Both the position numbers and the translations under genes were made by a program. Below, one piece after another: positions 1 to 64,000 of a DNA stretch of 64,000 nt. The notes under the pieces are model-generated. The model did no database searches, had not been told where the DNA came from, and saw only the letters and a list, made by a program, of their open reading frames with translations. Numbering within the stretch: position 1 is the first letter of the stretch; every line of letters begins with the position of its first letter. The DNA is taken from contig JAKALP010000014.1 in the NCBI GenBank assembly GCA_021824175.1, positions 62,001-126,000 of the forward strand, given 5' to 3'. The stretch comes from Deltaproteobacteria bacterium. Its GTDB lineage: Bacteria > Desulfobacterota > Desulfobacteria > Desulfobacterales > Desulfosarcinaceae.

Positions 1-926
1 TTTTCCGTCAGGGGACCGGCCAATTCATCCAGCACCACCTTTTGCTGCATCATCACCGAATTCAGCGGACCGCGAATTTCATGGGCCACCATGGCCACGA
101 AATCGGATTTGATCTGATCCATGCGTTTAATCGTGGTGATATCGTGCAGCACCGTAATGGTGCCGAGGTTGCGGTCCAGCCGATCCCGGAAAGGCACGCA
201 ACGCACTCCGATGATGCGTTCTTCACCCTGACCTTGGGGTTTGATAATGATCTCGTCGGTCAATTCTCCGAACTGGTCCGGCGCTATGGCCAGGGCTTGA
301 TCAATCAGCGAAAGGATCTGGGGCTGGGCGACCAGTTGTTGCACGGGTTCGCCAATGGGGCTGGGACCCCGGTAATCCACGAGATTCATGAACGCATGAT
401 TGGCCAGCGCCACTTTTTTGTGGATATCGGTGGCCATGACGCCACCGGACAAGTGGTTGATCATGGTCCGCATGCGGGACTTTTCGTTGGAAATATCCTG
501 CAGGGTCCGGATGTACTCGATGGCCTTGGTCACCACCAGGCGCAAATCCTGGGGCGAAAAAGGTTTGGAAAGAAAATCGAATGCCCCTTGTTTCATGGCG
601 TCAACGGCATGATCCAGGGTGGCATAACCGGTGATGACGATCACCACGGTGTCGGGATGTTCGCTCCGGATTTTTCCCAGTGCTTCCAGGCCCGACATGC
701 CGGGCATCAGTAAATCCAGCAAAATGATGTCATAGTGGCTCTGGGCCACCATCGCCAGTCCCGCCTCGGCATTGGGCGCCTGGGCCACATCATAGCCTTC
801 CTGGTTGAGCATTTTGGTACAAACGTGCCGGATGCGGCTTTCGTCATCCACGATCAATACGCTGGTCTTCTTAAAAGCGGCGTCATTGGCGTCAGGAGCT
901 GTTATGGGGGGAAGTAACTGTGCCAC
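1..926 (-). CDS. REC-PAS-histidine kinase hybrid, C-terminal part beyond the window
   Basis: The minus-strand frame is open from a GTG at 926 to the window edge, so the protein is cut at its C-terminus (about 309 residues visible). Residues 22-130 form a receiver domain: VLIVDDE, phosphoacceptor Asp at 71 (ILLDLLMPGM), conserved Thr in ITGYA and Lys in SKPF. A PAS domain follows at about 150-260. The HisKA dimerisation helix then begins with phosphorylatable His282 in the motif AHEIRGPLN; an ATPase domain is expected off the edge. The start is chosen because AAGGAA lies just upstream, 12 bases after the stop of the preceding kinase gene, implying one transcript. A kinase with an N-terminal receiver can pass phosphate from another kinase, plausibly the one encoded immediately upstream. 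The signal is unknown. Confidence 0.88.
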   Translation of the reverse strand, partial: MAQLLPPITAPDANDAAFKKTSVLIVDDESRIRHVCTKMLNQEGYDVAQAPNAEAGLAMVAQSHYDIILLDLLMPGMSGLEALGKIRSEHPDTVVIVITGYATLDHAVDAMKQGAFDFLSKPFSPQDLRLVVTKAIEYIRTLQDISNEKSRMRTMINHLSGGVMATDIHKKVALANHAFMNLVDYRGPSPIGEPVQQLVAQPQILSLIDQALAIAPDQFGELTDEIIIKPQGQGEERIIGVRCVPFRDRLDRNLGTITVLHDITTIKRMDQIKSDFVAMVAHEIRGPLNSVMMQQKVVLDELAGPLTE

Positions 927-938
927 TATCGCTATTCC

Positions 939-2429
939 TTATTCTTCACTACCGTTACTTGCATGGTAAAGCTCAAATTCCAGCAGGAAGGTGGTGCCTT
1001 CGCCGCTGGTTTGCTTCACGCTGATATTGCCTTTGTTCTCTTTGACCAAACCATAGGCGGTGCTCAATCCCAGGCCAGTACCCTCGCCCGGTGCCTTGGT
1101 GGTGTAAAACGGATCGAAAATTTTAGTCAGATTTTCCGGAGCGATGCCGCAGCCGGTATCAATCACTTCCAGATAGGCTTTGCCCGCTTCCTTGTCCCGA
1201 TAGGTGTGCAGCGTCAAGACGCCTGTGCCATCCATGGCGCTGATGGCGTTCATCACCAGGTTGATGATCACCTGACTGATCTGATTCTTGTCCACATGCA
1301 CCAGCATCATCTCGTCGGAAAACTGCCGCTCGATGCGCACATTGCGAAACATCTTGGGATCTCGGATCAGGCTCAAACTCTGATTGACGATGGCATTGAT
1401 GTGAATAATATCCTTCATCGGGCTGGACTGCCGGCTGTAGGCCAGCAGATTCTGCACGATCTCCTTGCAGCGCTTGACATCCTCGATCACCGCCTCAACA
1501 TCGGACCGTTCCGGATCTTCGGCAGTCATGGTCTCCAACTTGAGTGTCGCGTAAAAAAGAATGCCGGTCAGCGGGTTATTGATTTCATGGGCCACGCCGG
1601 CGGCCAGCTGCCCCAGTGACGCCATCTTCTCCGACTGGGCCAACTGGGCGCGGGTCTCCTTGAGTTTATTCTCAACCGCCAGTTTCTCCCGCAAGTCGGT
1701 GTAAATGCCCACCGTGGCCACTTCCTCGTTATCTTCGTAGATAATGGAGGCGGTCAGCTCCACCGGTATGGCCTCGCTCTGGGCGTTGATGATGGTGGTT
1801 TTCAGGCTGCGCAGCTTGCCTTTGCCATCTTTGAGTTGACGCATGATGCTGCTGGCCACGCCGGGCGGATAGATCTGATCGGCCGTGATTTGCCGTACGG
1901 CAAAAGCGTTGGCATAGCCGAAGAGTTCTTCGGCCGATGGATTCATGAGAAGTATATGGCCGTATCGATCCGCGGCCACAATGGCGATGGGTGATCCGAG
2001 AATGACTTTTTCCAGGAAGGCTTCGGTCTCTTTGAGGGCCAGCTCCAAGTTCTTCTGGCGGGTCACGTCCCGGACGCTCTCCATGATATACGCGACCTGG
2101 CCTTTTTCATCCAGAATGGGCGAAAAAACCCGGTCCTCATAAAGCCGTTTGCCGGTACGCGTGGTGTGGCGCCGCATCACCGAAGTGCCGCTCTTCTCCG
2201 CCAGCACTTTAGGGAACGGGCAAACTTTATTGGGACAGCTCAGGGTGCCGTAGAATACTTCATGGCATTTTTTGCCTGCGATTTTTTCGAGCTCGACTCC
2301 GAATTTTTCCAGGAACACCTGATTGGCCGTCAGGATGACTTTGTCCGGTTTGAGAATCAACGTGGGAAAGGATAACGAGTCAAAGACACGCAACCGCCAA
2401 TCGATCTCTTCCAACAACTTGTCATTCAT
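939..2429 (-). CDS. PAS-PAS sensor histidine kinase with cysteine-rich first PAS domain
   Basis: This 496-residue kinase has no obvious transmembrane segment, so it is probably cytoplasmic. Residues about 10-125 form a PAS domain with a cysteine cluster (KKCHEVFYGTLSCPNKVCPF, C-x10-C-x4-C) often seen in PAS domains of anaerobes and suggestive of redox or metal sensing. A second PAS covers about 130-255. HisKA follows with His281 in AHEINNPLTG, then a HATPase domain to the C-terminus with the N box (VINLVMNAISAM), DTGCGI and GTGLGLS. All catalytic boxes are intact. The ATG overlaps the stop of the upstream ACT gene (ATGA), indicating translational coupling. Its likely phosphate acceptors are the receiver at 3685-4068 and the downstream REC-kinase. 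The actual ligand cannot be read from the sequence. Confidence 0.92.
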   Translation of the reverse strand: MNDKLLEEIDWRLRVFDSLSFPTLILKPDKVILTANQVFLEKFGVELEKIAGKKCHEVFYGTLSCPNKVCPFPKVLAEKSGTSVMRRHTTRTGKRLYEDRVFSPILDEKGQVAYIMESVRDVTRQKNLELALKETEAFLEKVILGSPIAIVAADRYGHILLMNPSAEELFGYANAFAVRQITADQIYPPGVASSIMRQLKDGKGKLRSLKTTIINAQSEAIPVELTASIIYEDNEEVATVGIYTDLREKLAVENKLKETRAQLAQSEKMASLGQLAAGVAHEINNPLTGILFYATLKLETMTAEDPERSDVEAVIEDVKRCKEIVQNLLAYSRQSSPMKDIIHINAIVNQSLSLIRDPKMFRNVRIERQFSDEMMLVHVDKNQISQVIINLVMNAISAMDGTGVLTLHTYRDKEAGKAYLEVIDTGCGIAPENLTKIFDPFYTTKAPGEGTGLGLSTAYGLVKENKGNISVKQTSGEGTTFLLEFELYHASNGSEE

Positions 2430-2965
2430 CGATGCGCCCCATGATGTCCCGCAATTTCCCGCTTTTCCTTTGGTATCTCAAAGGATTCCGTCAAAAGCTG
2501 TTTGGCCTTGGCGCCCCATCCGGCCGGAAATACCAGATAAATGGTGGCCACCGAACACACCACCGCCAGCAGCGGCGCCTGGGCACGGGCCAATGCCTTG
2601 AAGGTATAGTCCATGATCCCGTATCGATCGCCGAAATGGGGCCCTTGGAAGTAAATGGCATCCACCGGCATATGAACCAAAGCTTGTCCAGCGTCATCTA
2701 ACCGCTGGTCCCGCCTTAAAAAAGGTTGAACGTTACTCCATTGGGTATCGTCACACAAGAGGATAAACTTGATGTGGCCTGTGGGATCGAATTGGGACCA
2801 AACCAGACGGAAGAGGGCGTCCTGGCCCTCAGGCAATTGAAGCAGCCCTCCCCACTGACCGGCAGCATTCAATGGCCGGTGAATCTGGCACAGGGTTAAA
2901 CCCTCCAGCAGGTTAAACCCATAGGTGCGGACGATGGATTCCCAATAAACAGCAATGGTTTCCAT
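2426..2965 (-). CDS. ACT-domain-like protein of unknown function
   Basis: The 179-residue product has no catalytic motif I recognise. Its C-terminal third (about residues 110-168) resembles an ACT small-molecule-binding domain: GDRYGIMDYTFKALARA matches the usual D-R-x-G-I helix-start pattern, followed by a strand (ATIYLVFPAGW) and a final helix. The N-terminal 100 residues are unassigned and mention-worthy only for two tryptophans and a predicted alpha/beta pattern. The start at 2965 follows GGGAAAAATC. The gene lies 12 bases after another ACT-type gene and overlaps the histidine kinase start, so the three are co-translated. ACT domains usually bind amino acids or folate-related ligands; a sensory partner role for the kinases is inference. 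Confidence 0.72.
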   Translation of the reverse strand: METIAVYWESIVRTYGFNLLEGLTLCQIHRPLNAAGQWGGLLQLPEGQDALFRLVWSQFDPTGHIKFILLCDDTQWSNVQPFLRRDQRLDDAGQALVHMPVDAIYFQGPHFGDRYGIMDYTFKALARAQAPLLAVVCSVATIYLVFPAGWGAKAKQLLTESFEIPKEKREIAGHHGAHR

Positions 2966-2977
2966 GATTTTTCCCGA

Positions 2978-3499
2978 TCAGGTTGATGGCGACGCCTGCC
3001 GCACTTTAAAATCCACGGCGGACGGGGTGGCATCGGGCGGCAATTTCAGCTGTTGACTTAGACTTTCGGCCGCCTCTTCCATGCGGGCATAGTCGATGAC
3101 AAAGGTTAAAGCGGCAATGGACGAGCCGAGACCATAAACCATAATACCCCGATTGTTCAGGGTTTCCAGGGCGGTCCCCAATACCCGTAGGCTGGCTTGG
3201 TGCGGATAGAGACTGAGCAGCCCTACTCCTTGCTCACCCACTTGGACGGACTGGCTCAACTCGTGGTCTGAACGAATAATTGCAATGGCCTTGGCGCGGT
3301 CGTTGGCGTCGATACAGCACAATCCAGGCGCTGGCGCGCCAATGGTACTATGATTTAAAAAGGCAATATTGATTTGCTCGGCCGCCAGGGCCCGGCAGAG
3401 CTTGGGCATGGTCGGGTCGGGAAGATGGCCGGGTTGCACCCAAAAAGCAGATAGTTGCTCACTCTGCTTTAGACCGTTGATGGGAATCTTCTCAGCCAT
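2978..3499 (-). CDS. Aspartokinase-like ACT-domain regulatory protein
   Basis: From the ATG at 3499 the product is 173 residues and resembles the regulatory tail of aspartate kinase without the kinase. It appears to hold two ACT units: about residues 15-85 (FWVQPGHLPD to the DANDRAKAIAIIRS segment) and about 90-160 (VGLLSLYPHQASLRVLGTAL, then SIAALTFVIDYARMEEAAESL). The frame is open back to 3622, but I prefer 3499: GAGGCGG precedes it and the longer version would run across a 13-bp perfect hairpin at 3579-3610. It is encoded between a receiver gene and a second ACT gene within the Hdr/MetF operon. ACT domains of this type bind amino acids such as lysine or threonine in aspartokinase; the ligand here is unknown. 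Confidence 0.75.
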   Translation of the reverse strand: MAEKIPINGLKQSEQLSAFWVQPGHLPDPTMPKLCRALAAEQINIAFLNHSTIGAPAPGLCCIDANDRAKAIAIIRSDHELSQSVQVGEQGVGLLSLYPHQASLRVLGTALETLNNRGIMVYGLGSSIAALTFVIDYARMEEAAESLSQQLKLPPDATPSAVDFKVRQASPST

Positions 3500-3578
3500 G
3501 GCTGATATCCGCCTCGTTGATCCGAGCATTGATGCCTTTGGGCTCGCCAAGCCCGGATATATTGTCGCGCCAAAGGGT

Positions 3579-3610
3579 CGTGCTCCCATGCCGGGGCGCA
3601 TGGGAGCACG
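3579..3610. repeat. 13-bp perfect hairpin between receiver and ACT genes
   Basis: CGTGCTCCCATGC at 3579-3591 is exactly complementary to 3598-3610, with a 6-base loop (3592-3597). It lies in the 185-base gap between the receiver gene and the ACT gene. No T-run follows on the minus strand, so it looks more like an mRNA-stability or attenuation element than a simple terminator. Confidence 0.6.
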
Positions 3611-3684
3611 GATATAATTCATATCCGAAACATTAGCTTTTGAATCGACGATTTGGCTTTACAACCACCAAACTTAAAGTACTA

Positions 3685-4068
3685 CTATAAGTTATCCGCC
3701 ACGATCTCCATCAATTTATCCAAATCGATGGGTTTGGGAATGAAATCATCGGCCAAAGTATTCTTGCCGTCCATGTGGGTGTAACTGGTATTTTTCACCG
3801 CGTCGGCCACGGCGGTCAACAGCACCACGACGATATCTTTGTAATCTTTGTTTTTCTTGATTTCGTCACACAGCACGTAACCATTCTTACGCGGCATCAT
3901 GACATCCAGAATAATCAGGGCCGGCCGTTCAGCTTTGATCTTGTCCCAGGCTTCCACGCCGTCGTAAGCTTTGGCCACGCGATAGCCCTTGCTCTCCAGC
4001 TTCATGCCTACCGACTCCACCAGATCCGGATCATCATCAACCACCAGTATCAATTGTTTGTTACTCAT
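3685..4068 (-). CDS. Single-domain CheY-like response regulator
   Basis: The 127-residue product is a stand-alone receiver domain. ILVVDDDPDL carries the acidic pair, Asp56 in IILDVMMPRKNGY is the phosphorylation site, LLTAVAD carries the switch Thr, and the Lys sits in FIPKPID. There is no output domain. A longer reading frame to 4146 exists, but the ATG at 4068 has a strong AGGAGG eight to ten bases upstream and fits the family start. It sits directly after the second metF and before the ACT pair and two kinases, so it probably relays phosphate within this local signalling set. Its target is unknown; a link to the divergent sigma-54 regulator is unlikely through phosphorylation because that regulator has no receiver. 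Confidence 0.9.
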   Translation of the reverse strand: MSNKQLILVVDDDPDLVESVGMKLESKGYRVAKAYDGVEAWDKIKAERPALIILDVMMPRKNGYVLCDEIKKNKDYKDIVVVLLTAVADAVKNTSYTHMDGKNTLADDFIPKPIDLDKLMEIVADNL

Positions 4069-4113
4069 GGGATCAACCCTCCTTGATAGATTGTTTGTGA
4101 TTTTTCGGTGAAG

Positions 4114-4140
4114 AGGCTGAAGACTCAGAGCCTTCAGCCT
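4114..4140. repeat. Intercistronic hairpin after metF
   Basis: AGGCTGAAG (4114-4122) pairs with CTTCAGCCT (4132-4140) across a 9-base loop. It lies between the metF stop and the receiver start. No U-run follows on the minus strand, so read-through into the signalling genes is likely, perhaps at a lower level. Confidence 0.45.
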
Positions 4141-4155
4141 TCCCACTGGTCAGTT

Positions 4156-5079
4156 TTATAATTTGGGCCGCGGATAGAGTCCGGAGCGCTCCACGATCTC
4201 AGGCACGGCTGATTCCCATTCGATGGCCATAATATGGATGCCGGACACGCCTTCGATGTCCAACAGGCGCTTGATGGTCTCAACGCAGATATCGATACCT
4301 TCCTGAGCCTGCTTCTCCTTGGGCGGCTTGGCCATGCGGTCCACCAACTCAGCCGGCACATCCATGCCAGGCACCTTGTTGCGCATATAACGAGCGGCGC
4401 CCACGGATTTCATGGGGGTCACGCCAGCCATGATGAACACCTCTTTATGCAGGCCGCGTTCACGCACACCCTTCATCCATAACTCGAACTTGTCGACATT
4501 AAATATACATTGAGTCTGAATAAAGTCAGCTCCGGCTTTTACCTTTTTAGCCAGGCGGGCCACGCGCAGTTCAAAGGGATCGGCAAAGGGGTTGGCCGCC
4601 GCGCCGATGAACATCTTGGGCGGATTCTTGATATCGGCCCCGCCCTGGAACTTGCCCTCGTCTCGCATCTTGCGCACCATCTGGATGGCCTGCACCGAAT
4701 CCAGATCAAACACGCCGGTGGCCATGGGATGATCGCCGAACTTCATGTGGTCGCCGGACAGGCACAGCATGGTGTTGATGCCATGGGAGTATGCGCCGAT
4801 AATATCAGCCTGCATGGCCAGACGGTTGCGGTCGCGGCTCACCATCTGCATGACCGGGTGCATATCCATCTGCCGCAGAAACATACTGGCGGCAAAGCTG
4901 GACATGCGCACCATGGCGGTCTGGTTGTCCGTCACGTTGACGGCGTCGACATAGCCTTTGAGCAGGCTGGCTTTCTCCTTAACGACCTCGGGCATGGCGC
5001 CTCGCGGTGGCCCACATTCTCCGGTGACACCGATATGGCCGGCCCTCATTACCTTCTCTAATACGCTTTCAGTATACAT
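4156..5079 (-). CDS. metF: Methylenetetrahydrofolate reductase, MetV-partnered
   Basis: The 307-residue product belongs to the MetF family, which reduces methylene-H4folate to methyl-H4folate with FAD in a TIM barrel. Recognisable elements are the N-terminal GVTGECGPPRG, the VNVTDNQTA strand, the RDRNR motif with RLAMQADI, the LCLSGDH region, GAAANPF and the QTQCIFNVDKF segment with paired Gln and Asp. It is short because NAD(P)H-binding extensions are absent, as in the acetogen and sulfate-reducer enzymes that work with MetV and Hdr proteins. The ATG at 5079 overlaps the metV stop (TAATG), with GGGAGGA upstream. The tight coupling suggests a MetFV complex; electrons probably come from the MvhD-HdrA module. 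In a sulfate reducer the reaction may run in either direction. Confidence 0.92.
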   Translation of the reverse strand: MYTESVLEKVMRAGHIGVTGECGPPRGAMPEVVKEKASLLKGYVDAVNVTDNQTAMVRMSSFAASMFLRQMDMHPVMQMVSRDRNRLAMQADIIGAYSHGINTMLCLSGDHMKFGDHPMATGVFDLDSVQAIQMVRKMRDEGKFQGGADIKNPPKMFIGAAANPFADPFELRVARLAKKVKAGADFIQTQCIFNVDKFELWMKGVRERGLHKEVFIMAGVTPMKSVGAARYMRNKVPGMDVPAELVDRMAKPPKEKQAQEGIDICVETIKRLLDIEGVSGIHIMAIEWESAVPEIVERSGLYPRPKL

Positions 5080-5744
5080 TATTGCAAATCCTCCCTCACG
5101 ATCTTGCGAGGTCCGCCGCCCCGTTCCGTGCTCCAATCTTTGGCCATGATCACATCTTCATAGCGAGCTTCAATGCCCAACTCTTTCATCCGGTCCCAAA
5201 TCAACTGCCAGACGCAATCGACATCGTTGCTGATCTCGCAATGGCCTTTGCTGGAACCACCGCACGGTCCATTCATCAGACGTTTGGAGCAGCGGGCGAT
5301 GGGGCAGATGCCACCGGTCAGGCCCAGCAGACAGTTGCCGCAACCATGGCAACGCTCGGCCCACACGCCAGGACGCTCGGAAGCGCCCATGAACTTGGTG
5401 TTTACCGCCGGATAGACCCGTTTGCTCTTGAAGCGCCGGACCACTTCCTGCACGCCGCAGCCGCAAGCCATGGAGACCACCGCATCGACTTGATCGATAA
5501 ATGGGGCCAGTTGTTCGACATATTCGGGGTCGCACTGCCGCTCCAAGGTCATCTCATGAATTTCCAGAGTCTTGCCGCGTTTCATGAAATCCATTTGAAG
5601 GGCGGAAGCCAGCATGGCCACCTCTTTGCGGCCGCCGGCGGCGCAGACCGTCACGCACTCGTTGCAACCGGCCAACACAATGCGCCGGCAGCCGTCGATG
5701 CTATCGATGATCTCCGCCAAGGGTTTTCGTTCAGCTGTTATCAT
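5079..5744 (-). CDS. metV: MetV-type zinc/iron-sulfur partner of MetF
   Basis: The 221-residue protein matches MetV, the companion subunit of short MetF enzymes (methylene-H4folate reductase C-terminal domain family). It is rich in cysteine motifs: CNECVTVC near residue 26, CGCG near 95, and the dense segment CHGCGNCLLGLTGGICPIAR near 135-155 ending in CSKRLMNGPCGG, which likely bind zinc and/or an Fe-S cluster. Family members form a heterodimer with MetF and serve as the electron entry point. It lies between mvhD and metF, 24 bases after mvhD, and overlaps the metF start by one base. The ATG at 5744 has AGGAGACAAG upstream. Its assignment is firm; its exact cofactor here is inferred. Confidence 0.9.
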   Translation of the reverse strand: MITAERKPLAEIIDSIDGCRRIVLAGCNECVTVCAAGGRKEVAMLASALQMDFMKRGKTLEIHEMTLERQCDPEYVEQLAPFIDQVDAVVSMACGCGVQEVVRRFKSKRVYPAVNTKFMGASERPGVWAERCHGCGNCLLGLTGGICPIARCSKRLMNGPCGGSSKGHCEISNDVDCVWQLIWDRMKELGIEARYEDVIMAKDWSTERGGGPRKIVREDLQ

Positions 5745-5768
5745 GATCTTCTTGTCTCCTTTATTATC

Positions 5769-6212
5769 TTAGGCGACCTTGGCCGTCGCGCAGGTTCCGC
5801 GACCGGCGCATACAGGGTTGGGTCCCAATTTTCGAATCGCTTGTGTAAACTCACCGGCAATCTGGGCAAAGCGGGTGCCCATACCGGCCGACATGGTCAC
5901 CATGGCCAGACGCTGGGACTCGATACCGACCTCTTCCAGCAGCTTCTTGACAAAGGTGACGCGCTTGGCGGCCTTGGTATTGCCGCTTTTGAAGTGACAA
6001 TCACCCTCCAGGCAACCGGCCACCAACACACCGTCGGCCCCCTTCTCCAATGCTTTCATCATATGAATACTGTCCACCTTGCCGCTGCACGGCACCCGCA
6101 CGATCTTCACATTGGCGGGGTAGCTCAGGCGCATGCTGCCGGCCATGTCGGCGGCGGTGTAAGCACAATAGTGGCAGCAAAACGCCACGATGACAGGTTC
6201 GAAGTTTTCCAT
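5769..6212 (-). CDS. mvhD: MvhD-type hydrogenase iron-sulfur subunit
   Basis: From the ATG at 6212 the product is 147 residues, the normal size for MvhD. It carries VAFCCHYCAYTAADM near the N-terminus, VRVPCSGKVD, the GCLEGDCHF motif and a C-terminal CAGRGTC, the cysteines expected to hold a [2Fe-2S] cluster. MvhD transfers electrons between HdrA and a partner such as a hydrogenase, formate dehydrogenase or, in acetogens, the MetFV complex. Here its neighbours are hdrA (overlap TGATG) and metV, so MetFV is the natural partner. The longer frame to 6329 overlaps hdrA coding sequence and is not used. Confidence 0.92.
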   Translation of the reverse strand: MENFEPVIVAFCCHYCAYTAADMAGSMRLSYPANVKIVRVPCSGKVDSIHMMKALEKGADGVLVAGCLEGDCHFKSGNTKAAKRVTFVKKLLEEVGIESQRLAMVTMSAGMGTRFAQIAGEFTQAIRKLGPNPVCAGRGTCATAKVA

Positions 6213-9200
6213 CAGGCAATCCTTTCCAATAATCCTTCCAGCTTGGCCAGAATGGGTTGATCCTCGAAGCGTGACAGCTGGATGGCCTTGGCCGGACACT
6301 CGGCCGCGCAGATACCGCATCCATGGCACTTGGCGGGATCGATTTCAGAATATCTGTTTTCGTTGATAAACGGCACGTTATAGGGACAAGCGCGCACGCA
6401 GGCCAGACAAGTGGCGCATTTTTCCGGATCCACGCGAGCCACTGTCGCCCCGAGATTGATGGTGTCCTGGGCCAGCAATGCCTGAACCCGACCGGCAACC
6501 GCCTGGGCCTGGGTAATGCTCTCGCGGATGTTGCGCGGCGAGTGGGCCGTTCCGGCCATAAAGAAGCCCGGCACCGACATATCCACAGGTTTGAGTTTGA
6601 CATGCTCTTCCAGGAAGTGCCCATCCGTGGTGCGGTCCAAATGAAAGATGGTGGAGAGATCTTCGGTAGTTTCATCATCCGCCAGGAAACCGGTGCTCAG
6701 CGCAAGACGATCGGCCGTGACTTCCACTGGGCGTCCCAATACCGGGTCCACAAAGCGGATCGCAACCTGATTGCCGGCGGCCTCAACGGTCGGCGGCGCG
6801 TCGGGGCTGTACCGTACGAAAATTACGCCGCGCCGACGGGCTTCGATGTAAGCATCTTCCATAAACCCATAGGTCCGCATATCGCGATAAAGTACGAAAA
6901 TGCGCATATCAGAGTTGAGATCCAGTAACCGCAAGGCATTTTTTACCGCAGCCTGGCAGCAAATGCGGGAACAATTGGGATTGGTTTCGGTCCGAGAGCC
7001 CACGCATTGGATCATCACAACGCTCTGCCAATCATTGACCTGGGCCGGTTGATCTTCCAACAGATTGTCCAGATCCAGCTGGGTCATGACCGCCTTGTGA
7101 CGATCAAGCAGGTACTGATTGGGCCGATGGGCCAGAGCGCCGGTGGCCAGCACGGTAGCCCCGTGTTCGATCTGGCGATAGTACATGCGCGGTCCGATCT
7201 GGAAGCCGGTGGTGAACTTGCCCGGCATACCGCTGTGATCGACCACGATGGCGTTGGTGATCACCTCGATGTTTTCGTGGGCTTTGGTCTTTTCCGCCAA
7301 CTGACGCACGTAGGCCTGGACATCATCGCCTTCCAGGTTGCGCCGGATCACGGCGGCCAAACCGCCCAAACGGCCGTTGCGCTCGGCCAGAACCACTTTG
7401 AATCCCTTGTCCGCCAGTTCCAGGGCCGCATTCATGCCGGCCACGCCGCCGCCCAACACCAACACATCTTTGTTCATGGGCAGTTTATGATCCCGGAGCG
7501 GTCCGGATTGGGCCGCGGCGGCCACTGCCATGCGGATCTGTTGCTTGGCCTTGGCCGTGGCCATCTCTGGCGCTCCGCTGTGCACCCAGGCGTTCTGATC
7601 GCGGATATTGGCGATCTCCACCAGGTATTTATTCAAGCCGGCGCGCCGGATGGTTTGCTGAAAAAGTTCTTCATGGGTGCGGGGCGAGCAGGCGCCCACC
7701 ACCACCCGATTGAGATTCTGCTCTTTCACCATCCGCTGAATTCGTTCGAGCGCTTCTTTACCGCAGCCGTGGCCGGTCATTTCAGCCATGACCACATGAG
7801 GGTATTTCTTGGCTTCTTCCACTACCGCATTCACGTTAATGGCGCCGCCAATATTTTGACCGCAATCGCACACAAACACGCCAATGCGCGGCGCTTCGCC
7901 CGTCACATCCCGCTCGGGCGGAAAATCATCTTCAGGCTCGGTGGAGCCGTTGGTTTTGGCCAGATGCTTTGAGGCCATGCAGGCCGCGGCGCTGGCCTGG
8001 ACCATGGTTTCGGGAATGTCCTTGGGGCTTTCGAACACGCCGCACACATAGATGCCCTGACGGTTGGTGCTCACAGGTTCGAAGCTGCCGGTCTTGGCAA
8101 ATTGGTGAGGATTAAGCTGGATGCCCAGGGTCTCGGCCAATTGTTTGGTGTAGGCCGAGGGGCGGAAGCCGGTGGAGAGCACCACCATGTCGAAGGTTTC
8201 GGTGGTGTGCCCGCTTTCGTTGTCCTTGGCGTAGACGATCTGCAGATCTTGCCCGGGCGCGGCCGGAATGATGCTGTGGGGCCGGCAGCGCACCAGCCGG
8301 ACGCCATAATCATCCTTGGCCCGCTGATAATAGGCTTCGTAATCTTTGCCGAAGGTGCGCATGTCCATGTAGAAAATGGTGGTCTCGATATCGCCTTTGA
8401 AACGCTGCTTGGTGACGATGGCTTCCTTCAGGGCGTACATGCAGCACACGCTGGAACAGTAGGAGACATCTTCGCGATTGATGCCGCGGGAACCGGCGCA
8501 TTGAATCCAGGCCACGCGCTTGGGTTGCTGGCCGTCCGAAGGACGCACCAGCTCACCCAGGGTTGGGCCCGAGGCGGACATGATACGCTCGTATTCCAGG
8601 CCGGTGACCACGTTGGGATAGCGGCCATGACCAAAATGATCCAGCTTGCCCGGATCAAAAAGTTCGGCGCCGGTGGAGAGGATAATCGATCCGACCTTTC
8701 GGATATTCTGCTTTTCGCCGTCATCGGGCACAATGGCTTTGGCCGGGCAGCAATTGACGAGTCCCGTCACATCCTTGCAGGCCGCCATATCAATGGAAAA
8801 CGCCTGGGGCGTGGCCTGGGGATAGCGCATACAGGTCGGAGCGCGATGATCCAACCCTGGATTAAAGCGCACGCACTCGGGATATTTTTTATGGCACTCA
8901 CCGCATGCCGTGCATTTCTCCAGATCGATGTAGCGGGGCGTGCTGGTCAAGGTGACGGTAAAGTTGCCGGGCTCGCCACTGACCGCCGACAATTGGGTCA
9001 GAGGCAGGAGCTCAATGTGCTGCTGCCGGGCGCCGGCCGATAAACGGGGTGAAATTGTGCACAAGTCACAATTGTTGGTTGGGAAGGTGCGGTCCAGCTG
9101 GGTCATCAAACCGCCAATGGATGCCGCCCGGTCGATAAGCACTACATCCTTGCGTGCTTCCGACAGATCCATGGCTGCTTTGATCCCGCCAACACCGCCA

Positions 9201-9247
9201 CCGATGATAAGAACGGATTTAATGGCGTCTGCTGATTGTTCGGTCAT
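6212..9247 (-). CDS. hdrA: Tandem HdrA-like flavoprotein polyferredoxin
   Basis: The 1011-residue product holds two HdrA-type flavoprotein units in one chain. Unit 1 starts with the FAD motif IIGGGVGG (residues about 14-21), followed by NNCDLC and an atypical Fe-S motif CTACGECHKKYPEC near 110 and a second Cys group near 165. Near residue 455 comes VFVCDCGQNIGG, the usual HdrA N-terminal cluster segment, then a second FAD motif LGGGVAG near 595. The C-terminus has two ferredoxin motifs, CATCLACVRACP (about 945) and CHGCGICAAECP (about 972). HdrA proteins carry out flavin-based electron bifurcation or confurcation. No HdrB or HdrC gene is in the window. The ATG at 9247 has AAGG upstream and matches the domain start; an upstream extension to 9394 overlaps the preceding metF and is rejected. 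Confidence 0.93.
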   Translation of the reverse strand: MTEQSADAIKSVLIIGGGVGGIKAAMDLSEARKDVVLIDRAASIGGLMTQLDRTFPTNNCDLCTISPRLSAGARQQHIELLPLTQLSAVSGEPGNFTVTLTSTPRYIDLEKCTACGECHKKYPECVRFNPGLDHRAPTCMRYPQATPQAFSIDMAACKDVTGLVNCCPAKAIVPDDGEKQNIRKVGSIILSTGAELFDPGKLDHFGHGRYPNVVTGLEYERIMSASGPTLGELVRPSDGQQPKRVAWIQCAGSRGINREDVSYCSSVCCMYALKEAIVTKQRFKGDIETTIFYMDMRTFGKDYEAYYQRAKDDYGVRLVRCRPHSIIPAAPGQDLQIVYAKDNESGHTTETFDMVVLSTGFRPSAYTKQLAETLGIQLNPHQFAKTGSFEPVSTNRQGIYVCGVFESPKDIPETMVQASAAACMASKHLAKTNGSTEPEDDFPPERDVTGEAPRIGVFVCDCGQNIGGAINVNAVVEEAKKYPHVVMAEMTGHGCGKEALERIQRMVKEQNLNRVVVGACSPRTHEELFQQTIRRAGLNKYLVEIANIRDQNAWVHSGAPEMATAKAKQQIRMAVAAAAQSGPLRDHKLPMNKDVLVLGGGVAGMNAALELADKGFKVVLAERNGRLGGLAAVIRRNLEGDDVQAYVRQLAEKTKAHENIEVITNAIVVDHSGMPGKFTTGFQIGPRMYYRQIEHGATVLATGALAHRPNQYLLDRHKAVMTQLDLDNLLEDQPAQVNDWQSVVMIQCVGSRTETNPNCSRICCQAAVKNALRLLDLNSDMRIFVLYRDMRTYGFMEDAYIEARRRGVIFVRYSPDAPPTVEAAGNQVAIRFVDPVLGRPVEVTADRLALSTGFLADDETTEDLSTIFHLDRTTDGHFLEEHVKLKPVDMSVPGFFMAGTAHSPRNIRESITQAQAVAGRVQALLAQDTINLGATVARVDPEKCATCLACVRACPYNVPFINENRYSEIDPAKCHGCGICAAECPAKAIQLSRFEDQPILAKLEGLLERIA

Positions 9248-9348
9248 AATACCTTGCTCACTGTTTGTTTTGGTGACCGGGCATTTTACCCCGATCGCCA
9301 AAAAAAAGTTAATAAATATCATAGGGACGCATAGTTGCGTCGGGCTTC

Positions 9349-10221
9349 TTAAAGCTGAGCGTAATCGAGGATCGACGCCAGGCGATGCTCCCACCCGTGC
9401 GTTTCGATCTTTACACCGGCCACTTTGCCCTTCAGAGCGGCAATGGTCTCACCGGCGATTTTAAGACATTCATTCTCACGATCCGAAGCCTTACGAATCC
9501 GCTGGATGAGTCCTTCGCTCAAACCGGCGCCGGGTTCGTTGAGCGCGATATAACGGGCGATACCCACTGATTTGATCAAAAAGATGGTGGCGATGATCGG
9601 CACGCCCAGCACTTTGGCTTCGGACAGAAAATGGCTGAAGCGCTCGACATCAAAGACGGGCGGGGTAATGATAAACCGCGCACCGGCATCCACTTTTTTC
9701 TTGGCCAACGCCAGCGCGGCGGCCATGGCCGCATCATTGGCAAAAGAGGCAATGGTGCTGCCGGTGGTAAAACTCGGGGCCCCCTCAAGCTCGAAGCCGG
9801 CCAGGTCCACTCCCTTTTGCAGAGAGGCCACGGCTTGGAGCAATCCCAGTTCATCCAAATCATTCACCGGTTTGGCATCGCGATGATCGCCGTTGGCCAT
9901 CTCTTCGCTGTTGGCTACCACCAGGTTCTGGATGCCCAGCACATGGGCCGCTAGAATATCGCCCTGCAGGGCCAGACGGTTGCGATCGCGGCAGTAAATG
10001 TGGATTACGGCTTCGATCCCCTGCTGTTGCATCAACACGCCGCCGGCCAGGGCGCTCATGCGCATAACGCCATTGTCCATGTCTGGTACGACGACGGCAT
10101 CCACCCGCCCCTTGATGCGCCGGGCATTGGTGATCAGCTGGGAGATATCCACGCCTTTGGGAGTGTTCATCTCCGCCAAAACCATAAATTCGCCAGATGC
10201 TAATCGTTTTTGAAAACTCAT
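9349..10221 (-). CDS. Second MetF-family methylenetetrahydrofolate reductase
   Basis: The 290-residue TIM-barrel protein shares MetF landmarks with the gene at 4156-5079: an early LAEMNTPKG strand, VVVPDMDNGVMRMSAL, the YCRDRNRLALQGDI motif, and a ITPPVFDVERF segment corresponding to the Gln/Asp region. It is more diverged in the N-terminal half and lacks an adjacent dedicated MetV. The ATG at 10221 has AGGGGAA upstream. It lies between a TusA-like gene and hdrA, 101 bases before hdrA. It may be a second reductase isoform, a structural subunit, or act on another C1-pterin substrate; the sequence does not decide. Naming it simply metF would hide that this operon has two. Confidence 0.85.
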   Translation of the reverse strand: MSFQKRLASGEFMVLAEMNTPKGVDISQLITNARRIKGRVDAVVVPDMDNGVMRMSALAGGVLMQQQGIEAVIHIYCRDRNRLALQGDILAAHVLGIQNLVVANSEEMANGDHRDAKPVNDLDELGLLQAVASLQKGVDLAGFELEGAPSFTTGSTIASFANDAAMAAALALAKKKVDAGARFIITPPVFDVERFSHFLSEAKVLGVPIIATIFLIKSVGIARYIALNEPGAGLSEGLIQRIRKASDRENECLKIAGETIAALKGKVAGVKIETHGWEHRLASILDYAQL

Positions 10222-10296
10222 GGTTCCCCTTTTCCTCTCGTCAATGATTCTTGTCTATTGCATCCGCGCGTGCACACACGGATGCGCTTCAATCAT

Positions 10297-10533
10297 TTAT
10301 AATTTTCTTAAATGCAGCCGAATGGGCTCATCCTCTCGTTCATCCAATTCGATCAACTCATACGAGATTGAAGGCAACAGCCTGAATAGATCGGATCGTG
10401 TGTCGGAGTCCAGTCCCAATACCTCCAAGGTTTGATTGGCCCGCATCTCCCGGAACATCCGCGTCAACTTGAGCAGAGCCAGGGATTTTATAGCGCCTCG
10501 AAAATCGAAGCTATAATCAGCTTTCTCGGCCAA
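10297..10533 (-). CDS. TusA/SirA-fold protein lacking the catalytic cysteine
   Basis: The 78-residue product follows the TusA fold throughout: an initial strand YSFDFRG, a long helix (LALLKLTRMFREM), the strand TLEVLGLDSDTRSDL with the conserved D-x-x-T-R-x-D pattern, and a closing strand (RLHLRK). Normal TusA proteins carry CPxP immediately after the first strand for sulfur relay; here that position reads AIKS, so it cannot carry a persulfide in the usual way. The TTG at 10533 is preferred because GGAG lies eight bases before it; a TTG six bases further upstream is too close. It is the first gene behind the sigma-54 promoter and shares the operon with metF and hdrA. A binding or scaffold role for an Hdr complex is inference. 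Confidence 0.72.
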   Translation of the reverse strand: MAEKADYSFDFRGAIKSLALLKLTRMFREMRANQTLEVLGLDSDTRSDLFRLLPSISYELIELDEREDEPIRLHLRKL

Positions 10534-10834
10534 TGGCAACTCTCCTTTTCGAATCCATCAGTATTTAGGCGGTTATCGGCGAAGCGAAGGGTTGTTTGCT
10601 TCAATTAAATTCGCTCTCTTGACCCGTCGCTCCCCCACCTAAATATTAAGGTCGCTATACAAAGCAATTGATGTGCCAGATTCTCAAGACTGGCCGACAA
10701 TTTGATTTTAACTTAAATTTCAAATCATTATATGATGGCTAACTATCCCCGGCCATTGAAATATTGCCCTGTGATTGTTAAAGTGCTAAAAAGCGCGCTT
10801 TTAACAGGTGTTAAAATTTAACAGGCAGTGTTAA
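10534..10834. other. Divergent control region between TusA-like gene and sigma-54 regulator
   Basis: About 300 bases without a gene. It holds the minus-strand sigma-54 promoter (10664-10678), an AT-rich middle part (10690-10770) and a set of palindromes next to the regulator start (10789-10836). The leader of the minus-strand operon would be roughly 120 bases. Confidence 0.8.
10664..10678 (-). promoter_or_regulatory. Sigma-54 (-24/-12) promoter of the Hdr/MetF operon
   Basis: On the minus strand the sequence reads TGGCAC-ATCAA-TTGC-T, an exact match to the core TGGCAC-N5-TTGC consensus including the invariant GG and GC pairs; against the longer 14-position consensus I count 12 matches. TGGCAC occupies 10678-10673 and TTGC 10667-10664, placing the start of transcription near 10652. 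It points into the TusA-like/metF/hdrA operon. A sigma-54 activator gene is divergently encoded 157 bases away, the normal arrangement. Confidence 0.85.
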
Positions 10835-10836
10835 AT
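10789..10836. promoter_or_regulatory. Cluster of palindromes upstream of the sigma-54 regulator
   Basis: Three self-complementary stretches follow each other. AAAAGCGCGCTTTT spans 10789-10802. TTTTAACA-GG-TGTTAAAA spans 10799-10816. ATTTAACA-GGCAG-TGTTAAAT spans 10816-10836 and overlaps the regulator start codon. The repeated half-site TTAACA/TGTTAA suggests operator sites for a dimeric protein, either autoregulation of the activator or its enhancer for the divergent promoter about 120-160 bases away. Direct sequence observation; binding is inferred. Confidence 0.6.
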
Positions 10837-12250
10837 GACCGAGCATGAAATAGACCGCTACTGGAAAACCGTAGTGAATACGATCCGCGACGGCCTGATG
10901 ATCGTGGATGAGCGGGGAGTGATCGTCTCGGTCAATGACGCCCTGGAGCGCATCACCGGTTATGAACGCGGCGAACTGATCGGCAAGACCTGCACGGTGC
11001 TCAATTGCGATATCTGCGACGAACTACGGCAGAACTGCGGCGAACGCTGGTGCTCCCTGTTCGCCGGCAACCAGGTGGCGGCCCGTCAATGCGTGATCGT
11101 GCGCAAGGACGGCACCATGGTGCACGCCCTGAAAAACGCCTGCATCCTCAATGACGATAACGGCGAGATGATCGGAGCCGTGGAGACCATCACGGACATC
11201 ACTGAGCTGATCGAAAAGGATAAACAGATCGCGGCTTATGAAAAACAGCTGCGATCCGATGACGGTTTTTACGGCATCATCGGCACCAGCCCGGCCATGC
11301 GGCGGGTATTTGAGCTGATCACCAACGCCGCCCAGTCCGATGCGCCGGTGATCATTCTGGGAGAAAGCGGCACCGGCAAGGAGCTGGCCGCCCAGGCCAT
11401 TCATCAAATCGGTGCACGCAGCGCCAAACCGTTCGTCAAGGTGAACTGCGCCGCCTTCACGGAATCGCTGCTGGAAAGCGAACTCTTCGGTCACGTCAAG
11501 GGGGCCTATACAGGCGCCTACCGCAACCGGGCGGGACGTTTTGAAATGGCCGACACCGGCGATATCTTTCTGGACGAAATCGGCGATCTGCCGCTGTCCA
11601 CCCAAATCAAACTGCTGCGCGTGCTGGAAGAAAAAATCATCGAACGGGTTGGCGAAAGCACCCCCATTCCGGTGGATGTGCGTATCATTTCAGCCACCAA
11701 CCGCAACCTGCCCAATCTCATTGCCCAGGGCGCTTTCCGCAAGGATCTCTTTTTCCGCATCAATGTCATCCCCGTGCACCTGCCGCCCTTGCGGGAGCGC
11801 AAGGAAGATATCCCTCTGCTGGCCGAATCCTTTTTCCACAAAATCGGCCTGAAGAACCGCAAGTCCATTAGCGGCATCAGCAACGATGCCATGGCCTGCC
11901 TCATGGCCTACCAGTGGCCCGGCAATGTGCGCGAGTTAAAGAGCGCCTTTGAGTATGCTTTCGTTACTTGTCAGGATGCCATGATCCAGCCGCATCATCT
12001 GCCCCCCAATATCTTGGATGGTTTTACCGCGGAAATCACAGTGCCATCGGACAACGGTAACAAACCCTTCAATCGGGAAGAGATCCAGCGCATCGAGTTG
12101 ATCGAAGCTTTGGAAGAGGCCGAGGGCAACCAATCCAAAGCCGCTGAACTGCTGGGCGTGACCCGCGTCACCATCTGGAACCGCATGCGGCGATTTGGAG
12201 TTCAATATAAAAAGAAAATGGAGTCGGGCGACCAGGCGGCGGCACTCTGA
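10835..12250 (+). CDS. PAS-type sigma-54-dependent transcriptional activator
   Basis: The 471-residue protein has a PAS domain (about 7-125), a central AAA+ domain (about 148-375) and a Fis-type helix-turn-helix at the C-terminus (about 430-460, QSKAAELLGVTRVTIWNRM). Walker A is GESGTGKE near 176, the sigma-54-contacting loop is GAYTGA near 222, and Walker B is DIFLDEIGD near 245. There is no receiver domain, so control is through the PAS domain, which contains many cysteines (CTVLNCDICDELRQNC and a further CSL and QC), suggesting redox, metal or Fe-S sensing. It is divergent from the Hdr/MetF operon, which has a sigma-54 promoter, so that operon is its probable target. The ATG overlaps a palindrome that may mediate autoregulation. 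Confidence 0.93.
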   Translation: MTEHEIDRYWKTVVNTIRDGLMIVDERGVIVSVNDALERITGYERGELIGKTCTVLNCDICDELRQNCGERWCSLFAGNQVAARQCVIVRKDGTMVHALKNACILNDDNGEMIGAVETITDITELIEKDKQIAAYEKQLRSDDGFYGIIGTSPAMRRVFELITNAAQSDAPVIILGESGTGKELAAQAIHQIGARSAKPFVKVNCAAFTESLLESELFGHVKGAYTGAYRNRAGRFEMADTGDIFLDEIGDLPLSTQIKLLRVLEEKIIERVGESTPIPVDVRIISATNRNLPNLIAQGAFRKDLFFRINVIPVHLPPLRERKEDIPLLAESFFHKIGLKNRKSISGISNDAMACLMAYQWPGNVRELKSAFEYAFVTCQDAMIQPHHLPPNILDGFTAEITVPSDNGNKPFNREEIQRIELIEALEEAEGNQSKAAELLGVTRVTIWNRMRRFGVQYKKKMESGDQAAAL

Positions 12251-12300
12251 CATCGCCTTCATCTCACATCACCGGTTGGGCCAAAGGAAAGGAATGCATC

Positions 12301-13074
12301 ATGAGCCTCAGAAACCTGTTGGATCTTACGGGGAAATCCGCCCTGATCACCGGGGGATCGCGTGGCTTGGGCCTTCAGATGGCTGAAGCACTGGGAGAAT
12401 TAGGTGCCGTCATTGCCATTACGGCCCGCAAGCAGCACGAGCTGGATGCCGCCGTCGCGCACCTCGGTGCCCAGGGCATCAAAGCATTGGCCATTGCCGC
12501 CGACCTTTCCAAGTTTGACGCCATCCCTGGCCTGATCGACAAAGTGATCGAGCGCTTCGGCCACATCGATATCCTGATAAACAACGCCGGCGCCACCTGG
12601 GGCGCCAAAGCCGAAGAACACACGGCCGAGGCTTGGAACAAGGTGATGGACCTGAATGTCAATGCCCTGTGGTACTTGACCCAGCAGGTGGCCCAACGCT
12701 GCATGATCCCCAGCCGCGCGGGGAAAATCATTAACATTGCTTCCATTGCCGGTCTGATGGGCAACCCGCCGGGCATGGATACCATCGCCTACAACACCAG
12801 CAAGGGTGCCGTGGTCAACTTCACTCGCGCCCTGGCCGCCGAATGGGGCAAGCACAACATCAATGTCAATGCCATCTGCCCCGGCGTCTTTCCCACCAAG
12901 ATCGCGAAAATCCTGGTGGACACCATGTCCGCAACCATTAAAGGTGGCACGCCCTTGGGTCGCATCGGCGGAGAAGAAGATCTTAAAGGCGCCGTGGCTC
13001 TGTTCGCCACCGAAGCCGGCCGCCATATCACCGGGCAGGCCATTGCCGTGGATGGTGGTTTTTCTATTATATAA
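12301..13074 (+). CDS. SDR-family oxidoreductase (3-oxoacyl-ACP reductase-like)
   Basis: The 257-residue protein is a classical short-chain dehydrogenase/reductase. The Rossmann motif TGGSRGLG lies near residue 17, NNAG near 96, the catalytic Ser in IASIAG near 142, and Tyr-x3-Lys as YNTSK near 161. The C-terminal GHITGQAIAVDGGF-like end (RHITGQAIAVDGGF) is typical of FabG-like and gluconate 5-dehydrogenase-like members. The substrate cannot be told. The ATG at 12301 has AAAGGAAAGG upstream. It lies 50 bases after the sigma-54 regulator on the same strand and may be co-transcribed with it; nothing follows for about 440 bases. Confidence 0.9.
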   Translation: MSLRNLLDLTGKSALITGGSRGLGLQMAEALGELGAVIAITARKQHELDAAVAHLGAQGIKALAIAADLSKFDAIPGLIDKVIERFGHIDILINNAGATWGAKAEEHTAEAWNKVMDLNVNALWYLTQQVAQRCMIPSRAGKIINIASIAGLMGNPPGMDTIAYNTSKGAVVNFTRALAAEWGKHNINVNAICPGVFPTKIAKILVDTMSATIKGGTPLGRIGGEEDLKGAVALFATEAGRHITGQAIAVDGGFSII

Positions 13075-13518
13075 GGCAAGGCCTACGATGTTTTGAATAG
13101 CTTTTGACTCACCATCAGGGGCCGGTGTTTTCGCCTCCGATAACTAATCGGCCAAAAGTTTGACGACCACCCCCAAGCAGGCATCTGCTTATTGACGGTA
13201 CCCATCCCTTCCTTTCTGGTCTTTGGGCCTCCTAAATCTTAAATTCCAACGATATTACACGTGGATACATTTGACGGCCAAGTTGGCCTGATCTGTGCAA
13301 AAGCCTACCGCCAAAGAGGTAAGGCATCGATCTATCATCGCAGATTCAAAACCCCAGCGGCCCTCGCTTACACATCCGTGCTCGTCGATCTGCTTTCAAA
13401 TGGTTTCAGATCACAGACAGCAACCGCCCTCATCCCTCTTTTAAAGCTCAAATGCTGCTTTGGCCCATGTAACTTACAAAGCGGAGCTATCTTTAGAAAA
13501 CATTAGGATCGTGGGGCC
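13075..13518. other. Long intergenic region before the glycan locus
   Basis: About 444 bases without a convincing gene. It contains a small hairpin AAGCAG-GCAT-CTGCTT (13175-13190), the palindrome GGCCAA-G-TTGGCC (13276-13288) and a weak sigma-54-like promoter at 13283-13299. An 81-codon frame from a GTG at 13261 has no ribosome site and no recognisable domain, so I do not call it. The region is probably the control region of the nonulosonic acid genes. Confidence 0.7.
13283..13299 (+). promoter_or_regulatory. Possible sigma-54 promoter for the nonulosonic acid genes
   Basis: TTGGCCTGATCTGTGCA keeps the invariant GG (13285-13286) and GC (13297-13298) at the correct 10-base separation and matches 11 of 14 consensus positions by eye. 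Mismatches are in the -24 AC and the first T of -12. It would start transcription near 13310, some 200 bases before the first gene. Weak evidence alone. Confidence 0.3.
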
Positions 13519-14769
13519 ATGCCGAAACCAAATGCCGATATGATGACCAAAAATCAAAAAACATCCAGCATGGGCCGCAACCTTGTCATTATTCCGGCAA
13601 GGGGTGGGTCAAGGGGAATCCCAGGCAAAAACATCAAAACCCTGGCCGGCAAGCCGTTGATTGCCCACACCATCGAAGCCGCCCGTAACGCCCGGCAGGT
13701 GGACCGCGTCGTGGTCTCCACCGACTCACCCGAAATTGGCGAAATTTCAAAGCAGTATGGGGCTGAAGTCGTTTGGCGGCCCGCCGAGATCAGCGGGGAT
13801 CGAGCATCCTCGGAATCCGCATTGCTGCATGTCATGGATCATCTCCACCGCACCGAGCGCTACTCCGCCGACCTGATCATCTTTTTACAATGTACTTCTC
13901 CATTGACCGCTTCGGAAGATATCGACGGTACAGTCGAAGCCTTGATTTCGGCCCAGGCCGACACTGCCTTGGCAGTGGCCCCCTTCCACTATTTTCTCTG
14001 GGAAGTGGATGGCGCAGGCAGCGCCACCGGCATCAATCACGACAAGAACGTACGCCTGATGCGCCAGGAACGCACCCCGCAATACATTGAAACCGGCGCC
14101 ATCTACGTCATGAAGGCGGACCTTTTCCGGCGCCACAAGCACCGGTTTTTCGGAAAGACCGCCGTTTATATAATGCCGCCTGAACGTCGTTGGGAAATTG
14201 ATGAGCCCGTGGATTTCAGAGTCGCGGAAGTATTGCTCCGGGAACAACCTCATCAAAAGCAGATTGGAGTCCTGCCCCCCTCCATTGCGGCATTGGTGAT
14301 GGATTTTGATGGGGTGTTCACCGACAACACCGTATCGGTAAATCAGGACGGCACTGAAGCGGTGGTGTGCAGCCGCGCCGATGGCCTGGGCCTATCACGG
14401 CTGGCGAAGATCGGGATTCCCATGCTGGTGCTTTCGACCGAAGAAAATCCGGTGGTTGCCGCCCGCTGCAAAAAAATGGATCTGGGCTGTCTGCAGGGGA
14501 TTCAAAACAAGAAGTTGGCCCTATGGCAATGGGCGGAAGAAAACGCCATCAATTTGGCCAATACACTCTACGTCGGCAACGACATCAATGATCTGGAGTG
14601 CCTGCGGGCCGTGGGCTGCGGTGTGGCCGTGGCCGATGCCCATCCGGAAGTCAAAAATGCTTCGCGCCTCATCCTGCAAAATTTTGGCGGCCGCGGCGCG
14701 ATTCGAGAACTTTGCGACCTCATTGTCGCCAACATGGAAAAAAACGGATCCAAATCAGAACACTTATAA
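13519..14769 (+). CDS. CMP-nonulosonate cytidylyltransferase fused to a HAD phosphatase
   Basis: The 416-residue protein has two enzymes in one chain. Residues 20-245 are a NeuA-type cytidylyltransferase that activates a nonulosonic acid with CTP: IPARGGSRGIPGKNI holds the nucleotide, LQCTSPL and the ETGAIYVM/EIDEPVD segments are family signatures. Residues 255-405 are a KdsC-like HAD phosphatase with DFDGVFTDN (nucleophile Asp near 262), a conserved Lys in NKKLALW and GNDINDLE. In the sialic acid pathway a phosphatase removes the 9-phosphate before activation, so the fusion fits a pathway using a phosphorylated precursor. It is followed after 15 bases by a NeuB-family synthase. Similar NeuA-HAD fusions are known in bacteria. 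Confidence 0.9.
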   Translation: MPKPNADMMTKNQKTSSMGRNLVIIPARGGSRGIPGKNIKTLAGKPLIAHTIEAARNARQVDRVVVSTDSPEIGEISKQYGAEVVWRPAEISGDRASSESALLHVMDHLHRTERYSADLIIFLQCTSPLTASEDIDGTVEALISAQADTALAVAPFHYFLWEVDGAGSATGINHDKNVRLMRQERTPQYIETGAIYVMKADLFRRHKHRFFGKTAVYIMPPERRWEIDEPVDFRVAEVLLREQPHQKQIGVLPPSIAALVMDFDGVFTDNTVSVNQDGTEAVVCSRADGLGLSRLAKIGIPMLVLSTEENPVVAARCKKMDLGCLQGIQNKKLALWQWAEENAINLANTLYVGNDINDLECLRAVGCGVAVADAHPEVKNASRLILQNFGGRGAIRELCDLIVANMEKNGSKSEHL

Positions 14770-14784
14770 GAAGAGGATTGAGAT

Positions 14785-15657
14785 ATGACCAAATCAGTCG
14801 AAGTCGCAGGAAAAACAATCGGTGAAGGTCATCCCGTGTACATCATCGGGGAGATTGGTATCAATCACAATGGAGATGTCGAGGTCGCCAAAAAGCTGAT
14901 CGATGCGGCCGTGCTGGCCGGATGTGACGCCGTCAAGTTTCAGAAGCGCACGCCTGAGCTGTGCGTGCCGCAGCACCAGCGCAATGTGATGCGCGAGACC
15001 CCCTGGGGCACCATGTCTTATCTCGATTACCGCCACAAAGTAGAATTCGGCGAAGCCGAATACCGCGTCATCGAGGAGTACTGCAAAAATAAAAATATCA
15101 CCTGGTTTGCCTCCTGCTGGGACACCCCATCGGTGGAGTTCATGGAGCAATTCGAGCCGGCCTGTTATAAAATTGCTTCGGCCGCGCTGACCGATCATGA
15201 TTTGCTCATGGCGCACCGCAAGACTGGAAGGCCCATTATCATCTCCACTGGCATGTCCACCTTGAATGAAATCGATCTGGCCATCGATCTTCTCAAGGAA
15301 AGCCCGTTATTAATTGCCCATTGCACCAGCAGCTATCCTTGCCCGCCCCATGAACTGAATCTTCGCATGATCCAGACCTTGAAAGATCGCTACGGTGTCC
15401 CGGTCGGCTATTCCGGTCATGAGGTAGGGTTGCAGACCACCATGGCCGCGGTGGCGCTGGGGGCCTGCTTTGTGGAACGGCATATCACCCTGGATCGCGC
15501 CATGTGGGGCAGCGACCACGCGGCCTCGGTGGAACCTTGGGGACTGATGCGCCTGGTCAGGGATATCCGCGTGATTGAGCGCGGTTTGGGCGATGGTGTG
15601 AAGAAGGTCTATGACTCCGAACTGCCCATTATCGCGAGACTGCGCAAAAGCGCTTGA
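14785..15657 (+). CDS. NeuB-family nonulosonic acid synthase without SAF domain
   Basis: The 290-residue protein condenses a hexosamine-type sugar with phosphoenolpyruvate to give a nine-carbon acid. The TIM barrel shows IGEIGINHNG at the start, AVKFQKR, WFASCWD, IISTGM, LIAHCTSSYP, GYSGHE and ERHITLDR with SDHAASVEP. The chain ends right after the barrel, so the C-terminal antifreeze-like (SAF) domain of typical NeuB, LegI and PseI, which caps the partner active site in the dimer, is missing. PseI at 23966 has it. Start ATG at 14785 with AGAGGATTGAG upstream. With the NeuA-HAD fusion before it, it forms a second nonulosonic acid module separate from pseudaminic acid. Confidence 0.88.
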   Translation: MTKSVEVAGKTIGEGHPVYIIGEIGINHNGDVEVAKKLIDAAVLAGCDAVKFQKRTPELCVPQHQRNVMRETPWGTMSYLDYRHKVEFGEAEYRVIEEYCKNKNITWFASCWDTPSVEFMEQFEPACYKIASAALTDHDLLMAHRKTGRPIIISTGMSTLNEIDLAIDLLKESPLLIAHCTSSYPCPPHELNLRMIQTLKDRYGVPVGYSGHEVGLQTTMAAVALGACFVERHITLDRAMWGSDHAASVEPWGLMRLVRDIRVIERGLGDGVKKVYDSELPIIARLRKSA

Positions 15658-15702
15658 TTCCGCGCTTTAATAAACCTCCTTAGTTTGCTTTGGCGAAGGT
15701 GA

Positions 15703-17884
<2,182 letters not shown>

Positions 17885-17888
<4 letters not shown>

Positions 17889-18640
17889 AACTCTGCGTTA
17901 TTCCAGCCCGCGGCGGCAGCAAAAGAATTCCACAGAAGAATATCAGACTGTTCGCCGGCAAACCCATCATCGCGTACTCGATTCAGACCGCTCTGCGGAG
18001 TGCTCTTTTTGACAAGGTGATTGTCTCCACGGATGATATGGCCATCGCCAAAGTCGCTAAGGAATTCGGCGCGGAGATACCATTTATGCGTCCTAATCAT
18101 TTGGCGGACGACTTCACCGGCACCAACAGTGTCGTCAAGCATGCCATCGCCTGGTATGAAGAACGCGGCCATGCCATAGACTATGCTTGCTGTATTTATG
18201 CAACGGCCCCATTTCTCCAGATCGAATATTTGCGCGAAGGTTTTGAGAAGCTGGTCAGCAGCGGCAAAGCCTTTGCTTTTTCAGTGACCACCTTTTCTTT
18301 TCCCATCCAAAGAGCGCTGCGGATGACGGCCAATAGCAGCGTAGAGGCAATTTTCCCGGAAAATGTCGCCAAACGATCTCAAGATCTGGAAGAAACCTAT
18401 CATGACGCGGGTCAGTTCTATTGGGGTACGGCTGAGGCATTTTTAAATGACCTGGTTACTTTTTCCGATATTTCCGTGCCGGTCTGCGTACCACGCCATC
18501 TTGTTCAGGACATCGATACACTAGAAGATTGGGACCTTGCCGAGAAGATGTATCACGTTTTGAAGATGATGGAAGATGAACAATCGGCATCTCACCGAGC
18601 GCCGGTTGAGCATCGATCTGGCCATCGCTTCCGGGGATAA
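17885..18640 (+). CDS. pseF: Pseudaminic acid cytidylyltransferase, PseF
   Basis: The 251-residue enzyme activates pseudaminic acid as CMP-Pse, the last step of the pathway. CVIPARGGSKRIPQKNI at residues 3-18 is the nucleotide-binding start; FAGKPIIAYSI, VSTDDMAIA, the YATAPFLQIEYL segment and YHDAGQFYWG are PseF signatures distinct from NeuA. The last 25 residues (after WDLAEKMYHVL) are low in family similarity and could be a species tail. The start codon overlaps the pseC stop. This is one of four nucleotidyltransferases of this superfamily in the locus, so distinct CMP-sugars are probably made. Confidence 0.93.
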
Positions 18641-18734
18641 TCCGTTAAGCGCTTAAACGCTGATCTAATCGAACAATTCCCAGAACAACACCGATATTTT
18701 TCACTACGCCATACCTCATAAAAAGGATTTAGCG

Positions 18735-19394
18735 ATGAAACAGAAAGAGATCTTTTTGCAATCCGAAGGCGATGCCTGGTTTGAACGCAATCGCCAAAAA
18801 GTAGCCAACCGGGATTATCAGAAAGATGATCCCATGGCCGCGGCGATTTTAGAAATTAGCACGACTGCTTCCACTCAGAATAAAGATCTTCATATTTTAG
18901 AGGTAGGATGCGGGAGTGGCGGACGCCTGGCTTGGCTCGCTAATACACTCCGGTGCAAAGTATATGGAATCGATCCTTCCGCGAAAGCAATTGAGCAAGC
19001 GGTTAAAAACGATATTGAGGCTAAAGTAGGCACCGCCGAGGTTTTGCCGTTTGAATCATCCTCCATGGACATATTGGTATTTGGGTTCTGCCTCAGCCTT
19101 TGCGATCAACAGGATCTCTTCCGGATCGCCATGGAAGCCGATCGGGTCTTGAAACCCGATTCCTGGATAGTCATTCACGATTTCTTTGCTCCGACCCCTA
19201 TCAAAAACGAATACCATCACCGACGCGGTATGTATTCCTACAAGATGGACTACCGCTCCTTATTTGCTTGGCATCCTTATTATTCTTGCTATCGGCATCA
19301 GCTCATTCATCACGAAACCAAGAAGTTCACCGATGACGCCTATGAGTGGATTTCAACCTCTATTCTACGCAAGAAACTAAGCCAACATGAATAG
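18735..19394 (+). CDS. Class I SAM-dependent methyltransferase
   Basis: The 219-residue protein has the Rossmann methyltransferase fold: ILEVGCGSGGRLAWLA near residue 55 is motif I, YGIDPSAKAIEQA the acidic loop, and LVFGFCLSLCD plus EADRVLKPDSWIVIHDF motif IV and following. Methyltransferases with this sequence style occur in nonulosonic acid loci. Position between pseF and an aldo/keto reductase suggests it modifies the sugar or its precursor; the acceptor atom is unknown. The ATG has AAAAGGATTTAGCG upstream. It overlaps the next gene by eight bases. Confidence 0.85.
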   Translation: MKQKEIFLQSEGDAWFERNRQKVANRDYQKDDPMAAAILEISTTASTQNKDLHILEVGCGSGGRLAWLANTLRCKVYGIDPSAKAIEQAVKNDIEAKVGTAEVLPFESSSMDILVFGFCLSLCDQQDLFRIAMEADRVLKPDSWIVIHDFFAPTPIKNEYHHRRGMYSYKMDYRSLFAWHPYYSCYRHQLIHHETKKFTDDAYEWISTSILRKKLSQHE

Positions 19395-20259
19395 TCGTTT
19401 AGCAATTGGTACCGCCCAGTTCGGCCTACCCTACGGTGTTTCCAATAAGAAAGGCCGCGTGTCGCAAAATACCGCGCGTGAGATTCTCTTGCGCGCCGCG
19501 GCGGCGGGGATGGACACCATTGACACCGCCATTTCTTACGGAGACAGCGAAGTCTGCCTCGGGAATATCGGGGTCGAGGACTGGAAAGTCATCAGCAAAC
19601 TCCCTACCCTGCCACCGAATTGTCAGGAAGTCGAAGATTGGGTCCAATACCAGATCCGAGGTTCACTTGGGCGTCTGAAGATCGATAACCTGGATGGCCT
19701 TTTGCTGCACCGGCCGTCGGAATTACTCGAACCCAACGGCCAACGTCTTTGGTCTGTATTGCAAAAAGAAAAAGAAAATGGGCTTATCAAAAAAATAGGC
19801 TTTTCCATTTATGCGCCCGATGAGCTGGATCGTTTATGGCCTTCATTTGCTCCTGACTTGGTGCAGGCGCCTTATAACCTTATCGATCGGCGCATTGAAA
19901 CCAGCGGCTGGCTGATGCGACTTCATGATGCGGGAATTGAAGTCCATGTCCGCTCGGTGTTTTTACAAGGCCTGCTTTTGCTGAGCAAAATCCAACGACC
20001 AAAGCAATTTGAACGCTGGGCCGGACTTTGGGAGGAGTTGGAGCAGTGGTTGCGGGATCAACTGCTGACCCCTCTGCAGGCTTGCCTGGCTTTTTCTTTA
20101 CAGGATCTGCGCATTGATCGCGTCATTGTCGGCGTGGAAAATCCGCAGCAGTTGGAAGAAATCTTGTCGGTATCCTCCGCGCATCAGCCGCATCCGCCCC
20201 AAACTCTTTCAGTAGGTGATTTGGATTTAATCCATCCATCACGTTGGAGCTTATTGTGA
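19387..20259 (+). CDS. Aldo/keto reductase-family protein
   Basis: The 290-residue protein is an aldo/keto reductase: IGTAQFGLPYGVSN opens the barrel, and the catalytic set appears as Asp and Tyr in TIDTAISYGDSE near 45-50, Lys in KVISKLP near 70 and His in LLHRPSE near 107. The NADP-binding end includes the VIVGVENPQQLEEIL loop. Homologues of this kind (PF00248) recur in pseudaminic/legionaminic loci next to the cytidylyltransferase-aminotransferase fusion, but their reaction is not established as far as I know. The ATG overlaps the end of the methyltransferase and the stop overlaps the next start (GTGA). Confidence 0.85.
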   Translation: MNSRLAIGTAQFGLPYGVSNKKGRVSQNTAREILLRAAAAGMDTIDTAISYGDSEVCLGNIGVEDWKVISKLPTLPPNCQEVEDWVQYQIRGSLGRLKIDNLDGLLLHRPSELLEPNGQRLWSVLQKEKENGLIKKIGFSIYAPDELDRLWPSFAPDLVQAPYNLIDRRIETSGWLMRLHDAGIEVHVRSVFLQGLLLLSKIQRPKQFERWAGLWEELEQWLRDQLLTPLQACLAFSLQDLRIDRVIVGVENPQQLEEILSVSSAHQPHPPQTLSVGDLDLIHPSRWSLL

Positions 20260-22283
20260 AAACCATTGCCATTGTCCAGGCCCGCATGGGCTCAACCCGT
20301 TTTCCCAATAAAGTGATGCAACCGATCGTGGGCATGCCTATGATAGAGTTGCTGCTAAAGCGCCTGTCGAAATCCGAACAAATCGACCAGATCATTTTGG
20401 CCACCTCGGAGGCGCCTTGCAATCAGCCCCTGGCCGAGCATGTGGGCCGGCTGGGTTACCCGGTTTATCAAGGCAGCGAAAATGATGTGTTGGATCGATA
20501 TTATCGGGCCGCGGAATCCCAGGATGCGCCCATCGTTGTCCGCATTACGGGTGATTGCCCGCTCATCGACCCTCGGCTGGTGGATCAGGTCATCGTCGCA
20601 TTGAAAGATCACGATGCGGATTATGCCTGCAATATCAGCCCGCCAACCTTCCCGGACGGTCTTGACACGGAAGTATTCACCTTCGCGACCTTGCGGACCA
20701 CCTGGGAAAATGCGCGCCGGCCTTATGATCGCGAGCATGTTACGCCGTATATGCGGGAATCCGGCCAATTTCGCACGTTCAATATGGCCCATGCCGAAAA
20801 TCTTTCCAACCATCGCTGGACGGTGGATGAGCCCGAAGATTTTGAAGTAATAAAATCCATATTCGAATACTTCTCTCCGCGTTTCGATTTTTCGATGGAC
20901 GAAGTTCTCCATCTTTATCGCGCCAAGCCAGAGCTTTTTCTGGCCAATAAACATCTTATTCGAAACGAAGGCGCAGCCCTCGCCACAGGCCAAAAACTCT
21001 GGAAGCGCGCCAAGCGGGTCATTCCCGGCGGCAATATGCTGCTCTCCAAACGGGCGGAAATGTTTTTGCCCCAGCAGTGGCCCGCCTACTTCAGCAAAGC
21101 CAAAGGCTGCAAAGTTTGGGACCTGGATGGACAAGAATATATTGACATGTCGCTCATGAGCGTCGGCACCAATATACTAGGATACAGCCATCCCATTGTT
21201 AATGAAGCCGTGCAGCGAACGGTTGCCGACAGCAGCATGTCCACCCTCAACTGCCCGGAGGAAGTATACTTGGCCGAGCGCCTGGTGGAACTCCATCCCT
21301 GGGCGGAAATGGCCAAGCTGGCGCGCACTGGTGGAGAGGCGAATGCCGTGGCCATCCGGATTGCGCGGGCAGCAGCCGGCCGGGATAAGATCGCGATCTG
21401 CGGCTACCACGGTTGGCACGATTGGTACCTGGCCGCCAATTTGGGCGATGCGCAAAATCTCAGCGGCCACCTGTTGCCCGGCCTTGAACCCAACGGAGTT
21501 CCCCAGTGTCTTCACGGCTCCGTGGTACCGTTCCGGTATAATAATTTCACTGAACTTGAGACCATTGTCCACACCCATAAAATCGGGGCCATCAAAATGG
21601 AAGTATCGCGCAATATGGGGCCCGAAGATAACTTCCTTGAAAAGGTGCGCAAGCTCGCCACTGACCATGGGATCGTGCTGATTTTTGACGAATGCACTTC
21701 GGGCTTCCGCGAAACCTTCGGAGGGTTGCACAAAAAATATGGCGTGGAGCCCGATATGGCGACCTTTGGCAAGGCTCTGGGCAATGGCTTCGCCATTACT
21801 GCCACCATTGGACGGCGAGCGATAATGGAAGCGGCCCAGACGACTTTCATCAGCAGCACCTATTGGACTGAACGCATCGGGCCGGCCGCGGCGCTGGCGA
21901 CGCTGGAGGTCATGGAGAATATCCGTTCCTGGGAGATTATCACCCAGACGGGACTCAATATCAAAAAGGGCTGGCAACAACTCGCCGCCAAGCACGATCT
22001 CAAAATCAACCTTTGGGGCATTCCGTCCTTGGCCGGCTTTACCATCGATAGCCCAAATGCATTGGCCTATAAGACCCTAATCACACAAGAAATGCTCAAG
22101 AAGGGTTTTCTGGCGAGCAACGCCATCTATGCGTGTATTGAGCATTCCGAATCCATCATCAATGATTATTTCGAAGCCCTTGATCCCATATTCGGCCTGA
22201 TCGCAAATTGCGAGAAGGGTCAGGACATCCATCACCATCTGCACGGCCCGGTTTGCCATGCAGGATTCAAACGGTTGAATTGA
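20256..22283 (+). CDS. SpsF-like cytidylyltransferase fused to a class III aminotransferase
   Basis: The 675-residue fusion begins with an SpsF/acylneuraminate-cytidylyltransferase-like domain (residues 1-245: IAIVQARMGSTRFPNKVM, the ITGDCPLIDP motif, HRWTVDEPEDF). Residues 250-670 are a class III PLP aminotransferase of the glutamate-1-semialdehyde aminomutase type: RVIPGGNMLLSKRAE, LARTGGEANAVAIRIARAA, GYHGWHDWY, IFDECTSGFRE and the Schiff-base Lys in TFGKALGNGF near 508. GTG at 20256 is chosen: GGAG is eight bases upstream and the GTG overlaps the previous stop. The fusion keeps both sets of key residues. It may both aminate and activate one sugar of the pathway; actual substrates are unknown. 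Confidence 0.88.
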   Translation: MKTIAIVQARMGSTRFPNKVMQPIVGMPMIELLLKRLSKSEQIDQIILATSEAPCNQPLAEHVGRLGYPVYQGSENDVLDRYYRAAESQDAPIVVRITGDCPLIDPRLVDQVIVALKDHDADYACNISPPTFPDGLDTEVFTFATLRTTWENARRPYDREHVTPYMRESGQFRTFNMAHAENLSNHRWTVDEPEDFEVIKSIFEYFSPRFDFSMDEVLHLYRAKPELFLANKHLIRNEGAALATGQKLWKRAKRVIPGGNMLLSKRAEMFLPQQWPAYFSKAKGCKVWDLDGQEYIDMSLMSVGTNILGYSHPIVNEAVQRTVADSSMSTLNCPEEVYLAERLVELHPWAEMAKLARTGGEANAVAIRIARAAAGRDKIAICGYHGWHDWYLAANLGDAQNLSGHLLPGLEPNGVPQCLHGSVVPFRYNNFTELETIVHTHKIGAIKMEVSRNMGPEDNFLEKVRKLATDHGIVLIFDECTSGFRETFGGLHKKYGVEPDMATFGKALGNGFAITATIGRRAIMEAAQTTFISSTYWTERIGPAAALATLEVMENIRSWEIITQTGLNIKKGWQQLAAKHDLKINLWGIPSLAGFTIDSPNALAYKTLITQEMLKKGFLASNAIYACIEHSESIINDYFEALDPIFGLIANCEKGQDIHHHLHGPVCHAGFKRLN

Positions 22284-22288
22284 ACGCA

Positions 22289-23392
22289 ATGCACGTCGTA
22301 TTTCGGACCGATGCATCTTTGGCCATTGGCACCGGCCATGTCATGCGCTGCCTGGCGTTAGCCGAGGCTCTGCAACGCATGGATGTGAGGGCCAGCTTTA
22401 TTTGCAGAGCCCATGAAGGGCATTTGATTGAACTGATCCAGGCACGCGGCATCCAGGTTTTTAGTCTTCCAGAATCTAAAAAGAATCAGTCGTTTGAATC
22501 CAGGCTTGCCCACGCTGAATGGTTGGGATGCTCATGGGAAGAAGATAAGGCCGAAACCATCCGCGTCCTGGACAATTTGCGGCCAACACCGGACTGGCTG
22601 ATCATCGATCACTACGCCATCGATGCACAATGGGAGCAATGTCTTCGGCTTTATGTTCATGGCATCATGGCTATCGATGACCTGGCCGATCGTTCGCATC
22701 ACTGTGATATTTTGTTGGACCAGAACCTCTATTTCAACGCCGACGCTCGCTATGCGGGCCTCATCCCCTCTTCGTGTCTTCTCCTGCTTGGACCCCGATA
22801 CGCCCTGTTGCGTCCTGAATTTAAGGAAGCGCGTAAGAATCTGCGTGAGCGCAATGGGAGCGTAAAACGTATTCTGATTTTCTTTGGCGGAGTGGATCAA
22901 CATAACATGAGCGGCATGGCTCTGGAGGCCATTCAATCACTCAATCGGCAAGATATTGCCGTGGACCTAGTGGTGGGTCGATCCAATCCGCATGCCGAAG
23001 TTCTCCAATCCCGTTGCGCCCAAATACCGAATACCCATTTTCACCTTCAGGTCGATAATATGGCGCAACTCATGGCCACGGCCGACCTCGCCATCGGCGC
23101 GGGTGGCGTTGCCAGTTGGGAGCGCTGCTGTCTTGGCCTTCCCGCCATCATCATTTCCATTGCCCGGAACCAAATCGCCATAGCTGAAAATGTGGGCCGA
23201 GCCGACCTGGGTATCTACCTGGGACCGTCGGAAATAGTTTCTAAAGATGATCTGGTCCGCAGCTTAACAACTCTCATCGGGAATGCTGCCATAGTAAAGG
23301 AAATTTCGAGCAATGCCATGGTTTATGCCGATGGCTTGGGCGTTTCCAGGGTATGCGAAGCATTAAATAATCATCGGAGGGCGGCACTATGA
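22289..23392 (+). CDS. pseG: UDP-2,4-diacetamido-altropyranose hydrolase, PseG
   Basis: The 367-residue GT-B-fold enzyme removes UDP from the doubly modified altropyranose in pseudaminic acid synthesis. VVFRTDASLAIGTGHVMRCLALA at the N-terminus carries the catalytic His (IGTGHVMR), WLIIDHYAID and MAIDDLADR follow, and the C-terminal nucleotide-binding half has IFFGGVDQ, LAIGAGGVASWERCCLGLP (glycine-rich loop with Glu) and the final helix. The ATG at 22289 fits the family start; a frame extension to 22208 overlaps the preceding fusion. No strong ribosome site is seen, so translation is probably coupled. It overlaps the formyltransferase gene by four bases. Confidence 0.93.
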   Translation: MHVVFRTDASLAIGTGHVMRCLALAEALQRMDVRASFICRAHEGHLIELIQARGIQVFSLPESKKNQSFESRLAHAEWLGCSWEEDKAETIRVLDNLRPTPDWLIIDHYAIDAQWEQCLRLYVHGIMAIDDLADRSHHCDILLDQNLYFNADARYAGLIPSSCLLLLGPRYALLRPEFKEARKNLRERNGSVKRILIFFGGVDQHNMSGMALEAIQSLNRQDIAVDLVVGRSNPHAEVLQSRCAQIPNTHFHLQVDNMAQLMATADLAIGAGGVASWERCCLGLPAIIISIARNQIAIAENVGRADLGIYLGPSEIVSKDDLVRSLTTLIGNAAIVKEISSNAMVYADGLGVSRVCEALNNHRRAAL

Positions 23393-23961
23393 AGGTCCTT
23401 TTGCTGGGTCCTCATCGTCCGAATATTGAAGCCTGTCTCCACCACCGAGGCGAAGATATTCTGCGCACGGAAGAGCCGTTATCTTCTGAATCCGCTTTAT
23501 TAGAAAACGTGGCGTTCATAGTCAGTTATGGGTATCGTCATATACTAAAAAGAGATCTCATCCAACGCTTCCCCAAGCGCATCATCAATCTGCATATCTC
23601 CATGCTGCCCTGGAATCGCGGGGCTGATCCCAATTTGTGGAGCTTTTTGGAAGACACACCCAAAGGCGCGACCATTCACTACATCGACGAAGGCTTGGAT
23701 ACCGGTGACGTTCTGGTTCAACAAGAAGTAGATTATGAGCGCAACGACACGCTCCGGACCAGCTATGAACGCTTATCGCAAACCATCGAAGATTTATTCA
23801 TGGAACATTGGCCGGCCCTGCGGGACAATCGATTAACGGCCAAGGCTCAAACACGCAAAGGCACCTCCCATACGCTTAAAGATCGCGAGAAATTTACGCA
23901 TTTGCTTCACCTCGGATGGGACACGCCGGTGAGAGACCTGATTGGAAAAGCGCTGAGGTAG
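23389..23961 (+). CDS. PseJ-like sugar N-formyltransferase
   Basis: The 190-residue protein is a folate-dependent formyltransferase of the methionyl-tRNA/GART fold. The catalytic Asn-x-His with following loop is seen as INLHISMLPWNRGADPNLW (about residues 67-85) and the Asp in YIDEGLDTGDVL near 103. The WNRGADPN loop is characteristic of PseJ, an enzyme reported to formylate the 4-amino sugar in pseudaminic acid synthesis in place of the acetyltransferase PseH. It lies between pseG and pseI with a four-base overlap at its start. No PseH gene is visible in the window, so the product may be an N-formyl pseudaminic acid. The assignment to PseJ is by motif recall, not by alignment. Confidence 0.82.
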   Translation: MKVLLLGPHRPNIEACLHHRGEDILRTEEPLSSESALLENVAFIVSYGYRHILKRDLIQRFPKRIINLHISMLPWNRGADPNLWSFLEDTPKGATIHYIDEGLDTGDVLVQQEVDYERNDTLRTSYERLSQTIEDLFMEHWPALRDNRLTAKAQTRKGTSHTLKDREKFTHLLHLGWDTPVRDLIGKALR

Positions 23962-23965
23962 AAGA

Positions 23966-25024
23966 ATGGCGGCAAACAGCATTCGTATCGGAAATTTCAT
24001 GATCGGCACCGAGCATCCACCGTTTGTCATCGCGGAGATGTCCGGCAATCACAATCAATCCCTGGAGCGCGCGCTGGCCATCGTGGAAGCAGCCGCCAAG
24101 TCGGGTGCGCACGCGCTAAAGCTTCAGACGTATACCGCCGACACCATGACCATCGATCACGCCGATGGAGAATTCTTCATTTCCGATCCAAAGAGTCTGT
24201 GGCAGGGCCACTCGCTATATGACCTGTATCAAAAGGCCCATACGCCGTGGCAATGGCACGCACCGATCATGGAACGAGCCCGGCAGTTGGGCATGGTCTG
24301 CTTCAGCACGCCATTTGACGCGAGCGCCGTGGATTTCTTGGAGAGCCTCAAAGTTCCCTGCTATAAAATAGCCTCCTTTGAAAATACAGATCTGGCCCTT
24401 ATCCGCAAAGCAGCTGAAACCGGCAAACCCATCATCATCTCCACGGGAATGGCAACGCTTTCTGAGTTGAGCGAAACCGTCAGGGTGGCGCGCAGCGCCG
24501 GGTGCCGGGATATCGTTCTGCTCAAATGCACCAGCGCTTATCCCGCCTCGCCGGCTGATGCCAATATTCGCACCATTTCACATATGCGAGACCTTTTTCA
24601 ATGCCAGGTTGGGCTTTCGGATCACACCATGGGCTTGGGAGTCGCCCTATCCGGCGTGGCGCTAGGCGCTACGGTCATCGAGAAGCATTTCACCCTCTGT
24701 CGGGCGGATGGTGGCGTGGATTCGGCCTTTTCGCTGGAACCCGAAGAGCTGCAGACGCTTGTGCGCGAAACGAATGGCGCCTGGCAGGCATTGGGCAATA
24801 TCTCCTATGAGCCGACCCCGAGCGAAAAAGCGTCCATGGTTTTCAGGCGTTCCTTGTACATTACTGAAGATATCATGCCCGGAGAAAAGCTCAGCACGGA
24901 TAATATGAGGGCGATCCGGCCTGGATATGGTCTGGCGCCCAAATATCTACCGATGCTGATAGGGAAGAAAGTCAATCAGGCGCTAAAAAGAGGGACCCCG
25001 GTAACTTTGGATGTTATCGGATAA
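23966..25024 (+). CDS. pseI: Pseudaminic acid synthase, PseI
   Basis: The 352-residue enzyme condenses the free altropyranose with phosphoenolpyruvate to give pseudaminic acid. The NeuB barrel carries FVIAEMSGNHNQSLERAL, ALKLQTYTADTMT (PseI-type rather than the FQKR of NeuB), CFSTPFD, IASFENTD, IISTGMATLSE, LKCTSAYPASP, GLSDHTMG and IEKHFTL. A C-terminal antifreeze-like SAF domain is present (about 290-350, RRSLYITEDIMPGEKLSTDNMR and IRPGYGL). Length is standard. It starts four bases after the formyltransferase with TAGAAGA upstream. It completes a PseB-C-(J)-G-I-F set. Confidence 0.95.
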   Translation: MAANSIRIGNFMIGTEHPPFVIAEMSGNHNQSLERALAIVEAAAKSGAHALKLQTYTADTMTIDHADGEFFISDPKSLWQGHSLYDLYQKAHTPWQWHAPIMERARQLGMVCFSTPFDASAVDFLESLKVPCYKIASFENTDLALIRKAAETGKPIIISTGMATLSELSETVRVARSAGCRDIVLLKCTSAYPASPADANIRTISHMRDLFQCQVGLSDHTMGLGVALSGVALGATVIEKHFTLCRADGGVDSAFSLEPEELQTLVRETNGAWQALGNISYEPTPSEKASMVFRRSLYITEDIMPGEKLSTDNMRAIRPGYGLAPKYLPMLIGKKVNQALKRGTPVTLDVIG

Positions 25025-25084
25025 CCCGAGGCTTGCGAATGAAAATGAGTACTCCAAAAACCTATAACCGCAGGAAGAACCATC

Positions 25085-26509
25085 ATGGCTAAAATCTTAA
25101 TCTCCATCGACCACAAATGGCGCGATTTGCCGGGTTATGTCTATGCCGGCCTTTTGCTGGAGCAAAGAGGCCATCAAGTCCAGTTCGTGCGCAACGGTCT
25201 TCATCCATGGGTCATACCGAATCTGCGACCCGATGTCGTGGTCCTGGTCCACTTGTTTGAAGCATCACAACCCCAATTGGCCAAAGACCTTCAGGACCAA
25301 GGCGTTAAAGTCGTATTGATGCCCACGGAAGGGATACCGACCCTGGAACAATTTCGTTCTTTCGCGGTGGGCAAGGAGTGCGATTTGAGCGGCGTGGATC
25401 TCCATTTTGTCTGGAATGAACCGGCGGCTGAAATTCTGTCCCAGAATAAAACCATCGACAAAAAGAAAATCGTGGTCACGGGTGTGCCGAGGTTCGATTT
25501 TTACCGGGCACCGCTTTCAAAGCTGTTGCTGAAGAAAGAAGAATTGGTGACGCGCCTGGAAATGAATCCGGCCTTTCCCTTAATTACTTTCGCAACCAAT
25601 TTCACCCATGCGGGGTTCGTGCGAAACAAAGATTTCTTCCTGCGCGATGCGGAAAGGCTGGGCTATAAAAAGATTTTAGAAAACATCGCCGGCACGGCCA
25701 CTGAAGTTCCCAATAAAGATTTTATGTCCCGGCAAATTTGCCTGGAGGCATTCGAAAGACTTTTAGATAATTTTGAAAAAGTAAATTTCATCTTGAAACT
25801 CCATCCGTCGGAAGATCAGCAGCATTATCGTGAATTTCTTCAGACCCGATTATCATCGGAAGCAAGGCAAAGAGTGCGCATCATCACCCAGACCTATATC
25901 TGGGACATCCTCAATGCCACCGATCTTGAACTAAAGCGATCCTGCACCACCGGAATCGAGTCTTGGATGCTGGGAAAGCCGACCGTAGAAATGAAATTGA
26001 ACCCCGATGAGTGGTATTTTTCGCCTGAGCATGCTTCGGGCAGTGACATTGCCGAGTCATATGACGGGTTAAAATCCATTGTTCACTACTACCTGTCCGG
26101 CGGCCAAATTCGCAAAGAGCTACAAAAGGCGCGCGACGCGTTTTTGAATAAATGGTGTTACGCCACCGATGGTCAATCGACCCTTCGAATGGTGGAGGGG
26201 ATTGAGGCTTTATTGCGGTCCGATCAGAAACGGCCGGGAAAGATCGCACAATCCACAAAATCGAAACTAACCCATCTCGGTCTTGCCGTAGGCGATCACT
26301 GGTTGCACGACATCAAAGTCTACGGCCTAAAAAATTGGATGATAGGACGCTACATCGATCAGCTTGGAAGAGAAGATAAGTTTTTCCACCATCGCGATAT
26401 CCGCCTTTGGCGCGAAAGACTCAAAACGGTTATCCATCCGTCTAAATCAACACCATATCAAATTATTCCCTCTTCTGTAGACGACAAGTGCCAGGCGACC
26501 GCGATGTAA
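25085..26509 (+). CDS. Surface carbohydrate biosynthesis protein, GT-B-like
   Basis: The 474-residue protein resembles surface carbohydrate biosynthesis proteins with a GT-B layout related to capsule transferases. The N-terminal half starts ILISIDHKWRDLPGYVYAGLLLEQRGH, contains PTEGIP and VTGVPRFDFYR; the C-terminal half has FILKLHPSEDQQ (the K-x-HP motif of capsule and teichoic acid type transferases), CTTGIESWMLGKPTVEM and a helical tail with FHHRDI. The family is widespread in O-antigen and flagellin-glycan loci and could transfer a nonulosonic acid from CMP, but no acceptor or donor is readable. ATG at 25085 with CAGGAAG upstream. It separates the pse genes from the ulosonic cassette. Confidence 0.78.
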   Translation: MAKILISIDHKWRDLPGYVYAGLLLEQRGHQVQFVRNGLHPWVIPNLRPDVVVLVHLFEASQPQLAKDLQDQGVKVVLMPTEGIPTLEQFRSFAVGKECDLSGVDLHFVWNEPAAEILSQNKTIDKKKIVVTGVPRFDFYRAPLSKLLLKKEELVTRLEMNPAFPLITFATNFTHAGFVRNKDFFLRDAERLGYKKILENIAGTATEVPNKDFMSRQICLEAFERLLDNFEKVNFILKLHPSEDQQHYREFLQTRLSSEARQRVRIITQTYIWDILNATDLELKRSCTTGIESWMLGKPTVEMKLNPDEWYFSPEHASGSDIAESYDGLKSIVHYYLSGGQIRKELQKARDAFLNKWCYATDGQSTLRMVEGIEALLRSDQKRPGKIAQSTKSKLTHLGLAVGDHWLHDIKVYGLKNWMIGRYIDQLGREDKFFHHRDIRLWRERLKTVIHPSKSTPYQIIPSSVDDKCQATAM

Positions 26510-26548
26510 CGGACTCGATGGAAACAGGAAAATGAAAGGAGACACAAT

Positions 26549-27664
26549 ATGATTAATGTGGGAATCATCGGTTTCGGCAAAATGGGTCAAATCCGTTATG
26601 ATACCATTGCCGCCAGCCCGCGGGGTCGGGTCATTGCCATCGCCGAACCGGACAATAATCGAGTATTGAATAACGATGTGCCCTTGGTTTCTATTGAGGA
26701 GATCATCCATTCCAAGCGGATCGATGCTGTCTTTATCTGCACCCCCAATCATCTCAACAAAGAACTGACCATCCGGGCTCTGCAAGCCGGCAAGCACGTT
26801 TTTTGCGAAAAACCGCCGGCCTTCACCGTGGCCGAAATGGAAGAGATCATGGGCGTGGAGCGCGAAACGGCAGGACTCAAATTGATGTATGGCTTTAATC
26901 ACCGCCACCACGAAAGCATCATCAAGGTCAAAGAGCTGATCGATTCCAGGAAGTACGGCCACATCCTCTGGATGCGTGGCCGTTATGGCAAGAGCGTGGA
27001 TAAAACTTTCTTTGAAAATTGGCGCGCCAAGCGGGAATTTGCCGGCGGCGGCATTTTACTGGATCAAGGCATTCACATGCTGGATCTGTTCCTCTACTTC
27101 GCCAATGATTTTGATGAGGTCAAATCTTTTGTCTCCAATTCATACTGGAACCTGGACATTGAAGATAATGTGTTCGCCATCATGCGCAATTCAACCACCA
27201 ATGTCACGGCCTCGCTGCATTCCACCATGACCCAATGGCGCCATTTGTTTTCCCTGGAGATCTTCTGCGAAAAGGGGTACATGGTCCTCAACGGTTTAAA
27301 AACTTCTTCCAAGACCTATGGCGATGAAATCCTCTCCGTAGCCAAAAACCGTACCACCGCGCCCGCCGCTACTTGGGAAGACGAAGAAAAGCTCTATTTC
27401 GAAGTCGATAACTCCTGGCGCATTGAAGTCGACCATTTCTTCCATTGCATAAAAACCGGCCTGCCGGTGAGCAAAGGACACTCCGGCGATGCCCTCAAGG
27501 TCATGCGCGCCATTGAGCGGATCTATCAAGACTCCATCGTGGACTACAGCTCAGCAGCCCAAACCGGCGCTTATGTTGACCATTGCGGTGTGGAGGGCAT
27601 GGAGTATCCCAGGTACCAGGAAGACCGGGAGATCAACCGGGTTGGCATCTATCCCGCCAATTAA
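26549..27664 (+). CDS. Gfo/Idh/MocA-family oxidoreductase
   Basis: The 371-residue NAD(P)-dependent sugar dehydrogenase starts with the Rossmann motif VGIIGFGKMGQIRYD, then CTPNHLN, the family EKP motif (FCEKPPAFTV near 95), YGFNHRHHES and the GGGILLDQGIHMLDLF segment with the usual catalytic-region His. Such enzymes oxidise or reduce a sugar hydroxyl; the best known in glycan loci act on C3 of UDP-sugars. Start with AAAGGAGACACAAT upstream. It opens a run of eight closely spaced genes. The final 40 residues (VEGMEYPRYQEDREINRVG) are not typical of general members and may indicate a specialised subfamily. Confidence 0.88.
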   Translation: MINVGIIGFGKMGQIRYDTIAASPRGRVIAIAEPDNNRVLNNDVPLVSIEEIIHSKRIDAVFICTPNHLNKELTIRALQAGKHVFCEKPPAFTVAEMEEIMGVERETAGLKLMYGFNHRHHESIIKVKELIDSRKYGHILWMRGRYGKSVDKTFFENWRAKREFAGGGILLDQGIHMLDLFLYFANDFDEVKSFVSNSYWNLDIEDNVFAIMRNSTTNVTASLHSTMTQWRHLFSLEIFCEKGYMVLNGLKTSSKTYGDEILSVAKNRTTAPAATWEDEEKLYFEVDNSWRIEVDHFFHCIKTGLPVSKGHSGDALKVMRAIERIYQDSIVDYSSAAQTGAYVDHCGVEGMEYPRYQEDREINRVGIYPAN

Positions 27665-27688
27665 ACGAAATCCAGCGAAGGAGGAGTT

Positions 27689-28252
27689 ATGATCGATCAA
27701 AATTGGTTTGCCGAATATTTTTCACTCTACAATGACAGCTTTACCATGGCCGGCCTTGCCAGTCGTCTGATAGAGCTCAAGGAGAAGATGGTGGCCATCA
27801 ATGAGACCGGCAAAAAAGTAATTATTGCGGGTAACGGTGGCAGCGCGGCCATTGCCGGTCATTGCGCCGTGGATTTTTCAAAAAACGCCCACATCCGTAT
27901 GGTGTGCTTCAATATGGCCGATTTGATCACCTGTCTGGCCAATGATTACGGCTACACCCAATGGCTGGCCAAGGCTATTGAAATATACGGCGACGAAGGG
28001 GATATGGCCATACTGATCAGCTCCAGCGGCCGATCGGAGAATATGGTGCAGGCCGCGGCGGCCGCCAGAAACAAGGGCATGACCGTGGTCACCCTGACCG
28101 GTTTCCATGAGAACAATCCCTTGAAGCAAGCCGGCGACCTGAATCTGTGGCTCAACAGCCGGGCCTATAACATCGTGGAGATGACCCATCAAATCTGGCT
28201 CTTGGCGGTCTGTGACGCCATCATTGGCAAAGCGGAGTATCCAGCGAATTAA
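27689..28252 (+). CDS. GmhA-like sugar-phosphate isomerase (SIS domain)
   Basis: The 187-residue protein is a phosphosugar isomerase like sedoheptulose-7-phosphate isomerase GmhA. IIAGNGGSAAIAGHCAVDF holds the phosphate loop and catalytic-region His; the Glu of GmhA that follows appears replaced by Asp (AVDF). ISSSGRSENMVQA is the second phosphate-binding loop and MTHQIWLLAVCDAI the C-terminal His-containing helix. True GmhA makes D-glycero-heptose 7-phosphates from sedoheptulose 7-phosphate. No other heptose genes (HldE, GmhB, HldD) are near, so it may supply a heptose or related phosphate to a different pathway. Strong ribosome site AAGGAGG before ATG 27689. Confidence 0.88.
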   Translation: MIDQNWFAEYFSLYNDSFTMAGLASRLIELKEKMVAINETGKKVIIAGNGGSAAIAGHCAVDFSKNAHIRMVCFNMADLITCLANDYGYTQWLAKAIEIYGDEGDMAILISSSGRSENMVQAAAAARNKGMTVVTLTGFHENNPLKQAGDLNLWLNSRAYNIVEMTHQIWLLAVCDAIIGKAEYPAN

Positions 28253-28274
28253 CCTGCAAAAAGCGAGTACGACC

Positions 28275-29189
28275 ATGACCTGTATCGTTGCCATCGGCCC
28301 ATCCTCCTTTGCCGAAAAAGACAAACAGCCTTTGGAAATGCTTTTTTCCGCCGGCGTGGAAGTCATCAACAATCCCTTTTCGCGCCGTTTGACGGAAGAA
28401 GAAATCATCACCCATTTACATGGGGTTCATGGCCTCATTGCAGGATTGGAGCCCCTAAACGCGCGCGTACTGAAATCCGCCAATCAATTGAAGGCCATTG
28501 CGCGGGTCGGCATCGGCATGGACAATGTCGATCAACAGGCGGCTTCGCAGTTGGGTATTCGGGTGTCCAATACTCCGGACGAACCCGCCGCGGCCGTAGC
28601 CGAATTGACTATGGGCGCCTTATTAAGTCTTAACCGTGGATTGATGCAGGCCAATCAGCGTATGCATGCGGGTATCTGGCAAAAGGAGATCGGCACAGGC
28701 CTGAACGGTGCCAAAGCGCTTATCATCGGTTATGGCCGCACCGGCCGGCGGATGGCCCAACTGCTGATCAATTTCGGCGTATCCGTCATGGTGGTGGATC
28801 CGTTCCTGCAAGAGCCCCCGCGTCCAGAAATCGCGCTGGTCGAGCTTGAAGAAGGGCTGCGCCAGGCCGACATAGTTTCACTGCACGCCAGCGGAAGAGA
28901 TTTGATTCTGGGGAGACCTCAATTCTATCAGATAAAAAAAGGCGCCATTCTGCTCAATTCAGCCAGGGGAGAACTACTTGAAGAAGCCGCCTTGGTGGAC
29001 GCGCTGAAAGAAGGGCGTATCCGTGGCGCCTGGCTGGATGTGTATTGGGAGGAGCCCTATCGTGGCCCGCTGACCGCTTTCGAGCAAGTACTGCTGACAC
29101 CGCACATCGGCACTTACACGAACCAGTGCCGGTTACAGATGGAAACCAGCGCTGTCAGCAATCTCTTGAGAGACCTTGGCATCGCGTGA
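28275..29189 (+). CDS. D-2-hydroxyacid dehydrogenase (phosphoglycerate dehydrogenase-like)
   Basis: From ATG 28275 the product is 304 residues. The NAD motif LIIGYGRTGRRMAQLL lies near residue 138; the catalytic set is Arg in LLNSARGELLEE near 220, Glu in DVYWEEPYRG near 250 and His in LTPHIGTYTN near 275. The substrate domain includes AIARVGIGMDNVDQQAA and NTPDEPAAAVAE, typical of phosphoglycerate dehydrogenases. The alternative start at 28212 lies within the isomerase gene. In this cassette it may oxidise or reduce a 2-keto/2-hydroxy acid intermediate. No ACT or C-terminal regulatory domain is present, so it is a short form. Confidence 0.88.
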   Translation: MTCIVAIGPSSFAEKDKQPLEMLFSAGVEVINNPFSRRLTEEEIITHLHGVHGLIAGLEPLNARVLKSANQLKAIARVGIGMDNVDQQAASQLGIRVSNTPDEPAAAVAELTMGALLSLNRGLMQANQRMHAGIWQKEIGTGLNGAKALIIGYGRTGRRMAQLLINFGVSVMVVDPFLQEPPRPEIALVELEEGLRQADIVSLHASGRDLILGRPQFYQIKKGAILLNSARGELLEEAALVDALKEGRIRGAWLDVYWEEPYRGPLTAFEQVLLTPHIGTYTNQCRLQMETSAVSNLLRDLGIA

Positions 29190-29197
29190 GGTTATAG

Positions 29198-29953
29198 ATG
29201 ACGTTACAACTGGATTTTAGAGGCAAAACAGCCTTGGTGACGGGCGGCACGCGCGGCATTGGCGCGGCGATTGCCCAGCATTTATATGAAGCCGGCGCCG
29301 AATTGATCCTCACCGGCACGGACCAGAGCAAAACCTCCGCCCTCAATGAAGCAGTCATGAAAGAAGGAAAGCGCGGCATACATTATTTGCCGGCGGATTT
29401 TTCAAACGAAGCATCCACCACGCGGTTTCTTGCCGAAATCGGTGACCGGCGTATCGATGTGTGCATCAATAATGCCGGCACCAACCGCATCGATCTCATC
29501 GATGAAACCCAGATGGATGATTATGAACTTCTTTCCCAGGTCAACCTCAAGGCGCCTTTCCGCATCATCCGGCAGGTCAACCAAAGCATGAAGCAATGCC
29601 GCTATGGGCGCATCATCAATATTGCTTCCATCTGGAGTGTGATTACCAAGGCCAAACGCGCCATTTACTCCACCACCAAAGCCGGTCTGCTGGGCATGAC
29701 GCGGGCCGCGGCCGTGGAATTGGCGCCATTCAATGTGTTGGTCAATGCCGTGTCGCCGGGCTTTACCATGACGGAACTGACGGCGGCCGTGCTTTCACCG
29801 CAGGAGATAGAAGCTCTCGGTGCTCAAGTGCCGGCCGGCCGGTTTGCTACTCCGGACGAAATTGCCAAGAGCGTTCTCTTCCTGGCCAGCGACCTGAACA
29901 CCTACATTACTGGTCAGAATATTGTGATTGATGGAGGATTTGTCTGTGTCTGA
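29198..29953 (+). CDS. SDR-family oxidoreductase in the ulosonic cassette
   Basis: The 251-residue classical SDR shows ALVTGGTRGIG near residue 13, the NNAGTNR motif near 90, Ser in NIASIWS near 143 and YSTTK near 157 as catalytic Tyr and Lys, and the usual ITGQNIVIDGGF end. It is comparable in length and style to PtmA-type enzymes of legionaminic acid loci, but that is only a resemblance. Starts eight bases after the dehydrogenase with GAGG upstream; its 3' end overlaps the following gene start, so translation is coupled. Substrate not readable. Confidence 0.87.
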   Translation: MTLQLDFRGKTALVTGGTRGIGAAIAQHLYEAGAELILTGTDQSKTSALNEAVMKEGKRGIHYLPADFSNEASTTRFLAEIGDRRIDVCINNAGTNRIDLIDETQMDDYELLSQVNLKAPFRIIRQVNQSMKQCRYGRIINIASIWSVITKAKRAIYSTTKAGLLGMTRAAAVELAPFNVLVNAVSPGFTMTELTAAVLSPQEIEALGAQVPAGRFATPDEIAKSVLFLASDLNTYITGQNIVIDGGFVCV

Positions 29954-31028
29954 ATGTATGGATTTTACGGTGCGCTCGGCGGTGCATGACTACCGTGTGC
30001 GGTTTGTGGATGATGGCCTGGCCGCAATAGCCGATTATGCCGGCGCCGATGATGTGATTCTGATTGATGAAAAGTTCGTATCCATATATAAGTCGCGGCT
30101 GCGTCCCCTGCTTGAGGCGCACAAGCACATCGCCTTGATTGCTTCGGAAGAACAAAAAAGCTACCTGCAATTGGCCCCGGTCATAGAAACCTTGATCGGC
30201 AAGAATTTTAGAAAGAACAACCGGCTGATTGTCGTCGGCGGCGGTGTTATTCAGGATATCGGCGCCTTTCTTGCCGCCAACCTTTACCGCGGGGTCCAGT
30301 GGATTTTCTTCCCCACCACGCTGCTAGCCCAATGCGACAGTTGTATCGGGGGAAAATCCTCCATCAATTTCGGCCGGTATAAAAATCAGCTCGGCAATTT
30401 TTATCCACCCCATGAGATTGTCATCGATCCAGGATTACTAGACTCCTTACCAGAATTGGATGTGCGTTCAGGCCTGGGTGAAATGATCCATTTTTACCTG
30501 GTTTCTGGTTTGGAAGATTTCCATCGAATCATGGCGGACTATGAGCGCGCGTTGAATGACCATACCGTCCTGCAAAAATTGATAGCCCGAAGCCTGCAGA
30601 TCAAGAAACGGGTGATTGAAATCGACGAGTTTGACCGCGGCGAGCGTTTGCTTTTCAACTACGGTCACTCCTTCGGTCACGCCATCGAGTCCCTGACCGC
30701 TTACCGTGTGCCTCATGGCATTGCCGTAAGCTACGGCATGGATCTGGCTAATTACCTCTCCCTGCAACTGGGCCATATCAACCGGCCAATATACGACCAA
30801 ATGCATGAATTGCTGCGCTGCAACTGGCAAGGGGTAGAGCTCGGCCCGATCGATCTGGAATCCTTCATCGGGGCGCTTAGAAAAGACAAGAAGAATATCG
30901 GTTCTGAAGTCGTTGTAATTCTGACCAAAGGACCGGGCCAAATGTTCAAGAGCGCTCTGCCCATTCATTCCCAAACCACCGACTGGATCAGGCAATGGCT
31001 GTCCGGCCGGGAGAACCCAGGAGTATAA
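29946..31028 (+). CDS. 3-Dehydroquinate-synthase-like sugar phosphate cyclase
   Basis: The 360-residue protein belongs to the dehydroquinate synthase superfamily, which cyclises seven-carbon sugar phosphates with NAD and a divalent metal. NAD loop and pocket: VVGGGVIQDIGAFLAA and FPTTLLAQCDSCIGGKSSIN (family FPTTLLAQVDSSVGGK). Metal ligands are retained: Glu in GLGEMIHF, His in NYGHSFGHAIES and His in VPHGIAVSYG. The substrate region differs from AroB, including GEMIHF for AEVIKY, so a substrate other than DAHP (for example sedoheptulose 7-phosphate or a related ulosonate) is possible. GTG 29946 is preferred because GGAGG lies eight bases upstream. It is the most unexpected gene in a cell-surface cassette. 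Confidence 0.87.
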   Translation: MSECMDFTVRSAVHDYRVRFVDDGLAAIADYAGADDVILIDEKFVSIYKSRLRPLLEAHKHIALIASEEQKSYLQLAPVIETLIGKNFRKNNRLIVVGGGVIQDIGAFLAANLYRGVQWIFFPTTLLAQCDSCIGGKSSINFGRYKNQLGNFYPPHEIVIDPGLLDSLPELDVRSGLGEMIHFYLVSGLEDFHRIMADYERALNDHTVLQKLIARSLQIKKRVIEIDEFDRGERLLFNYGHSFGHAIESLTAYRVPHGIAVSYGMDLANYLSLQLGHINRPIYDQMHELLRCNWQGVELGPIDLESFIGALRKDKKNIGSEVVVILTKGPGQMFKSALPIHSQTTDWIRQWLSGRENPGV

Positions 31029-31032
31029 CGCC

Positions 31033-31803
31033 ATGTTCTCATTGAAAAGAAAACTTCAAAACAAGCAAAGGACAATTGGTTCCTGGCTCTCCTTCAGTTA
31101 TCCGCCCGTCTGCGAAATGATGATCAAGGCCGGCTTTGAATGGCTGGTGATCGATATGGAGCACACCGGTATCGACTTTGCCGATGCGCGCCTGCTCATT
31201 CAACTCATTGACCTGGCCGGCTGTACTCCTCTGGTAAGAGTTGGCGCCAATGATCCGCTGCTGATCAAGCGCGCCATGGATGCTGGCGCCCAAGGCGTAA
31301 TCGTGCCCATGGTCAACAGCGTGGCCGATGCCCGTAGCGCCGTGGCCGCGGCCTACTACCCTCCCCTGGGCACGCGGGGCGTGGGCCTCTACCGGGCCCA
31401 GGAGTATGGTGCCGGATTTGAAGCTTATCGCAAGCGCGCTGCTGAAGAGACAGTGGTGATCGTTCAGATCGAACACATCTATGGGGTTCGGGCTTTGCAG
31501 GAAATATTGGCGGTGGAGCACGTGGATGGATTCATTGTGGGTCCTTATGATCTATCCGCCTCCATCGGCCATCCTGGCGAATTTGACCACCCAGAAGTCC
31601 GCGATGCGCTGACCATCGTGGAAAACACCATAAAAACGACCCCCAAGGCTGCTGGCTTTCATGTCGTACATTCAGACCATGACGCTTTGCGGGCCAAGAT
31701 CAGGGAAGGCTATTCGTTTATTGCCTATGGCGACGATATGGTCTTTCTGGCGGAAAAACTAAAGGAAGAGGCCCATTTTCTCGGCGGAGTACAAGAGAGA
31801 TAA
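31033..31803 (+). CDS. HpcH/HpaI-family class II aldolase
   Basis: The 256-residue protein is a metal-dependent pyruvate-type aldolase, like HpcH and 2-dehydro-3-deoxyglucarate aldolase. Features are the N-terminal SWLSFSYPPVCEMM, VIDMEHTGID with a conserved His, PLVRVGANDP (Arg), GAQGVIVPMVN, the ARSAVAAAYYPPLGTRGVG stretch, metal ligands Glu in VQIEHIYG and Asp in VGPYDLSASIG. Such aldolases form 4-hydroxy-2-keto acids from pyruvate and an aldehyde. Next to a CMP-sugar synthetase this suggests that an ulosonic acid is built with pyruvate rather than with PEP by a NeuB/KdsA-type synthase. AGGAG before ATG 31033, directly following the cyclase. Confidence 0.9.
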   Translation: MFSLKRKLQNKQRTIGSWLSFSYPPVCEMMIKAGFEWLVIDMEHTGIDFADARLLIQLIDLAGCTPLVRVGANDPLLIKRAMDAGAQGVIVPMVNSVADARSAVAAAYYPPLGTRGVGLYRAQEYGAGFEAYRKRAAEETVVIVQIEHIYGVRALQEILAVEHVDGFIVGPYDLSASIGHPGEFDHPEVRDALTIVENTIKTTPKAAGFHVVHSDHDALRAKIREGYSFIAYGDDMVFLAEKLKEEAHFLGGVQER

Positions 31804-31806
31804 TCC

Positions 31807-32487
31807 ATGACTATTCCTCCAATCAAAGCCCTGCTTTTCATGAAAGGCCACTCCGAAAGAGTGCCGGGCAAAAATCTTCGGCCCCTTTGCGGCCGTCCGC
31901 TGTTTCATTGGATCTTGAAAAGCCTTGCGGCCTGCCAATATATTCAAGAAATCATCATCAATACCGATTCCGAGCAGATCGCGCGCGGGGCCCAGGACCA
32001 TTTTAATGTCACCATTCACATGCGGCCCGAATACCTCCTCAATATCCATAGCAATGAGGCTTACCAGCTCATGGCTTACGATCTGGAGCACACCGATGGA
32101 GAGTACTTTCTGCAAAGCCACAGCACCAACCCATTGTTGCGCACAGCCACCATTGATCGGGCTATAGAGACCTTTTTTGAGCAATCAGAATATGACTCTC
32201 TGTTTTCCGTAACACCGATTCAAAAACGGTTCTTCAAAGAAGACGGCACCGCCATTAATCATGACCCCAACCATTTGATCAAAACCCAGCATCTGCCCAA
32301 ACTGCTTGAAGAGGATTCTTGCATCTATCTGTTTTCCCGCCGCGTATTTTTCGAAAGGGAGAACCGGATTGGCTATCATCCCCTGCTCTTCCCCATGGAC
32401 AAGTTTGAGTCCGTGGATATTGATGAAGAGTACGATTTCTTCCTGGCCGAAGCCATGATGAATCATCGTCAGCAACAGGAAGGATAA
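31807..32487 (+). CDS. CMP-ulosonic acid cytidylyltransferase-family protein
   Basis: The 226-residue protein is in the NeuA/KdsB-related cytidylyltransferase family. The N-terminal nucleotide loop is KGHSERVPGKNLRPL (normally PARGGSKGIPGKNI, so the glycine-rich start is altered to MKGHSER), then GRPLFHWIL, INTDSEQIA, SHSTNPLLR and the acidic end DIDEEYDF. It likely activates the acid made by the adjacent aldolase as a CMP derivative. Three bases separate it from the aldolase and four from the cyclase-family gene, so the three are co-translated. Specific sugar unknown. Confidence 0.87.
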   Translation: MTIPPIKALLFMKGHSERVPGKNLRPLCGRPLFHWILKSLAACQYIQEIIINTDSEQIARGAQDHFNVTIHMRPEYLLNIHSNEAYQLMAYDLEHTDGEYFLQSHSTNPLLRTATIDRAIETFFEQSEYDSLFSVTPIQKRFFKEDGTAINHDPNHLIKTQHLPKLLEEDSCIYLFSRRVFFERENRIGYHPLLFPMDKFESVDIDEEYDFFLAEAMMNHRQQQEG

Positions 32488-32491
32488 ACCA

Positions 32492-33160
32492 TTGGCAGCT
32501 AAAGCGATCTGGCTCTCCCACCCGCTATCGACCGAAACGCCGGCTTATGGTGGAGCGCGGGGGTTAACATGTGAAGTGGCAAGCAGCATTCAGGCTGGGG
32601 CCACGGCCAATACCAGTCGCTGGTCTTTGCCCAACCATCTGGGCACCCATGTGGATGCGCCGCGGCACTTTTATGATCGCGGGATGACGATCACGGATTA
32701 TTCCTCGGATTTCTGGATTTTCAATCATCCCCAATTGATCGAAGTGAACGGGGATGCAGACACTATTATAGAAGTCGCCGATTTATCATCGGCCGTTGCC
32801 CCGGAGTCTGATTTGCTTCTAATCCGCACAGGTTTTGAACGCTTTCGACATGAACCCTATTATTGGCAATCGAATCCTGGGCTTTCGCCGGATATCGCAC
32901 GATGGCTGCGCAGTTCGAGGCCCAAAGTCAGGGCAGTCGGTGTGGATTGCATTTCAATCACCGCAAGGGCACATCGGAGTATTGGGCGAGATGCTCATCA
33001 ATCCTTTTTAAACCCTGAAATTGATGGGCGGCCGGTGTTGTTGATTGAAGATATGGCATTAGAAGCGGTGTCGGGAATGCTGTCTCGGGTAATAGTGCTT
33101 CCTTTCAGGGTGTTGAATTGCGACGGAACGCCGTGCACAGTGCTGGGAGAGATAGCCTGA
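32492..33160 (+). CDS. Cyclase-family metal-dependent hydrolase
   Basis: The 222-residue protein belongs to the cyclase/kynurenine formamidase-like family (PF04199). The metal motif is complete as NHLGTHVDAPRHF near residue 50, with further family features LLIRTGFERF and VGVDCISI and a distal LLIEDMAL. Members hydrolyse amides or lactones and bind Mn or Zn. Here it may remove a formyl group or open a lactone in the sugar pathway; no direct evidence. A TTG at 32492 is the start, with AGGAAGG eight bases upstream and the preceding stop four bases before. It ends the eight-gene cassette; base composition falls sharply afterwards. Confidence 0.85.
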   Translation: MAAKAIWLSHPLSTETPAYGGARGLTCEVASSIQAGATANTSRWSLPNHLGTHVDAPRHFYDRGMTITDYSSDFWIFNHPQLIEVNGDADTIIEVADLSSAVAPESDLLLIRTGFERFRHEPYYWQSNPGLSPDIARWLRSSRPKVRAVGVDCISITARAHRSIGRDAHQSFLNPEIDGRPVLLIEDMALEAVSGMLSRVIVLPFRVLNCDGTPCTVLGEIA

Positions 33161-33205
33161 TCACAATTTTTCGTGCAAGTTTTATAACTCGGAATAGGAA
33201 TCAAG

Positions 33206-34057
33206 ATGAAAAAAATCATAAAAACGAGAATTAGCGAACTAGTAAAACCTGTGTTTAAAAAAATGCATATCGAATTGGTCGATCATAACGACAAATGGGA
33301 AGACACGCGAGTTGCAGATAAATTTTGTCCAGAAATCTATTTCGATAGATTTGGCAAAACCAATTATATCAAGACCATTTTTGACGTGGGTGCAAATAAA
33401 GGCAACACCGCCATTGGATTTACAAATGCTTTTCCACAAGCAAAAATTTATGCGTTCGAACCGGTCCAGGAAACGTTTAATGTATTAAAAGATTGCACAA
33501 AAAACATATCGAATATTGAACCTCATCATATCGGATTCGGCGATTCAACCGGTATGTTTGAAATTTATTTAGATGACTCTTTTGCCAGCGTGCTGAATTC
33601 GCTTTCTCCTCATATTAATAAACAAGACACCAAAGCATCTAAACGAGTGGAATGGGTCCAGATAGATACAATAGACTCATTCTGCGAACAAAGAAGAATC
33701 GAACATATAAATATCTTGAAGAGCGATACCGAAGGTTATGATCTTAATGTTTTAAAGGGTGCAAAGAAATTATTGTCAAATGGCTGCATAGATTTTGTGA
33801 TATGCGAAGTTTCACTTCAAGCAGAGAACAAGCAGAATACGAATTTATTCCCGGTCAACGAATTTATGGAAAGCAATAATTTTTTATTGTGCGGCTTATA
33901 CGATATTTATTATAAGCCGCCTTACAATTATCTTTATTTTTGTGATGCGGTATTCGTAAATAAAAACTTTAGGCCTTATCCTCACTATCACAAGATGGAT
34001 ATGGAAGTCACGATTCCTTTCTCAAACTTATCCACAGTGGAACAATTTTCAAATTAA
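33206..34057 (+). CDS. FkbM-family methyltransferase
   Basis: The 283-residue protein has the FkbM domain: FDVGANKGNTAIG near 55 is the SAM motif, YAFEPVQETF the acidic loop, and LKSDTEGYDLNVLKGA near 180 the family core. FkbM enzymes O-methylate sugars or antibiotics and are common in O-antigen loci. The gene is distinctly AT-rich (about 33-40% GC by eye, against roughly 53% in the pse genes), with many poly-A codons, so it was probably acquired separately. AGGAAT before ATG 33206. The substrate is not evident. Confidence 0.88.
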   Translation: MKKIIKTRISELVKPVFKKMHIELVDHNDKWEDTRVADKFCPEIYFDRFGKTNYIKTIFDVGANKGNTAIGFTNAFPQAKIYAFEPVQETFNVLKDCTKNISNIEPHHIGFGDSTGMFEIYLDDSFASVLNSLSPHINKQDTKASKRVEWVQIDTIDSFCEQRRIEHINILKSDTEGYDLNVLKGAKKLLSNGCIDFVICEVSLQAENKQNTNLFPVNEFMESNNFLLCGLYDIYYKPPYNYLYFCDAVFVNKNFRPYPHYHKMDMEVTIPFSNLSTVEQFSN

Positions 34058-34072
34058 CAGGACGGCAAGTCA

Positions 34073-34945
34073 ATGAACTCTCCACTAATTTACATCGTAA
34101 TGGCCAACTATAACGGTTACCCGATCACGGCCGAAGCAATCGCGTCGCTCAAAAAATTGTCTTACTCCAATTTTAAAATCGTAGTCGTGGATGATTGTTC
34201 CAAGGATGATTCCATGGAGCAATTTAGACGCCACAATCAAAATGAAATCATTTTACTTCAAAACGCGGTCAACAGCGGTCTTTGCACAACCTATAACACG
34301 GGCATCAAACGAGCATTGCAGGATGGAGCCGACTATGTCTTCATTGTGCAAAATGACACCAAAGATTTTTCAGTGAATTACCTGGAAGAAGTTATTAAAA
34401 AATTTGAAAGCGATACAACCATCGGCATGGTGGGGTCCATCATTTACAATGGTGCAGGCGAGATGAACTGGGCCGAAACCAAAACCAAATTCGGCTTTCC
34501 ACTGGATATATCCGAGGGGCTGGTCATTAAAGCCGAAGTCTTCAAAACCATAGGGTTATTGAATGAAAAGTTGAAGGTCTATTTTGAGGACCTCGACTTT
34601 ATCATCAGGATGCGGGCCGCTGGATACCGGACAGCCAAAGTGACCCATATCAGTTTTGTGCATTATGGCCAAAGAACCTTTTCAAAACAGCGATTTCTTC
34701 CGCATTTCATTCGAGTGCGCAATGTCCCCTTATTTATGCGCCGATACTGTAAACAACAATCGTTCGCCTGGAAATTGCGGCACTATCAACGTTATATGAG
34801 AGTGCATATCCAATCGTTACTCAAGGCATTAAAACGATGGGATTTGGTATCCGCGTGCGCGCTGTTCAATGCTGTGCTGATCGGAACGCTGGTCGGCCTT
34901 TTTACGCCTTGGTCCGATGAATTGGAACATGGATATCACAATTGA
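34073..34945 (+). CDS. Family 2 glycosyltransferase
   Basis: The 290-residue GT-A enzyme starts with YIVMANYNGYPITAEAIASL, contains VVVDDCSKDDS, VFIVQNDTKDF in place of the usual DxD (N-D-T) and YFEDLDFIIRMR for the catalytic-base region. The C-terminal 60 residues are basic and hydrophobic (LFNAVLIGTLVGLF), suggesting membrane association. It transfers a sugar to the growing repeat unit; donor unknown. It starts 15 bases after the FkbM gene and its stop overlaps the possible TTG start of the next gene. Confidence 0.87.
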   Translation: MNSPLIYIVMANYNGYPITAEAIASLKKLSYSNFKIVVVDDCSKDDSMEQFRRHNQNEIILLQNAVNSGLCTTYNTGIKRALQDGADYVFIVQNDTKDFSVNYLEEVIKKFESDTTIGMVGSIIYNGAGEMNWAETKTKFGFPLDISEGLVIKAEVFKTIGLLNEKLKVYFEDLDFIIRMRAAGYRTAKVTHISFVHYGQRTFSKQRFLPHFIRVRNVPLFMRRYCKQQSFAWKLRHYQRYMRVHIQSLLKALKRWDLVSACALFNAVLIGTLVGLFTPWSDELEHGYHN

Positions 34946-34962
34946 AAAGCAGAGATTCGACG

Positions 34963-36396
34963 ATGCATATCTTGCAAATCATAGTTAAAAATACCAGCAC
35001 CATGGATTTCACTCTCCCTTTGCTATGGAAAGCCCATGAGTCGCATCCCGATTATCGTCTTTCAATCCTTTACTGTACTTTCGACAAACGCCAAATATTG
35101 CGAAGATCCGGCTATTATTCACACCAGTTTGAAGCATGCGGCGTTACCGAATATGATTTTGCCTGCTTCCTTAAAAAGCCATATTGCTATTTTAGGCCCC
35201 TGTTGCGTTGGATGTTCAGCCGGTCACCCGCCGATAAGATGCATTTGAGAGAACTTTTTCAGCAATGCAAGGGTTCCACCCATCTATCTCGCTTAGTACG
35301 CCTAATATTGCTTTTACTGAAAGGTCAAACCTTACGCGCTTTTGTTGACAGTTTGGTGAAAAGCGCGCTTGTCTGGCTTGAACGACATACTGCGCCAAAA
35401 ATGATCCCCGTGGAGACAATTCTGCCGCGCTTGGCCCCGGATCTTGTTCTCTTCGATAACCGGAGCACCACCACTTTCTACGGCCGTGAGCATTTCTATG
35501 CCTATTTTGATGAACACCAGAAACCGGTTGTACTTATTCCCCATGGACCTCATTTTCGCGATCCCATTAGTGAATTCACGCCTTTTGATGAGCAAGGTCA
35601 GATTCTGCCGACCTACTGCGACTACTGGATGCCCCTGCGTTTTGGCACCCCATGGATTTGCACCCCAAAGCAAAAAAAGCAGTACGCGGTGGTGGGCTAT
35701 CCTGGCTTTGATCAGGATTGGCTCACGAATGTCATGAATAGATCGGCGCATGTCGCGTCCGCTTCCGATAAACGCACACGGAAATGTCTTTTTATCGTTC
35801 GGCGTTATTTGCCGGCCGGTGTGCAGCGTGAGGCCGGTCTGGACCCCTTCATCGTGGATTATGAAGACTTCATGGAGCCTTTGAAGGCTTTATCAGAAGC
35901 TATTCGTCTATCAGGGGAAGAGATCGAAGTCATTGTAAAACCTCATCCGGTCAACAACTACAAAGAATTGGCTCATGATTTCGCCAAGGCAGGCATTCAG
36001 CATTGGCGCATTACGCATGAACCGATCTACGCGGTGTTGCCCGAGGTTGACCTGGTCGTATCTCTTTTTTCCACCATTCTTCTCGTGCCGGCTTTAGCCG
36101 GCATCCCCACCCTGGTCATTGAAACTCAGCTGCAGCGTCATGTGCACCAGGAGTGGGCCTTGCTCAGGGATCTATACACCAAACTCAGTTTTTATGTAGA
36201 GCACGCTGAAGCGGTGCCAACCACATTTCAAAAAATTCTGGTCGGCGGAGAAGTCATCCGCGTTGCGTGCCGCCAGGATATCGAACACCTGCGGTACTAT
36301 TTCCCGGATAGGGCAATCGCTGCTGGCTTGAATCGCATCACTTGGCTGATGACCCGCCAGAAGCAATTACCATCTTTTGCAACTCTGCCGAATTAG
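34963..36396 (+). CDS. Capsule-type GT-B-like protein of unknown specificity
   Basis: The 477-residue protein has no close name I can give. It has a GT-B-like layout: N-terminal domain with alternating strands (MHILQIIVKN; LVLFDNRSTT), a VVLIPHGPHF loop and a C-terminal half with IVKPHPVNNYKE and VVSLFSTILLVPALAGIPTLV. The K-P-H-P and S-x-F-S-T features recall capsule and CDP-glycerol-type transferases. Start ATG 34963 is preferred over a TTG at 34942, which would overlap the previous gene. It probably adds or assembles part of the glycan. The gene follows a GT2 and precedes wzx. Confidence 0.65.
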   Translation: MHILQIIVKNTSTMDFTLPLLWKAHESHPDYRLSILYCTFDKRQILRRSGYYSHQFEACGVTEYDFACFLKKPYCYFRPLLRWMFSRSPADKMHLRELFQQCKGSTHLSRLVRLILLLLKGQTLRAFVDSLVKSALVWLERHTAPKMIPVETILPRLAPDLVLFDNRSTTTFYGREHFYAYFDEHQKPVVLIPHGPHFRDPISEFTPFDEQGQILPTYCDYWMPLRFGTPWICTPKQKKQYAVVGYPGFDQDWLTNVMNRSAHVASASDKRTRKCLFIVRRYLPAGVQREAGLDPFIVDYEDFMEPLKALSEAIRLSGEEIEVIVKPHPVNNYKELAHDFAKAGIQHWRITHEPIYAVLPEVDLVVSLFSTILLVPALAGIPTLVIETQLQRHVHQEWALLRDLYTKLSFYVEHAEAVPTTFQKILVGGEVIRVACRQDIEHLRYYFPDRAIAAGLNRITWLMTRQKQLPSFATLPN

Positions 36397-36451
36397 CCAC
36401 CAGTCATCCCACACTCAAAAACAGACGATTTTTCAATTCAAGAATAAGACC

Positions 36452-37972
36452 ATGAGCCTGAAAAGCAAAGTCATCAAAAACACCTCGATATCGGCAATTT
36501 CAAACAGCGTATCCATGCTATTCGGATTCATTTTGTTGCCGTTTGTTATACACCGCATGGGGGCCGATGCGTATGGCCTGGTTGGATTCGCCAGAACCTT
36601 TTCAGTCACGGGCGCGGCTGGCATGTTCGATCTTGGCGTAAAACAAACGGTGGTGAAATTTGTGGCCCAATACAAAGCGCAAAATAACCAGCGCGATCTC
36701 AATGCATTGCTGGCAACGGCCTTTCTCATCATGTTGGCGCTGGCGGTCTTATTAAGCGGTATCGGGATTTGGCTGTCGGGTTATCTGTCCCGGCACTTGG
36801 CTGTTCCCCAGGATCACCAGTCATGGTTTCAACTGGCCTTGATCGTTACCTTCCTTACCTACCTTTTCGAATTCCCCGGTCTGGTGTTTGACGGCGCTCT
36901 TCAGGGGTTGCAACGCTTTGACCATTTGAAGTCGATGGATGTATTGCGCACCGCCGGGCAAACGCTTGCAACCATGGCGTTGGTGGCTTGTGATCGTGGT
37001 TTTTTTTCGTTAGTCCTTATTTCCTCAATCTTCTCGGTTTTTCAAGTTTCGGCCTATGCTTTTTTGACTTACAAGAATCTGCCAGGATTCAAGATCCGAG
37101 CAGTCCGGCTTTCAAAATCATCTTTGCAGGACATCCTTAAATTCAATAAGCATTTGATCAGTGCCCAAATCTCCAGTTTCTTGGGCAATCATGCTGAAAA
37201 GGTATTGATCACCTTGTTAATGCCGCCAACTTTCATGACCATGTATGAAGTCTTGATCAAACTGCCGCGCTTTATCCGATCATCACTTTCCTTTATGGGG
37301 GCGGCGATTTTACCGGCCGCTTCCGAAGCATCTGTGTCTGCTGACGGTCAGCGTGAGCGTAAGCTTTTTGAAGTAGGATTACGTTTTAACCTAATGGTAC
37401 TTGGCCCGGTTTTGGGTTGTGCTATCGTGATGGCTCCCGAATTCATCCAGTTATGGGTCGGAGATGCATATCTTTCGTTGGTCCCCATGCTGCGAGTCAT
37501 GCTGGCCATCAACCTAATTAATCCGTATGCGGGCTATGGATGGACTTTGCTTTTGGGCATGAATCGCAGAGTTCACTATATTCCGATAATGCAATGGATT
37601 ACTACTTGCTTTAAGATTATTATCGTTGCCTTTCTAATGCCCAAATTTCAATTTTGGGCCATAGTACTTGCTTATGGCGCCTTTGTCCTGATGTTGCCGG
37701 TTTCCTTGACAGTATTTTCATACGAATTCCATATAAAATTACGAACTTTAGCTACAGATTTCCTCAAAATAGCGGGCATTGCCTTTGCGCCTGGTCTGTT
37801 AGTTATGACATGTCACGATAGTCTATCACAGCTCACTATGACACATCTGATTATCGGGGGCATTATCTGGGGAGTATTCTCCTGGGCACTTTACTTTCGG
37901 TTTATATTAGATGGATCGGGCCGGAACATATTAAAGCAAATACTACCCAGGTTCGCGTCTAAAACCACCTAA
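36452..37972 (+). CDS. wzx: Wzx-type oligosaccharide flippase
   Basis: The 506-residue integral membrane protein is a polysaccharide transporter of the MOP superfamily with about 12-14 hydrophobic segments. The N-terminus is typical (SLKSKVIKNTSISAISNSVSMLFGFILLPFVI, here abbreviated by positions 1-35), then FDLGVKQTVVKFVAQ. Wzx flips lipid-linked repeat units across the inner membrane. ATG 36452 is chosen over an extension to 36377 that overlaps the previous gene. With the Wzy-like, Wzz and WecA-like proteins it indicates a Wzx/Wzy-dependent polymer. Confidence 0.9.
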   Translation: MSLKSKVIKNTSISAISNSVSMLFGFILLPFVIHRMGADAYGLVGFARTFSVTGAAGMFDLGVKQTVVKFVAQYKAQNNQRDLNALLATAFLIMLALAVLLSGIGIWLSGYLSRHLAVPQDHQSWFQLALIVTFLTYLFEFPGLVFDGALQGLQRFDHLKSMDVLRTAGQTLATMALVACDRGFFSLVLISSIFSVFQVSAYAFLTYKNLPGFKIRAVRLSKSSLQDILKFNKHLISAQISSFLGNHAEKVLITLLMPPTFMTMYEVLIKLPRFIRSSLSFMGAAILPAASEASVSADGQRERKLFEVGLRFNLMVLGPVLGCAIVMAPEFIQLWVGDAYLSLVPMLRVMLAINLINPYAGYGWTLLLGMNRRVHYIPIMQWITTCFKIIIVAFLMPKFQFWAIVLAYGAFVLMLPVSLTVFSYEFHIKLRTLATDFLKIAGIAFAPGLLVMTCHDSLSQLTMTHLIIGGIIWGVFSWALYFRFILDGSGRNILKQILPRFASKTT

Positions 37973-37987
37973 GTCTAAAATCCAAAA

Positions 37988-39580
37988 ATGCTTTTCAATT
38001 CGTACATTTTTATTTTCCTGTTTTTACCGTCTGTCCTGATATTGTACTACTACCTGACGCAGAAAGGCTGGAGCTCAGCAGCCATTGGATGGCTTGCCCT
38101 CAGCTCCCTCCTCTTTTACGCCTATTGGAGGCCGGTATATGTATTGCTGCTCATCATTTCGATCCTCGGCAACTTTGCGATCGGCCGTGTGATCATTGTT
38201 CAAAAATTGTCAGCGAATCATTCTCGAAAAGCAGACTTGGCTAAAATCTGGCTGATTTTAGGACTACTGCTAAATCTTACGGTGATTGGCTATTTCAAAT
38301 ATGCAATGTTTTTTTGCGAGAATCTCTCAGCCGTTACAGGCATTCCTTTAAATATTCACTCCATTGTGCTTCCTCTGGGGATATCCTTTTTTACATTTCA
38401 GCAAATTGCATATTTAGTCGATGTCTATAAAGGCCGAATCACCGATACTCGTTTGCTGCACTATTTTGTCTTTATCACCTTCTTCCCCCAGTTAATAGCT
38501 GGCCCTATTGTACAGCACCATGAGATTGTTCCCCAGCTTGAAAAGAAAAAAAACGAAGCTCACTTTTTCAGTACGAATCTACTGGTGGGGTTAACTATTT
38601 TCTCAATGGGTCTATTTAAAAAAGTAGTCTTGGCCGACAGTGTAGCCGCTTTCTCAACGCCTGTGTTCAAGGCGGCTGCCCAGGGTCTGGTTCCCGCTAC
38701 CGTTGAAGCCTGGGGCGGGGCGCTGGCATATACCTTCCAGCTTTACTTCGATTTTTCAGGCTATTCAGATATGGCCATTGGTTTGGGCCGCATGTTCGGC
38801 CTGTTTCTGCCTATAAATTTTTACTCACCATACAAATCTAAAAGTATCATCGAATTTTGGCGCAGATGGCATATCACCTTATCTCGTTTCCTCCGCGATT
38901 ACCTCTATATTCCGTTGGGCGGCAATCGTAAGGGCCCTTTCCGGCGATATATTCATGTTATCGTAACCATGCTGCTGGGTGGCTTATGGCACGGCGCGGG
39001 CTGGACTTTTGTGATTTGGGGCGGGCTACACGGTCTTTATTTGGCTATTAATCATGCTTGGCGATCATTGCGTCGGCGATTAGGCAATGACCGGCAAGAC
39101 CATTCGGGATTGCTTTCGGGGCTATCCCAGGTCATTACATTTTTGGTCGTAGTTGTGGCGTGGGTATTCTTCAGGGCTGAAAATATTACTAGTGCCATGC
39201 GTATTATCAAATCGATGTTTCTTATTGAGTGTCCGATTTTGCCGCAAGCATTAAGCGGACGAATCGGGGTTTTGGAAGCATGGTTGAGCGCTCATGGCGT
39301 GCTTATGACCGGAACAAGCATCATTCCCCTATCCAGATGGGCCATCGGCATGCCATTGATCATCCTGCTGCTATGCATTTCATGGTTTCTTCCGAACCTG
39401 TACGAAATTATGGCTGATTATCATCGTTTGGATTCTCCGCCTCAGCCAAATACCTCACGGTGGTCACTACCCATCCAATGGCATCCCACTCGTTTGGCCG
39501 CGCTGATTACAGCCTTTGCAGCTTTCGTTGCGCTGATGAGCCTTAATACAGTGAATGAGTTCCTTTACTTCCAGTTTTAG
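37988..39580 (+). CDS. MBOAT-family O-acyltransferase
   Basis: The 530-residue membrane protein belongs to the MBOAT family (AlgI/PatA/DltB-like), moving acyl groups across the membrane to the glycan. Signature segments are VLPLGISFFTFQQIAYLVDVYKG (about 120-145), FFPQLIAGPI, FDFSGYSDMAIG, EFWRRWHITLSRFLRDYLYIPLGGNRKG by position about 295-322, and the catalytic His in GGLWHGAGWTF near 335. Several transmembrane segments. It is followed without gap by an SGNH-domain protein, the usual partner that completes transfer in the periplasm. Likely role: O-acetylation of the exported polysaccharide. Confidence 0.93.
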   Translation: MLFNSYIFIFLFLPSVLILYYYLTQKGWSSAAIGWLALSSLLFYAYWRPVYVLLLIISILGNFAIGRVIIVQKLSANHSRKADLAKIWLILGLLLNLTVIGYFKYAMFFCENLSAVTGIPLNIHSIVLPLGISFFTFQQIAYLVDVYKGRITDTRLLHYFVFITFFPQLIAGPIVQHHEIVPQLEKKKNEAHFFSTNLLVGLTIFSMGLFKKVVLADSVAAFSTPVFKAAAQGLVPATVEAWGGALAYTFQLYFDFSGYSDMAIGLGRMFGLFLPINFYSPYKSKSIIEFWRRWHITLSRFLRDYLYIPLGGNRKGPFRRYIHVIVTMLLGGLWHGAGWTFVIWGGLHGLYLAINHAWRSLRRRLGNDRQDHSGLLSGLSQVITFLVVVVAWVFFRAENITSAMRIIKSMFLIECPILPQALSGRIGVLEAWLSAHGVLMTGTSIIPLSRWAIGMPLIILLLCISWFLPNLYEIMADYHRLDSPPQPNTSRWSLPIQWHPTRLAALITAFAAFVALMSLNTVNEFLYFQF

Positions 39581-40765
39581 ATGAAAATGAGCCAAACCCT
39601 AACGCCAAAAACCTATTTGAGGAGCTTTCTGCTCTTTTGTTGTTTGCTAACGATTCTCTATACGCCCTTTAACTGGTTGGATGCACGCTACGGTTTTCTG
39701 GGCACTTACGGGTTGGCTTTTAACCCGTCCCAGGTTGCCATAATTCAATACTTTGCCTTACTGGTTGTGCTTTTTAATCTATCTTTTCCTTCTTCAGCCA
39801 GAATGCCTGTTCCATATAAAGCAGTTCTGGCTTTCTCCCTCAGTTTATCGATCCTTTTTAGCGCGGAATATGTGGGGTCGAAGTTTGAAATAAGGCAAGA
39901 TTCATCTGGAAAAATTGCCAAAAGCGATGAGCTTCTGGGCTGGGTCGGAATCCCTGGGTCTCAGCGCGAAAATTGGATTGATGGCCGCAGAGTAAAAATC
40001 CAGCTTAATTCAAAAGGGCTTAGAGGCCCGGAACCCACGTTACGGGCTGAATTCATGTTCCTCGGAAATTCTGTAACTTTTGCGCAGCATGTGGCTGAGA
40101 AAGAAACCTTTGTAAGCCTTTTGGGTGGCATCAATGCTGCTTTTGATGGCTACAATACAATGCGAGAACGGGATTTCTTTTTGCGAGACCTCAGCGGCTA
40201 CCGGCCTCGCAATCTGGTATTGATTGTCACCGCCGGCGATGTCATGACTGAAGCTGAAAACCTCGCCAATATTCATGAAACACTGTCCAGCGGCATGATG
40301 ATCCAAAAAACGCAAAATTTCTTGGATAGGTGGTTAAATTATCTTCGATACTCTTCGAGTATCTACGCACTATTATCGCGCTCACCGGTTCTTAATCAGT
40401 CCAGAAAGGATAATCGGTACTTAGAGCTTGTCCGCAAACCCATCCCGGCTGAGACTTGGCGCCAGTGGACGAAAGCCATTCTCGATATAAAAAAGGGTGC
40501 TCCGGATAGCCGGCTTTATATTGTGCTATCTCCGCCGCGCATGGCTGTCAGGTTGTCTCGCCAAAACATACTTTCCTGCAACCTGAATAATGAGCTGTCT
40601 CGTTTTTGTCGGGAAAAGCAAATTCCATTCTTAGATTTGCTCCCCGTTCTCGCGGGTCATGACGCGGATTTGATCTTTCATGATTTTACCCATTATACCG
40701 CCGACGGCCACAAGCTGGTGGCGGATGCCATTGCGCGATTTTTTAAAAAAATCGATTCAAAGTAA
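39581..40765 (+). CDS. Membrane-anchored SGNH-hydrolase-like acyltransferase partner
   Basis: The 394-residue protein has about three N-terminal hydrophobic segments (residues 15-35, 50-65, 80-98) and a soluble domain with SGNH-like blocks: FLGNSVTF near 155 in place of GDS, LIVTAGD near 207 and the C-terminal DFTHYTADGHKLV near 375 holding Asp and His. This matches AlgJ/AlgX-like periplasmic acetyltransferases that work with an MBOAT protein, whose gene ends one base before. The Ser of the nucleophile region is in GNS. The start could also be ATG 39587. Directly adjacent genes imply translational coupling. Confidence 0.78.
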   Translation: MKMSQTLTPKTYLRSFLLFCCLLTILYTPFNWLDARYGFLGTYGLAFNPSQVAIIQYFALLVVLFNLSFPSSARMPVPYKAVLAFSLSLSILFSAEYVGSKFEIRQDSSGKIAKSDELLGWVGIPGSQRENWIDGRRVKIQLNSKGLRGPEPTLRAEFMFLGNSVTFAQHVAEKETFVSLLGGINAAFDGYNTMRERDFFLRDLSGYRPRNLVLIVTAGDVMTEAENLANIHETLSSGMMIQKTQNFLDRWLNYLRYSSSIYALLSRSPVLNQSRKDNRYLELVRKPIPAETWRQWTKAILDIKKGAPDSRLYIVLSPPRMAVRLSRQNILSCNLNNELSRFCREKQIPFLDLLPVLAGHDADLIFHDFTHYTADGHKLVADAIARFFKKIDSK

Positions 40766-40793
40766 CCGAAATTCACTTAATGCTTTGATTGAA

Positions 40794-42167
40794 ATGTTTT
40801 CTATATTTTTCATCGGCTTCTATCTCCTTGTAATATTTCTTTTGGTAAAGCGCTCGCCATTGTTGGTCTCCATGGTATTTTTATTTTTGTTCACATCGTT
40901 GTGGCGATTTACGGGCTCTGTTTATATGGATTTTGGGGGACCAATAGAATCCTGGGAATTAAGCAGAGCCATTGGCGGGCATCATGGCTGGTTTTCCACG
41001 GTTTGCCTATTTTCTTATCTACTGGTTTTGATCCCACTGCTGGTTGTGTTTAGTCGAAAGAGAATCGACTTGTTAAACCAATGGCAGCAACGATCCTCCG
41101 CCAATGTTACCCATATCAATGGCATCCGAATCGAAACCTTTATCGCCTGCATCATGGGGTCCATCTTACTGCTGCTTTACATCGAACTGTTCATGATTGG
41201 TGATATCCCCTTTTTTTCTGGTACGGAGCGGTGGCTATATAGTCGGGAAAAAGCGGGCTTGATCTCTAAATTTCTGGGGGTGTATTTAACGGGGCCGCTC
41301 TGCTGGCTGACAGGTTATGCATGGTATCTCGCGATTATCAAAAAAAGAAAGAAATTGGCTGGTATCATTTTGTTTTTGTTATTTGCATGCATTGTTTATT
41401 TTCTACTGCTGGGAAACAAATTTTCAACTCCATTATATGCGGCCGCCAGCTTTTTACTTTCAGCCGGTACTATTTTTTTAACCAAAACTGAAAAAAAATT
41501 GATTCAGAAGAGAATTGTTCAAATCATCGTGCTGGGCCTGGTACTGTTTGGCATGTTGTTTGGAACCATGTACAAAGTGTATTTCATCGACCGGGGCTAC
41601 AAGTTAAAATATTTTTATGCATTTTTTGAACAAAGGGCACTCATCGCGCCTTCTCAACTGGTATGGTCTGCTTATGAACGAATTTTCAGTCAAAGCGATT
41701 ACCGGCCACTGGAGACCATCGATCTCGCCATTATCCATCCCCTTCCTTTGGATTCCAATCCAGCCGTCAATTATCTCATGTACCGGGAGCTGGGGCCGAG
41801 CGTTTTTAATATGAAAACCGGTTTCACGGATGCTTACCCTGGGATTGTTTTCGAACTCTTCGGTCCTTATCTTGCATTTCCCGCGATTTTCCTGTTGGGT
41901 TTTGCATTTGCCAGTTCGCTCTACCGGCTGGCCAAATATACCGTGCAGCAGAAAGTCATGCCCGCCACGCTGTACTTTTTTCTGGTTCAAGCATTTACCA
42001 TGTTCTTTGCCCAAGGCCAGTTATTATTCCTGACTTCGTTACGCTTTTACATTAAAATCGCGGCTGTTTATCTGATCATGCAATTCATTCGACGACGCCT
42101 GATCATTGCGTCCGCGAAACCAGCCTTGATGGTTCACGCTAGCTCATTTGAAGTCTTCAAAAGTTAA
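40794..42167 (+). CDS. Wzy-like polymerase / polytopic membrane protein
   Basis: The 457-residue protein is highly hydrophobic with about 10-12 membrane spans and a large periplasmic loop between residues about 270 and 350 (SAYERIFSQSDYRPLETIDLA). Such layout, with few sequence motifs, is characteristic of O-antigen polymerases (Wzy), and its position between the acyltransferase genes and a capsule protein supports that. Family identity cannot be proven from motifs. ATG 40794 is used since the longer frame from 40680 overlaps the previous gene by 86 bases. The ribosome site is poor. Confidence 0.7.
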   Translation: MFSIFFIGFYLLVIFLLVKRSPLLVSMVFLFLFTSLWRFTGSVYMDFGGPIESWELSRAIGGHHGWFSTVCLFSYLLVLIPLLVVFSRKRIDLLNQWQQRSSANVTHINGIRIETFIACIMGSILLLLYIELFMIGDIPFFSGTERWLYSREKAGLISKFLGVYLTGPLCWLTGYAWYLAIIKKRKKLAGIILFLLFACIVYFLLLGNKFSTPLYAAASFLLSAGTIFLTKTEKKLIQKRIVQIIVLGLVLFGMLFGTMYKVYFIDRGYKLKYFYAFFEQRALIAPSQLVWSAYERIFSQSDYRPLETIDLAIIHPLPLDSNPAVNYLMYRELGPSVFNMKTGFTDAYPGIVFELFGPYLAFPAIFLLGFAFASSLYRLAKYTVQQKVMPATLYFFLVQAFTMFFAQGQLLFLTSLRFYIKIAAVYLIMQFIRRRLIIASAKPALMVHASSFEVFKS

Positions 42168-42224
42168 TCTTTCAATCAGCCGAAACGTATAAATCTAAAA
42201 CATAGCTCTTCCGAGGAGGACGCC

Positions 42225-43685
42225 TTGAATCAACGCAAACAACTTATTGCTTTTGCTTGCATCGCCAAAAGAGATGTTCATTTCTTTCTTAAAGCAGCGG
42301 AACGTATTCGTCAGTCGCGGCCCGACTTTGAAATTGTTTTTATCTCTTTTTTTCAAGCCGGCAATTCATTGGTTAAAGAGCTGGGATTTGGCTGCATTGA
42401 CCTTTACGCTTACAGCAAAAACTTTGATTTTGATTTGCAGGAAGTCAGCCGTTTTGAAACCAGCTATCACATCGAAAATATGCAGCAGATGCTGACTCAT
42501 GAGAGATATACATTCAACTTATCCGAATCCGGTCCATTACTGAAGAAATTCATGGCATACCTGGCGGGTTTGGATGCCGCCTTTGAACCGTTACGTAAAA
42601 AATTTGGCGAAGAAAATATCCACGTGATGCAAGAGCTCGGCGGCTTTATTGCCCCGCTGTCACTCTATTTCGTAGCCCGTCGACATCGAATCGAACACAT
42701 CTTCTTTGAGCCCGCTTATTTTAGAGGCCGTTTGTTTGATGTCATCAATTCCTTGGACCCCATTGCAATATCAGATACCCCGGTTCATGAGGTTACGCCG
42801 GAATGCGCTGCTTATATCCAACAAACCATTCAGGAGAAGAAAATCGTTATCCCCTCCAAGGACAAGCATCATTTTGCCGACATGCAATTGACCAAGATTT
42901 GTAATGCTTCAAATTTGTCCAAGCTTTTCTTCAAGTTGAAATATAAATACATCGACGGCAATCAACAGGAGTATGATCACATTTGGAATCATACCCGTAG
43001 ATATTTGACCATGTACTATAACCGCAAACGCAATGGCTCATTGTATGTGCGATTCGACAAAGATCTCAAGCGCGCTCCTTATGTATATTTTCCTTTCCAT
43101 GTGCAGCTGGATTATTCATTAACCGTTCGCAGCCTTCAATATCTCAATCAGCTGGCCTTGCTGGAGTATGTTTGCGCTATTCTACCCGCTGGAGTGATGC
43201 TTCTTGCCAAAGAGCATCCCGCGTCCATCGGCGGTTTCAGTCACCCGCAATTAAAAAGCCTGCTCAAGCGGTTCGATAACTTTCACCTCGTCCATCCCTC
43301 GGAAAACTCATACGATATCATGGCCGATGCCATGGCCGTTCTGACTATCAACTCCAAGGTGGGCGCCGAGGCGCTGACCGCCGGCAAAGAGGTCATCGCC
43401 ATGGGAAAATCGTTCTATGCCAACACCGCCCAAGTGCATTATATCCATGAGCTTCAAAACCTGGGCCCAGTCATCCAAGCCATCCACGGCGGTTATCGCA
43501 AAAATAATCCAACGGAAGTCAGGAGGTTCTTTAGCGGCCTATGGAATTATTCCTATCCCACGGAACTCTATAATATGGATGATGCCAATATCGATCATTT
43601 TGCTTCTCATGTTTGTGAACATGTGATGTCGGGCATGGGCGTCGAGCACGATACTGATCATCAACCCCGCTGTTACGCCATTTAA
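42225..43685 (+). CDS. Capsule polysaccharide biosynthesis-like protein
   Basis: The 486-residue protein starts at a TTG with a strong GAGGAGGA upstream. It resembles KpsC/KpsS-type capsule proteins, which are GT-B enzymes: FHVQLDYSL near 293, LLAKEHPASIGGF (K-x-HP motif) near 335 and VLTINSKVGAEALTAGKEVIAMG near 385, a segment typical of capsule biosynthesis proteins with a Ser/Glu-containing nucleotide site. The N-terminal half has no clear motif. In capsule systems KpsC and KpsS add the Kdo linker; here it may transfer an ulosonic acid, which is appealing given the upstream CMP-ulosonate genes but unproven. Confidence 0.72.
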   Translation: MNQRKQLIAFACIAKRDVHFFLKAAERIRQSRPDFEIVFISFFQAGNSLVKELGFGCIDLYAYSKNFDFDLQEVSRFETSYHIENMQQMLTHERYTFNLSESGPLLKKFMAYLAGLDAAFEPLRKKFGEENIHVMQELGGFIAPLSLYFVARRHRIEHIFFEPAYFRGRLFDVINSLDPIAISDTPVHEVTPECAAYIQQTIQEKKIVIPSKDKHHFADMQLTKICNASNLSKLFFKLKYKYIDGNQQEYDHIWNHTRRYLTMYYNRKRNGSLYVRFDKDLKRAPYVYFPFHVQLDYSLTVRSLQYLNQLALLEYVCAILPAGVMLLAKEHPASIGGFSHPQLKSLLKRFDNFHLVHPSENSYDIMADAMAVLTINSKVGAEALTAGKEVIAMGKSFYANTAQVHYIHELQNLGPVIQAIHGGYRKNNPTEVRRFFSGLWNYSYPTELYNMDDANIDHFASHVCEHVMSGMGVEHDTDHQPRCYAI

Positions 43686-43785
43686 GTTGGCATGATTGTC
43701 GCAGCGTATCACTGACGAATTAGCGAAATGGATCAGCCTTGCCGTCGCACGGCATAACGCGTTTACCCATGCCCCAGGAGATTCC

Positions 43786-45261
43786 ATGAAGATCGTCTTG
43801 CTAAATACCCCCTTTCTTCCCATGTACTCCCGAGCTTCACGCAGCCCCGCGGTTACTAAAAGTTCGACCCTGTACTATCCGCTCTGGCTGGCCTACGCCA
43901 CGGGAGTGCTGGAAAAAGCCGGTCATGAGGTGCGCCTGATCGATGCGCCCGCCTTTGATTATTCAAAGGAGGAAGTGTGCCGGATTATTGAATCTTTCGA
44001 GCCCCGCCTGGTGGTGGTGGATACCACCACGGGCTCTATTCAGAACGACCTTGAAGTGGCCGCTGCCATCAAGGCGCGCAGCGGTGCTTTTATTGTATTG
44101 GTAGGTACTCATGCCACCGCGCTGCCGGAAGAAGTATTGGAACAATGCCCGGCGGCCGATGCCGTGGCCAGGGGGGAGTACGACTATATCCTCAAATCCC
44201 TGGCCGAAGTTCTGGGGCGCGATGGCGGCTTGGCGGAAGTCTACGGGCTGACCTATAGACAAGGCGGCGAAATCAAAACCAATCCAGTCATGGATAAAAT
44301 CGAGGACCTGGATGAAATCCCCTTTGTGGCCGAAGTGTATAAAAGACATCTCGATCCAGTCATCCATCGCTATTTTTACGGCGCCAATCGCCATCCGGTC
44401 ATGACCATTGTCAGCGGCCGCGGCTGCCCCTACAAATGCTGTTACTGCGTCTATCCACAGGTGATGCAGGGCCACAAGTACCGTCTGCGCTCCGTTGAGA
44501 AAGTGGTGGCGGAAATGGTTTATATCCGCGAGACCTTTCCCCATGTCAAAGAAATATTCATCGAAGACGATACCTTGACGGTGAACAAAGCCCGAGTGGT
44601 GGCGCTGTGCAAGGAGATCATCAAAAGAAAGCTCAAGGTGACCTGGTCAGCCAACTCCCGGGCCCAGGCCGATCTGGAGACCTTGAAAATCATGAAAAAA
44701 GCCGGATGCCGCTTGTTGTGCGTGGGATATGAAAGCGGCGATCAAAAGGTTCTGGATGCGCTTGGAAAGAAGTTAAGAATTGAAGAGATTCATGAATTCA
44801 CACGCCATGCCAAGAAAGCCGGCATCCTGATTCACGGTTGCTTCCTGGTGGGCAATCCGGGTGAAACCAAAGACTCTTTGAGGATGACCCTGGATATGGC
44901 CAAGAAGCTCAATCCGGATACGGCTCAATTTTATCCCATCATGGTCTACCCCGGCACGCGCGCCTATCACTGGGCCAAAAGCAATGGTTTTCTATTAACG
45001 GAAGATTTCTCCCAATGGTTGACACCCGAGGGTTTGCACCACAGTGTGGTTTCCACCCCGGAGGTCAGCCGCGAAGAATTGGTGGCGTGGGCAGACAATG
45101 CTCGCCGCGAGTTCTATCTGCGTCCCGCGTTTGTTGTGGCAAAGATATATCAGGCCCTGCGTTTTCCTGAAGAGATCAGCCGCTTGTCGCGCGGATTCTT
45201 ATCTTTGATCAAGTTTATTTTCCGTCATGAGAAGGTCAATGAATGCCCATCCTGCAAATAA
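43786..45261 (+). CDS. Cobalamin-binding-type radical SAM enzyme
   Basis: The 491-residue protein has an N-terminal B12-binding-like domain (about 1-150: LNTPFLPM, LIDAPAFDYS, LVGTHATALPEEVLEQCP) and a radical SAM domain with the cluster motif GRGCPYKCCYC near residue 207. Further radical SAM features are IEDDTLTVNK and VGYESGDQKVLDALGKK near 310-330. The classic DxHxxG cobalamin motif is not seen, as in many of this class. Such enzymes perform methylation or rearrangement and occur in sugar and lipid loci. Start ATG 43786 with CAGGAG upstream. It lies between a capsule protein and a glycosyltransferase, suggesting a glycan modification. Confidence 0.88.
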   Translation: MKIVLLNTPFLPMYSRASRSPAVTKSSTLYYPLWLAYATGVLEKAGHEVRLIDAPAFDYSKEEVCRIIESFEPRLVVVDTTTGSIQNDLEVAAAIKARSGAFIVLVGTHATALPEEVLEQCPAADAVARGEYDYILKSLAEVLGRDGGLAEVYGLTYRQGGEIKTNPVMDKIEDLDEIPFVAEVYKRHLDPVIHRYFYGANRHPVMTIVSGRGCPYKCCYCVYPQVMQGHKYRLRSVEKVVAEMVYIRETFPHVKEIFIEDDTLTVNKARVVALCKEIIKRKLKVTWSANSRAQADLETLKIMKKAGCRLLCVGYESGDQKVLDALGKKLRIEEIHEFTRHAKKAGILIHGCFLVGNPGETKDSLRMTLDMAKKLNPDTAQFYPIMVYPGTRAYHWAKSNGFLLTEDFSQWLTPEGLHHSVVSTPEVSREELVAWADNARREFYLRPAFVVAKIYQALRFPEEISRLSRGFLSLIKFIFRHEKVNECPSCK

Positions 45262-46300
45262 CCCGATGATTTCGGTCATAATCCCGGCGTATAATGCCGA
45301 AAAGACCATTGCGGCCTGTCTGGAGAGCCTGATCAGGCAATCCTTGCCTGTCACGGCGTATGAGGTCATCGTGGTCGATGATGGTTCATCGGATGCCACG
45401 GCCCAAATCATCCAACGCTTCCCCGTCACCCTGATACGGCAAAAGAATCAAGGTCCGGCGGCGGCCCGCAATGCCGGGGCTGAAGCAGCGCGGGGGGATA
45501 TCATTGTTTTTACGGACTCCGATTGCGAGCTGGAGGAACTTTTTCTTTTCAATATCACCCGCCCATTTGCCGATCCCGCTATCGCCGGGGTGCAAGGACG
45601 CTATCAGACTCGACAGAAATCGTTAACCGCCCGGTTCTGCCAATATGAAATCGAAGAGCGCTATGAAATTTACCAGCGATCGCGCTACATCACCATGATC
45701 GGCACCTATGCGGCCGCTTTTCGCCGGCAAATCTTCCTGGACAATGGCAAATTCGACACGCGCTTTCCCATTGCCTCGGGAGAAGATTTTGCTTTTTCCG
45801 GCCGGTTGGCCGCGCAAGGATATAAACTCGTGTTTGTTCCAGATGCGGTTTGCTTTCATCGGCATCCTGAAACAGTAAAGAAATATTTCCGGCAGAAGTA
45901 TTTCAGGGCCTACTGGCGCAATCTGCTCTATAAATTGAATTCCAAGGCGATTCTCCAGGATCGCTACACGCCGCAGATCCTTAAACTGCAAACCCTGTTT
46001 TTGCTGGTCAGCCCCTTGTTCGTCTTTTTCCTGGTAATCCTTGGATTGCGAAGCGGTTATGAGCTTCCGTCGGCGCTTCTGGCACTGTGGATGCTGTTCT
46101 TCACAGCCTCCACCCTGCCCCTGGGTCGGCTTACCTGGAAGCATTCTCCGTCCGTGGCCCTGTGGGTGCCGCTGTTTGCTTTGATCCGGGCCGCGGCCCT
46201 GTCGTCCGGGCTGGTGCATGGGTTTTGGTCGCAAAATGTCATTGATCGGATTAAAAACGTGAGGAACCATGTGTTCAGCAAGCCCCGCTACGAAAATTGA
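45239..46300 (+). CDS. Family 2 glycosyltransferase with membrane tail
   Basis: The roughly 353-residue GT-A enzyme opens with ISVIIPAYNAEKTIAACLES, has VVVDDGSSD, VFTDSDCELEELF (DSD metal motif) and GEDFAFSGRL at the catalytic-base position. The C-terminal 100 residues contain two or three hydrophobic segments, so it is probably membrane bound. The exact start is uncertain: ATG 45227, 45239 and 45266 are all possible; 45239 has AGAAGG upstream but rather close. It overlaps the radical SAM gene end and its own stop overlaps the wzz start. Confidence 0.87.
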   Translation: MNAHPANNPMISVIIPAYNAEKTIAACLESLIRQSLPVTAYEVIVVDDGSSDATAQIIQRFPVTLIRQKNQGPAAARNAGAEAARGDIIVFTDSDCELEELFLFNITRPFADPAIAGVQGRYQTRQKSLTARFCQYEIEERYEIYQRSRYITMIGTYAAAFRRQIFLDNGKFDTRFPIASGEDFAFSGRLAAQGYKLVFVPDAVCFHRHPETVKKYFRQKYFRAYWRNLLYKLNSKAILQDRYTPQILKLQTLFLLVSPLFVFFLVILGLRSGYELPSALLALWMLFFTASTLPLGRLTWKHSPSVALWVPLFALIRAAALSSGLVHGFWSQNVIDRIKNVRNHVFSKPRYEN

Positions 46301-47306
46301 TTCCCAACCGCTTCCGCCTGGCGCCCCTTATCCGTACGCGGAAGAAGATGAAATCAATGTGCTTGGATTTCTAGTGATTATTTTGAAATACAAATACATG
46401 ATCGTCGCGGCGGTATTTTTGGCGGGCTTGCTGGCCGTCATTCTCAGCCTGATGATGGATAACCAATACCGGTCCGAGGCCACCATCAGTCTGCGGGAGG
46501 AGCAGACCAATCCTTCGCCCCTGGGCGCCCTGGGCGGGCTGGGCGGGCTGGTCGCCAGTCAATTGGGTTTGGGTGGCGCCGGGTCCCTGGACAAGCTCGA
46601 GGTGGTCCTAAAGAGCCGCGATCTTTCAACCCGCATTATTCAAAAATATGAATTACTTCCCATTTTGTTTCCCGAAGCCTGGGATGCCAAGAATAAGCGT
46701 TGGCGCGCCGAGGCTCCGCCCTCCATGCAGGACGCCCTGATCATTCTTCAGAGTTTGCTTTCCGTCAGCGCCGACTCCAAGAAGAACACCATGATGGTGG
46801 GGATCGAGTACAAAGATCCCGAACTGGCCAAAACCCTGGTTGGGTATTATCTATCCGAACTGAGCAATTCCATGCGCGAAGAGGTGATCCGGGACGCCTC
46901 CGAAAATATGCGCTTTTTCACTGAGCAGCTCCAAAAGACCGGCGATGCCATGTTGAAGGAAAAAATCTACGTGCTCATGGCCAAAGAGGTTGAAAAGGAG
47001 ACATTCGCCAAGGCTCAAAAATACTACGGGTTTCTGGTGGTGGACCCACCCCTGGCGCCTGATCCCGATAAGAAGATCAGTCCCAAGCGCAGCATGATCT
47101 GTATTCTATCCGTAATGGCCACCTTCTTTGGTTCCTGCTCCATGGCATTACTGCTCGAGTTTCTGAGCAACCTCAAAACCAAGACCCCTGAATATTACCA
47201 GCAAATTATCGCTGGTCTGAAGGGGTGGCGTATACCTAACGGCGCTCTATTTAGTACTTTGAAGTCGCATTTTTTCCCTAATGTTCCGTCGGCAAAGGGT
47301 CGATAA
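46269..47306 (+). CDS. Wzz-type chain-length determinant protein
   Basis: The 345-residue protein has two transmembrane helices, about residues 40-62 (YMIVAAVFLAGLLAVILSL) and 275-300 (SMICILSVMATFFGSCSMALL), with a periplasmic coiled segment between, and the proline motif DPPLAPDPDKKISPKR before TM2 as in Wzz. A glycine-rich stretch (LGALGGLGGLVASQLGLGG) follows TM1. There is no cytoplasmic tyrosine kinase domain. The last 25 residues (after QQIIAGLKGW) do not look conserved and lie opposite a possible decayed gene, so the C-terminus may be rearranged. GAGGAACC before ATG 46269. Confidence 0.88.
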   Translation: MCSASPATKIDSQPLPPGAPYPYAEEDEINVLGFLVIILKYKYMIVAAVFLAGLLAVILSLMMDNQYRSEATISLREEQTNPSPLGALGGLGGLVASQLGLGGAGSLDKLEVVLKSRDLSTRIIQKYELLPILFPEAWDAKNKRWRAEAPPSMQDALIILQSLLSVSADSKKNTMMVGIEYKDPELAKTLVGYYLSELSNSMREEVIRDASENMRFFTEQLQKTGDAMLKEKIYVLMAKEVEKETFAKAQKYYGFLVVDPPLAPDPDKKISPKRSMICILSVMATFFGSCSMALLLEFLSNLKTKTPEYYQQIIAGLKGWRIPNGALFSTLKSHFFPNVPSAKGR

Positions 47307-47464
47307 CTGGATTGAACCAGAGTCAGGAATTCCTTCGAAAGTGCTTCCGTATTGATCTCATCGCCCATGCGCTCTACCAGACGACTCTTGGATGACAGGC
47401 CGATGGCATGAGTCCAGGCCCAATGGGCCAGACCTACGGCCGGATATCCTTTGCCGCGGGGGTC
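47277..47464 (-). pseudogene. Possible gene remnant antisense in the wzz-wecA gap
   Basis: On the minus strand a stretch reads as plausible protein for about 62 codons (DPRGKGYPAVGLAHWAWTHA and following SSKSRLVERMGDEIN), with ordinary codon use and no stops. It is not a full gene: beyond it the frame runs into antisense of wzz on one side and of the WecA-like gene on the other. I do not recognise a family. It may be the leftover of an inverted or deleted gene, or chance. Low certainty. Confidence 0.3.
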
Positions 47465-47474
47465 AGTGCAGCTT

Positions 47475-49118
47475 ATGATGTCTAACCTATTAACAGCGAT
47501 TATATCTCTTTTTCTCTTAAGCCTGGGGGCTACGCTGGTAATTACCCCATTGATTAAGGGGCTGGCCAATCGCTGCCAATGTCTGGATGCCCCCTCAACC
47601 CGTAAAGTCCATTGCACGCCCATGCCCCGTCTCGGCGGCGTGGCCATCTATTTGGGGGTTCTGGTTGCGTTTGGCTACTATCAGATCTTCCCTGACCCAA
47701 CGGTTTCGATTGTATTCCATAAGCCCTACATCCTTTGGTTGTTATTGGGTTCATCGCTGATCTTCATGCTCGGCCTCTACGATGATGTCCGGGGTTTGAG
47801 CCCTGTGTTCAAATTTGGGATCCAAGTGGTGGCCGCAATCATCGCTTTTTATGGTGGAATCCGGATCGTCAAGTTCGAGCTGCCCTGGGGCCAGACGATC
47901 TACTTCCAAGACTCCTCACTGTTCATCACCATTTTCTGGTTTCTGTTGGTCATCAACGCCATCAACCTGATCGACGGTCTCGATGGGCTGGCCGCGGGCG
48001 TGGGAATTTTTGCCTCCCTGACCCTGACGGTGACCGGCCTGATGAGCGAGCAAACGGCTGTGCCCATGATGTTGGCGGCCCTGGCCGGAGCCTGCATGGG
48101 TTTCCTGCGCTACAATTTTAATCCCGCCTCAATCTTTATGGGCGATTCCGGCAGTTATTTCTTAGGCTACATGCTGGCGGCCTTGAGCATTCCAGGGACC
48201 ATGAAAAGCGAAGCAACCGTGGCGATATTGATCCCCATCATCGCCTTGGGCGTTCCCTTGATGGATACACTGCTGGCGCCTTTGCGGCGATTCATAGTGG
48301 GCAAGAAGCTATTCCAGCCCGATCGCAATCATATCCATCACCGATTGCTCCAATTGGGGTTATCGCACCGCAGTGCAGTTCTGGTGATCTATGCGGCCAC
48401 CGTAGTGCTGGGCTTGATTGCGATCATCGGCATACATACCAAAAAAAGCTACTCGGAGATCTTTTTACTGCTTCTGGGGCTGATCCTTTTTCTGGCCGTG
48501 CGCAAGCTAGGCTATTTGGAGTATTTCGCCGTGGATAAAATCTTTGGCTATTTGCGTGATGTCACCGATGCATTGGGTTTGAAAAAAGACCGCCGTACCT
48601 TCTTAGGGCGGCAAATCGCCATTAAAGAGGCCCAAACCCCTGATGCCATGTGGCAAGCCATTGTGGATGCCATGGCGCTGGTGGATATCGATTGCGCCGA
48701 AATTCATTTGAAAGGCAATGGGATCAACATCGACTGGTTCAGCTCTTTCAACTGGTGCAAATCCCCTGGCAGCCCGATCGCCGGAGAGACGACCAACTGC
48801 GTGCTCTCGTTGACCCTGCCCCTGGTCAACCATCAGAATCATGGGATGCTGCACGTAAGGAAAGATCTTGGACGCAGCCCGCTTGGCCAGCACACGCTCA
48901 GACGCATCGAGCAACTCCGGCGCAGCGTGGTGGATCGGTTGTCACAGTTCGAAAAGGATGCCCAGCGCGTGCCCGCTGGCGCCTACCAGCCGTTGCGGAA
49001 TTTTTCGATACTATCTGCCGCGGATAGTGGTCAGCCCGTGGGTGCCATGGATGCCGCCCCCGCACACGCTTTCCAAAGGCCCGTGGGCAGGTCCGGACGC
49101 GCGGCAGTCTCCCAATAG
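47475..49118 (+). CDS. WecA/MraY-like polyprenyl-phosphate sugar-1-phosphate transferase
   Basis: The 547-residue protein starts the lipid-linked repeat unit. About 10-11 membrane helices cover residues 1-350, with RKVHCTPMPRLGG near 45, LYDDVRGLSPVFK (Asp-Asp Mg site) near 105, NLIDGLDGLAAG near 165, the FNPASIFMGDSGSYFLGY region near 220 and the loop NHIHHRLLQLGLSHR near 290 that marks WecA-type enzymes. A 180-residue cytoplasmic tail (from KKDRRTFLGRQIA) has no catalytic motif; similar tails occur in deltaproteobacterial homologues and could be regulatory. Start ATG 47475 or 47478. Together with Wzx, a Wzy-like protein and Wzz it completes an assembly line. Confidence 0.9.
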   Translation: MMSNLLTAIISLFLLSLGATLVITPLIKGLANRCQCLDAPSTRKVHCTPMPRLGGVAIYLGVLVAFGYYQIFPDPTVSIVFHKPYILWLLLGSSLIFMLGLYDDVRGLSPVFKFGIQVVAAIIAFYGGIRIVKFELPWGQTIYFQDSSLFITIFWFLLVINAINLIDGLDGLAAGVGIFASLTLTVTGLMSEQTAVPMMLAALAGACMGFLRYNFNPASIFMGDSGSYFLGYMLAALSIPGTMKSEATVAILIPIIALGVPLMDTLLAPLRRFIVGKKLFQPDRNHIHHRLLQLGLSHRSAVLVIYAATVVLGLIAIIGIHTKKSYSEIFLLLLGLILFLAVRKLGYLEYFAVDKIFGYLRDVTDALGLKKDRRTFLGRQIAIKEAQTPDAMWQAIVDAMALVDIDCAEIHLKGNGINIDWFSSFNWCKSPGSPIAGETTNCVLSLTLPLVNHQNHGMLHVRKDLGRSPLGQHTLRRIEQLRRSVVDRLSQFEKDAQRVPAGAYQPLRNFSILSAADSGQPVGAMDAAPAHAFQRPVGRSGRAAVSQ

Positions 49119-49460
49119 ATTCAGATCCGACCCTTGTCTTAATCCCCCGCCCTTTCTCAACTCAATTTCCATTGGATAAGGAAAACCTTATCCTTTATCG
49201 GGAAATTGACGGTTGACGATTCATTGACATTTCCGGCCGCCGGCCTTCCTCCCTCCAGACGCGATACTTTATCCAACCCATTACGATAAGCCATCCTTAA
49301 GCGACATATCGGTTTTTTTCTACTTCCCTTTGCATTTAGCACAATATCAAAAATCATCTTCCAAATGGCATGGATATTGAAGCTTGCCCATTGATAAAGT
49401 TTTTCCTGCGTAGATGAGGGAAAGCGCCATTAAGATCCATTGTTATCCATGAGGAGTTCC
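49119..49460. other. Intergenic region before the SLBB exporter
   Basis: About 340 bases with no gene. It contains the hairpin at 49174-49193, a GC palindrome (CCGGCCGCCGGCC near 49232), and a weak -24/-12-like element TGGCAT-GGATA-TTGA at 49366-49380 whose -12 GC is not conserved. A promoter for the exporter gene is probably here. Confidence 0.6.
49174..49193 (+). terminator. Weak hairpin terminator after the WecA-like gene
   Basis: GGATAAGG (49174-49181) is exactly complementary to CCTTATCC (49186-49193) with loop AAAA, followed by TTTATCG. It lies 55 bases after the stop of the WecA-like gene and may end the glycan operon. The U-run is short. Confidence 0.45.
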
Positions 49461-52400
49461 ATGGCCCAACGAATGCAAATCCTGCTCTGTGCGCTGGCGC
49501 TGCTCGCAATTGTGTCGGCAGCCGCCCCGCGCGTGCCCGTCCTATACGCCGCGGACATTACACCCGATATGATCAATCAGGCCAAACAGGCCGTCGATCA
49601 GGGATTGATAACGCCGGAGCAGGCTCGTCAGCTTCAACAGAAAGCGCTTTCCGGCACGCTGACACCGGATGAAATTGAAGCCGGTCGCCGGATGATGAAG
49701 GAACGATCCAATGTTACGGGTGAGCCGGCGGAAGGGCCGCCATCTCCTCCCAATCTCAAGCAATCGTCGGTAATGATCAACACTGGGCCGGGGCCGCGCG
49801 CCACGCAGCCTAAGGTCACCCCCCCTCTGCCGGATACACAACCGGCTGAAGTATCCCCAGACGCACAAAACCAGATGGATTCAGTCCCGGAACCCCCCAT
49901 GAAGAGGGTTGTGGACGATATGGGTCCGGAAGCGAGTTTCGAGCAGCAGTATTTTAAAAAAGGCGATGGCCCGGAATATCCTGTCCTACCCCTGTTCGGG
50001 CATGATCTGTTCAATTCGGCGCCCAGCACCTTCGCCCCCATCAAGGATGTCCCTGTCTCCAATGACTACATCATCGGACCGGATGACGAACTCAAAGTAC
50101 TGACCTGGGGCCTGATGGAGGCCACCTATACTTTGAGCGTGGATCGGGAAGGGAGCATCAACCTGCCCAAAATCGGGCGCCTGACCGTAGGCGGCATGAC
50201 CTTCGGCGAAGTCAAAGAATTGATCAAAGCCAAACTCGAGGCCATGACCGGGGTCCAAGCTGGTGTTTCCATGGGAGCATTGCGCAGCATTCAGGTCATG
50301 GTGCTGGGAGAAGTCAAGTCGCCGGGGCTCTACACCGTGAGTTCACTCTCAAGGGCAGCCAATGCCCTGCTGGCTTCCGGCGGCCCTACCCCGCTGGGTT
50401 CTTTGCGAAAAGTACAACTCAAGCGTGAAGGCAAAACAGTTGCGGTCCTGGATCTTTATGATTTTCTACTCAAAGGGGACACTTCCGTGGATGGCCGCCT
50501 GATGCCGGGTGATGTGATTTTCGTACCCCAGTGCGGACCACTGATCATGGTGTCGGGCAATGTCAAACGGCCGGCGGCCTATGAACTCAAGGAGTCGCTG
50601 ACGCTCCAGACCGCCCTGGATCTGGCCGGTGGATTCAGCCCGCGCGCCTCCAACCAGCGCATCCAGATCGAGCGTTCCCAGGATAATCGCTCCCAGGTAG
50701 TGGTAGACATCTCCCAGTCCCAACTGACGCAGCAAAAAGATATTCCCGTGCGCGACGGTGACCTGGTCCGGGTTTTCTCAATACTGCCCGATGCTGAAAA
50801 TGCCGTATTCCTCTATGGTAATGTGCGCCGGCCGGGACGTTATGCTTTCCGGCCGGGGCTAAGACTGTCTGAATTGCTTCCCAACGTGGAGAGTCTGGAA
50901 GTAGATTCCTATTTTGACTACGCCCTCATTAAGCGCTATCGCTATTCAAATATGAAGGCGGAATTGATTCCTTTTAACCTGGGCGCGCTGGTGGTTAAGA
51001 GAGACTCCAGCCAAAATATGACTCTGGCGCCGCTGGATGAGGTCTATGTTTTTAAGAAAGATATGTTCCAGGATGCCGATTTCGCCGATGTTCAGGGCCA
51101 AGTCCGGCGGCCGGGGCGTTTTTATATCCAGGACATGAAGGTTCGCGACCTGATCCTGAAAGCCGGCGATCTGAGCCGCGACGCTTATCTCAATAAGGGC
51201 GAGATCATCCGCATTGACGCCCAGCGCAATCGGCACACCCTCTATTTCAACGTAGGCCTGGCCATGAGCGGCGATGAGAAGAACAATCTACCAATGCAAA
51301 ACGAAGATCGGCTGGTCATCCACTCCGTCTGGGAAGATCAGTGGAAAGAGATGGTCACCATCCAGGGTGAAGTAAAAGATCCGGGCGAATATCCCCTGAC
51401 GGCCAACATGCGGCTGACCGACCTGATTTTCAAGGCCGGCAGCTTCACCCGCAATGCTTACCTGAACATCGGGCACCTTTATCGAACCGATGGGCGCACT
51501 CAGCAAAAGACCATTTATACTTTTGACTTGTCTAAAGCATTGCAGGGCGATGAATCGCAAAATCTGCTGCTCCAGGACCAGGACCAGGTCGTGGTTCACA
51601 GCATCAGTGAATATGTGGCTCAGTATACGGTTTCGGCCCAGGGGCTGGTTAACCTGCCGGGCGAATACCCCTATGCCGCCAACATGACCATCAGGGATCT
51701 TTTGATTGTGGCCGGCAATGTCAAGGATGCAGCCTACAAGGAAGAAGCCGAACTGGTTCGTTTTACCATCGCAGCCGGCAAGTCCGTAGAGACTTCGGTG
51801 ATAAAGTTCAACATCAACCGCGCCATGGCGGGCAATCCCGAAGATAACAAGCTGCTCAAACCCATGGATGTGGTCACGGTCAAAGCCATTCCCGACTGGT
51901 GGGACAAGAAGAAAACCGTGACCATCTCCGGAGAGGTCTACTTCCCGGGAACCTATCAGATCCGCAAGGAAGAGCGTCTTAGCGATATTATCGCCCGGGC
52001 CGGCGGGTTTACCGAGTATGCTTACTTGTACGGTGCAGTGTTCACGCGCGAAACCGTCAAATCCGTCCAAAAAGAACGTTTAGTGGACCTCTCCAAACGG
52101 TTGGAAACCGAGGTGGCCCGCGCAACCTCCACGGAGGTCCAGACCGCGCTGTCGCCGGAAGATGTATCGGCCCAGAATCAGTTTGTATCCAGCCAGAAAA
52201 TATTGTTGGAGAAGCTCAAGACGGTTGAACCAACCGGACGAGTAGTAGTCAAACTGAAGCCTGTATCGGAATTAGCGCAGAGCAGCGAAAATCTGGTCCT
52301 CGAAGGCGGCGACTCACTCCATATACCCAGAAAACCCAGCACCATCAATGTCTTGGGCGCCGTCTACAATCCAACGGCCTTGGCCTTCGATGACCAGCAA

Positions 52401-52673
52401 AAAGATTTAGGCCATTACCTCTCCATGACGGGCGGGCCCACCGAGAATGCCGAGAAGGAATCGATGTATGTGGTGCAGGCCAATGGAACGGTGGTCAGCA
52501 GCCAGAAGACGGCCTGGTGGAGTGATTTCGAAAGTACCGATTTAAGCCCCGGAGATACCATTTTGGTACCGGAACGCATCGTACGGCCCAGTTATATGCG
52601 CGACTTTAAGGATATCACCCAGATACTCTACCAGATCGCCACCACGGCCGGGGTGACGGCGTTGTTGTTCTAG
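49461..52673 (+). CDS. Giant multi-SLBB polysaccharide export protein (Wza-like)
   Basis: The 1070-residue protein has a signal peptide (residues 1-33, cleavage near VLYAADI), a proline-rich linker to about 190, a polysaccharide export domain beginning NDYIIGPDDELKVLTWG near 200 and then a long series of repeats each resembling an SLBB beta-grasp domain: V-x-G-x-V-x-R-P-G-x-Y near 275, 375, 450, 550, 635, 740 and 820. The C-terminus (DITQILYQIATTAGVTALLF) is a hydrophobic helix as in Wza. Typical Wza has two or three SLBB units and about 380 residues, so this is a much longer channel protein. ATG 49461 has GAGGAG upstream. It follows the glycan genes and has no kinase (Wzc) partner in the window. 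Confidence 0.92.
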   Translation: MAQRMQILLCALALLAIVSAAAPRVPVLYAADITPDMINQAKQAVDQGLITPEQARQLQQKALSGTLTPDEIEAGRRMMKERSNVTGEPAEGPPSPPNLKQSSVMINTGPGPRATQPKVTPPLPDTQPAEVSPDAQNQMDSVPEPPMKRVVDDMGPEASFEQQYFKKGDGPEYPVLPLFGHDLFNSAPSTFAPIKDVPVSNDYIIGPDDELKVLTWGLMEATYTLSVDREGSINLPKIGRLTVGGMTFGEVKELIKAKLEAMTGVQAGVSMGALRSIQVMVLGEVKSPGLYTVSSLSRAANALLASGGPTPLGSLRKVQLKREGKTVAVLDLYDFLLKGDTSVDGRLMPGDVIFVPQCGPLIMVSGNVKRPAAYELKESLTLQTALDLAGGFSPRASNQRIQIERSQDNRSQVVVDISQSQLTQQKDIPVRDGDLVRVFSILPDAENAVFLYGNVRRPGRYAFRPGLRLSELLPNVESLEVDSYFDYALIKRYRYSNMKAELIPFNLGALVVKRDSSQNMTLAPLDEVYVFKKDMFQDADFADVQGQVRRPGRFYIQDMKVRDLILKAGDLSRDAYLNKGEIIRIDAQRNRHTLYFNVGLAMSGDEKNNLPMQNEDRLVIHSVWEDQWKEMVTIQGEVKDPGEYPLTANMRLTDLIFKAGSFTRNAYLNIGHLYRTDGRTQQKTIYTFDLSKALQGDESQNLLLQDQDQVVVHSISEYVAQYTVSAQGLVNLPGEYPYAANMTIRDLLIVAGNVKDAAYKEEAELVRFTIAAGKSVETSVIKFNINRAMAGNPEDNKLLKPMDVVTVKAIPDWWDKKKTVTISGEVYFPGTYQIRKEERLSDIIARAGGFTEYAYLYGAVFTRETVKSVQKERLVDLSKRLETEVARATSTEVQTALSPEDVSAQNQFVSSQKILLEKLKTVEPTGRVVVKLKPVSELAQSSENLVLEGGDSLHIPRKPSTINVLGAVYNPTALAFDDQQKDLGHYLSMTGGPTENAEKESMYVVQANGTVVSSQKTAWWSDFESTDLSPGDTILVPERIVRPSYMRDFKDITQILYQIATTAGVTALLF

Positions 52674-52687
52674 TTTAAGGTCATGTA

Positions 52688-52772
52688 ATCAGAAGACAGA
52701 ATTCAGTAGTCAGAAGAAAAATGATTCTAAGGCTCTTCTGAATTCTGACTTCTGACTCCTGACTTCTGACTG
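52688..52772. repeat. Intergenic hairpin repeat
   Basis: CAGAATTCAG (52697-52706) pairs exactly with CTGAATTCTG (52738-52747), and AGTCAGAAG (52708-52716) is complementary to two direct copies of CTTCTGACT (52749-52757 and 52763-52771). This CTTCTGACT family of intergenic repeats is common in deltaproteobacterial genomes. No protein is encoded. Confidence 0.65.
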
Positions 52773-52791
52773 CAAAATTCCGGTACATAAT

Positions 52792-53727
52792 ATGAGACCA
52801 ACCTTCGCCCTATTGAGAAGTATCTCAATTTTACTTCTTCTTTGTGCCGCCGCCGGTCCGGCCCTGGCCCAGGATCTGGGCGGCTCCGTGCTCAGGGATT
52901 ATCCGGTGGCATTAACGCTCCCCAAGGGCCGCTGGGAGTTCAGCCTGGATTATCTGGCCGTGGGAGAGGTCTCGGAAAATATGGCGGATGCCAAAGGTCT
53001 GCGGCTGCTGATCGATTATGGTCTTCAGAGCCGCACCACCTTGATGTCGAGCTTTGCTTACCAGGACCTGGACTTTGAATCGGACAAATTGACGGTTCTC
53101 TCCGCCGATCTATTGCTTCATCGTAATCTGATTCAAAACAGCGAGGGGTGGAAGCCCAAACTGGCAATCAGCGCGGGAGCCCGCTTTAATACTACATCTG
53201 GTGGAGACAGTCTTACCATGGATACCATGGCGGGTGGAATCAGTGAGCGCACCACCGTCAGTGATCTCCAAGACATCACCCCCTATGCCCGGCTGACGGC
53301 GGGTGAGATTTGGGGATGGCTTTTTCCCAACCTTTTTCTGGAATACGGCTACTCGGACATTCGCGCCAAGGCTGAATCCTCTTCCGCCGGCTCTTCCCAG
53401 GATCTTTCCCGCAATGAAAACTACATAGAGGTCGGTCTGAACCTGTTGATCAAATTTCCTTACAAGGCGCTGCTGCATTTGGAATATGACTATCTCCATT
53501 TTTATCGCGGCGATGCCCTTGACCAGGTGGATGACAATCAAATCATCAAAGCAGATTTCAGCTTTCACTTCACTCCCTCGCTGGCCCTCACCCTGGGCGC
53601 ATGCTACCAAACTCACGCGCTCAACGGCCAGATCCCCTTTCTCTACCAGCAGTTTTCCCAGGAGAGCTTCAAGCAGGATTACCGGGGCGTTCAGGTGGGA
53701 GTGACCATCTTGTTCGGCGGCAACTAG
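52792..53727 (+). CDS. Predicted outer-membrane beta-barrel protein
   Basis: The 311-residue protein has a clear signal peptide (residues 1-26, ending GPALAQDL) followed by alternating amphipathic strands (RWEFSLDYLAVGEV, LRLLIDYGLQSRTTLMSSF, ALLHLEYDYLHFY, GVQVGVTILFGGN at the end), consistent with a 10-14 strand barrel. No family motif is recognisable. It comes about 120 bases after the exporter gene and 31 before another barrel-type protein, so it may be an outer-membrane partner in polysaccharide export. Function unassigned. Confidence 0.78.
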   Translation: MRPTFALLRSISILLLLCAAAGPALAQDLGGSVLRDYPVALTLPKGRWEFSLDYLAVGEVSENMADAKGLRLLIDYGLQSRTTLMSSFAYQDLDFESDKLTVLSADLLLHRNLIQNSEGWKPKLAISAGARFNTTSGGDSLTMDTMAGGISERTTVSDLQDITPYARLTAGEIWGWLFPNLFLEYGYSDIRAKAESSSAGSSQDLSRNENYIEVGLNLLIKFPYKALLHLEYDYLHFYRGDALDQVDDNQIIKADFSFHFTPSLALTLGACYQTHALNGQIPFLYQQFSQESFKQDYRGVQVGVTILFGGN

Positions 53728-53758
53728 AGCGCAAGCAGAAGTAAAAGACGGGATTTTA

Positions 53759-55294
53759 ATGACGTTTCTAAAAACGATGGGAAGCCTGGGGCTGATCCTG
53801 GCGGTGCTGTGGGCCGACGCCGCGGGCGCGGTGGAGACGTTGCCGGATAGTATTCAGGCGGCCCGTGGACGCTTAGGTCTGAGCTACGAAACCGTGAATC
53901 TGCCGGCTGGCGAGCAGATGGGAATGGCGGGCGGTTATCTGCTATTTGATAAAAGCCGCTGGTTCTCCATGGGGCCGGGTTTCTACGGGGCCATGAGCGG
54001 CGAGCGCGGGGGATTCATCACCCTGGGGCTCAACAACGAGGCCCGCTGGCCGCTGACCGATTGGCTGGCTTTTAACGTCGGCGCGTTCATTGGCGCGGGC
54101 GGGGGCCGCGATGGTTTGATGCTCACGGGCGGTGGATTGATGCTGCGCGGCCAAACCGGATTTCTAGTCAGCGCCGGTCCCTGGGGCGATTTTGGCGCCG
54201 GCGCCAGTTACGTAGCCTTTCCCTATGGCAGTATTCATAGTGCTCAGCCCTTTATCTTCTACCAATATCCTTTCAAAGTCTGGCTGCAGGACGGCTGGTC
54301 GGCGTCGACCCTCCAAGGCAACGAAACTTTCAACTTGCCCAGCCGTACCCATGAATTTGCCTTGGTCTACCGTCATTACGCCGTGCCTGCCGGTGTTGAA
54401 ACCGATGCCGGCCAGCCGCAGCATGAAGCCATCGAACTACTAGGCGTCGAATGGTTGATGCATCTGAATGATCTTTTCTTTCTAAAAGTTGAAACCGAAG
54501 GAGCGGCGGGCGGTCAAAGCATTGGTTATATGCAGATTCTGGCTGGTGGCGGGTTGCGTCTGGGACTGACCCGCTCAACTTCCGCCAGGCTCAGCGCCGG
54601 CTTGGGGCCGGCCGGTGGCGGCGGCGTGGACATGGGCGGTGGGGTAATGCTGGATGCGGACCTCAGCTTGCAGCAGTATATCACGGATCATTTTTACGCC
54701 GAGGCCGGGGCCGGGTATGTCACGGCCGTAGACGGCAATTTCAAGGCCGCCAGCCTGGCGGCTAAAATCGGCTATCGGTTTGGCCTGCCTTTCACTACCC
54801 AGACCAGCCTGCCTTTGGACGCTCTGGGAGAGTATGAGCGCCTGCCCCTGCGCTGGCGCATTGCCCATCAAACCTATTTCAAAGCCGATGATCGCTGGCG
54901 CAGTCGCAACACTGAAACCGATATCGATCTGCTGGGCTTCCAGGGAGACTGCTTTGTCAGCAAATACTTCTACCTGACCGGCCAAGCCTTTGCCGCTTAT
55001 CACGGCGAAGCCGGAGCGTACATGGCCGGTTTGGTGGGCGCGGGCACCCATCTGCCCCTTGGCAAGACACCGCTCTTCGCTGATATCGAAGGTTTGTTAG
55101 GTGCAGCCGGCGGTGGCGGCGTGGATGTAGGCGGCGGCTCGGTCTGGCAGGCCAATGGCGGACTCGGTTATCAGCTCAGCCGCAGTTACAGTCTGATGGC
55201 TTCTTACGGCCGCCTGGGATCATTCAACGGCCATGTCCAGGCCAATGTTTTGACCCTGGCCCTGGCTCATGAATTGACGCTGTTTGCGCGCTGA
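53759..55294 (+). CDS. Glycine-rich outer-membrane protein with a threefold internal repeat
   Basis: The 511-residue protein has a signal peptide (1-25, ending GAVETLP) and amphipathic strands throughout, suggesting an outer-membrane barrel. A glycine-rich motif occurs three times at about residues 110, 281 and 446: GAGGGRDGLMLTGGGLML, GPAGGGGVDMGGGVMLDAD and GAAGGGGVDVGGGSVWQAN, roughly 165-170 residues apart, so the chain seems to be three related modules. I do not recognise the family. It ends the export gene cluster, before the terminator at 55386. The C-terminal Phe-Ala-Arg end does not match the usual terminal Phe signal. Confidence 0.75.
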   Translation: MTFLKTMGSLGLILAVLWADAAGAVETLPDSIQAARGRLGLSYETVNLPAGEQMGMAGGYLLFDKSRWFSMGPGFYGAMSGERGGFITLGLNNEARWPLTDWLAFNVGAFIGAGGGRDGLMLTGGGLMLRGQTGFLVSAGPWGDFGAGASYVAFPYGSIHSAQPFIFYQYPFKVWLQDGWSASTLQGNETFNLPSRTHEFALVYRHYAVPAGVETDAGQPQHEAIELLGVEWLMHLNDLFFLKVETEGAAGGQSIGYMQILAGGGLRLGLTRSTSARLSAGLGPAGGGGVDMGGGVMLDADLSLQQYITDHFYAEAGAGYVTAVDGNFKAASLAAKIGYRFGLPFTTQTSLPLDALGEYERLPLRWRIAHQTYFKADDRWRSRNTETDIDLLGFQGDCFVSKYFYLTGQAFAAYHGEAGAYMAGLVGAGTHLPLGKTPLFADIEGLLGAAGGGGVDVGGGSVWQANGGLGYQLSRSYSLMASYGRLGSFNGHVQANVLTLALAHELTLFAR

Positions 55295-55385
55295 CGGTTG
55301 GTCGAATGGTTGATTCATTGATTCGTTGATTGGTTGGGCGGTTGGGCGGTTAATCGGTTGATTGGTAAATGATGAAAAAAAATTG

Positions 55386-55415
55386 AAAAGGGCCGGTAAT
55401 TCTACCGGCCCTTTT
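55386..55415. terminator. Bidirectional rho-independent terminator
   Basis: AAAAGGGCCGGTA (55386-55398) pairs with TACCGGCCCTTTT (55403-55415) around a four-base loop, followed by CTTTT on the plus strand and by TCAATTTTTTTT on the minus strand. It lies between the convergent outer-membrane protein gene and sppA and serves both. Confidence 0.9.
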
Positions 55416-55453
55416 CTTTTATGACCTTCTGTTTCATAAAACGACGGGCATAT

Positions 55454-55501
55454 GTAGGGTGCATTTATGCACCACATATTGGTGCGCGAAGCGCACCCTA
55501 C
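55454..55501. repeat. Intergenic inverted repeat GTAGGGTGC
   Basis: GTAGGGTGC (55454-55462) and GCACCCTAC (55493-55501) frame a 48-base element with inner complementary stretches (ATGCACC/GGTGCGC). Elements with these ends are widespread intergenic repeats in many proteobacteria and cyanobacteria. Nearby simple GATTG/GGTTG-type runs (55305-55365) and their complement (55548-55570) suggest further repeat DNA. Confidence 0.6.
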
Positions 55502-55565
55502 CAAGCCGCCGCAAGGTGTCTGCGATCAAAAATCCTAATACCTGCTCAACCAATCAACTAATCAC

Positions 55566-56552
55566 CTAATACCCCATTGCCGCCGGCCAAATGTAGTAAA
55601 AACCGGCTTCGGCGGCGGCATTCAATGGCGCCAGAATGGGCAGCATGCTCTCCAGTTCTCCCCCCTGATGCTGGATGGCCGGATTGTAAATGGTGTCTTC
55701 TTCCAATTTGTAGCGACGGTAGCAAATCACTTTGGCATCGGTCTCCATGCCGGCCAGTTCCTTGGCTTTGGCCACGGCATCATCCAGATAGCCCACCTGG
55801 TCCACCAGACCTAAGCTCTTGGCCTGGTCCGCAAGATAGACCCGCGCCGTGGATATTTGGGCTTTTTGTTCCGGGCTCAACTTGCGATGCTTCATCACCA
55901 AATCCATGAAACGGGTGGCCATGGTGTCGGTCAACTCTTGAAACAAGACCACCTCTTCTTCGGTGGGTGCGCGGTAAGGAGAGCCCATGTCCTTCTGGGC
56001 GCCGGATTTATTAACGGCCACGGAGAGACCGGCTTTTTCCATCAACCCGCTGACGCCCGGCCGCAGGAAGATCACGCCAATGGAGCCGGTGATGGTGGTG
56101 GGATGGGCTACGATGTAATCGGCCGGTAAGGAGATGTAATAGCCGCCCGAAGCCGCCACGCTCATCATGGCCACGATGATCTTAACGCCGGTGCGCTGTT
56201 TATAGGCGCTGATTTCATGGTAGAGAATATCGCTGGCGGTTACAGTCCCGCCGGGTGAATTGACCTTGAGCAGCAGGGCCTTGATATCGGGGTCCTGTTC
56301 CGCATGCTTCAGATAGGCTACGATTTGCTGCACCATGCTGGGACGGCTTTGCAATACACCTTTCTCGGCACGGGAGGAAATGGTGCCATCCACCGAAAGC
56401 ACGAGCACTTTGCCTTTGCCGGTGCCCTGCAGCACATATTCTTTCAAGGGTTCTTGCTTATCGCCGAACAGTGTCACTTTGGGAAGAGAACAACCCGTCA
56501 TGAAACAAGTGCAAATTGTAAGAATAATCGCCAGCCATAAGATCTTGCGCAT
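55566..56552 (-). CDS. sppA: Signal peptide peptidase SppA, lipoprotein form
   Basis: The 328-residue S49-family protease degrades signal peptides after secretion. The N-terminus is a lipoprotein signal (CFMTGC, lipid-bearing Cys near residue 21), a variation on the usual transmembrane anchor. The catalytic Ser is in SVAASGGYYIS near 135 and the Lys partner in NKSGAQKDMGSPYR near 188. The KVNSPGGTVTAS and HPTTITGSIGVI stretches are strong SppA markers. Length fits the short bacterial form. It is convergent with the glycan export cluster and ends before the shared terminator. Confidence 0.93.
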   Translation of the reverse strand: MRKILWLAIILTICTCFMTGCSLPKVTLFGDKQEPLKEYVLQGTGKGKVLVLSVDGTISSRAEKGVLQSRPSMVQQIVAYLKHAEQDPDIKALLLKVNSPGGTVTASDILYHEISAYKQRTGVKIIVAMMSVAASGGYYISLPADYIVAHPTTITGSIGVIFLRPGVSGLMEKAGLSVAVNKSGAQKDMGSPYRAPTEEEVVLFQELTDTMATRFMDLVMKHRKLSPEQKAQISTARVYLADQAKSLGLVDQVGYLDDAVAKAKELAGMETDAKVICYRRYKLEEDTIYNPAIQHQGGELESMLPILAPLNAAAEAGFYYIWPAAMGY

Positions 56553-56606
56553 AAAAAACTCCTTTTTAGTTCAATGAGAAATTTAAGCTGTTATGTTACT
56601 CTTTAC

Positions 56607-56739
56607 TTCAACGCAGAGACGCAGAGCTCCCAGAGGTGCGCAGAGGTTTAAGGCAACATTGAACATATGAACTCTGAAAAGTAGGTATGATATATATCTC
56701 CTCTGCGTTCCTCTGCGAGCTCTGCGTCTCTGCGTTGAA
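56607..56739. repeat. MITE-like element with 23-bp perfect inverted ends
   Basis: The 23 bases at 56607-56629 (starting TTCAACGCAGAGACG) are exactly the reverse complement of 56717-56739. Inner sequences CGCAGAGG (56639-56646) and CCTCTGCG (56700-56707) also pair, so the whole 133 bases can fold into one long hairpin. It is non-coding and lies between sppA and polA. The CTCTGCGTCTCTGCG type of repeat is common in bacterial intergenic DNA; its origin is uncertain. Confidence 0.75.
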
Positions 56740-56755
56740 ATGAAAACATCGCTTT

Positions 56756-59464
56756 CTAGTGCGCTTCGGCCCAATTACTACCCCAGGCCACATTGACCTT
56801 GAGGGGCACTTTCAACGCCCAAACATTTTCCATGACCTCCGGCACCATACTCCTGATGATCTCCAACTCTTCGGGCGGTACTTCGAAGACAATTTCATCG
56901 TGCACCGAAAGCAGCATCAGGGTTTGCAAACGCCGCTCTTTGAGGGCAGCGGCGGCCCGGATCATGGCCACCTTGATCAGGTCGGCGGCCGTGCCTTGAA
57001 TAGGGGTGTTGATGGCGGTGCGCTCGGCAAACTGGCGGATCGTCGGGTTGCCGCTGTTGATGTCAGGCAACAGACGCAAGCGGCCCAACAGGGTGCTGAC
57101 CCGCTGGGTCTGGCGCGCCTGGGCGATGGTATTCTCCATATAAGTTTTGATGCCGTTGTAGCGCTCGAAATATTGATCAATGTAGGTTTGGGCGATTTTG
57201 GCGCTGATCCCCAGTTCCCGCGACAAGCCAAAGGCGCTCATGCCATACATGATGCCGAAATTGATGGCCTTGGCCTGGCGTCGCAACTCTTCGGGCACGT
57301 GATCCAGAGGCACTTGAAATACTTCACTGGCCGTGCGGGCATGGATATCTTCATTGTGCTCAAAGGATTGAATCAAAATAGGATCATCCGCATAGTGGGC
57401 CAGGATGCGCAGTTCGATTTGGGAGTAGTCGGCCGAGAGCAAATGCCATCCCGGCCGGGCCACGAACGCCTTGCGGATCTCCCGCCCCTCTTCGGTGCGG
57501 ATGGGAATGTTCTGCAAATTAGGATCGGAGCTGCTCAGGCGGCCCGTGGCGGCGACGGTCTGATTAAACGATGTGTGGATGCGCCCGGTTTGGGCGTCCA
57601 CTTGTTCGAGCAAAGCATCCACATAGGTTGATTTAAGTTTAGCCAGGGAACGGTGGCGCAGGAGAAAGGCGGGCAGTTCATGCTGTTCGGCCAATCGGGT
57701 CAATACTTCCACGTCCGTGGAGTAACCGGTCTTCTTCTTCGTCTTCTTGAAAGTGGGCAGTTGCAGCTTTTCAAAGAGAATACGCCCCAATTGTTGGGAG
57801 GATTGGATATTGAAGCGTTCTCCCGCCAGAGCGTAGATATCTTCTTCCAGGGCCTGCAGTTGTTGTTGAAAGGATTTGGACAGCTCGTGCAGTTTATCCT
57901 GATCGATGCGGATACCGGCCATCTCCATCTCCATCAAGACCGGCACCAGGGGCATCTCCACCTGTTCGAGCAAGGGCATCAGCCCCAATTCTTCCAACTG
58001 GGGCCGCAATACTTCAAAAGCGCGCAAGGTGATATCGGCATCTTCGCAGGAGTAAGGCACGGCCTGCTCCAGCGGCACGCGATCAAAGGTCACGGCGCCC
58101 CTGCCTTTGCCGGCCACATCGCTGAAGGTGATATTCTTGTGATTGAGAAAATCCAAGGCGATTTGATCCAGATTGTGGGCCCGCTTGGAGGGATTGAGCA
58201 GATAGGACATCAGCATGGTGTCGAAGCGCACGCCGGCCAGATTCACGCCATGGCGCTTGAACACGGTCCAGTCGTATTTGATGTTCTGGCCCACTTTGGC
58301 GATCTGGTCATTTTCAAGCAGGGGTTTGAGATGTTTCAGTAGCGTTTGGCGGTCGATCTGCTCCGGCGCCCCGATATAGTTGTGGCCGCAGGGGATATAA
58401 TAGGCTTCGTTGGCCCGGTCGGAAACGGAAACGCCGACCAGTAATGCTTCCATGGGATTTTCGGAAGTGGTTTCGGTATCAATGGCAATACAGGCGCAAC
58501 CCTGCAGCCGTTTGACCAGGGATTCCAGCTCTTCAATTTGCAGAACGGCGCCATACCGAACCTCGGTCTGGGGCTGGGATTGCTGGAATTCCTGCTGCAA
58601 CTGCCGAAACTCCAGCTCTTGAAATAACGCGCCCAGCGCGATTGGATCAGGGGTTTGGACGGTAAGCGCCTTCATGTCAAAAGTAACCGGTGCCTGATCA
58701 TTGATGGTCACCAGGCGGCGGCTCAACAGTGCTTTATCTTTATTGGCCAGCAGCTTTTCCCGCTGTTTGGACGAAGAGACTTCGTCAATACGTTCGTACA
58801 GGGCTTGAATGCTGCCAAAAGTTTGAATCAGGGCCAGGGCTGTCTTGGGACCAATGCCCGGCACGCCAGGCACGTTGTCGGTGCTGTCGCCGGACAAGCC
58901 CATCATGTCGATGATCTGGGACGCGCTGAGACCGAAATTTTTGGCGATCTCCTCTTTGTCGATGTGATGATCCTTCATAGGGTCCCAAATGACGACATGG
59001 TCGGTGACCAGTTGCATGAAGTCCTTGTCGCCAGTGACCATCACCACATCGAAGCCCTGGGATTGAGCCAGGCGGGCATAGGTGCCGATCAGATCATCGG
59101 CCTCGAAACCAGCCATTTCAATGGCGGGCATATTGAATCCGGCCGTTATCTTCTTGATGTAGGGCAGTTGGACCACGAGCTCCTCGGGCATGGACGGGCG
59201 GTTGGCTTTGTATTCGGCATAGAGTTCATGGCGGAAGGTTGGCCCTTTGGCATCGAAGAAGACCGCGACATAGCGCGGCGCGCGCTCCTGCATCAGCTTG
59301 ATCAACATGCGGGTGTAGCCAAATACCGCATTGGTGGGCATTCCCTTGGAGTTGGTGAGACCCCGCACGGCATGAAAGGCGCGATAGATATAGGCGCTGC
59401 CATCGATGAGATATAGGACGGGACGTTTTCGTTCCTGGGAATGAGGCTCGCTGCCGGTGGTCAT
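56756..59464 (-). CDS. polA: DNA polymerase I
   Basis: The 902-residue enzyme has all three PolA parts. Residues 15-310 are the 5'-3' exonuclease (LYLIDGSAYIYRAFHA, DAKGPTFRHE, DNVPGVPGIGPKTA). Residues about 310-500 are a proofreading-type 3'-5' exonuclease with the acidic IDTETT motif intact. The polymerase (520-900) shows SSDPNLQNIPIR, SADYSQIELRILAH, the O helix RQAKAINFGIMYG and LSVHDEIVFE. It repairs DNA and removes RNA primers. The ATG at 59464 follows GAGCATTCC-type sequence without a strong ribosome site but matches the family start. It is alone on its transcript, with a repeat before sppA. Confidence 0.95.
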   Translation of the reverse strand: MTTGSEPHSQERKRPVLYLIDGSAYIYRAFHAVRGLTNSKGMPTNAVFGYTRMLIKLMQERAPRYVAVFFDAKGPTFRHELYAEYKANRPSMPEELVVQLPYIKKITAGFNMPAIEMAGFEADDLIGTYARLAQSQGFDVVMVTGDKDFMQLVTDHVVIWDPMKDHHIDKEEIAKNFGLSASQIIDMMGLSGDSTDNVPGVPGIGPKTALALIQTFGSIQALYERIDEVSSSKQREKLLANKDKALLSRRLVTINDQAPVTFDMKALTVQTPDPIALGALFQELEFRQLQQEFQQSQPQTEVRYGAVLQIEELESLVKRLQGCACIAIDTETTSENPMEALLVGVSVSDRANEAYYIPCGHNYIGAPEQIDRQTLLKHLKPLLENDQIAKVGQNIKYDWTVFKRHGVNLAGVRFDTMLMSYLLNPSKRAHNLDQIALDFLNHKNITFSDVAGKGRGAVTFDRVPLEQAVPYSCEDADITLRAFEVLRPQLEELGLMPLLEQVEMPLVPVLMEMEMAGIRIDQDKLHELSKSFQQQLQALEEDIYALAGERFNIQSSQQLGRILFEKLQLPTFKKTKKKTGYSTDVEVLTRLAEQHELPAFLLRHRSLAKLKSTYVDALLEQVDAQTGRIHTSFNQTVAATGRLSSSDPNLQNIPIRTEEGREIRKAFVARPGWHLLSADYSQIELRILAHYADDPILIQSFEHNEDIHARTASEVFQVPLDHVPEELRRQAKAINFGIMYGMSAFGLSRELGISAKIAQTYIDQYFERYNGIKTYMENTIAQARQTQRVSTLLGRLRLLPDINSGNPTIRQFAERTAINTPIQGTAADLIKVAMIRAAAALKERRLQTLMLLSVHDEIVFEVPPEELEIIRSMVPEVMENVWALKVPLKVNVAWGSNWAEAH

Positions 59465-59708
59465 GGAATGCTCGCTTTATGAAAGAGTTGAGGAGATACA
59501 GGCGAACCGGGCATTTGGCCTGCCTTGACAGCCAAACGGGTTTGACTTAAGTTCGGGCCGCTGCTCCGCCAGGAGATCCTGATACCGCCGTTTCCATATT
59601 ATATTCAAGGTGATAAGCGGTATTGGCGAGATAGCTGAACAGAGCGGTAACGCAATGGGACATGCAATACCATGGTTGGCTGGAAACGACAAGAATAGAC
59701 CTCTCTAA

Positions 59709-59954
59709 ATGCCCTCGGATGCTTTTATGCCTGAATCCGTTCCCCCAAAGCCACCCCGGCAACGACGCTGGCGCCGACCGGCCCAGCAGCAATGCCACTG
59801 CTGCGGACAGCTCCACACCTTTTGCTGGCGCTGCCGTTGCGGTTTTGAAATCTGTCAGGGGTGCATGCAGGAAAATTTTTGGGGCCTGTCGTGCAACGGC
59901 ATCACCTGGCAATGCCCCGATTGCGGGCAACTCAATGGTTTGGGCAATCAATAA
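59709..59954 (+). CDS. Small cysteine-rich zinc-ribbon-type protein
   Basis: The 81-residue product has a basic, proline-rich N-terminus (PPKPPRQRRWRRPAQQQ) and then eight or more cysteines in CxxC-like pairs: CHCCGQLH, CWRCRCGFE, ICQGCMQ and CPDCGQLNG, likely two zinc sites. The start may instead be ATG 59727. No ribosome site is strong. I do not recognise a named family. It is divergently placed from polA and 200 bases before a Ser/Thr kinase. A minus-strand frame over the same bases is less likely because it has no such pattern. Confidence 0.6.
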   Translation: MPSDAFMPESVPPKPPRQRRWRRPAQQQCHCCGQLHTFCWRCRCGFEICQGCMQENFWGLSCNGITWQCPDCGQLNGLGNQ

Positions 59955-60153
59955 CCGCCAGGGCTCTTCTTCTAATCAAGAAATTTTTGATAACAGCCGA
60001 TGTTATGACGGAAGTCCTTGAGAAGACGGCTGAAATATCATATTTATGAATATATGGGGCAAAGAATGAAATGCTCGCGATGGCCGTTGAGGCCAGGGAT
60101 GATGCTGAACCGGTGCTCAAAGCTGATTCATGGGCGGTAATGGAGATCAAACC

Positions 60154-61038
60154 ATGGCCTCAATCAAAACAATGAATTTCGATCATCTGATCGGGCAAAC
60201 GGTCGGCACGGCCCGGTTACTGAATAAGCTCGACAGCGGCGCCATGTCCGTTGTTTTCGTGGCCTATCAGCAAACTCTCAAACGTCAAATTGCGGTCAAA
60301 ATCCTCCCCAAGGCGTTGTTGACGCCGCGTATGGCCGATCTGTTTCAGCAAGAGGCCGAGGCAGCCGCGTTTCTTTCCCATCCCTGCATCATTCCCGTTT
60401 ACGAAATCGGTGAAACAGATGAATTTCTATTTTTTACCATGCAGTTGATCAAGGGCAAGGCCCTGGCCCACTATATCCGCCTGGCGCGCCACAATGTGGT
60501 GCCTTCCAAGCGCATGATGCCGGTGGATACCAGCATCAAACTCATAATTCAAATACTCGATGCCTTAGACTACGCCAACCGTCTGGGCATCGTGCACCGC
60601 GATATCAAACCGCGCAATATTCTCATCGAGGGCCATTCCAAAAGACCGATCATCACCGATTTCGGCGTGGCCCGCTCCTATGGCGGCGCGGACAAGGACC
60701 AACGCATTCTGGTGGGGACCCCGACCTACATGGCCCCCGAGCAAATAGTATCCGGCATCGTGGATGGACGCGCCGATGTGTACGCCACGGGCGTCGTGTT
60801 GCTGGAAATGCTTTGCGGCGGGCTGCCCTATCCGCCCTATGATTCAGCCGTCAAACTGCTCAAAATCAAATTGCGGTTGCAGGATCGTTTGTTCAGCCAA
60901 ACCCCCTCCCAGATGAATCCGGCGGTGGACAGCGAGCTGAATGATATCGTGCTCAAAGCGGTGGCATATAATAAAGATCAGCGCTTTCAGTCCTGCGGAG
61001 AATTTGCCCGGGCTCTGGAAGCCTATATGGCCAAATAA
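60154..61038 (+). CDS. Hanks-type serine/threonine protein kinase
   Basis: The 294-residue protein is a single kinase domain without transmembrane segment or sensor domain. It has an altered glycine loop (LNKLDSGAMSVVFVA), the ATP Lys in IAVKILPKAL, Glu in the C helix, HRDIKPRNILIE as catalytic loop near 152, DFGVARSYG, GTPTYMAPEQ and the DVYATGVVLLEML helix. All catalytic residues are present, so it is likely active. The ATG at 60154 has GGAG eight bases upstream. It is followed eleven bases later by a large glycine-rich protein that may be its substrate or partner. Confidence 0.93.
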   Translation: MASIKTMNFDHLIGQTVGTARLLNKLDSGAMSVVFVAYQQTLKRQIAVKILPKALLTPRMADLFQQEAEAAAFLSHPCIIPVYEIGETDEFLFFTMQLIKGKALAHYIRLARHNVVPSKRMMPVDTSIKLIIQILDALDYANRLGIVHRDIKPRNILIEGHSKRPIITDFGVARSYGGADKDQRILVGTPTYMAPEQIVSGIVDGRADVYATGVVLLEMLCGGLPYPPYDSAVKLLKIKLRLQDRLFSQTPSQMNPAVDSELNDIVLKAVAYNKDQRFQSCGEFARALEAYMAK

Positions 61039-61048
61039 CGGAAGCAAT

Positions 61049-63802
61049 ATGGAGAAAAAACCCCTCAAAGAACAGCTGGCCTACTTCGGCCGCACCATGG
61101 CTCTCCTGCTCAACCGGACCCTGATGTACCAGCCCAGCCATCCGGTCATCAAGCAGTCGATCACCGATGTTTTGACCGCCGCCACGGGAGTGATGGAATC
61201 GGTCTCGCCACTGGTGTTCATTCTTAACCGCGGCCTGTTTTACATCGACGAGGAAGCGCTCGATCCGCGCATCAACATCAGCCGTGTCGCAACCCTATTC
61301 AAGAACAATGATATTCAATCGATCTCTTTTGAAAAAGGAGTACTGGAGAGCGAAATCCAAATTTTCGCGGAGCTCTTTTCGGGATTGCTTCTGACCTCTT
61401 CAACGGAAAGCATTAAAGATAAACTGCACAAACGCGGTGTCTTCAACATAAAGATCAACCATGTCACTTTCAAGAAGGTTACCGAGGATGACCAGGTCGT
61501 ATCCCGCGATGCATTAAAAAAAGTCACACCCATGATGGATACGGACGATCAGGAGAGCCGCAAAAAGTTCATAGAGACCGTGCTTGAAAGCGTGATGTCC
61601 GAGGAGTTATCCAAAACACTCAACATCACCAACCTGATGGCCAACCCCCAGTCCTTTTCACAGAAGATGATTGAAGCCGATTTGGCCGGCGCGCTTCAAC
61701 CCAGAGCAGGCGGCGGGGCGGGCCCGGATGGGTCGCCCGGTGGGGCCGAAGGCGCTGCGGGCGGAGATGGCGCGGGTGGCGGTCCGGGTATGGGCGGCGG
61801 CGCCGGCATGGGAGACGGCACGGGTAGCGGCACTGGACCAGGTGCCGGAGGCGGCACCGGGCTGGGCGCGGGTGGCGGCGCGGGGGCGGGTACCGTTGGC
61901 GGTGCTGGGTCTGGCACGGGTGGGGGCTTTGGAGCTGGGACTGGGCCAGGCATGGGTGGCGGTGGTGACGCGGGCCCTTCGGGAGATACCACGCAGATGC
62001 GGCGCACGGCCACCGGCACGGTGATCGATGACAAGCTATCCGCCGCCATGGAAGAAGAACCGGCCGACACCAAAGGCGGCCTGGGCGGCCGCAGAGGCGC
62101 ATCCGGCGCAGCAGCCGGGACATCGTCAGATGGAGGGGGTGGCCCGGCTCCAGGCGGAGCAGACGGTACCCAAGGTCAGGGAGGCGGCGGTCTTTCCGCG
62201 GGACCCGGCGGGGCAGTCTCCGCCGCGCCCCAAGGGACTGCGGAGGTTGTCACCGAGGGCACGGGCGCCGGCGGGGCCAGAAGCCACGGTTCATTGCTGA
62301 TCCAGCAGCTGGAACAAATGCACCTTGAAGTCGATAAGCATTTGCAGGGCCAAGGAGAAGTAAGCATTTCCGACCTGGCCCAAGCTATCTTCGACATGAA
62401 GAAGCAATTATTGGAAGGTATCCAGGCCCAAAAAGCGTTGGGCATCGCCTACGCCAATGAAAATGCCATCCTGGATGCCGCCAACAAGATGACCGATCAA
62501 GTCCTGATGGAACTCATCAAGGAGGAGTACCGGGCCGGCACCATCACCACGCCCCGCCTCGCTTATATTATCCGCCGGCTAATCCCCGAAGCAGCCGAGC
62601 TCAAGCGCTTGCTGCCCATGATTAAAAAAACGCTGGTGGCCGCGGGGATGCCGGTATCCGAATTCTTGAACCTCATCCATGAATTGCGCAATGAACTTCA
62701 GAGCGAAGAACTGACGCGCGTGTTACAGGAAAGCGCCGAAAGCATTGGCATGGAAGGCGGAGAGTTGATCGAAGAAATCCGGCGCAATCCCACCCAGGCC
62801 GCGGAGTTGATTTATCTATCCTCCGAGATCCGCAAGGGCGGCGGCGATGAGTCGGCCTTATCGGATATTTTGATCGAATACGTGGATCGCCTCGGTGCCC
62901 AGATGGCCAAGGATGCGGCTGAAGGCAGTAATCCCGACGGCGCGGCCCACGTCAAAAAAGTGATGGGGGAAGTAGAGTCCACGCTGCTCAAAAAGCTCGG
63001 CGAAATGAACGTCCACACCGACATGCTCACCCGCATGGAGCAGCGCATCAATGAGCGCATGGAGTCGATCCTGGATAAAATGCGCGTTGAATGGCTTCAT
63101 GCCAAAACCGGCCAACAGGAGCCGGAAAAGCCCAAATTGTTCAGCGTATTGCAAACCTTGGAACACAATCCCGGCGATGATGAAGAACTCAGAGCCATCT
63201 TGAAGACGATCCGTAGCAAGGCCGATTCCGGTGAGATCGCTGAAAATGATTTCAGCCAGATCCAAAAAGAGATCGAACACCAGAAACGGCTGATAAAGGG
63301 AAGCACAACCGGCGGCGGCATGCAAGATGGCATTTTGTCTTCCGATGACTTGCTATTCATCATGGAAAAAGAGATCGCCCGAGCCAAACGCTTTGGCGTT
63401 CCTTTTTCCACCATGGCCCTGGCTTTCGTCACGGCCACGCCCAGAATGAAAGCAGAAGAAAATCCGATAACCGCCGAAGCCATACTCAATGCGGCGCTTG
63501 AGAAGCTATCCAATACCTTCCGGTCCACGGACTACCTGGGACGCATCGGCAAAAACCGTATCCTAGCGGTACTGCCCATGTGCAAGGAAAGAGAAGCAAA
63601 GAATGCTTTGGCCCGAATTCTGAGAGTACTTCACTCCGCCCCTCTGAATGTGGATGGAGTTCAGGTGCAATTGCGCGTGGCCGGCGTGACCGCCAACTAC
63701 GATATTGAGCGCGCCATGGAGGCCAGGGTTTTTGCGAAAGATCTCTCCAACAAACTGGCGGACATGGTATCACGCATCAAAAATGTTCAAGTGCTTTTTT
63801 GA
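61049..63802 (+). CDS. Large signalling protein with glycine-rich linker and degenerate GGDEF domain
   Basis: The 917-residue protein has three parts. The N-terminus (1-210) contains a domain starting EQLAYFGRTMALLLNRTLMY with HPVIKQSITDVL, similar to domains in other deltaproteobacterial signalling proteins. Residues 214-410 are a low-complexity linker of glycine, alanine and acidic residues (mostly G-x-G-x repeats) interrupted by VIDDKLSAAMEEEPADTK. The middle (420-730) is helical, probably coiled coils. Residues about 760-917 look like a diguanylate cyclase fold (FGVPFSTMALAFVTATP, RSTDYLGRIGKNRILAVLP) in which the GG(D/E)EF site is replaced by GKNRI, so no cyclase activity is expected. 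ATG 61049 is preferred, with GGAAG upstream; the frame upstream of it lies in the kinase gene. Confidence 0.85.
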   Translation: MEKKPLKEQLAYFGRTMALLLNRTLMYQPSHPVIKQSITDVLTAATGVMESVSPLVFILNRGLFYIDEEALDPRINISRVATLFKNNDIQSISFEKGVLESEIQIFAELFSGLLLTSSTESIKDKLHKRGVFNIKINHVTFKKVTEDDQVVSRDALKKVTPMMDTDDQESRKKFIETVLESVMSEELSKTLNITNLMANPQSFSQKMIEADLAGALQPRAGGGAGPDGSPGGAEGAAGGDGAGGGPGMGGGAGMGDGTGSGTGPGAGGGTGLGAGGGAGAGTVGGAGSGTGGGFGAGTGPGMGGGGDAGPSGDTTQMRRTATGTVIDDKLSAAMEEEPADTKGGLGGRRGASGAAAGTSSDGGGGPAPGGADGTQGQGGGGLSAGPGGAVSAAPQGTAEVVTEGTGAGGARSHGSLLIQQLEQMHLEVDKHLQGQGEVSISDLAQAIFDMKKQLLEGIQAQKALGIAYANENAILDAANKMTDQVLMELIKEEYRAGTITTPRLAYIIRRLIPEAAELKRLLPMIKKTLVAAGMPVSEFLNLIHELRNELQSEELTRVLQESAESIGMEGGELIEEIRRNPTQAAELIYLSSEIRKGGGDESALSDILIEYVDRLGAQMAKDAAEGSNPDGAAHVKKVMGEVESTLLKKLGEMNVHTDMLTRMEQRINERMESILDKMRVEWLHAKTGQQEPEKPKLFSVLQTLEHNPGDDEELRAILKTIRSKADSGEIAENDFSQIQKEIEHQKRLIKGSTTGGGMQDGILSSDDLLFIMEKEIARAKRFGVPFSTMALAFVTATPRMKAEENPITAEAILNAALEKLSNTFRSTDYLGRIGKNRILAVLPMCKEREAKNALARILRVLHSAPLNVDGVQVQLRVAGVTANYDIERAMEARVFAKDLSNKLADMVSRIKNVQVLF

Positions 63803-63941
63803 TGACCTCGCCCCGATTTTACTTTATTTTTCCTGAATGTGCACCGCTATTTCGCCAGCCGGCCAACTGGGGCTGAAGAAGAATTTTAAGACTTTATTCA
63901 AAGCCTATAGCGGTCGCAGTGCTGTAACAATGTAATGGGGT

Positions 63942-64000
63942 CTACTTCTTCGCCGGCAATATCTTCTCCATGGCGGCCGATGGCATGCGCACCACGGCGT
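63942..64000 (-). CDS. C-terminal end of an unidentified gene entering from the right
   Basis: A minus-strand frame is open from the window edge to a TAG at 63944-63942 and reads VVRMPSAAMEKILPAKK at its end. Only about 19 codons are visible, so identity cannot be given and it may not be coding at all. The 8-bp inverted repeat ACCGCTAT (63843-63850)/ATAGCGGT (63907-63914) in the gap before it could be part of a convergent terminator. Confidence 0.3.
   Translation of the reverse strand, partial: AVVRMPSAAMEKILPAKK

Follow-up and report, generated by a model that had tools for sequence, protein, structure and literature searches.

The window analysed here is a 64-kb stretch (contig positions 62001-126000) from a Desulfatitalea-like sulfate reducer of the Desulfosarcinaceae, and it carries an operon of Hdr-type methylene-tetrahydrofolate (methylene-THF) reductase genes with the following features:

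10835..12250, plus strand, divergent: PAS / sigma-54 activator / Fis-HTH regulator, 471 aa (Pfam PF00158 233 bits, PAS, HTH_8)
10663..10678, minus strand: sigma-54 type -24/-12 promoter TGGCACATCAATTGCT, a perfect consensus match
10297..10539, minus strand: TusA-like protein, 80 aa, without the CPxP cysteine motif (PF01206 24.7 bits, cut-off 28.6)
9349..10221, minus strand: MetF1, divergent paralogue with the methylene-THF reductase (MTHFR) fold, 290 aa (PF02219 77.8 bits)
6212..9247, minus strand: double (pseudo-dimeric) HdrA with two FAD domains, 1011 aa (profile matches and alignment)
5769..6212, minus strand: MvhD/FlpD, 147 aa (PF02662 174 bits)
5079..5744, minus strand: MetV, 221 aa (PF12225 123 bits)
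4156..5079, minus strand: MetF2, catalytic methylene-THF reductase subunit, 307 aa (PF02219 141 bits)
3685..4068, minus strand: receiver-only response regulator (PF00072)
2978..3622, minus strand: protein with a weak, sub-threshold match to TIGR00656 (21.6 bits; regulatory end of aspartate kinase)
2426..2965, minus strand: conserved protein of unassigned family, 179 aa, recurring in many related clusters
939..2429, minus strand: PAS histidine kinase, 496 aa (Pfam)

Within this run, the stop codon of HdrA overlaps the start codon of MvhD (TGATG at 6214-6210), and the stop of MetV overlaps the start of MetF2 at 5081-5077. Since the order HdrA-MvhD-MetV-MetF recurs in further families of the same order and phylum, this arrangement is not due to chance, and gene overlap and conserved order indicate that the four genes are a conserved operon. 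The connection of the HdrA module to MetF through MvhD and MetV, as proposed by the first-pass annotation, is thus borne out at the level of gene arrangement. The MetV-MetF core has intact reductase residues: in 42 aligned MetF2 sequences, positions E28, D120, Q183 and K172 are all invariant (42/42), and MetV has 13 invariant cysteines in an alignment of 14 sequences; a phmmer search found no PDB relative of MetV at E 0.001. Glu28, Asp120 and Gln183 (E. coli numbers) are taken here to be functional residues of MTHFR. Judged from these alignments, MetF2 keeps the catalytic positions and MetV its cysteines. A different reading would be that HdrA and MvhD serve an unrelated dehydrogenase, their position beside MetFV being incidental, as HdrA homologues elsewhere pair with hydrogenases, formate dehydrogenases and Flx, and as several further double HdrAs are encoded in the source genome. 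However, the gene order kept across many families, the overlapping genes in the window and a pull-down reported in the available part of the work on Sporomusa ovata, which shows interaction of MetVF with HdrA and MvhD (PMC9430772), make this reading highly improbable.

The HdrA reading frame (9247-6212, minus strand) is uninterrupted from its ATG and encodes 1011 residues. Residues 1-440 correspond to the FAD/inserted-ferredoxin part of HdrA and contain a Cys197 equivalent (C63) and an E220/K274 pair, and residues 451-1007 comprise the HdrA N-terminal cluster domain, a second FAD domain lacking the conserved glutamate, and a C-terminal diferredoxin with two 4Fe-4S motifs. Reading frame and profile matches thereby confirm the composition initially described for this chain (two FAD motifs, a cluster segment and two C-terminal ferredoxin motifs), and the distribution of the Cys197 equivalent and the N-terminal cluster domain over the two halves is that of a fused HdrA. 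Among 49 homologues, C63, E220 and K274 are each invariant (49/49), as is K769 in the second half, where the position of the glutamate (D727) is occupied by D in 29, Q in 12, E in 7 and A in 1, and where the cysteines C460, C462, C495 and C520 are kept in 44-47 of the 49. The E220/K274 pair, located in the first FAD domain, matches E356/K409 of M. thermolithotrophicus; by this alignment it is a marker of bifurcating HdrA, not a proof of bifurcation. As regards the inserted ferredoxin, the cysteines of cluster I (C112/C115/C118/C167) are present in 49/49 homologues. In cluster II, C125 is found in 32/49 and C157 in 37/49, and the two middle cysteines are missing in the window HdrA, which therefore does not have the two-cluster inserted ferredoxin as ferredoxin site. 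Most homologues have lost one of the two clusters, which casts doubt on a ferredoxin branch. Several other double HdrAs exist in this genome, and its GltD-type HdrA is located in a second cluster (C25).

By analogy, the locus resembles the known Hdr-type methylene-THF reductase of Moorella and Sporomusa, both enzymes being compared through published descriptions and not through protein sequences. According to the part of the S. ovata description available (PMC9430772), its HdrBCA-MvhD-MetVF shares MetV, MetF and MvhD with the window, and its two-flavin HdrA likewise has two FAD domains with the E/K pair in only one of them and a second half without inserted ferredoxin. Unlike the window, that cluster contains hdrB and hdrC and its HdrA is 942 aa long. 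From the position of E160/K216 and the count of five clusters, the first FAD domain of the S. ovata HdrA also seems to lack the inserted ferredoxin, whereas the first half of the window HdrA still has one of its clusters. With the S. ovata enzyme, neither NAD(P)+ nor ferredoxin was observed to be co-reduced, and the same part of the source does not mention MetF1, TusA-like or two-component genes (PMC9430772). The energy-conserving function suggested by the first-pass annotation is putative for the window operon. The hexaheteromeric MTHFR of Moorella thermoacetica, in the sections available, follows the same subunit logic and has a fused HdrA with complementary loss of Cys197 and of the N-terminal domain, but differs by a GltD-like NAD(P)H domain in HdrA and by hdrBC in cis (PMC9430772, PMC9012536).

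For Thermacetogenium phaeum, the text at hand describes hdrA alone beside metFV, with hdrB and hdrC elsewhere and proposed as a link between MTHFR and quinone; these adjoin a periplasmic formate dehydrogenase, whereas the candidate in the window's genome is a fused selenoprotein (PMC6895022). Further comparable systems are ANME HdrA3/HdrA4 and 'Ca. Syntrophoarchaeum', the latter with MetFV-HdrA-MvhD clusters as in the window; they differ in being archaeal and, in the portion consulted, come with no mention of MetF1 (PMC9012536). Desulfobacterium autotrophicum has HdrA/HdrL followed by MvhD and, like the window's genome, HdrD-type HdrCB fusions including one selenoprotein (HdrD4), no MetF link being described for its HdrL/HdrD/MvhD in the available text (PMC2702500). 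Both the double HdrA fused in one chain and metFV-hdrA clusters that lack hdrBC in cis are already published, and the composition does not define a new type of complex, given the precedents of T. phaeum (PMC6895022), 'Ca. Syntrophoarchaeum' (PMC9012536) and the two-flavin HdrA of S. ovata (PMC9430772), as far as the accessible parts of these sources go. From its gene content, the window operon would work like an Hdr-type MTHFR, the strict six-gene operon type (HdrABC-MvhD-MetVF) not being claimed.

One difference from the acetogen systems concerns the third electron arm. Neither HdrB nor HdrC is found in the operon, and the window contains no HdrB-type (CCG) domain: in a search of the whole genome, the sole match on this contig lies outside the window (C11:54713), which is also the only place on it matched by an HdrC-HdrB fusion protein used as query. 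The genome as a whole gives 27 CCG matches, with HdrD-like genes on contigs C32, C54, C22 and C23 and other HdrB-type domains elsewhere. The first-pass annotation, which had noted the absence of HdrB and HdrC and proposed to look for hdrBC elsewhere, was therefore right for the operon and the window but not for the genome. One of these genes encodes a stand-alone HdrC-HdrB fusion selenoprotein (HdrD; C32:240544-241854), which is 83% identical to the HdrD copy within a related cluster (L120).

A named-genome scan provided the best 80 of at least 563 loci, chosen by similarity to the window's MetV, a choice that favours near relatives (59 loci of the window's HdrA type, 14 of the HdrL type, 7 undecided, and no acetogen names). 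Among these best 80, an HdrD-like or HdrB arm lies in cis in 17 of the 30 well-covered window-type loci and is absent in cis from the other 13; HdrD lies upstream in 15/42 loci, and the HdrD-like neighbours of window-type clusters are selenoproteins in 12/15 cases. Of the three remaining HdrD matches, those of L132 and L142 (about 210-220 bits) belong to a divergent form with Cys, and the one of L155, at a distance of 8 kb, scores weakly (177 bits). What looked in relatives like a pair of genes, 'HdrC-like plus small CCG', is in fact a single gene for a selenoprotein, containing one in-frame TGA. Elsewhere, the slot between MetF1 and HdrA is occupied by HdrC-HdrB (L292, L297) or by HmeC-HdrB (L301), so that the arm varies across the phylum between HdrC+HdrB, HmeC+HdrB, HdrD and the lack of any arm in cis. 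The HmeC membrane domain is present in the copies of L137 and of the own genome (C28), and was not detected in that of L301 at E 1e-5.

HdrDs of at least 70% identity are found within 8 kb of a MetV in 20/76 cases against 0.63 expected, and the C32 HdrD thus belongs to a family whose proximity to MetV greatly exceeds the chance expectation. In a tree that is poorly resolved, it falls among MTHFR-linked copies with no specific grouping with the HdrDs of window-type clusters. A match of at least 82% occurs in 10/13 genomes with a window-type cluster; in G011 and G014 the copies do not exceed 70-73%, and G053, which carries the cluster, gives no HdrD match at E<=1e-100. HdrD being common (48/60 genomes, own included) and also present where no window-type cluster was found, it may serve other complexes. 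These last two observations weaken the C32 HdrD as exclusive partner of the operon, and since one genome with the same cluster has no such HdrD, the supply of the arm in trans is something we infer.

The alternative of a true HdrBC-free complex, as read by the first-pass annotation, would have MetVF-MvhD-HdrA connect no more than two partners, methyl-THF on one side and, at the inserted ferredoxin domain, a soluble carrier of low potential, with no HdrB-type site. It is in line with the 13 loci devoid of an arm in cis, with G053 and with the invariant cluster I cysteines. Nevertheless, the arm genes near 17 of the same 30 loci, their place in the MetF1-HdrA slot of L292, L297 and L301, the several HdrB/D-type proteins of the own genome and the frequent loss of the second inserted-ferredoxin cluster speak against it, and we regard it as rather improbable. 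On the sequence comparisons, the arm seems to have been moved to another place in the genome and not lost.

Upstream of HdrA lies a second MTHFR-like gene (9349-10221), not mentioned in the earlier annotation. Its product, MetF1, forms a clade of its own in the tree (support 100/100), and its predicted structure (pLDDT 93.7) has MTHFRs as nearest solved folds. It does not have the residue set of a canonical MetF: among 42 MetF1 sequences, the Glu28 position is E in 40, the Asp120 position E in 36 and the Gln183 position P in 37, and the alignment thus indicates an active site changed relative to canonical MetF. Of the 47 window-type loci in which 4.6 kb or more are covered upstream of MetV (among the best 80 of at least 563), 45 have MetF1, and Desulfobacter vibrioformis (L176) has the module without it. 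A phylum search left 30 loci, and in 21 of them MetF1 is directly followed by HdrA/HdrL; in the other nine, no HdrA lies within the 1.5 kb of sequence covered, HdrC-HdrB adjoins MetF1 in L289-L291 and HmeC in L267, and a receiver gene is present in L278, L279, L281, L287 and L288. No HdrA was seen in the MetF1 loci L294, L296, L298 and L299. A receiver gene lies at most 3.5 kb downstream of MetV in 68/68 MetF1-bearing loci, the only count from which duplicates between genome sets were removed, and in which L092, L189 and L297 were scored as lacking MetF1 though it lies there beyond the 8-kb limit.

The constant position of MetF1 before HdrA (the window and 45/47 loci) and the direct succession in 21/30 could suggest that MetF1 itself is the third arm, with a second flavin or folate site in place of HdrBC. 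But MetF1 coexists with HdrC-HdrB (L292, L297), with HmeC-HdrB (L301) and with the HdrD upstream in 15/42 of the scanned loci, and therefore replaces none of them; MetF1 loci where no HdrA was seen and the D. vibrioformis module also count against this idea, which is very improbable. A strict replacement, with MetF1 present only where HdrBC is lacking, is ruled out by the same coexistence.

Concerning regulation, TGGCACATCAATTGCT is the sole perfect sigma-54 match in the 64 kb (0.07 expected). Sites with at most two mismatches precede 22/42 operon starts, window included, against 89/840 control stretches; the 20/42 starts without a site include that of D. alkaliphila (L118). A site with one mismatch also precedes the C32 HdrD and two congeneric copies (3/7 stand-alone copies against 29/700 control stretches), and the other four stand-alone HdrDs checked have no sigma-54-like site. 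The TusA-like protein would not be a TusA sulfur carrier by motif, CPxP occurring in 0/18 sequences (window and 17 homologues). The 2978..3622 product, presumably ACT-like, the 2426..2965 protein (no Pfam or NCBIfam match at E 0.001) and the PAS histidine kinase are found in many related clusters.

Taken together, we consider it somewhat more probable than its converse that this is an Hdr-type methylene-THF reductase operon whose third branch, provided by HdrBC in acetogens, is supplied in trans, most likely by the C32 HdrD, with MetF1 as an accessory. The HdrD would give electrons to, or accept them from, a higher-potential partner on the DsrC-type disulfide or quinone side. The main direction would probably be methyl-THF oxidation, in a sulfate reducer with acetyl-CoA synthase (a CdhC/AcsB-family match is present in the genome). 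MetF1 could be an accessory subunit or a C1-folate sensor rather than the main reductase. The sigma-54 promoter, controlled by the divergently encoded PAS activator, would probably drive transcription, with fine adjustment by the co-encoded kinase/receiver pair.

In the reverse Wood-Ljungdahl pathway, the step that is thermodynamically awkward is methyl-THF oxidation (about -200 mV according to the available part of PMC6895022), and the way in which sulfate reducers connect it to electron carriers is a matter of interest. The comparison yields concrete candidate partners, namely the selenoprotein HdrD or the HmeC-HdrB pair, and a MetF paralogue that stays with these operons beside HdrA, of which no earlier description was found in the literature searched (paper listings and mostly open-access main texts). 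A more tentative extension is that Desulfobacterota possess a plug-in Hdr-type methyl-THF dehydrogenase, in which the MetVF-MvhD-double-HdrA core and the accessory MetF1 with its altered active site are constant and the arm is swapped (HdrC+HdrB, HdrB with the membrane cytochrome HmeC, a selenoprotein HdrD dedicated to the complex, or supply in trans). MetF1 would then act together with the two-component system encoded beside it, either sensing C1-folates or serving as an allosteric subunit. If this were true, the cell would both rewire and sense the energetically difficult step of acetate oxidation.

The genome that carries the operon (on contig C11) measures 6.07 Mb, and the nearest named genome among the matches listed is that of the sulfate reducer Desulfatitalea alkaliphila (Desulfobacterota), whose MetV is 89% identical. 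The genes run as follows:

10539-10297, minus strand, TusA-like protein, head of the operon
10221-9349, minus strand, MetF1, a divergent MTHFR-fold paralogue
9247-6212, minus strand, HdrA
6212-5769, minus strand, MvhD
5744-5079, minus strand, MetV
5079-4156, minus strand, MetF2, the catalytic methylene-THF reductase subunit
4068-3685, minus strand, receiver protein
3622-2978, minus strand, ACT-like protein
2965-2426, minus strand, protein of unknown family
2429-939, minus strand, histidine kinase

Stop and start codons overlap at HdrA/MvhD and at MetV/MetF2. The TusA-like protein is probably not a sulfur carrier, since the CPxP motif is absent from it and from the 17 homologues checked (0/18). 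A perfect sigma-54 consensus, the sole one in 64 kb (0.07 expected), lies at 10678-10663, with the operon on one side and the divergently oriented gene of a PAS/sigma-54 activator on the other; of 42 operon starts of this kind, 22 show a site with at most two mismatches, compared to 89 of 840 control stretches, and the other 20 have none. The gene next after the kinase (L046:11431-12927) encodes a receiver-PAS-histidine kinase hybrid. Just beyond the window edge, 6-8 kb past the operon's regulators, a gene for a CCG/Fe-S protein precedes one for a class III cytochrome c (L046:3011-5460; C11, 53-55 kb), a pair which we take to resemble a Tmc-type complex.

The reading of HdrA as a single chain holding two FAD domains, an N-terminal domain and a C-terminal part is borne out by alignment to the solved methanogen HdrA (5odc): residues 35-383 match its FAD and inserted-ferredoxin region, 451-623 its N-terminal domain and the beginning of its FAD domain, and 825-1007 its C-terminal part. 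The AlphaFold2 model has a mean pLDDT of 82. The protein is a single-chain pseudo-dimer like those in the available text of Chadwick et al. (PMC9012536). Among 49 full-length homologues, E220 and K274 of the first half (E356/K409 in M. thermolithotrophicus by counting through the 5odc alignment) are unchanged, as is C63, the Cys197 equivalent, the N-terminal cluster cysteines being in the second half. There, K769 is invariant, and the position of the glutamate (D727, matched by eye) is most often D (29 sequences), otherwise Q (12), E (7) or A (1). Given the E/K pair, bifurcation by HdrA is possible. In the inserted ferredoxin, the cluster I cysteines C112, C115, C118 and C167 are invariant and cluster II is largely lost, the L172 homologue retaining both motifs (by eye). 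Three double-HdrA paralogues of the same genome (L010, L013 and L014, on C28, C10 and C58) each contain one in-frame TGA, which probably makes them selenoproteins; on C28 and on C58 the paralogue adjoins HdrB and an HmeC-like protein (assigned by eye for C58).

The architecture, the combination of genes and also hdrA clusters that lack hdrBC are already published, as the accessible portions of PMC9430772, PMC9012536 and PMC6895022 attest; those of two further papers describe a Chloroflexi MTHFR cluster whose metF is flanked by fused hdrBC and a PhoBR pair (PMC5736913) and HdrA near metF in Seep-SRB (PMC10553843). Our literature search found no description of MetF1 or of swapping of the third arm (HdrBC in acetogens).

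MetF2 retains, in 42 of 42 sequences, the residues of E. coli E28, G119, D120, K172 and Q183, and is equally invariant, with changed residues, at T59 (N), H88 (Q), Y152 (N), D165 (R) and N168 (R); certain other positions tested are not constant. MetF1, 31.5% identical to MetF2, forms a separate clade (support 100/100, 16 rows) and is predicted to adopt the MTHFR fold (pLDDT 93.7; Thermus MTHFR is the top PDB hit, E 1.1e-13). It keeps Glu28 in 40 of 42 sequences, with Glu at the Asp120 position in 36 and Pro at the Gln183 position in 37. Among the best 80 of at least 563 MetV loci, MetF1 occurs in 45 of the 47 clusters of the window's type with enough upstream sequence. The two that lack it are L173, from a Desulfobacterales MAG, and L176, from Desulfobacter vibrioformis, where HdrA-MvhD-MetV-MetF is accompanied by neither MetF1 nor a receiver or kinase. 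After removal of duplicates, 85 MetV loci have enough flank; all 68 of those with MetF1, versus 5 of the 17 without it, carry a receiver gene downstream of MetV, counts that shared descent inflates. That MetF1 might be an HdrA-specific arm is ruled out by its occurrence at four loci where HdrA was not seen (L294, L296, L298, L299).

The first-pass annotation had reported no HdrB or HdrC, which holds for the window, where no CCG (HdrB-type) domain was matched, but not for the genome, which has HdrD-like (HdrC-HdrB fusion) proteins on C32 (83% identical to the copy in the L120 cluster), C54 (72%) and C23 (60%), each with one in-frame TGA, and on C22 (67%, Cys form). The C32 copy is away from MTHFR genes; its neighbour, judged by eye, resembles a PAS regulator, and 103 bp upstream of the copy lies a sigma-54 site with one mismatch. 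Sites of this kind precede three of seven stand-alone HdrD copies (L245, L256, L257) versus 29 of 700 control stretches, and were not found before L246, L255, L258 and L259. Near the L245 copy, an FlpD-bearing Fe-S/HdrA-like protein of 839 aa (14914-17433) adjoins NuoF/NuoG-like genes.

In relatives, the apparent HdrC-like plus small CCG region is a single HdrD-like selenoprotein gene; the reading as two genes was rejected, as one ORF reads through a single TGA. Among the same best 80 of at least 563 loci, 30 of the window's type extend 7.0 kb or more upstream of MetV and 6.9 kb or more beyond it: 15 carry HdrD-like, 9 HdrB, 17 either, and 13, D. alkaliphila included, neither. The order is MetF1-HdrC-HdrB-HdrA in the more distant clusters L292 and L297, and MetF1-HmeC-HdrB-HdrA in L301. 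HmeC-like proteins have Fe-S domains; a nitrate-reductase-gamma-like membrane domain is present in the copies of L137 and the own C28, and was not found in that of L301 at E 1e-5. Of 76 HdrDs with at least 70% identity, 20 have a MetV no more than 8 kb away, versus 0.63 expected under uniform placement. Among 13 genomes with a cluster of the window's type, the HdrD match is 82% or better in ten (G005 and G007 with partial matches) and only 70-73% in two, and G053 has none at E<=1e-100, a threshold reached in 48 of 60 genomes overall.

The same genome also encodes a Moorella-like set of GltD-fused HdrL/HdrA (1549 aa), MvhD, MetV and MetF on C25 (L033, 83-91 kb), a molybdopterin FdhA-like protein with a NuoF/GltD fusion, MetV and MetF on C49 (L041), and a 514-aa MetF-MetV fusion near 200 kb of C32 (L042:5622-7166), so that the operon is one of several MTHFR options. 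At L294, a longer relative of this fusion (669 aa) comes after MetF1 and a receiver gene, and a CdhC/AcsB-family match lies on C47.

Most likely, electrons would pass between methyl-THF and HdrA via MetF2, MetV and MvhD, and onward to a site of HdrB/D type that would be provided in trans. The sequence shows the conserved parts, and the route and direction are inferred by analogy with S. ovata (PMC9430772) and T. phaeum (PMC6895022), from the available portions. In those portions, NAD(P)+ or ferredoxin co-reduction was not seen in S. ovata (PMC9430772), and methyl-THF oxidation in T. phaeum was NAD-independent and strongest in the membrane fraction with benzyl viologen (PMC6895022). These observations favour a partner that would be on the quinone side or the thiol side.
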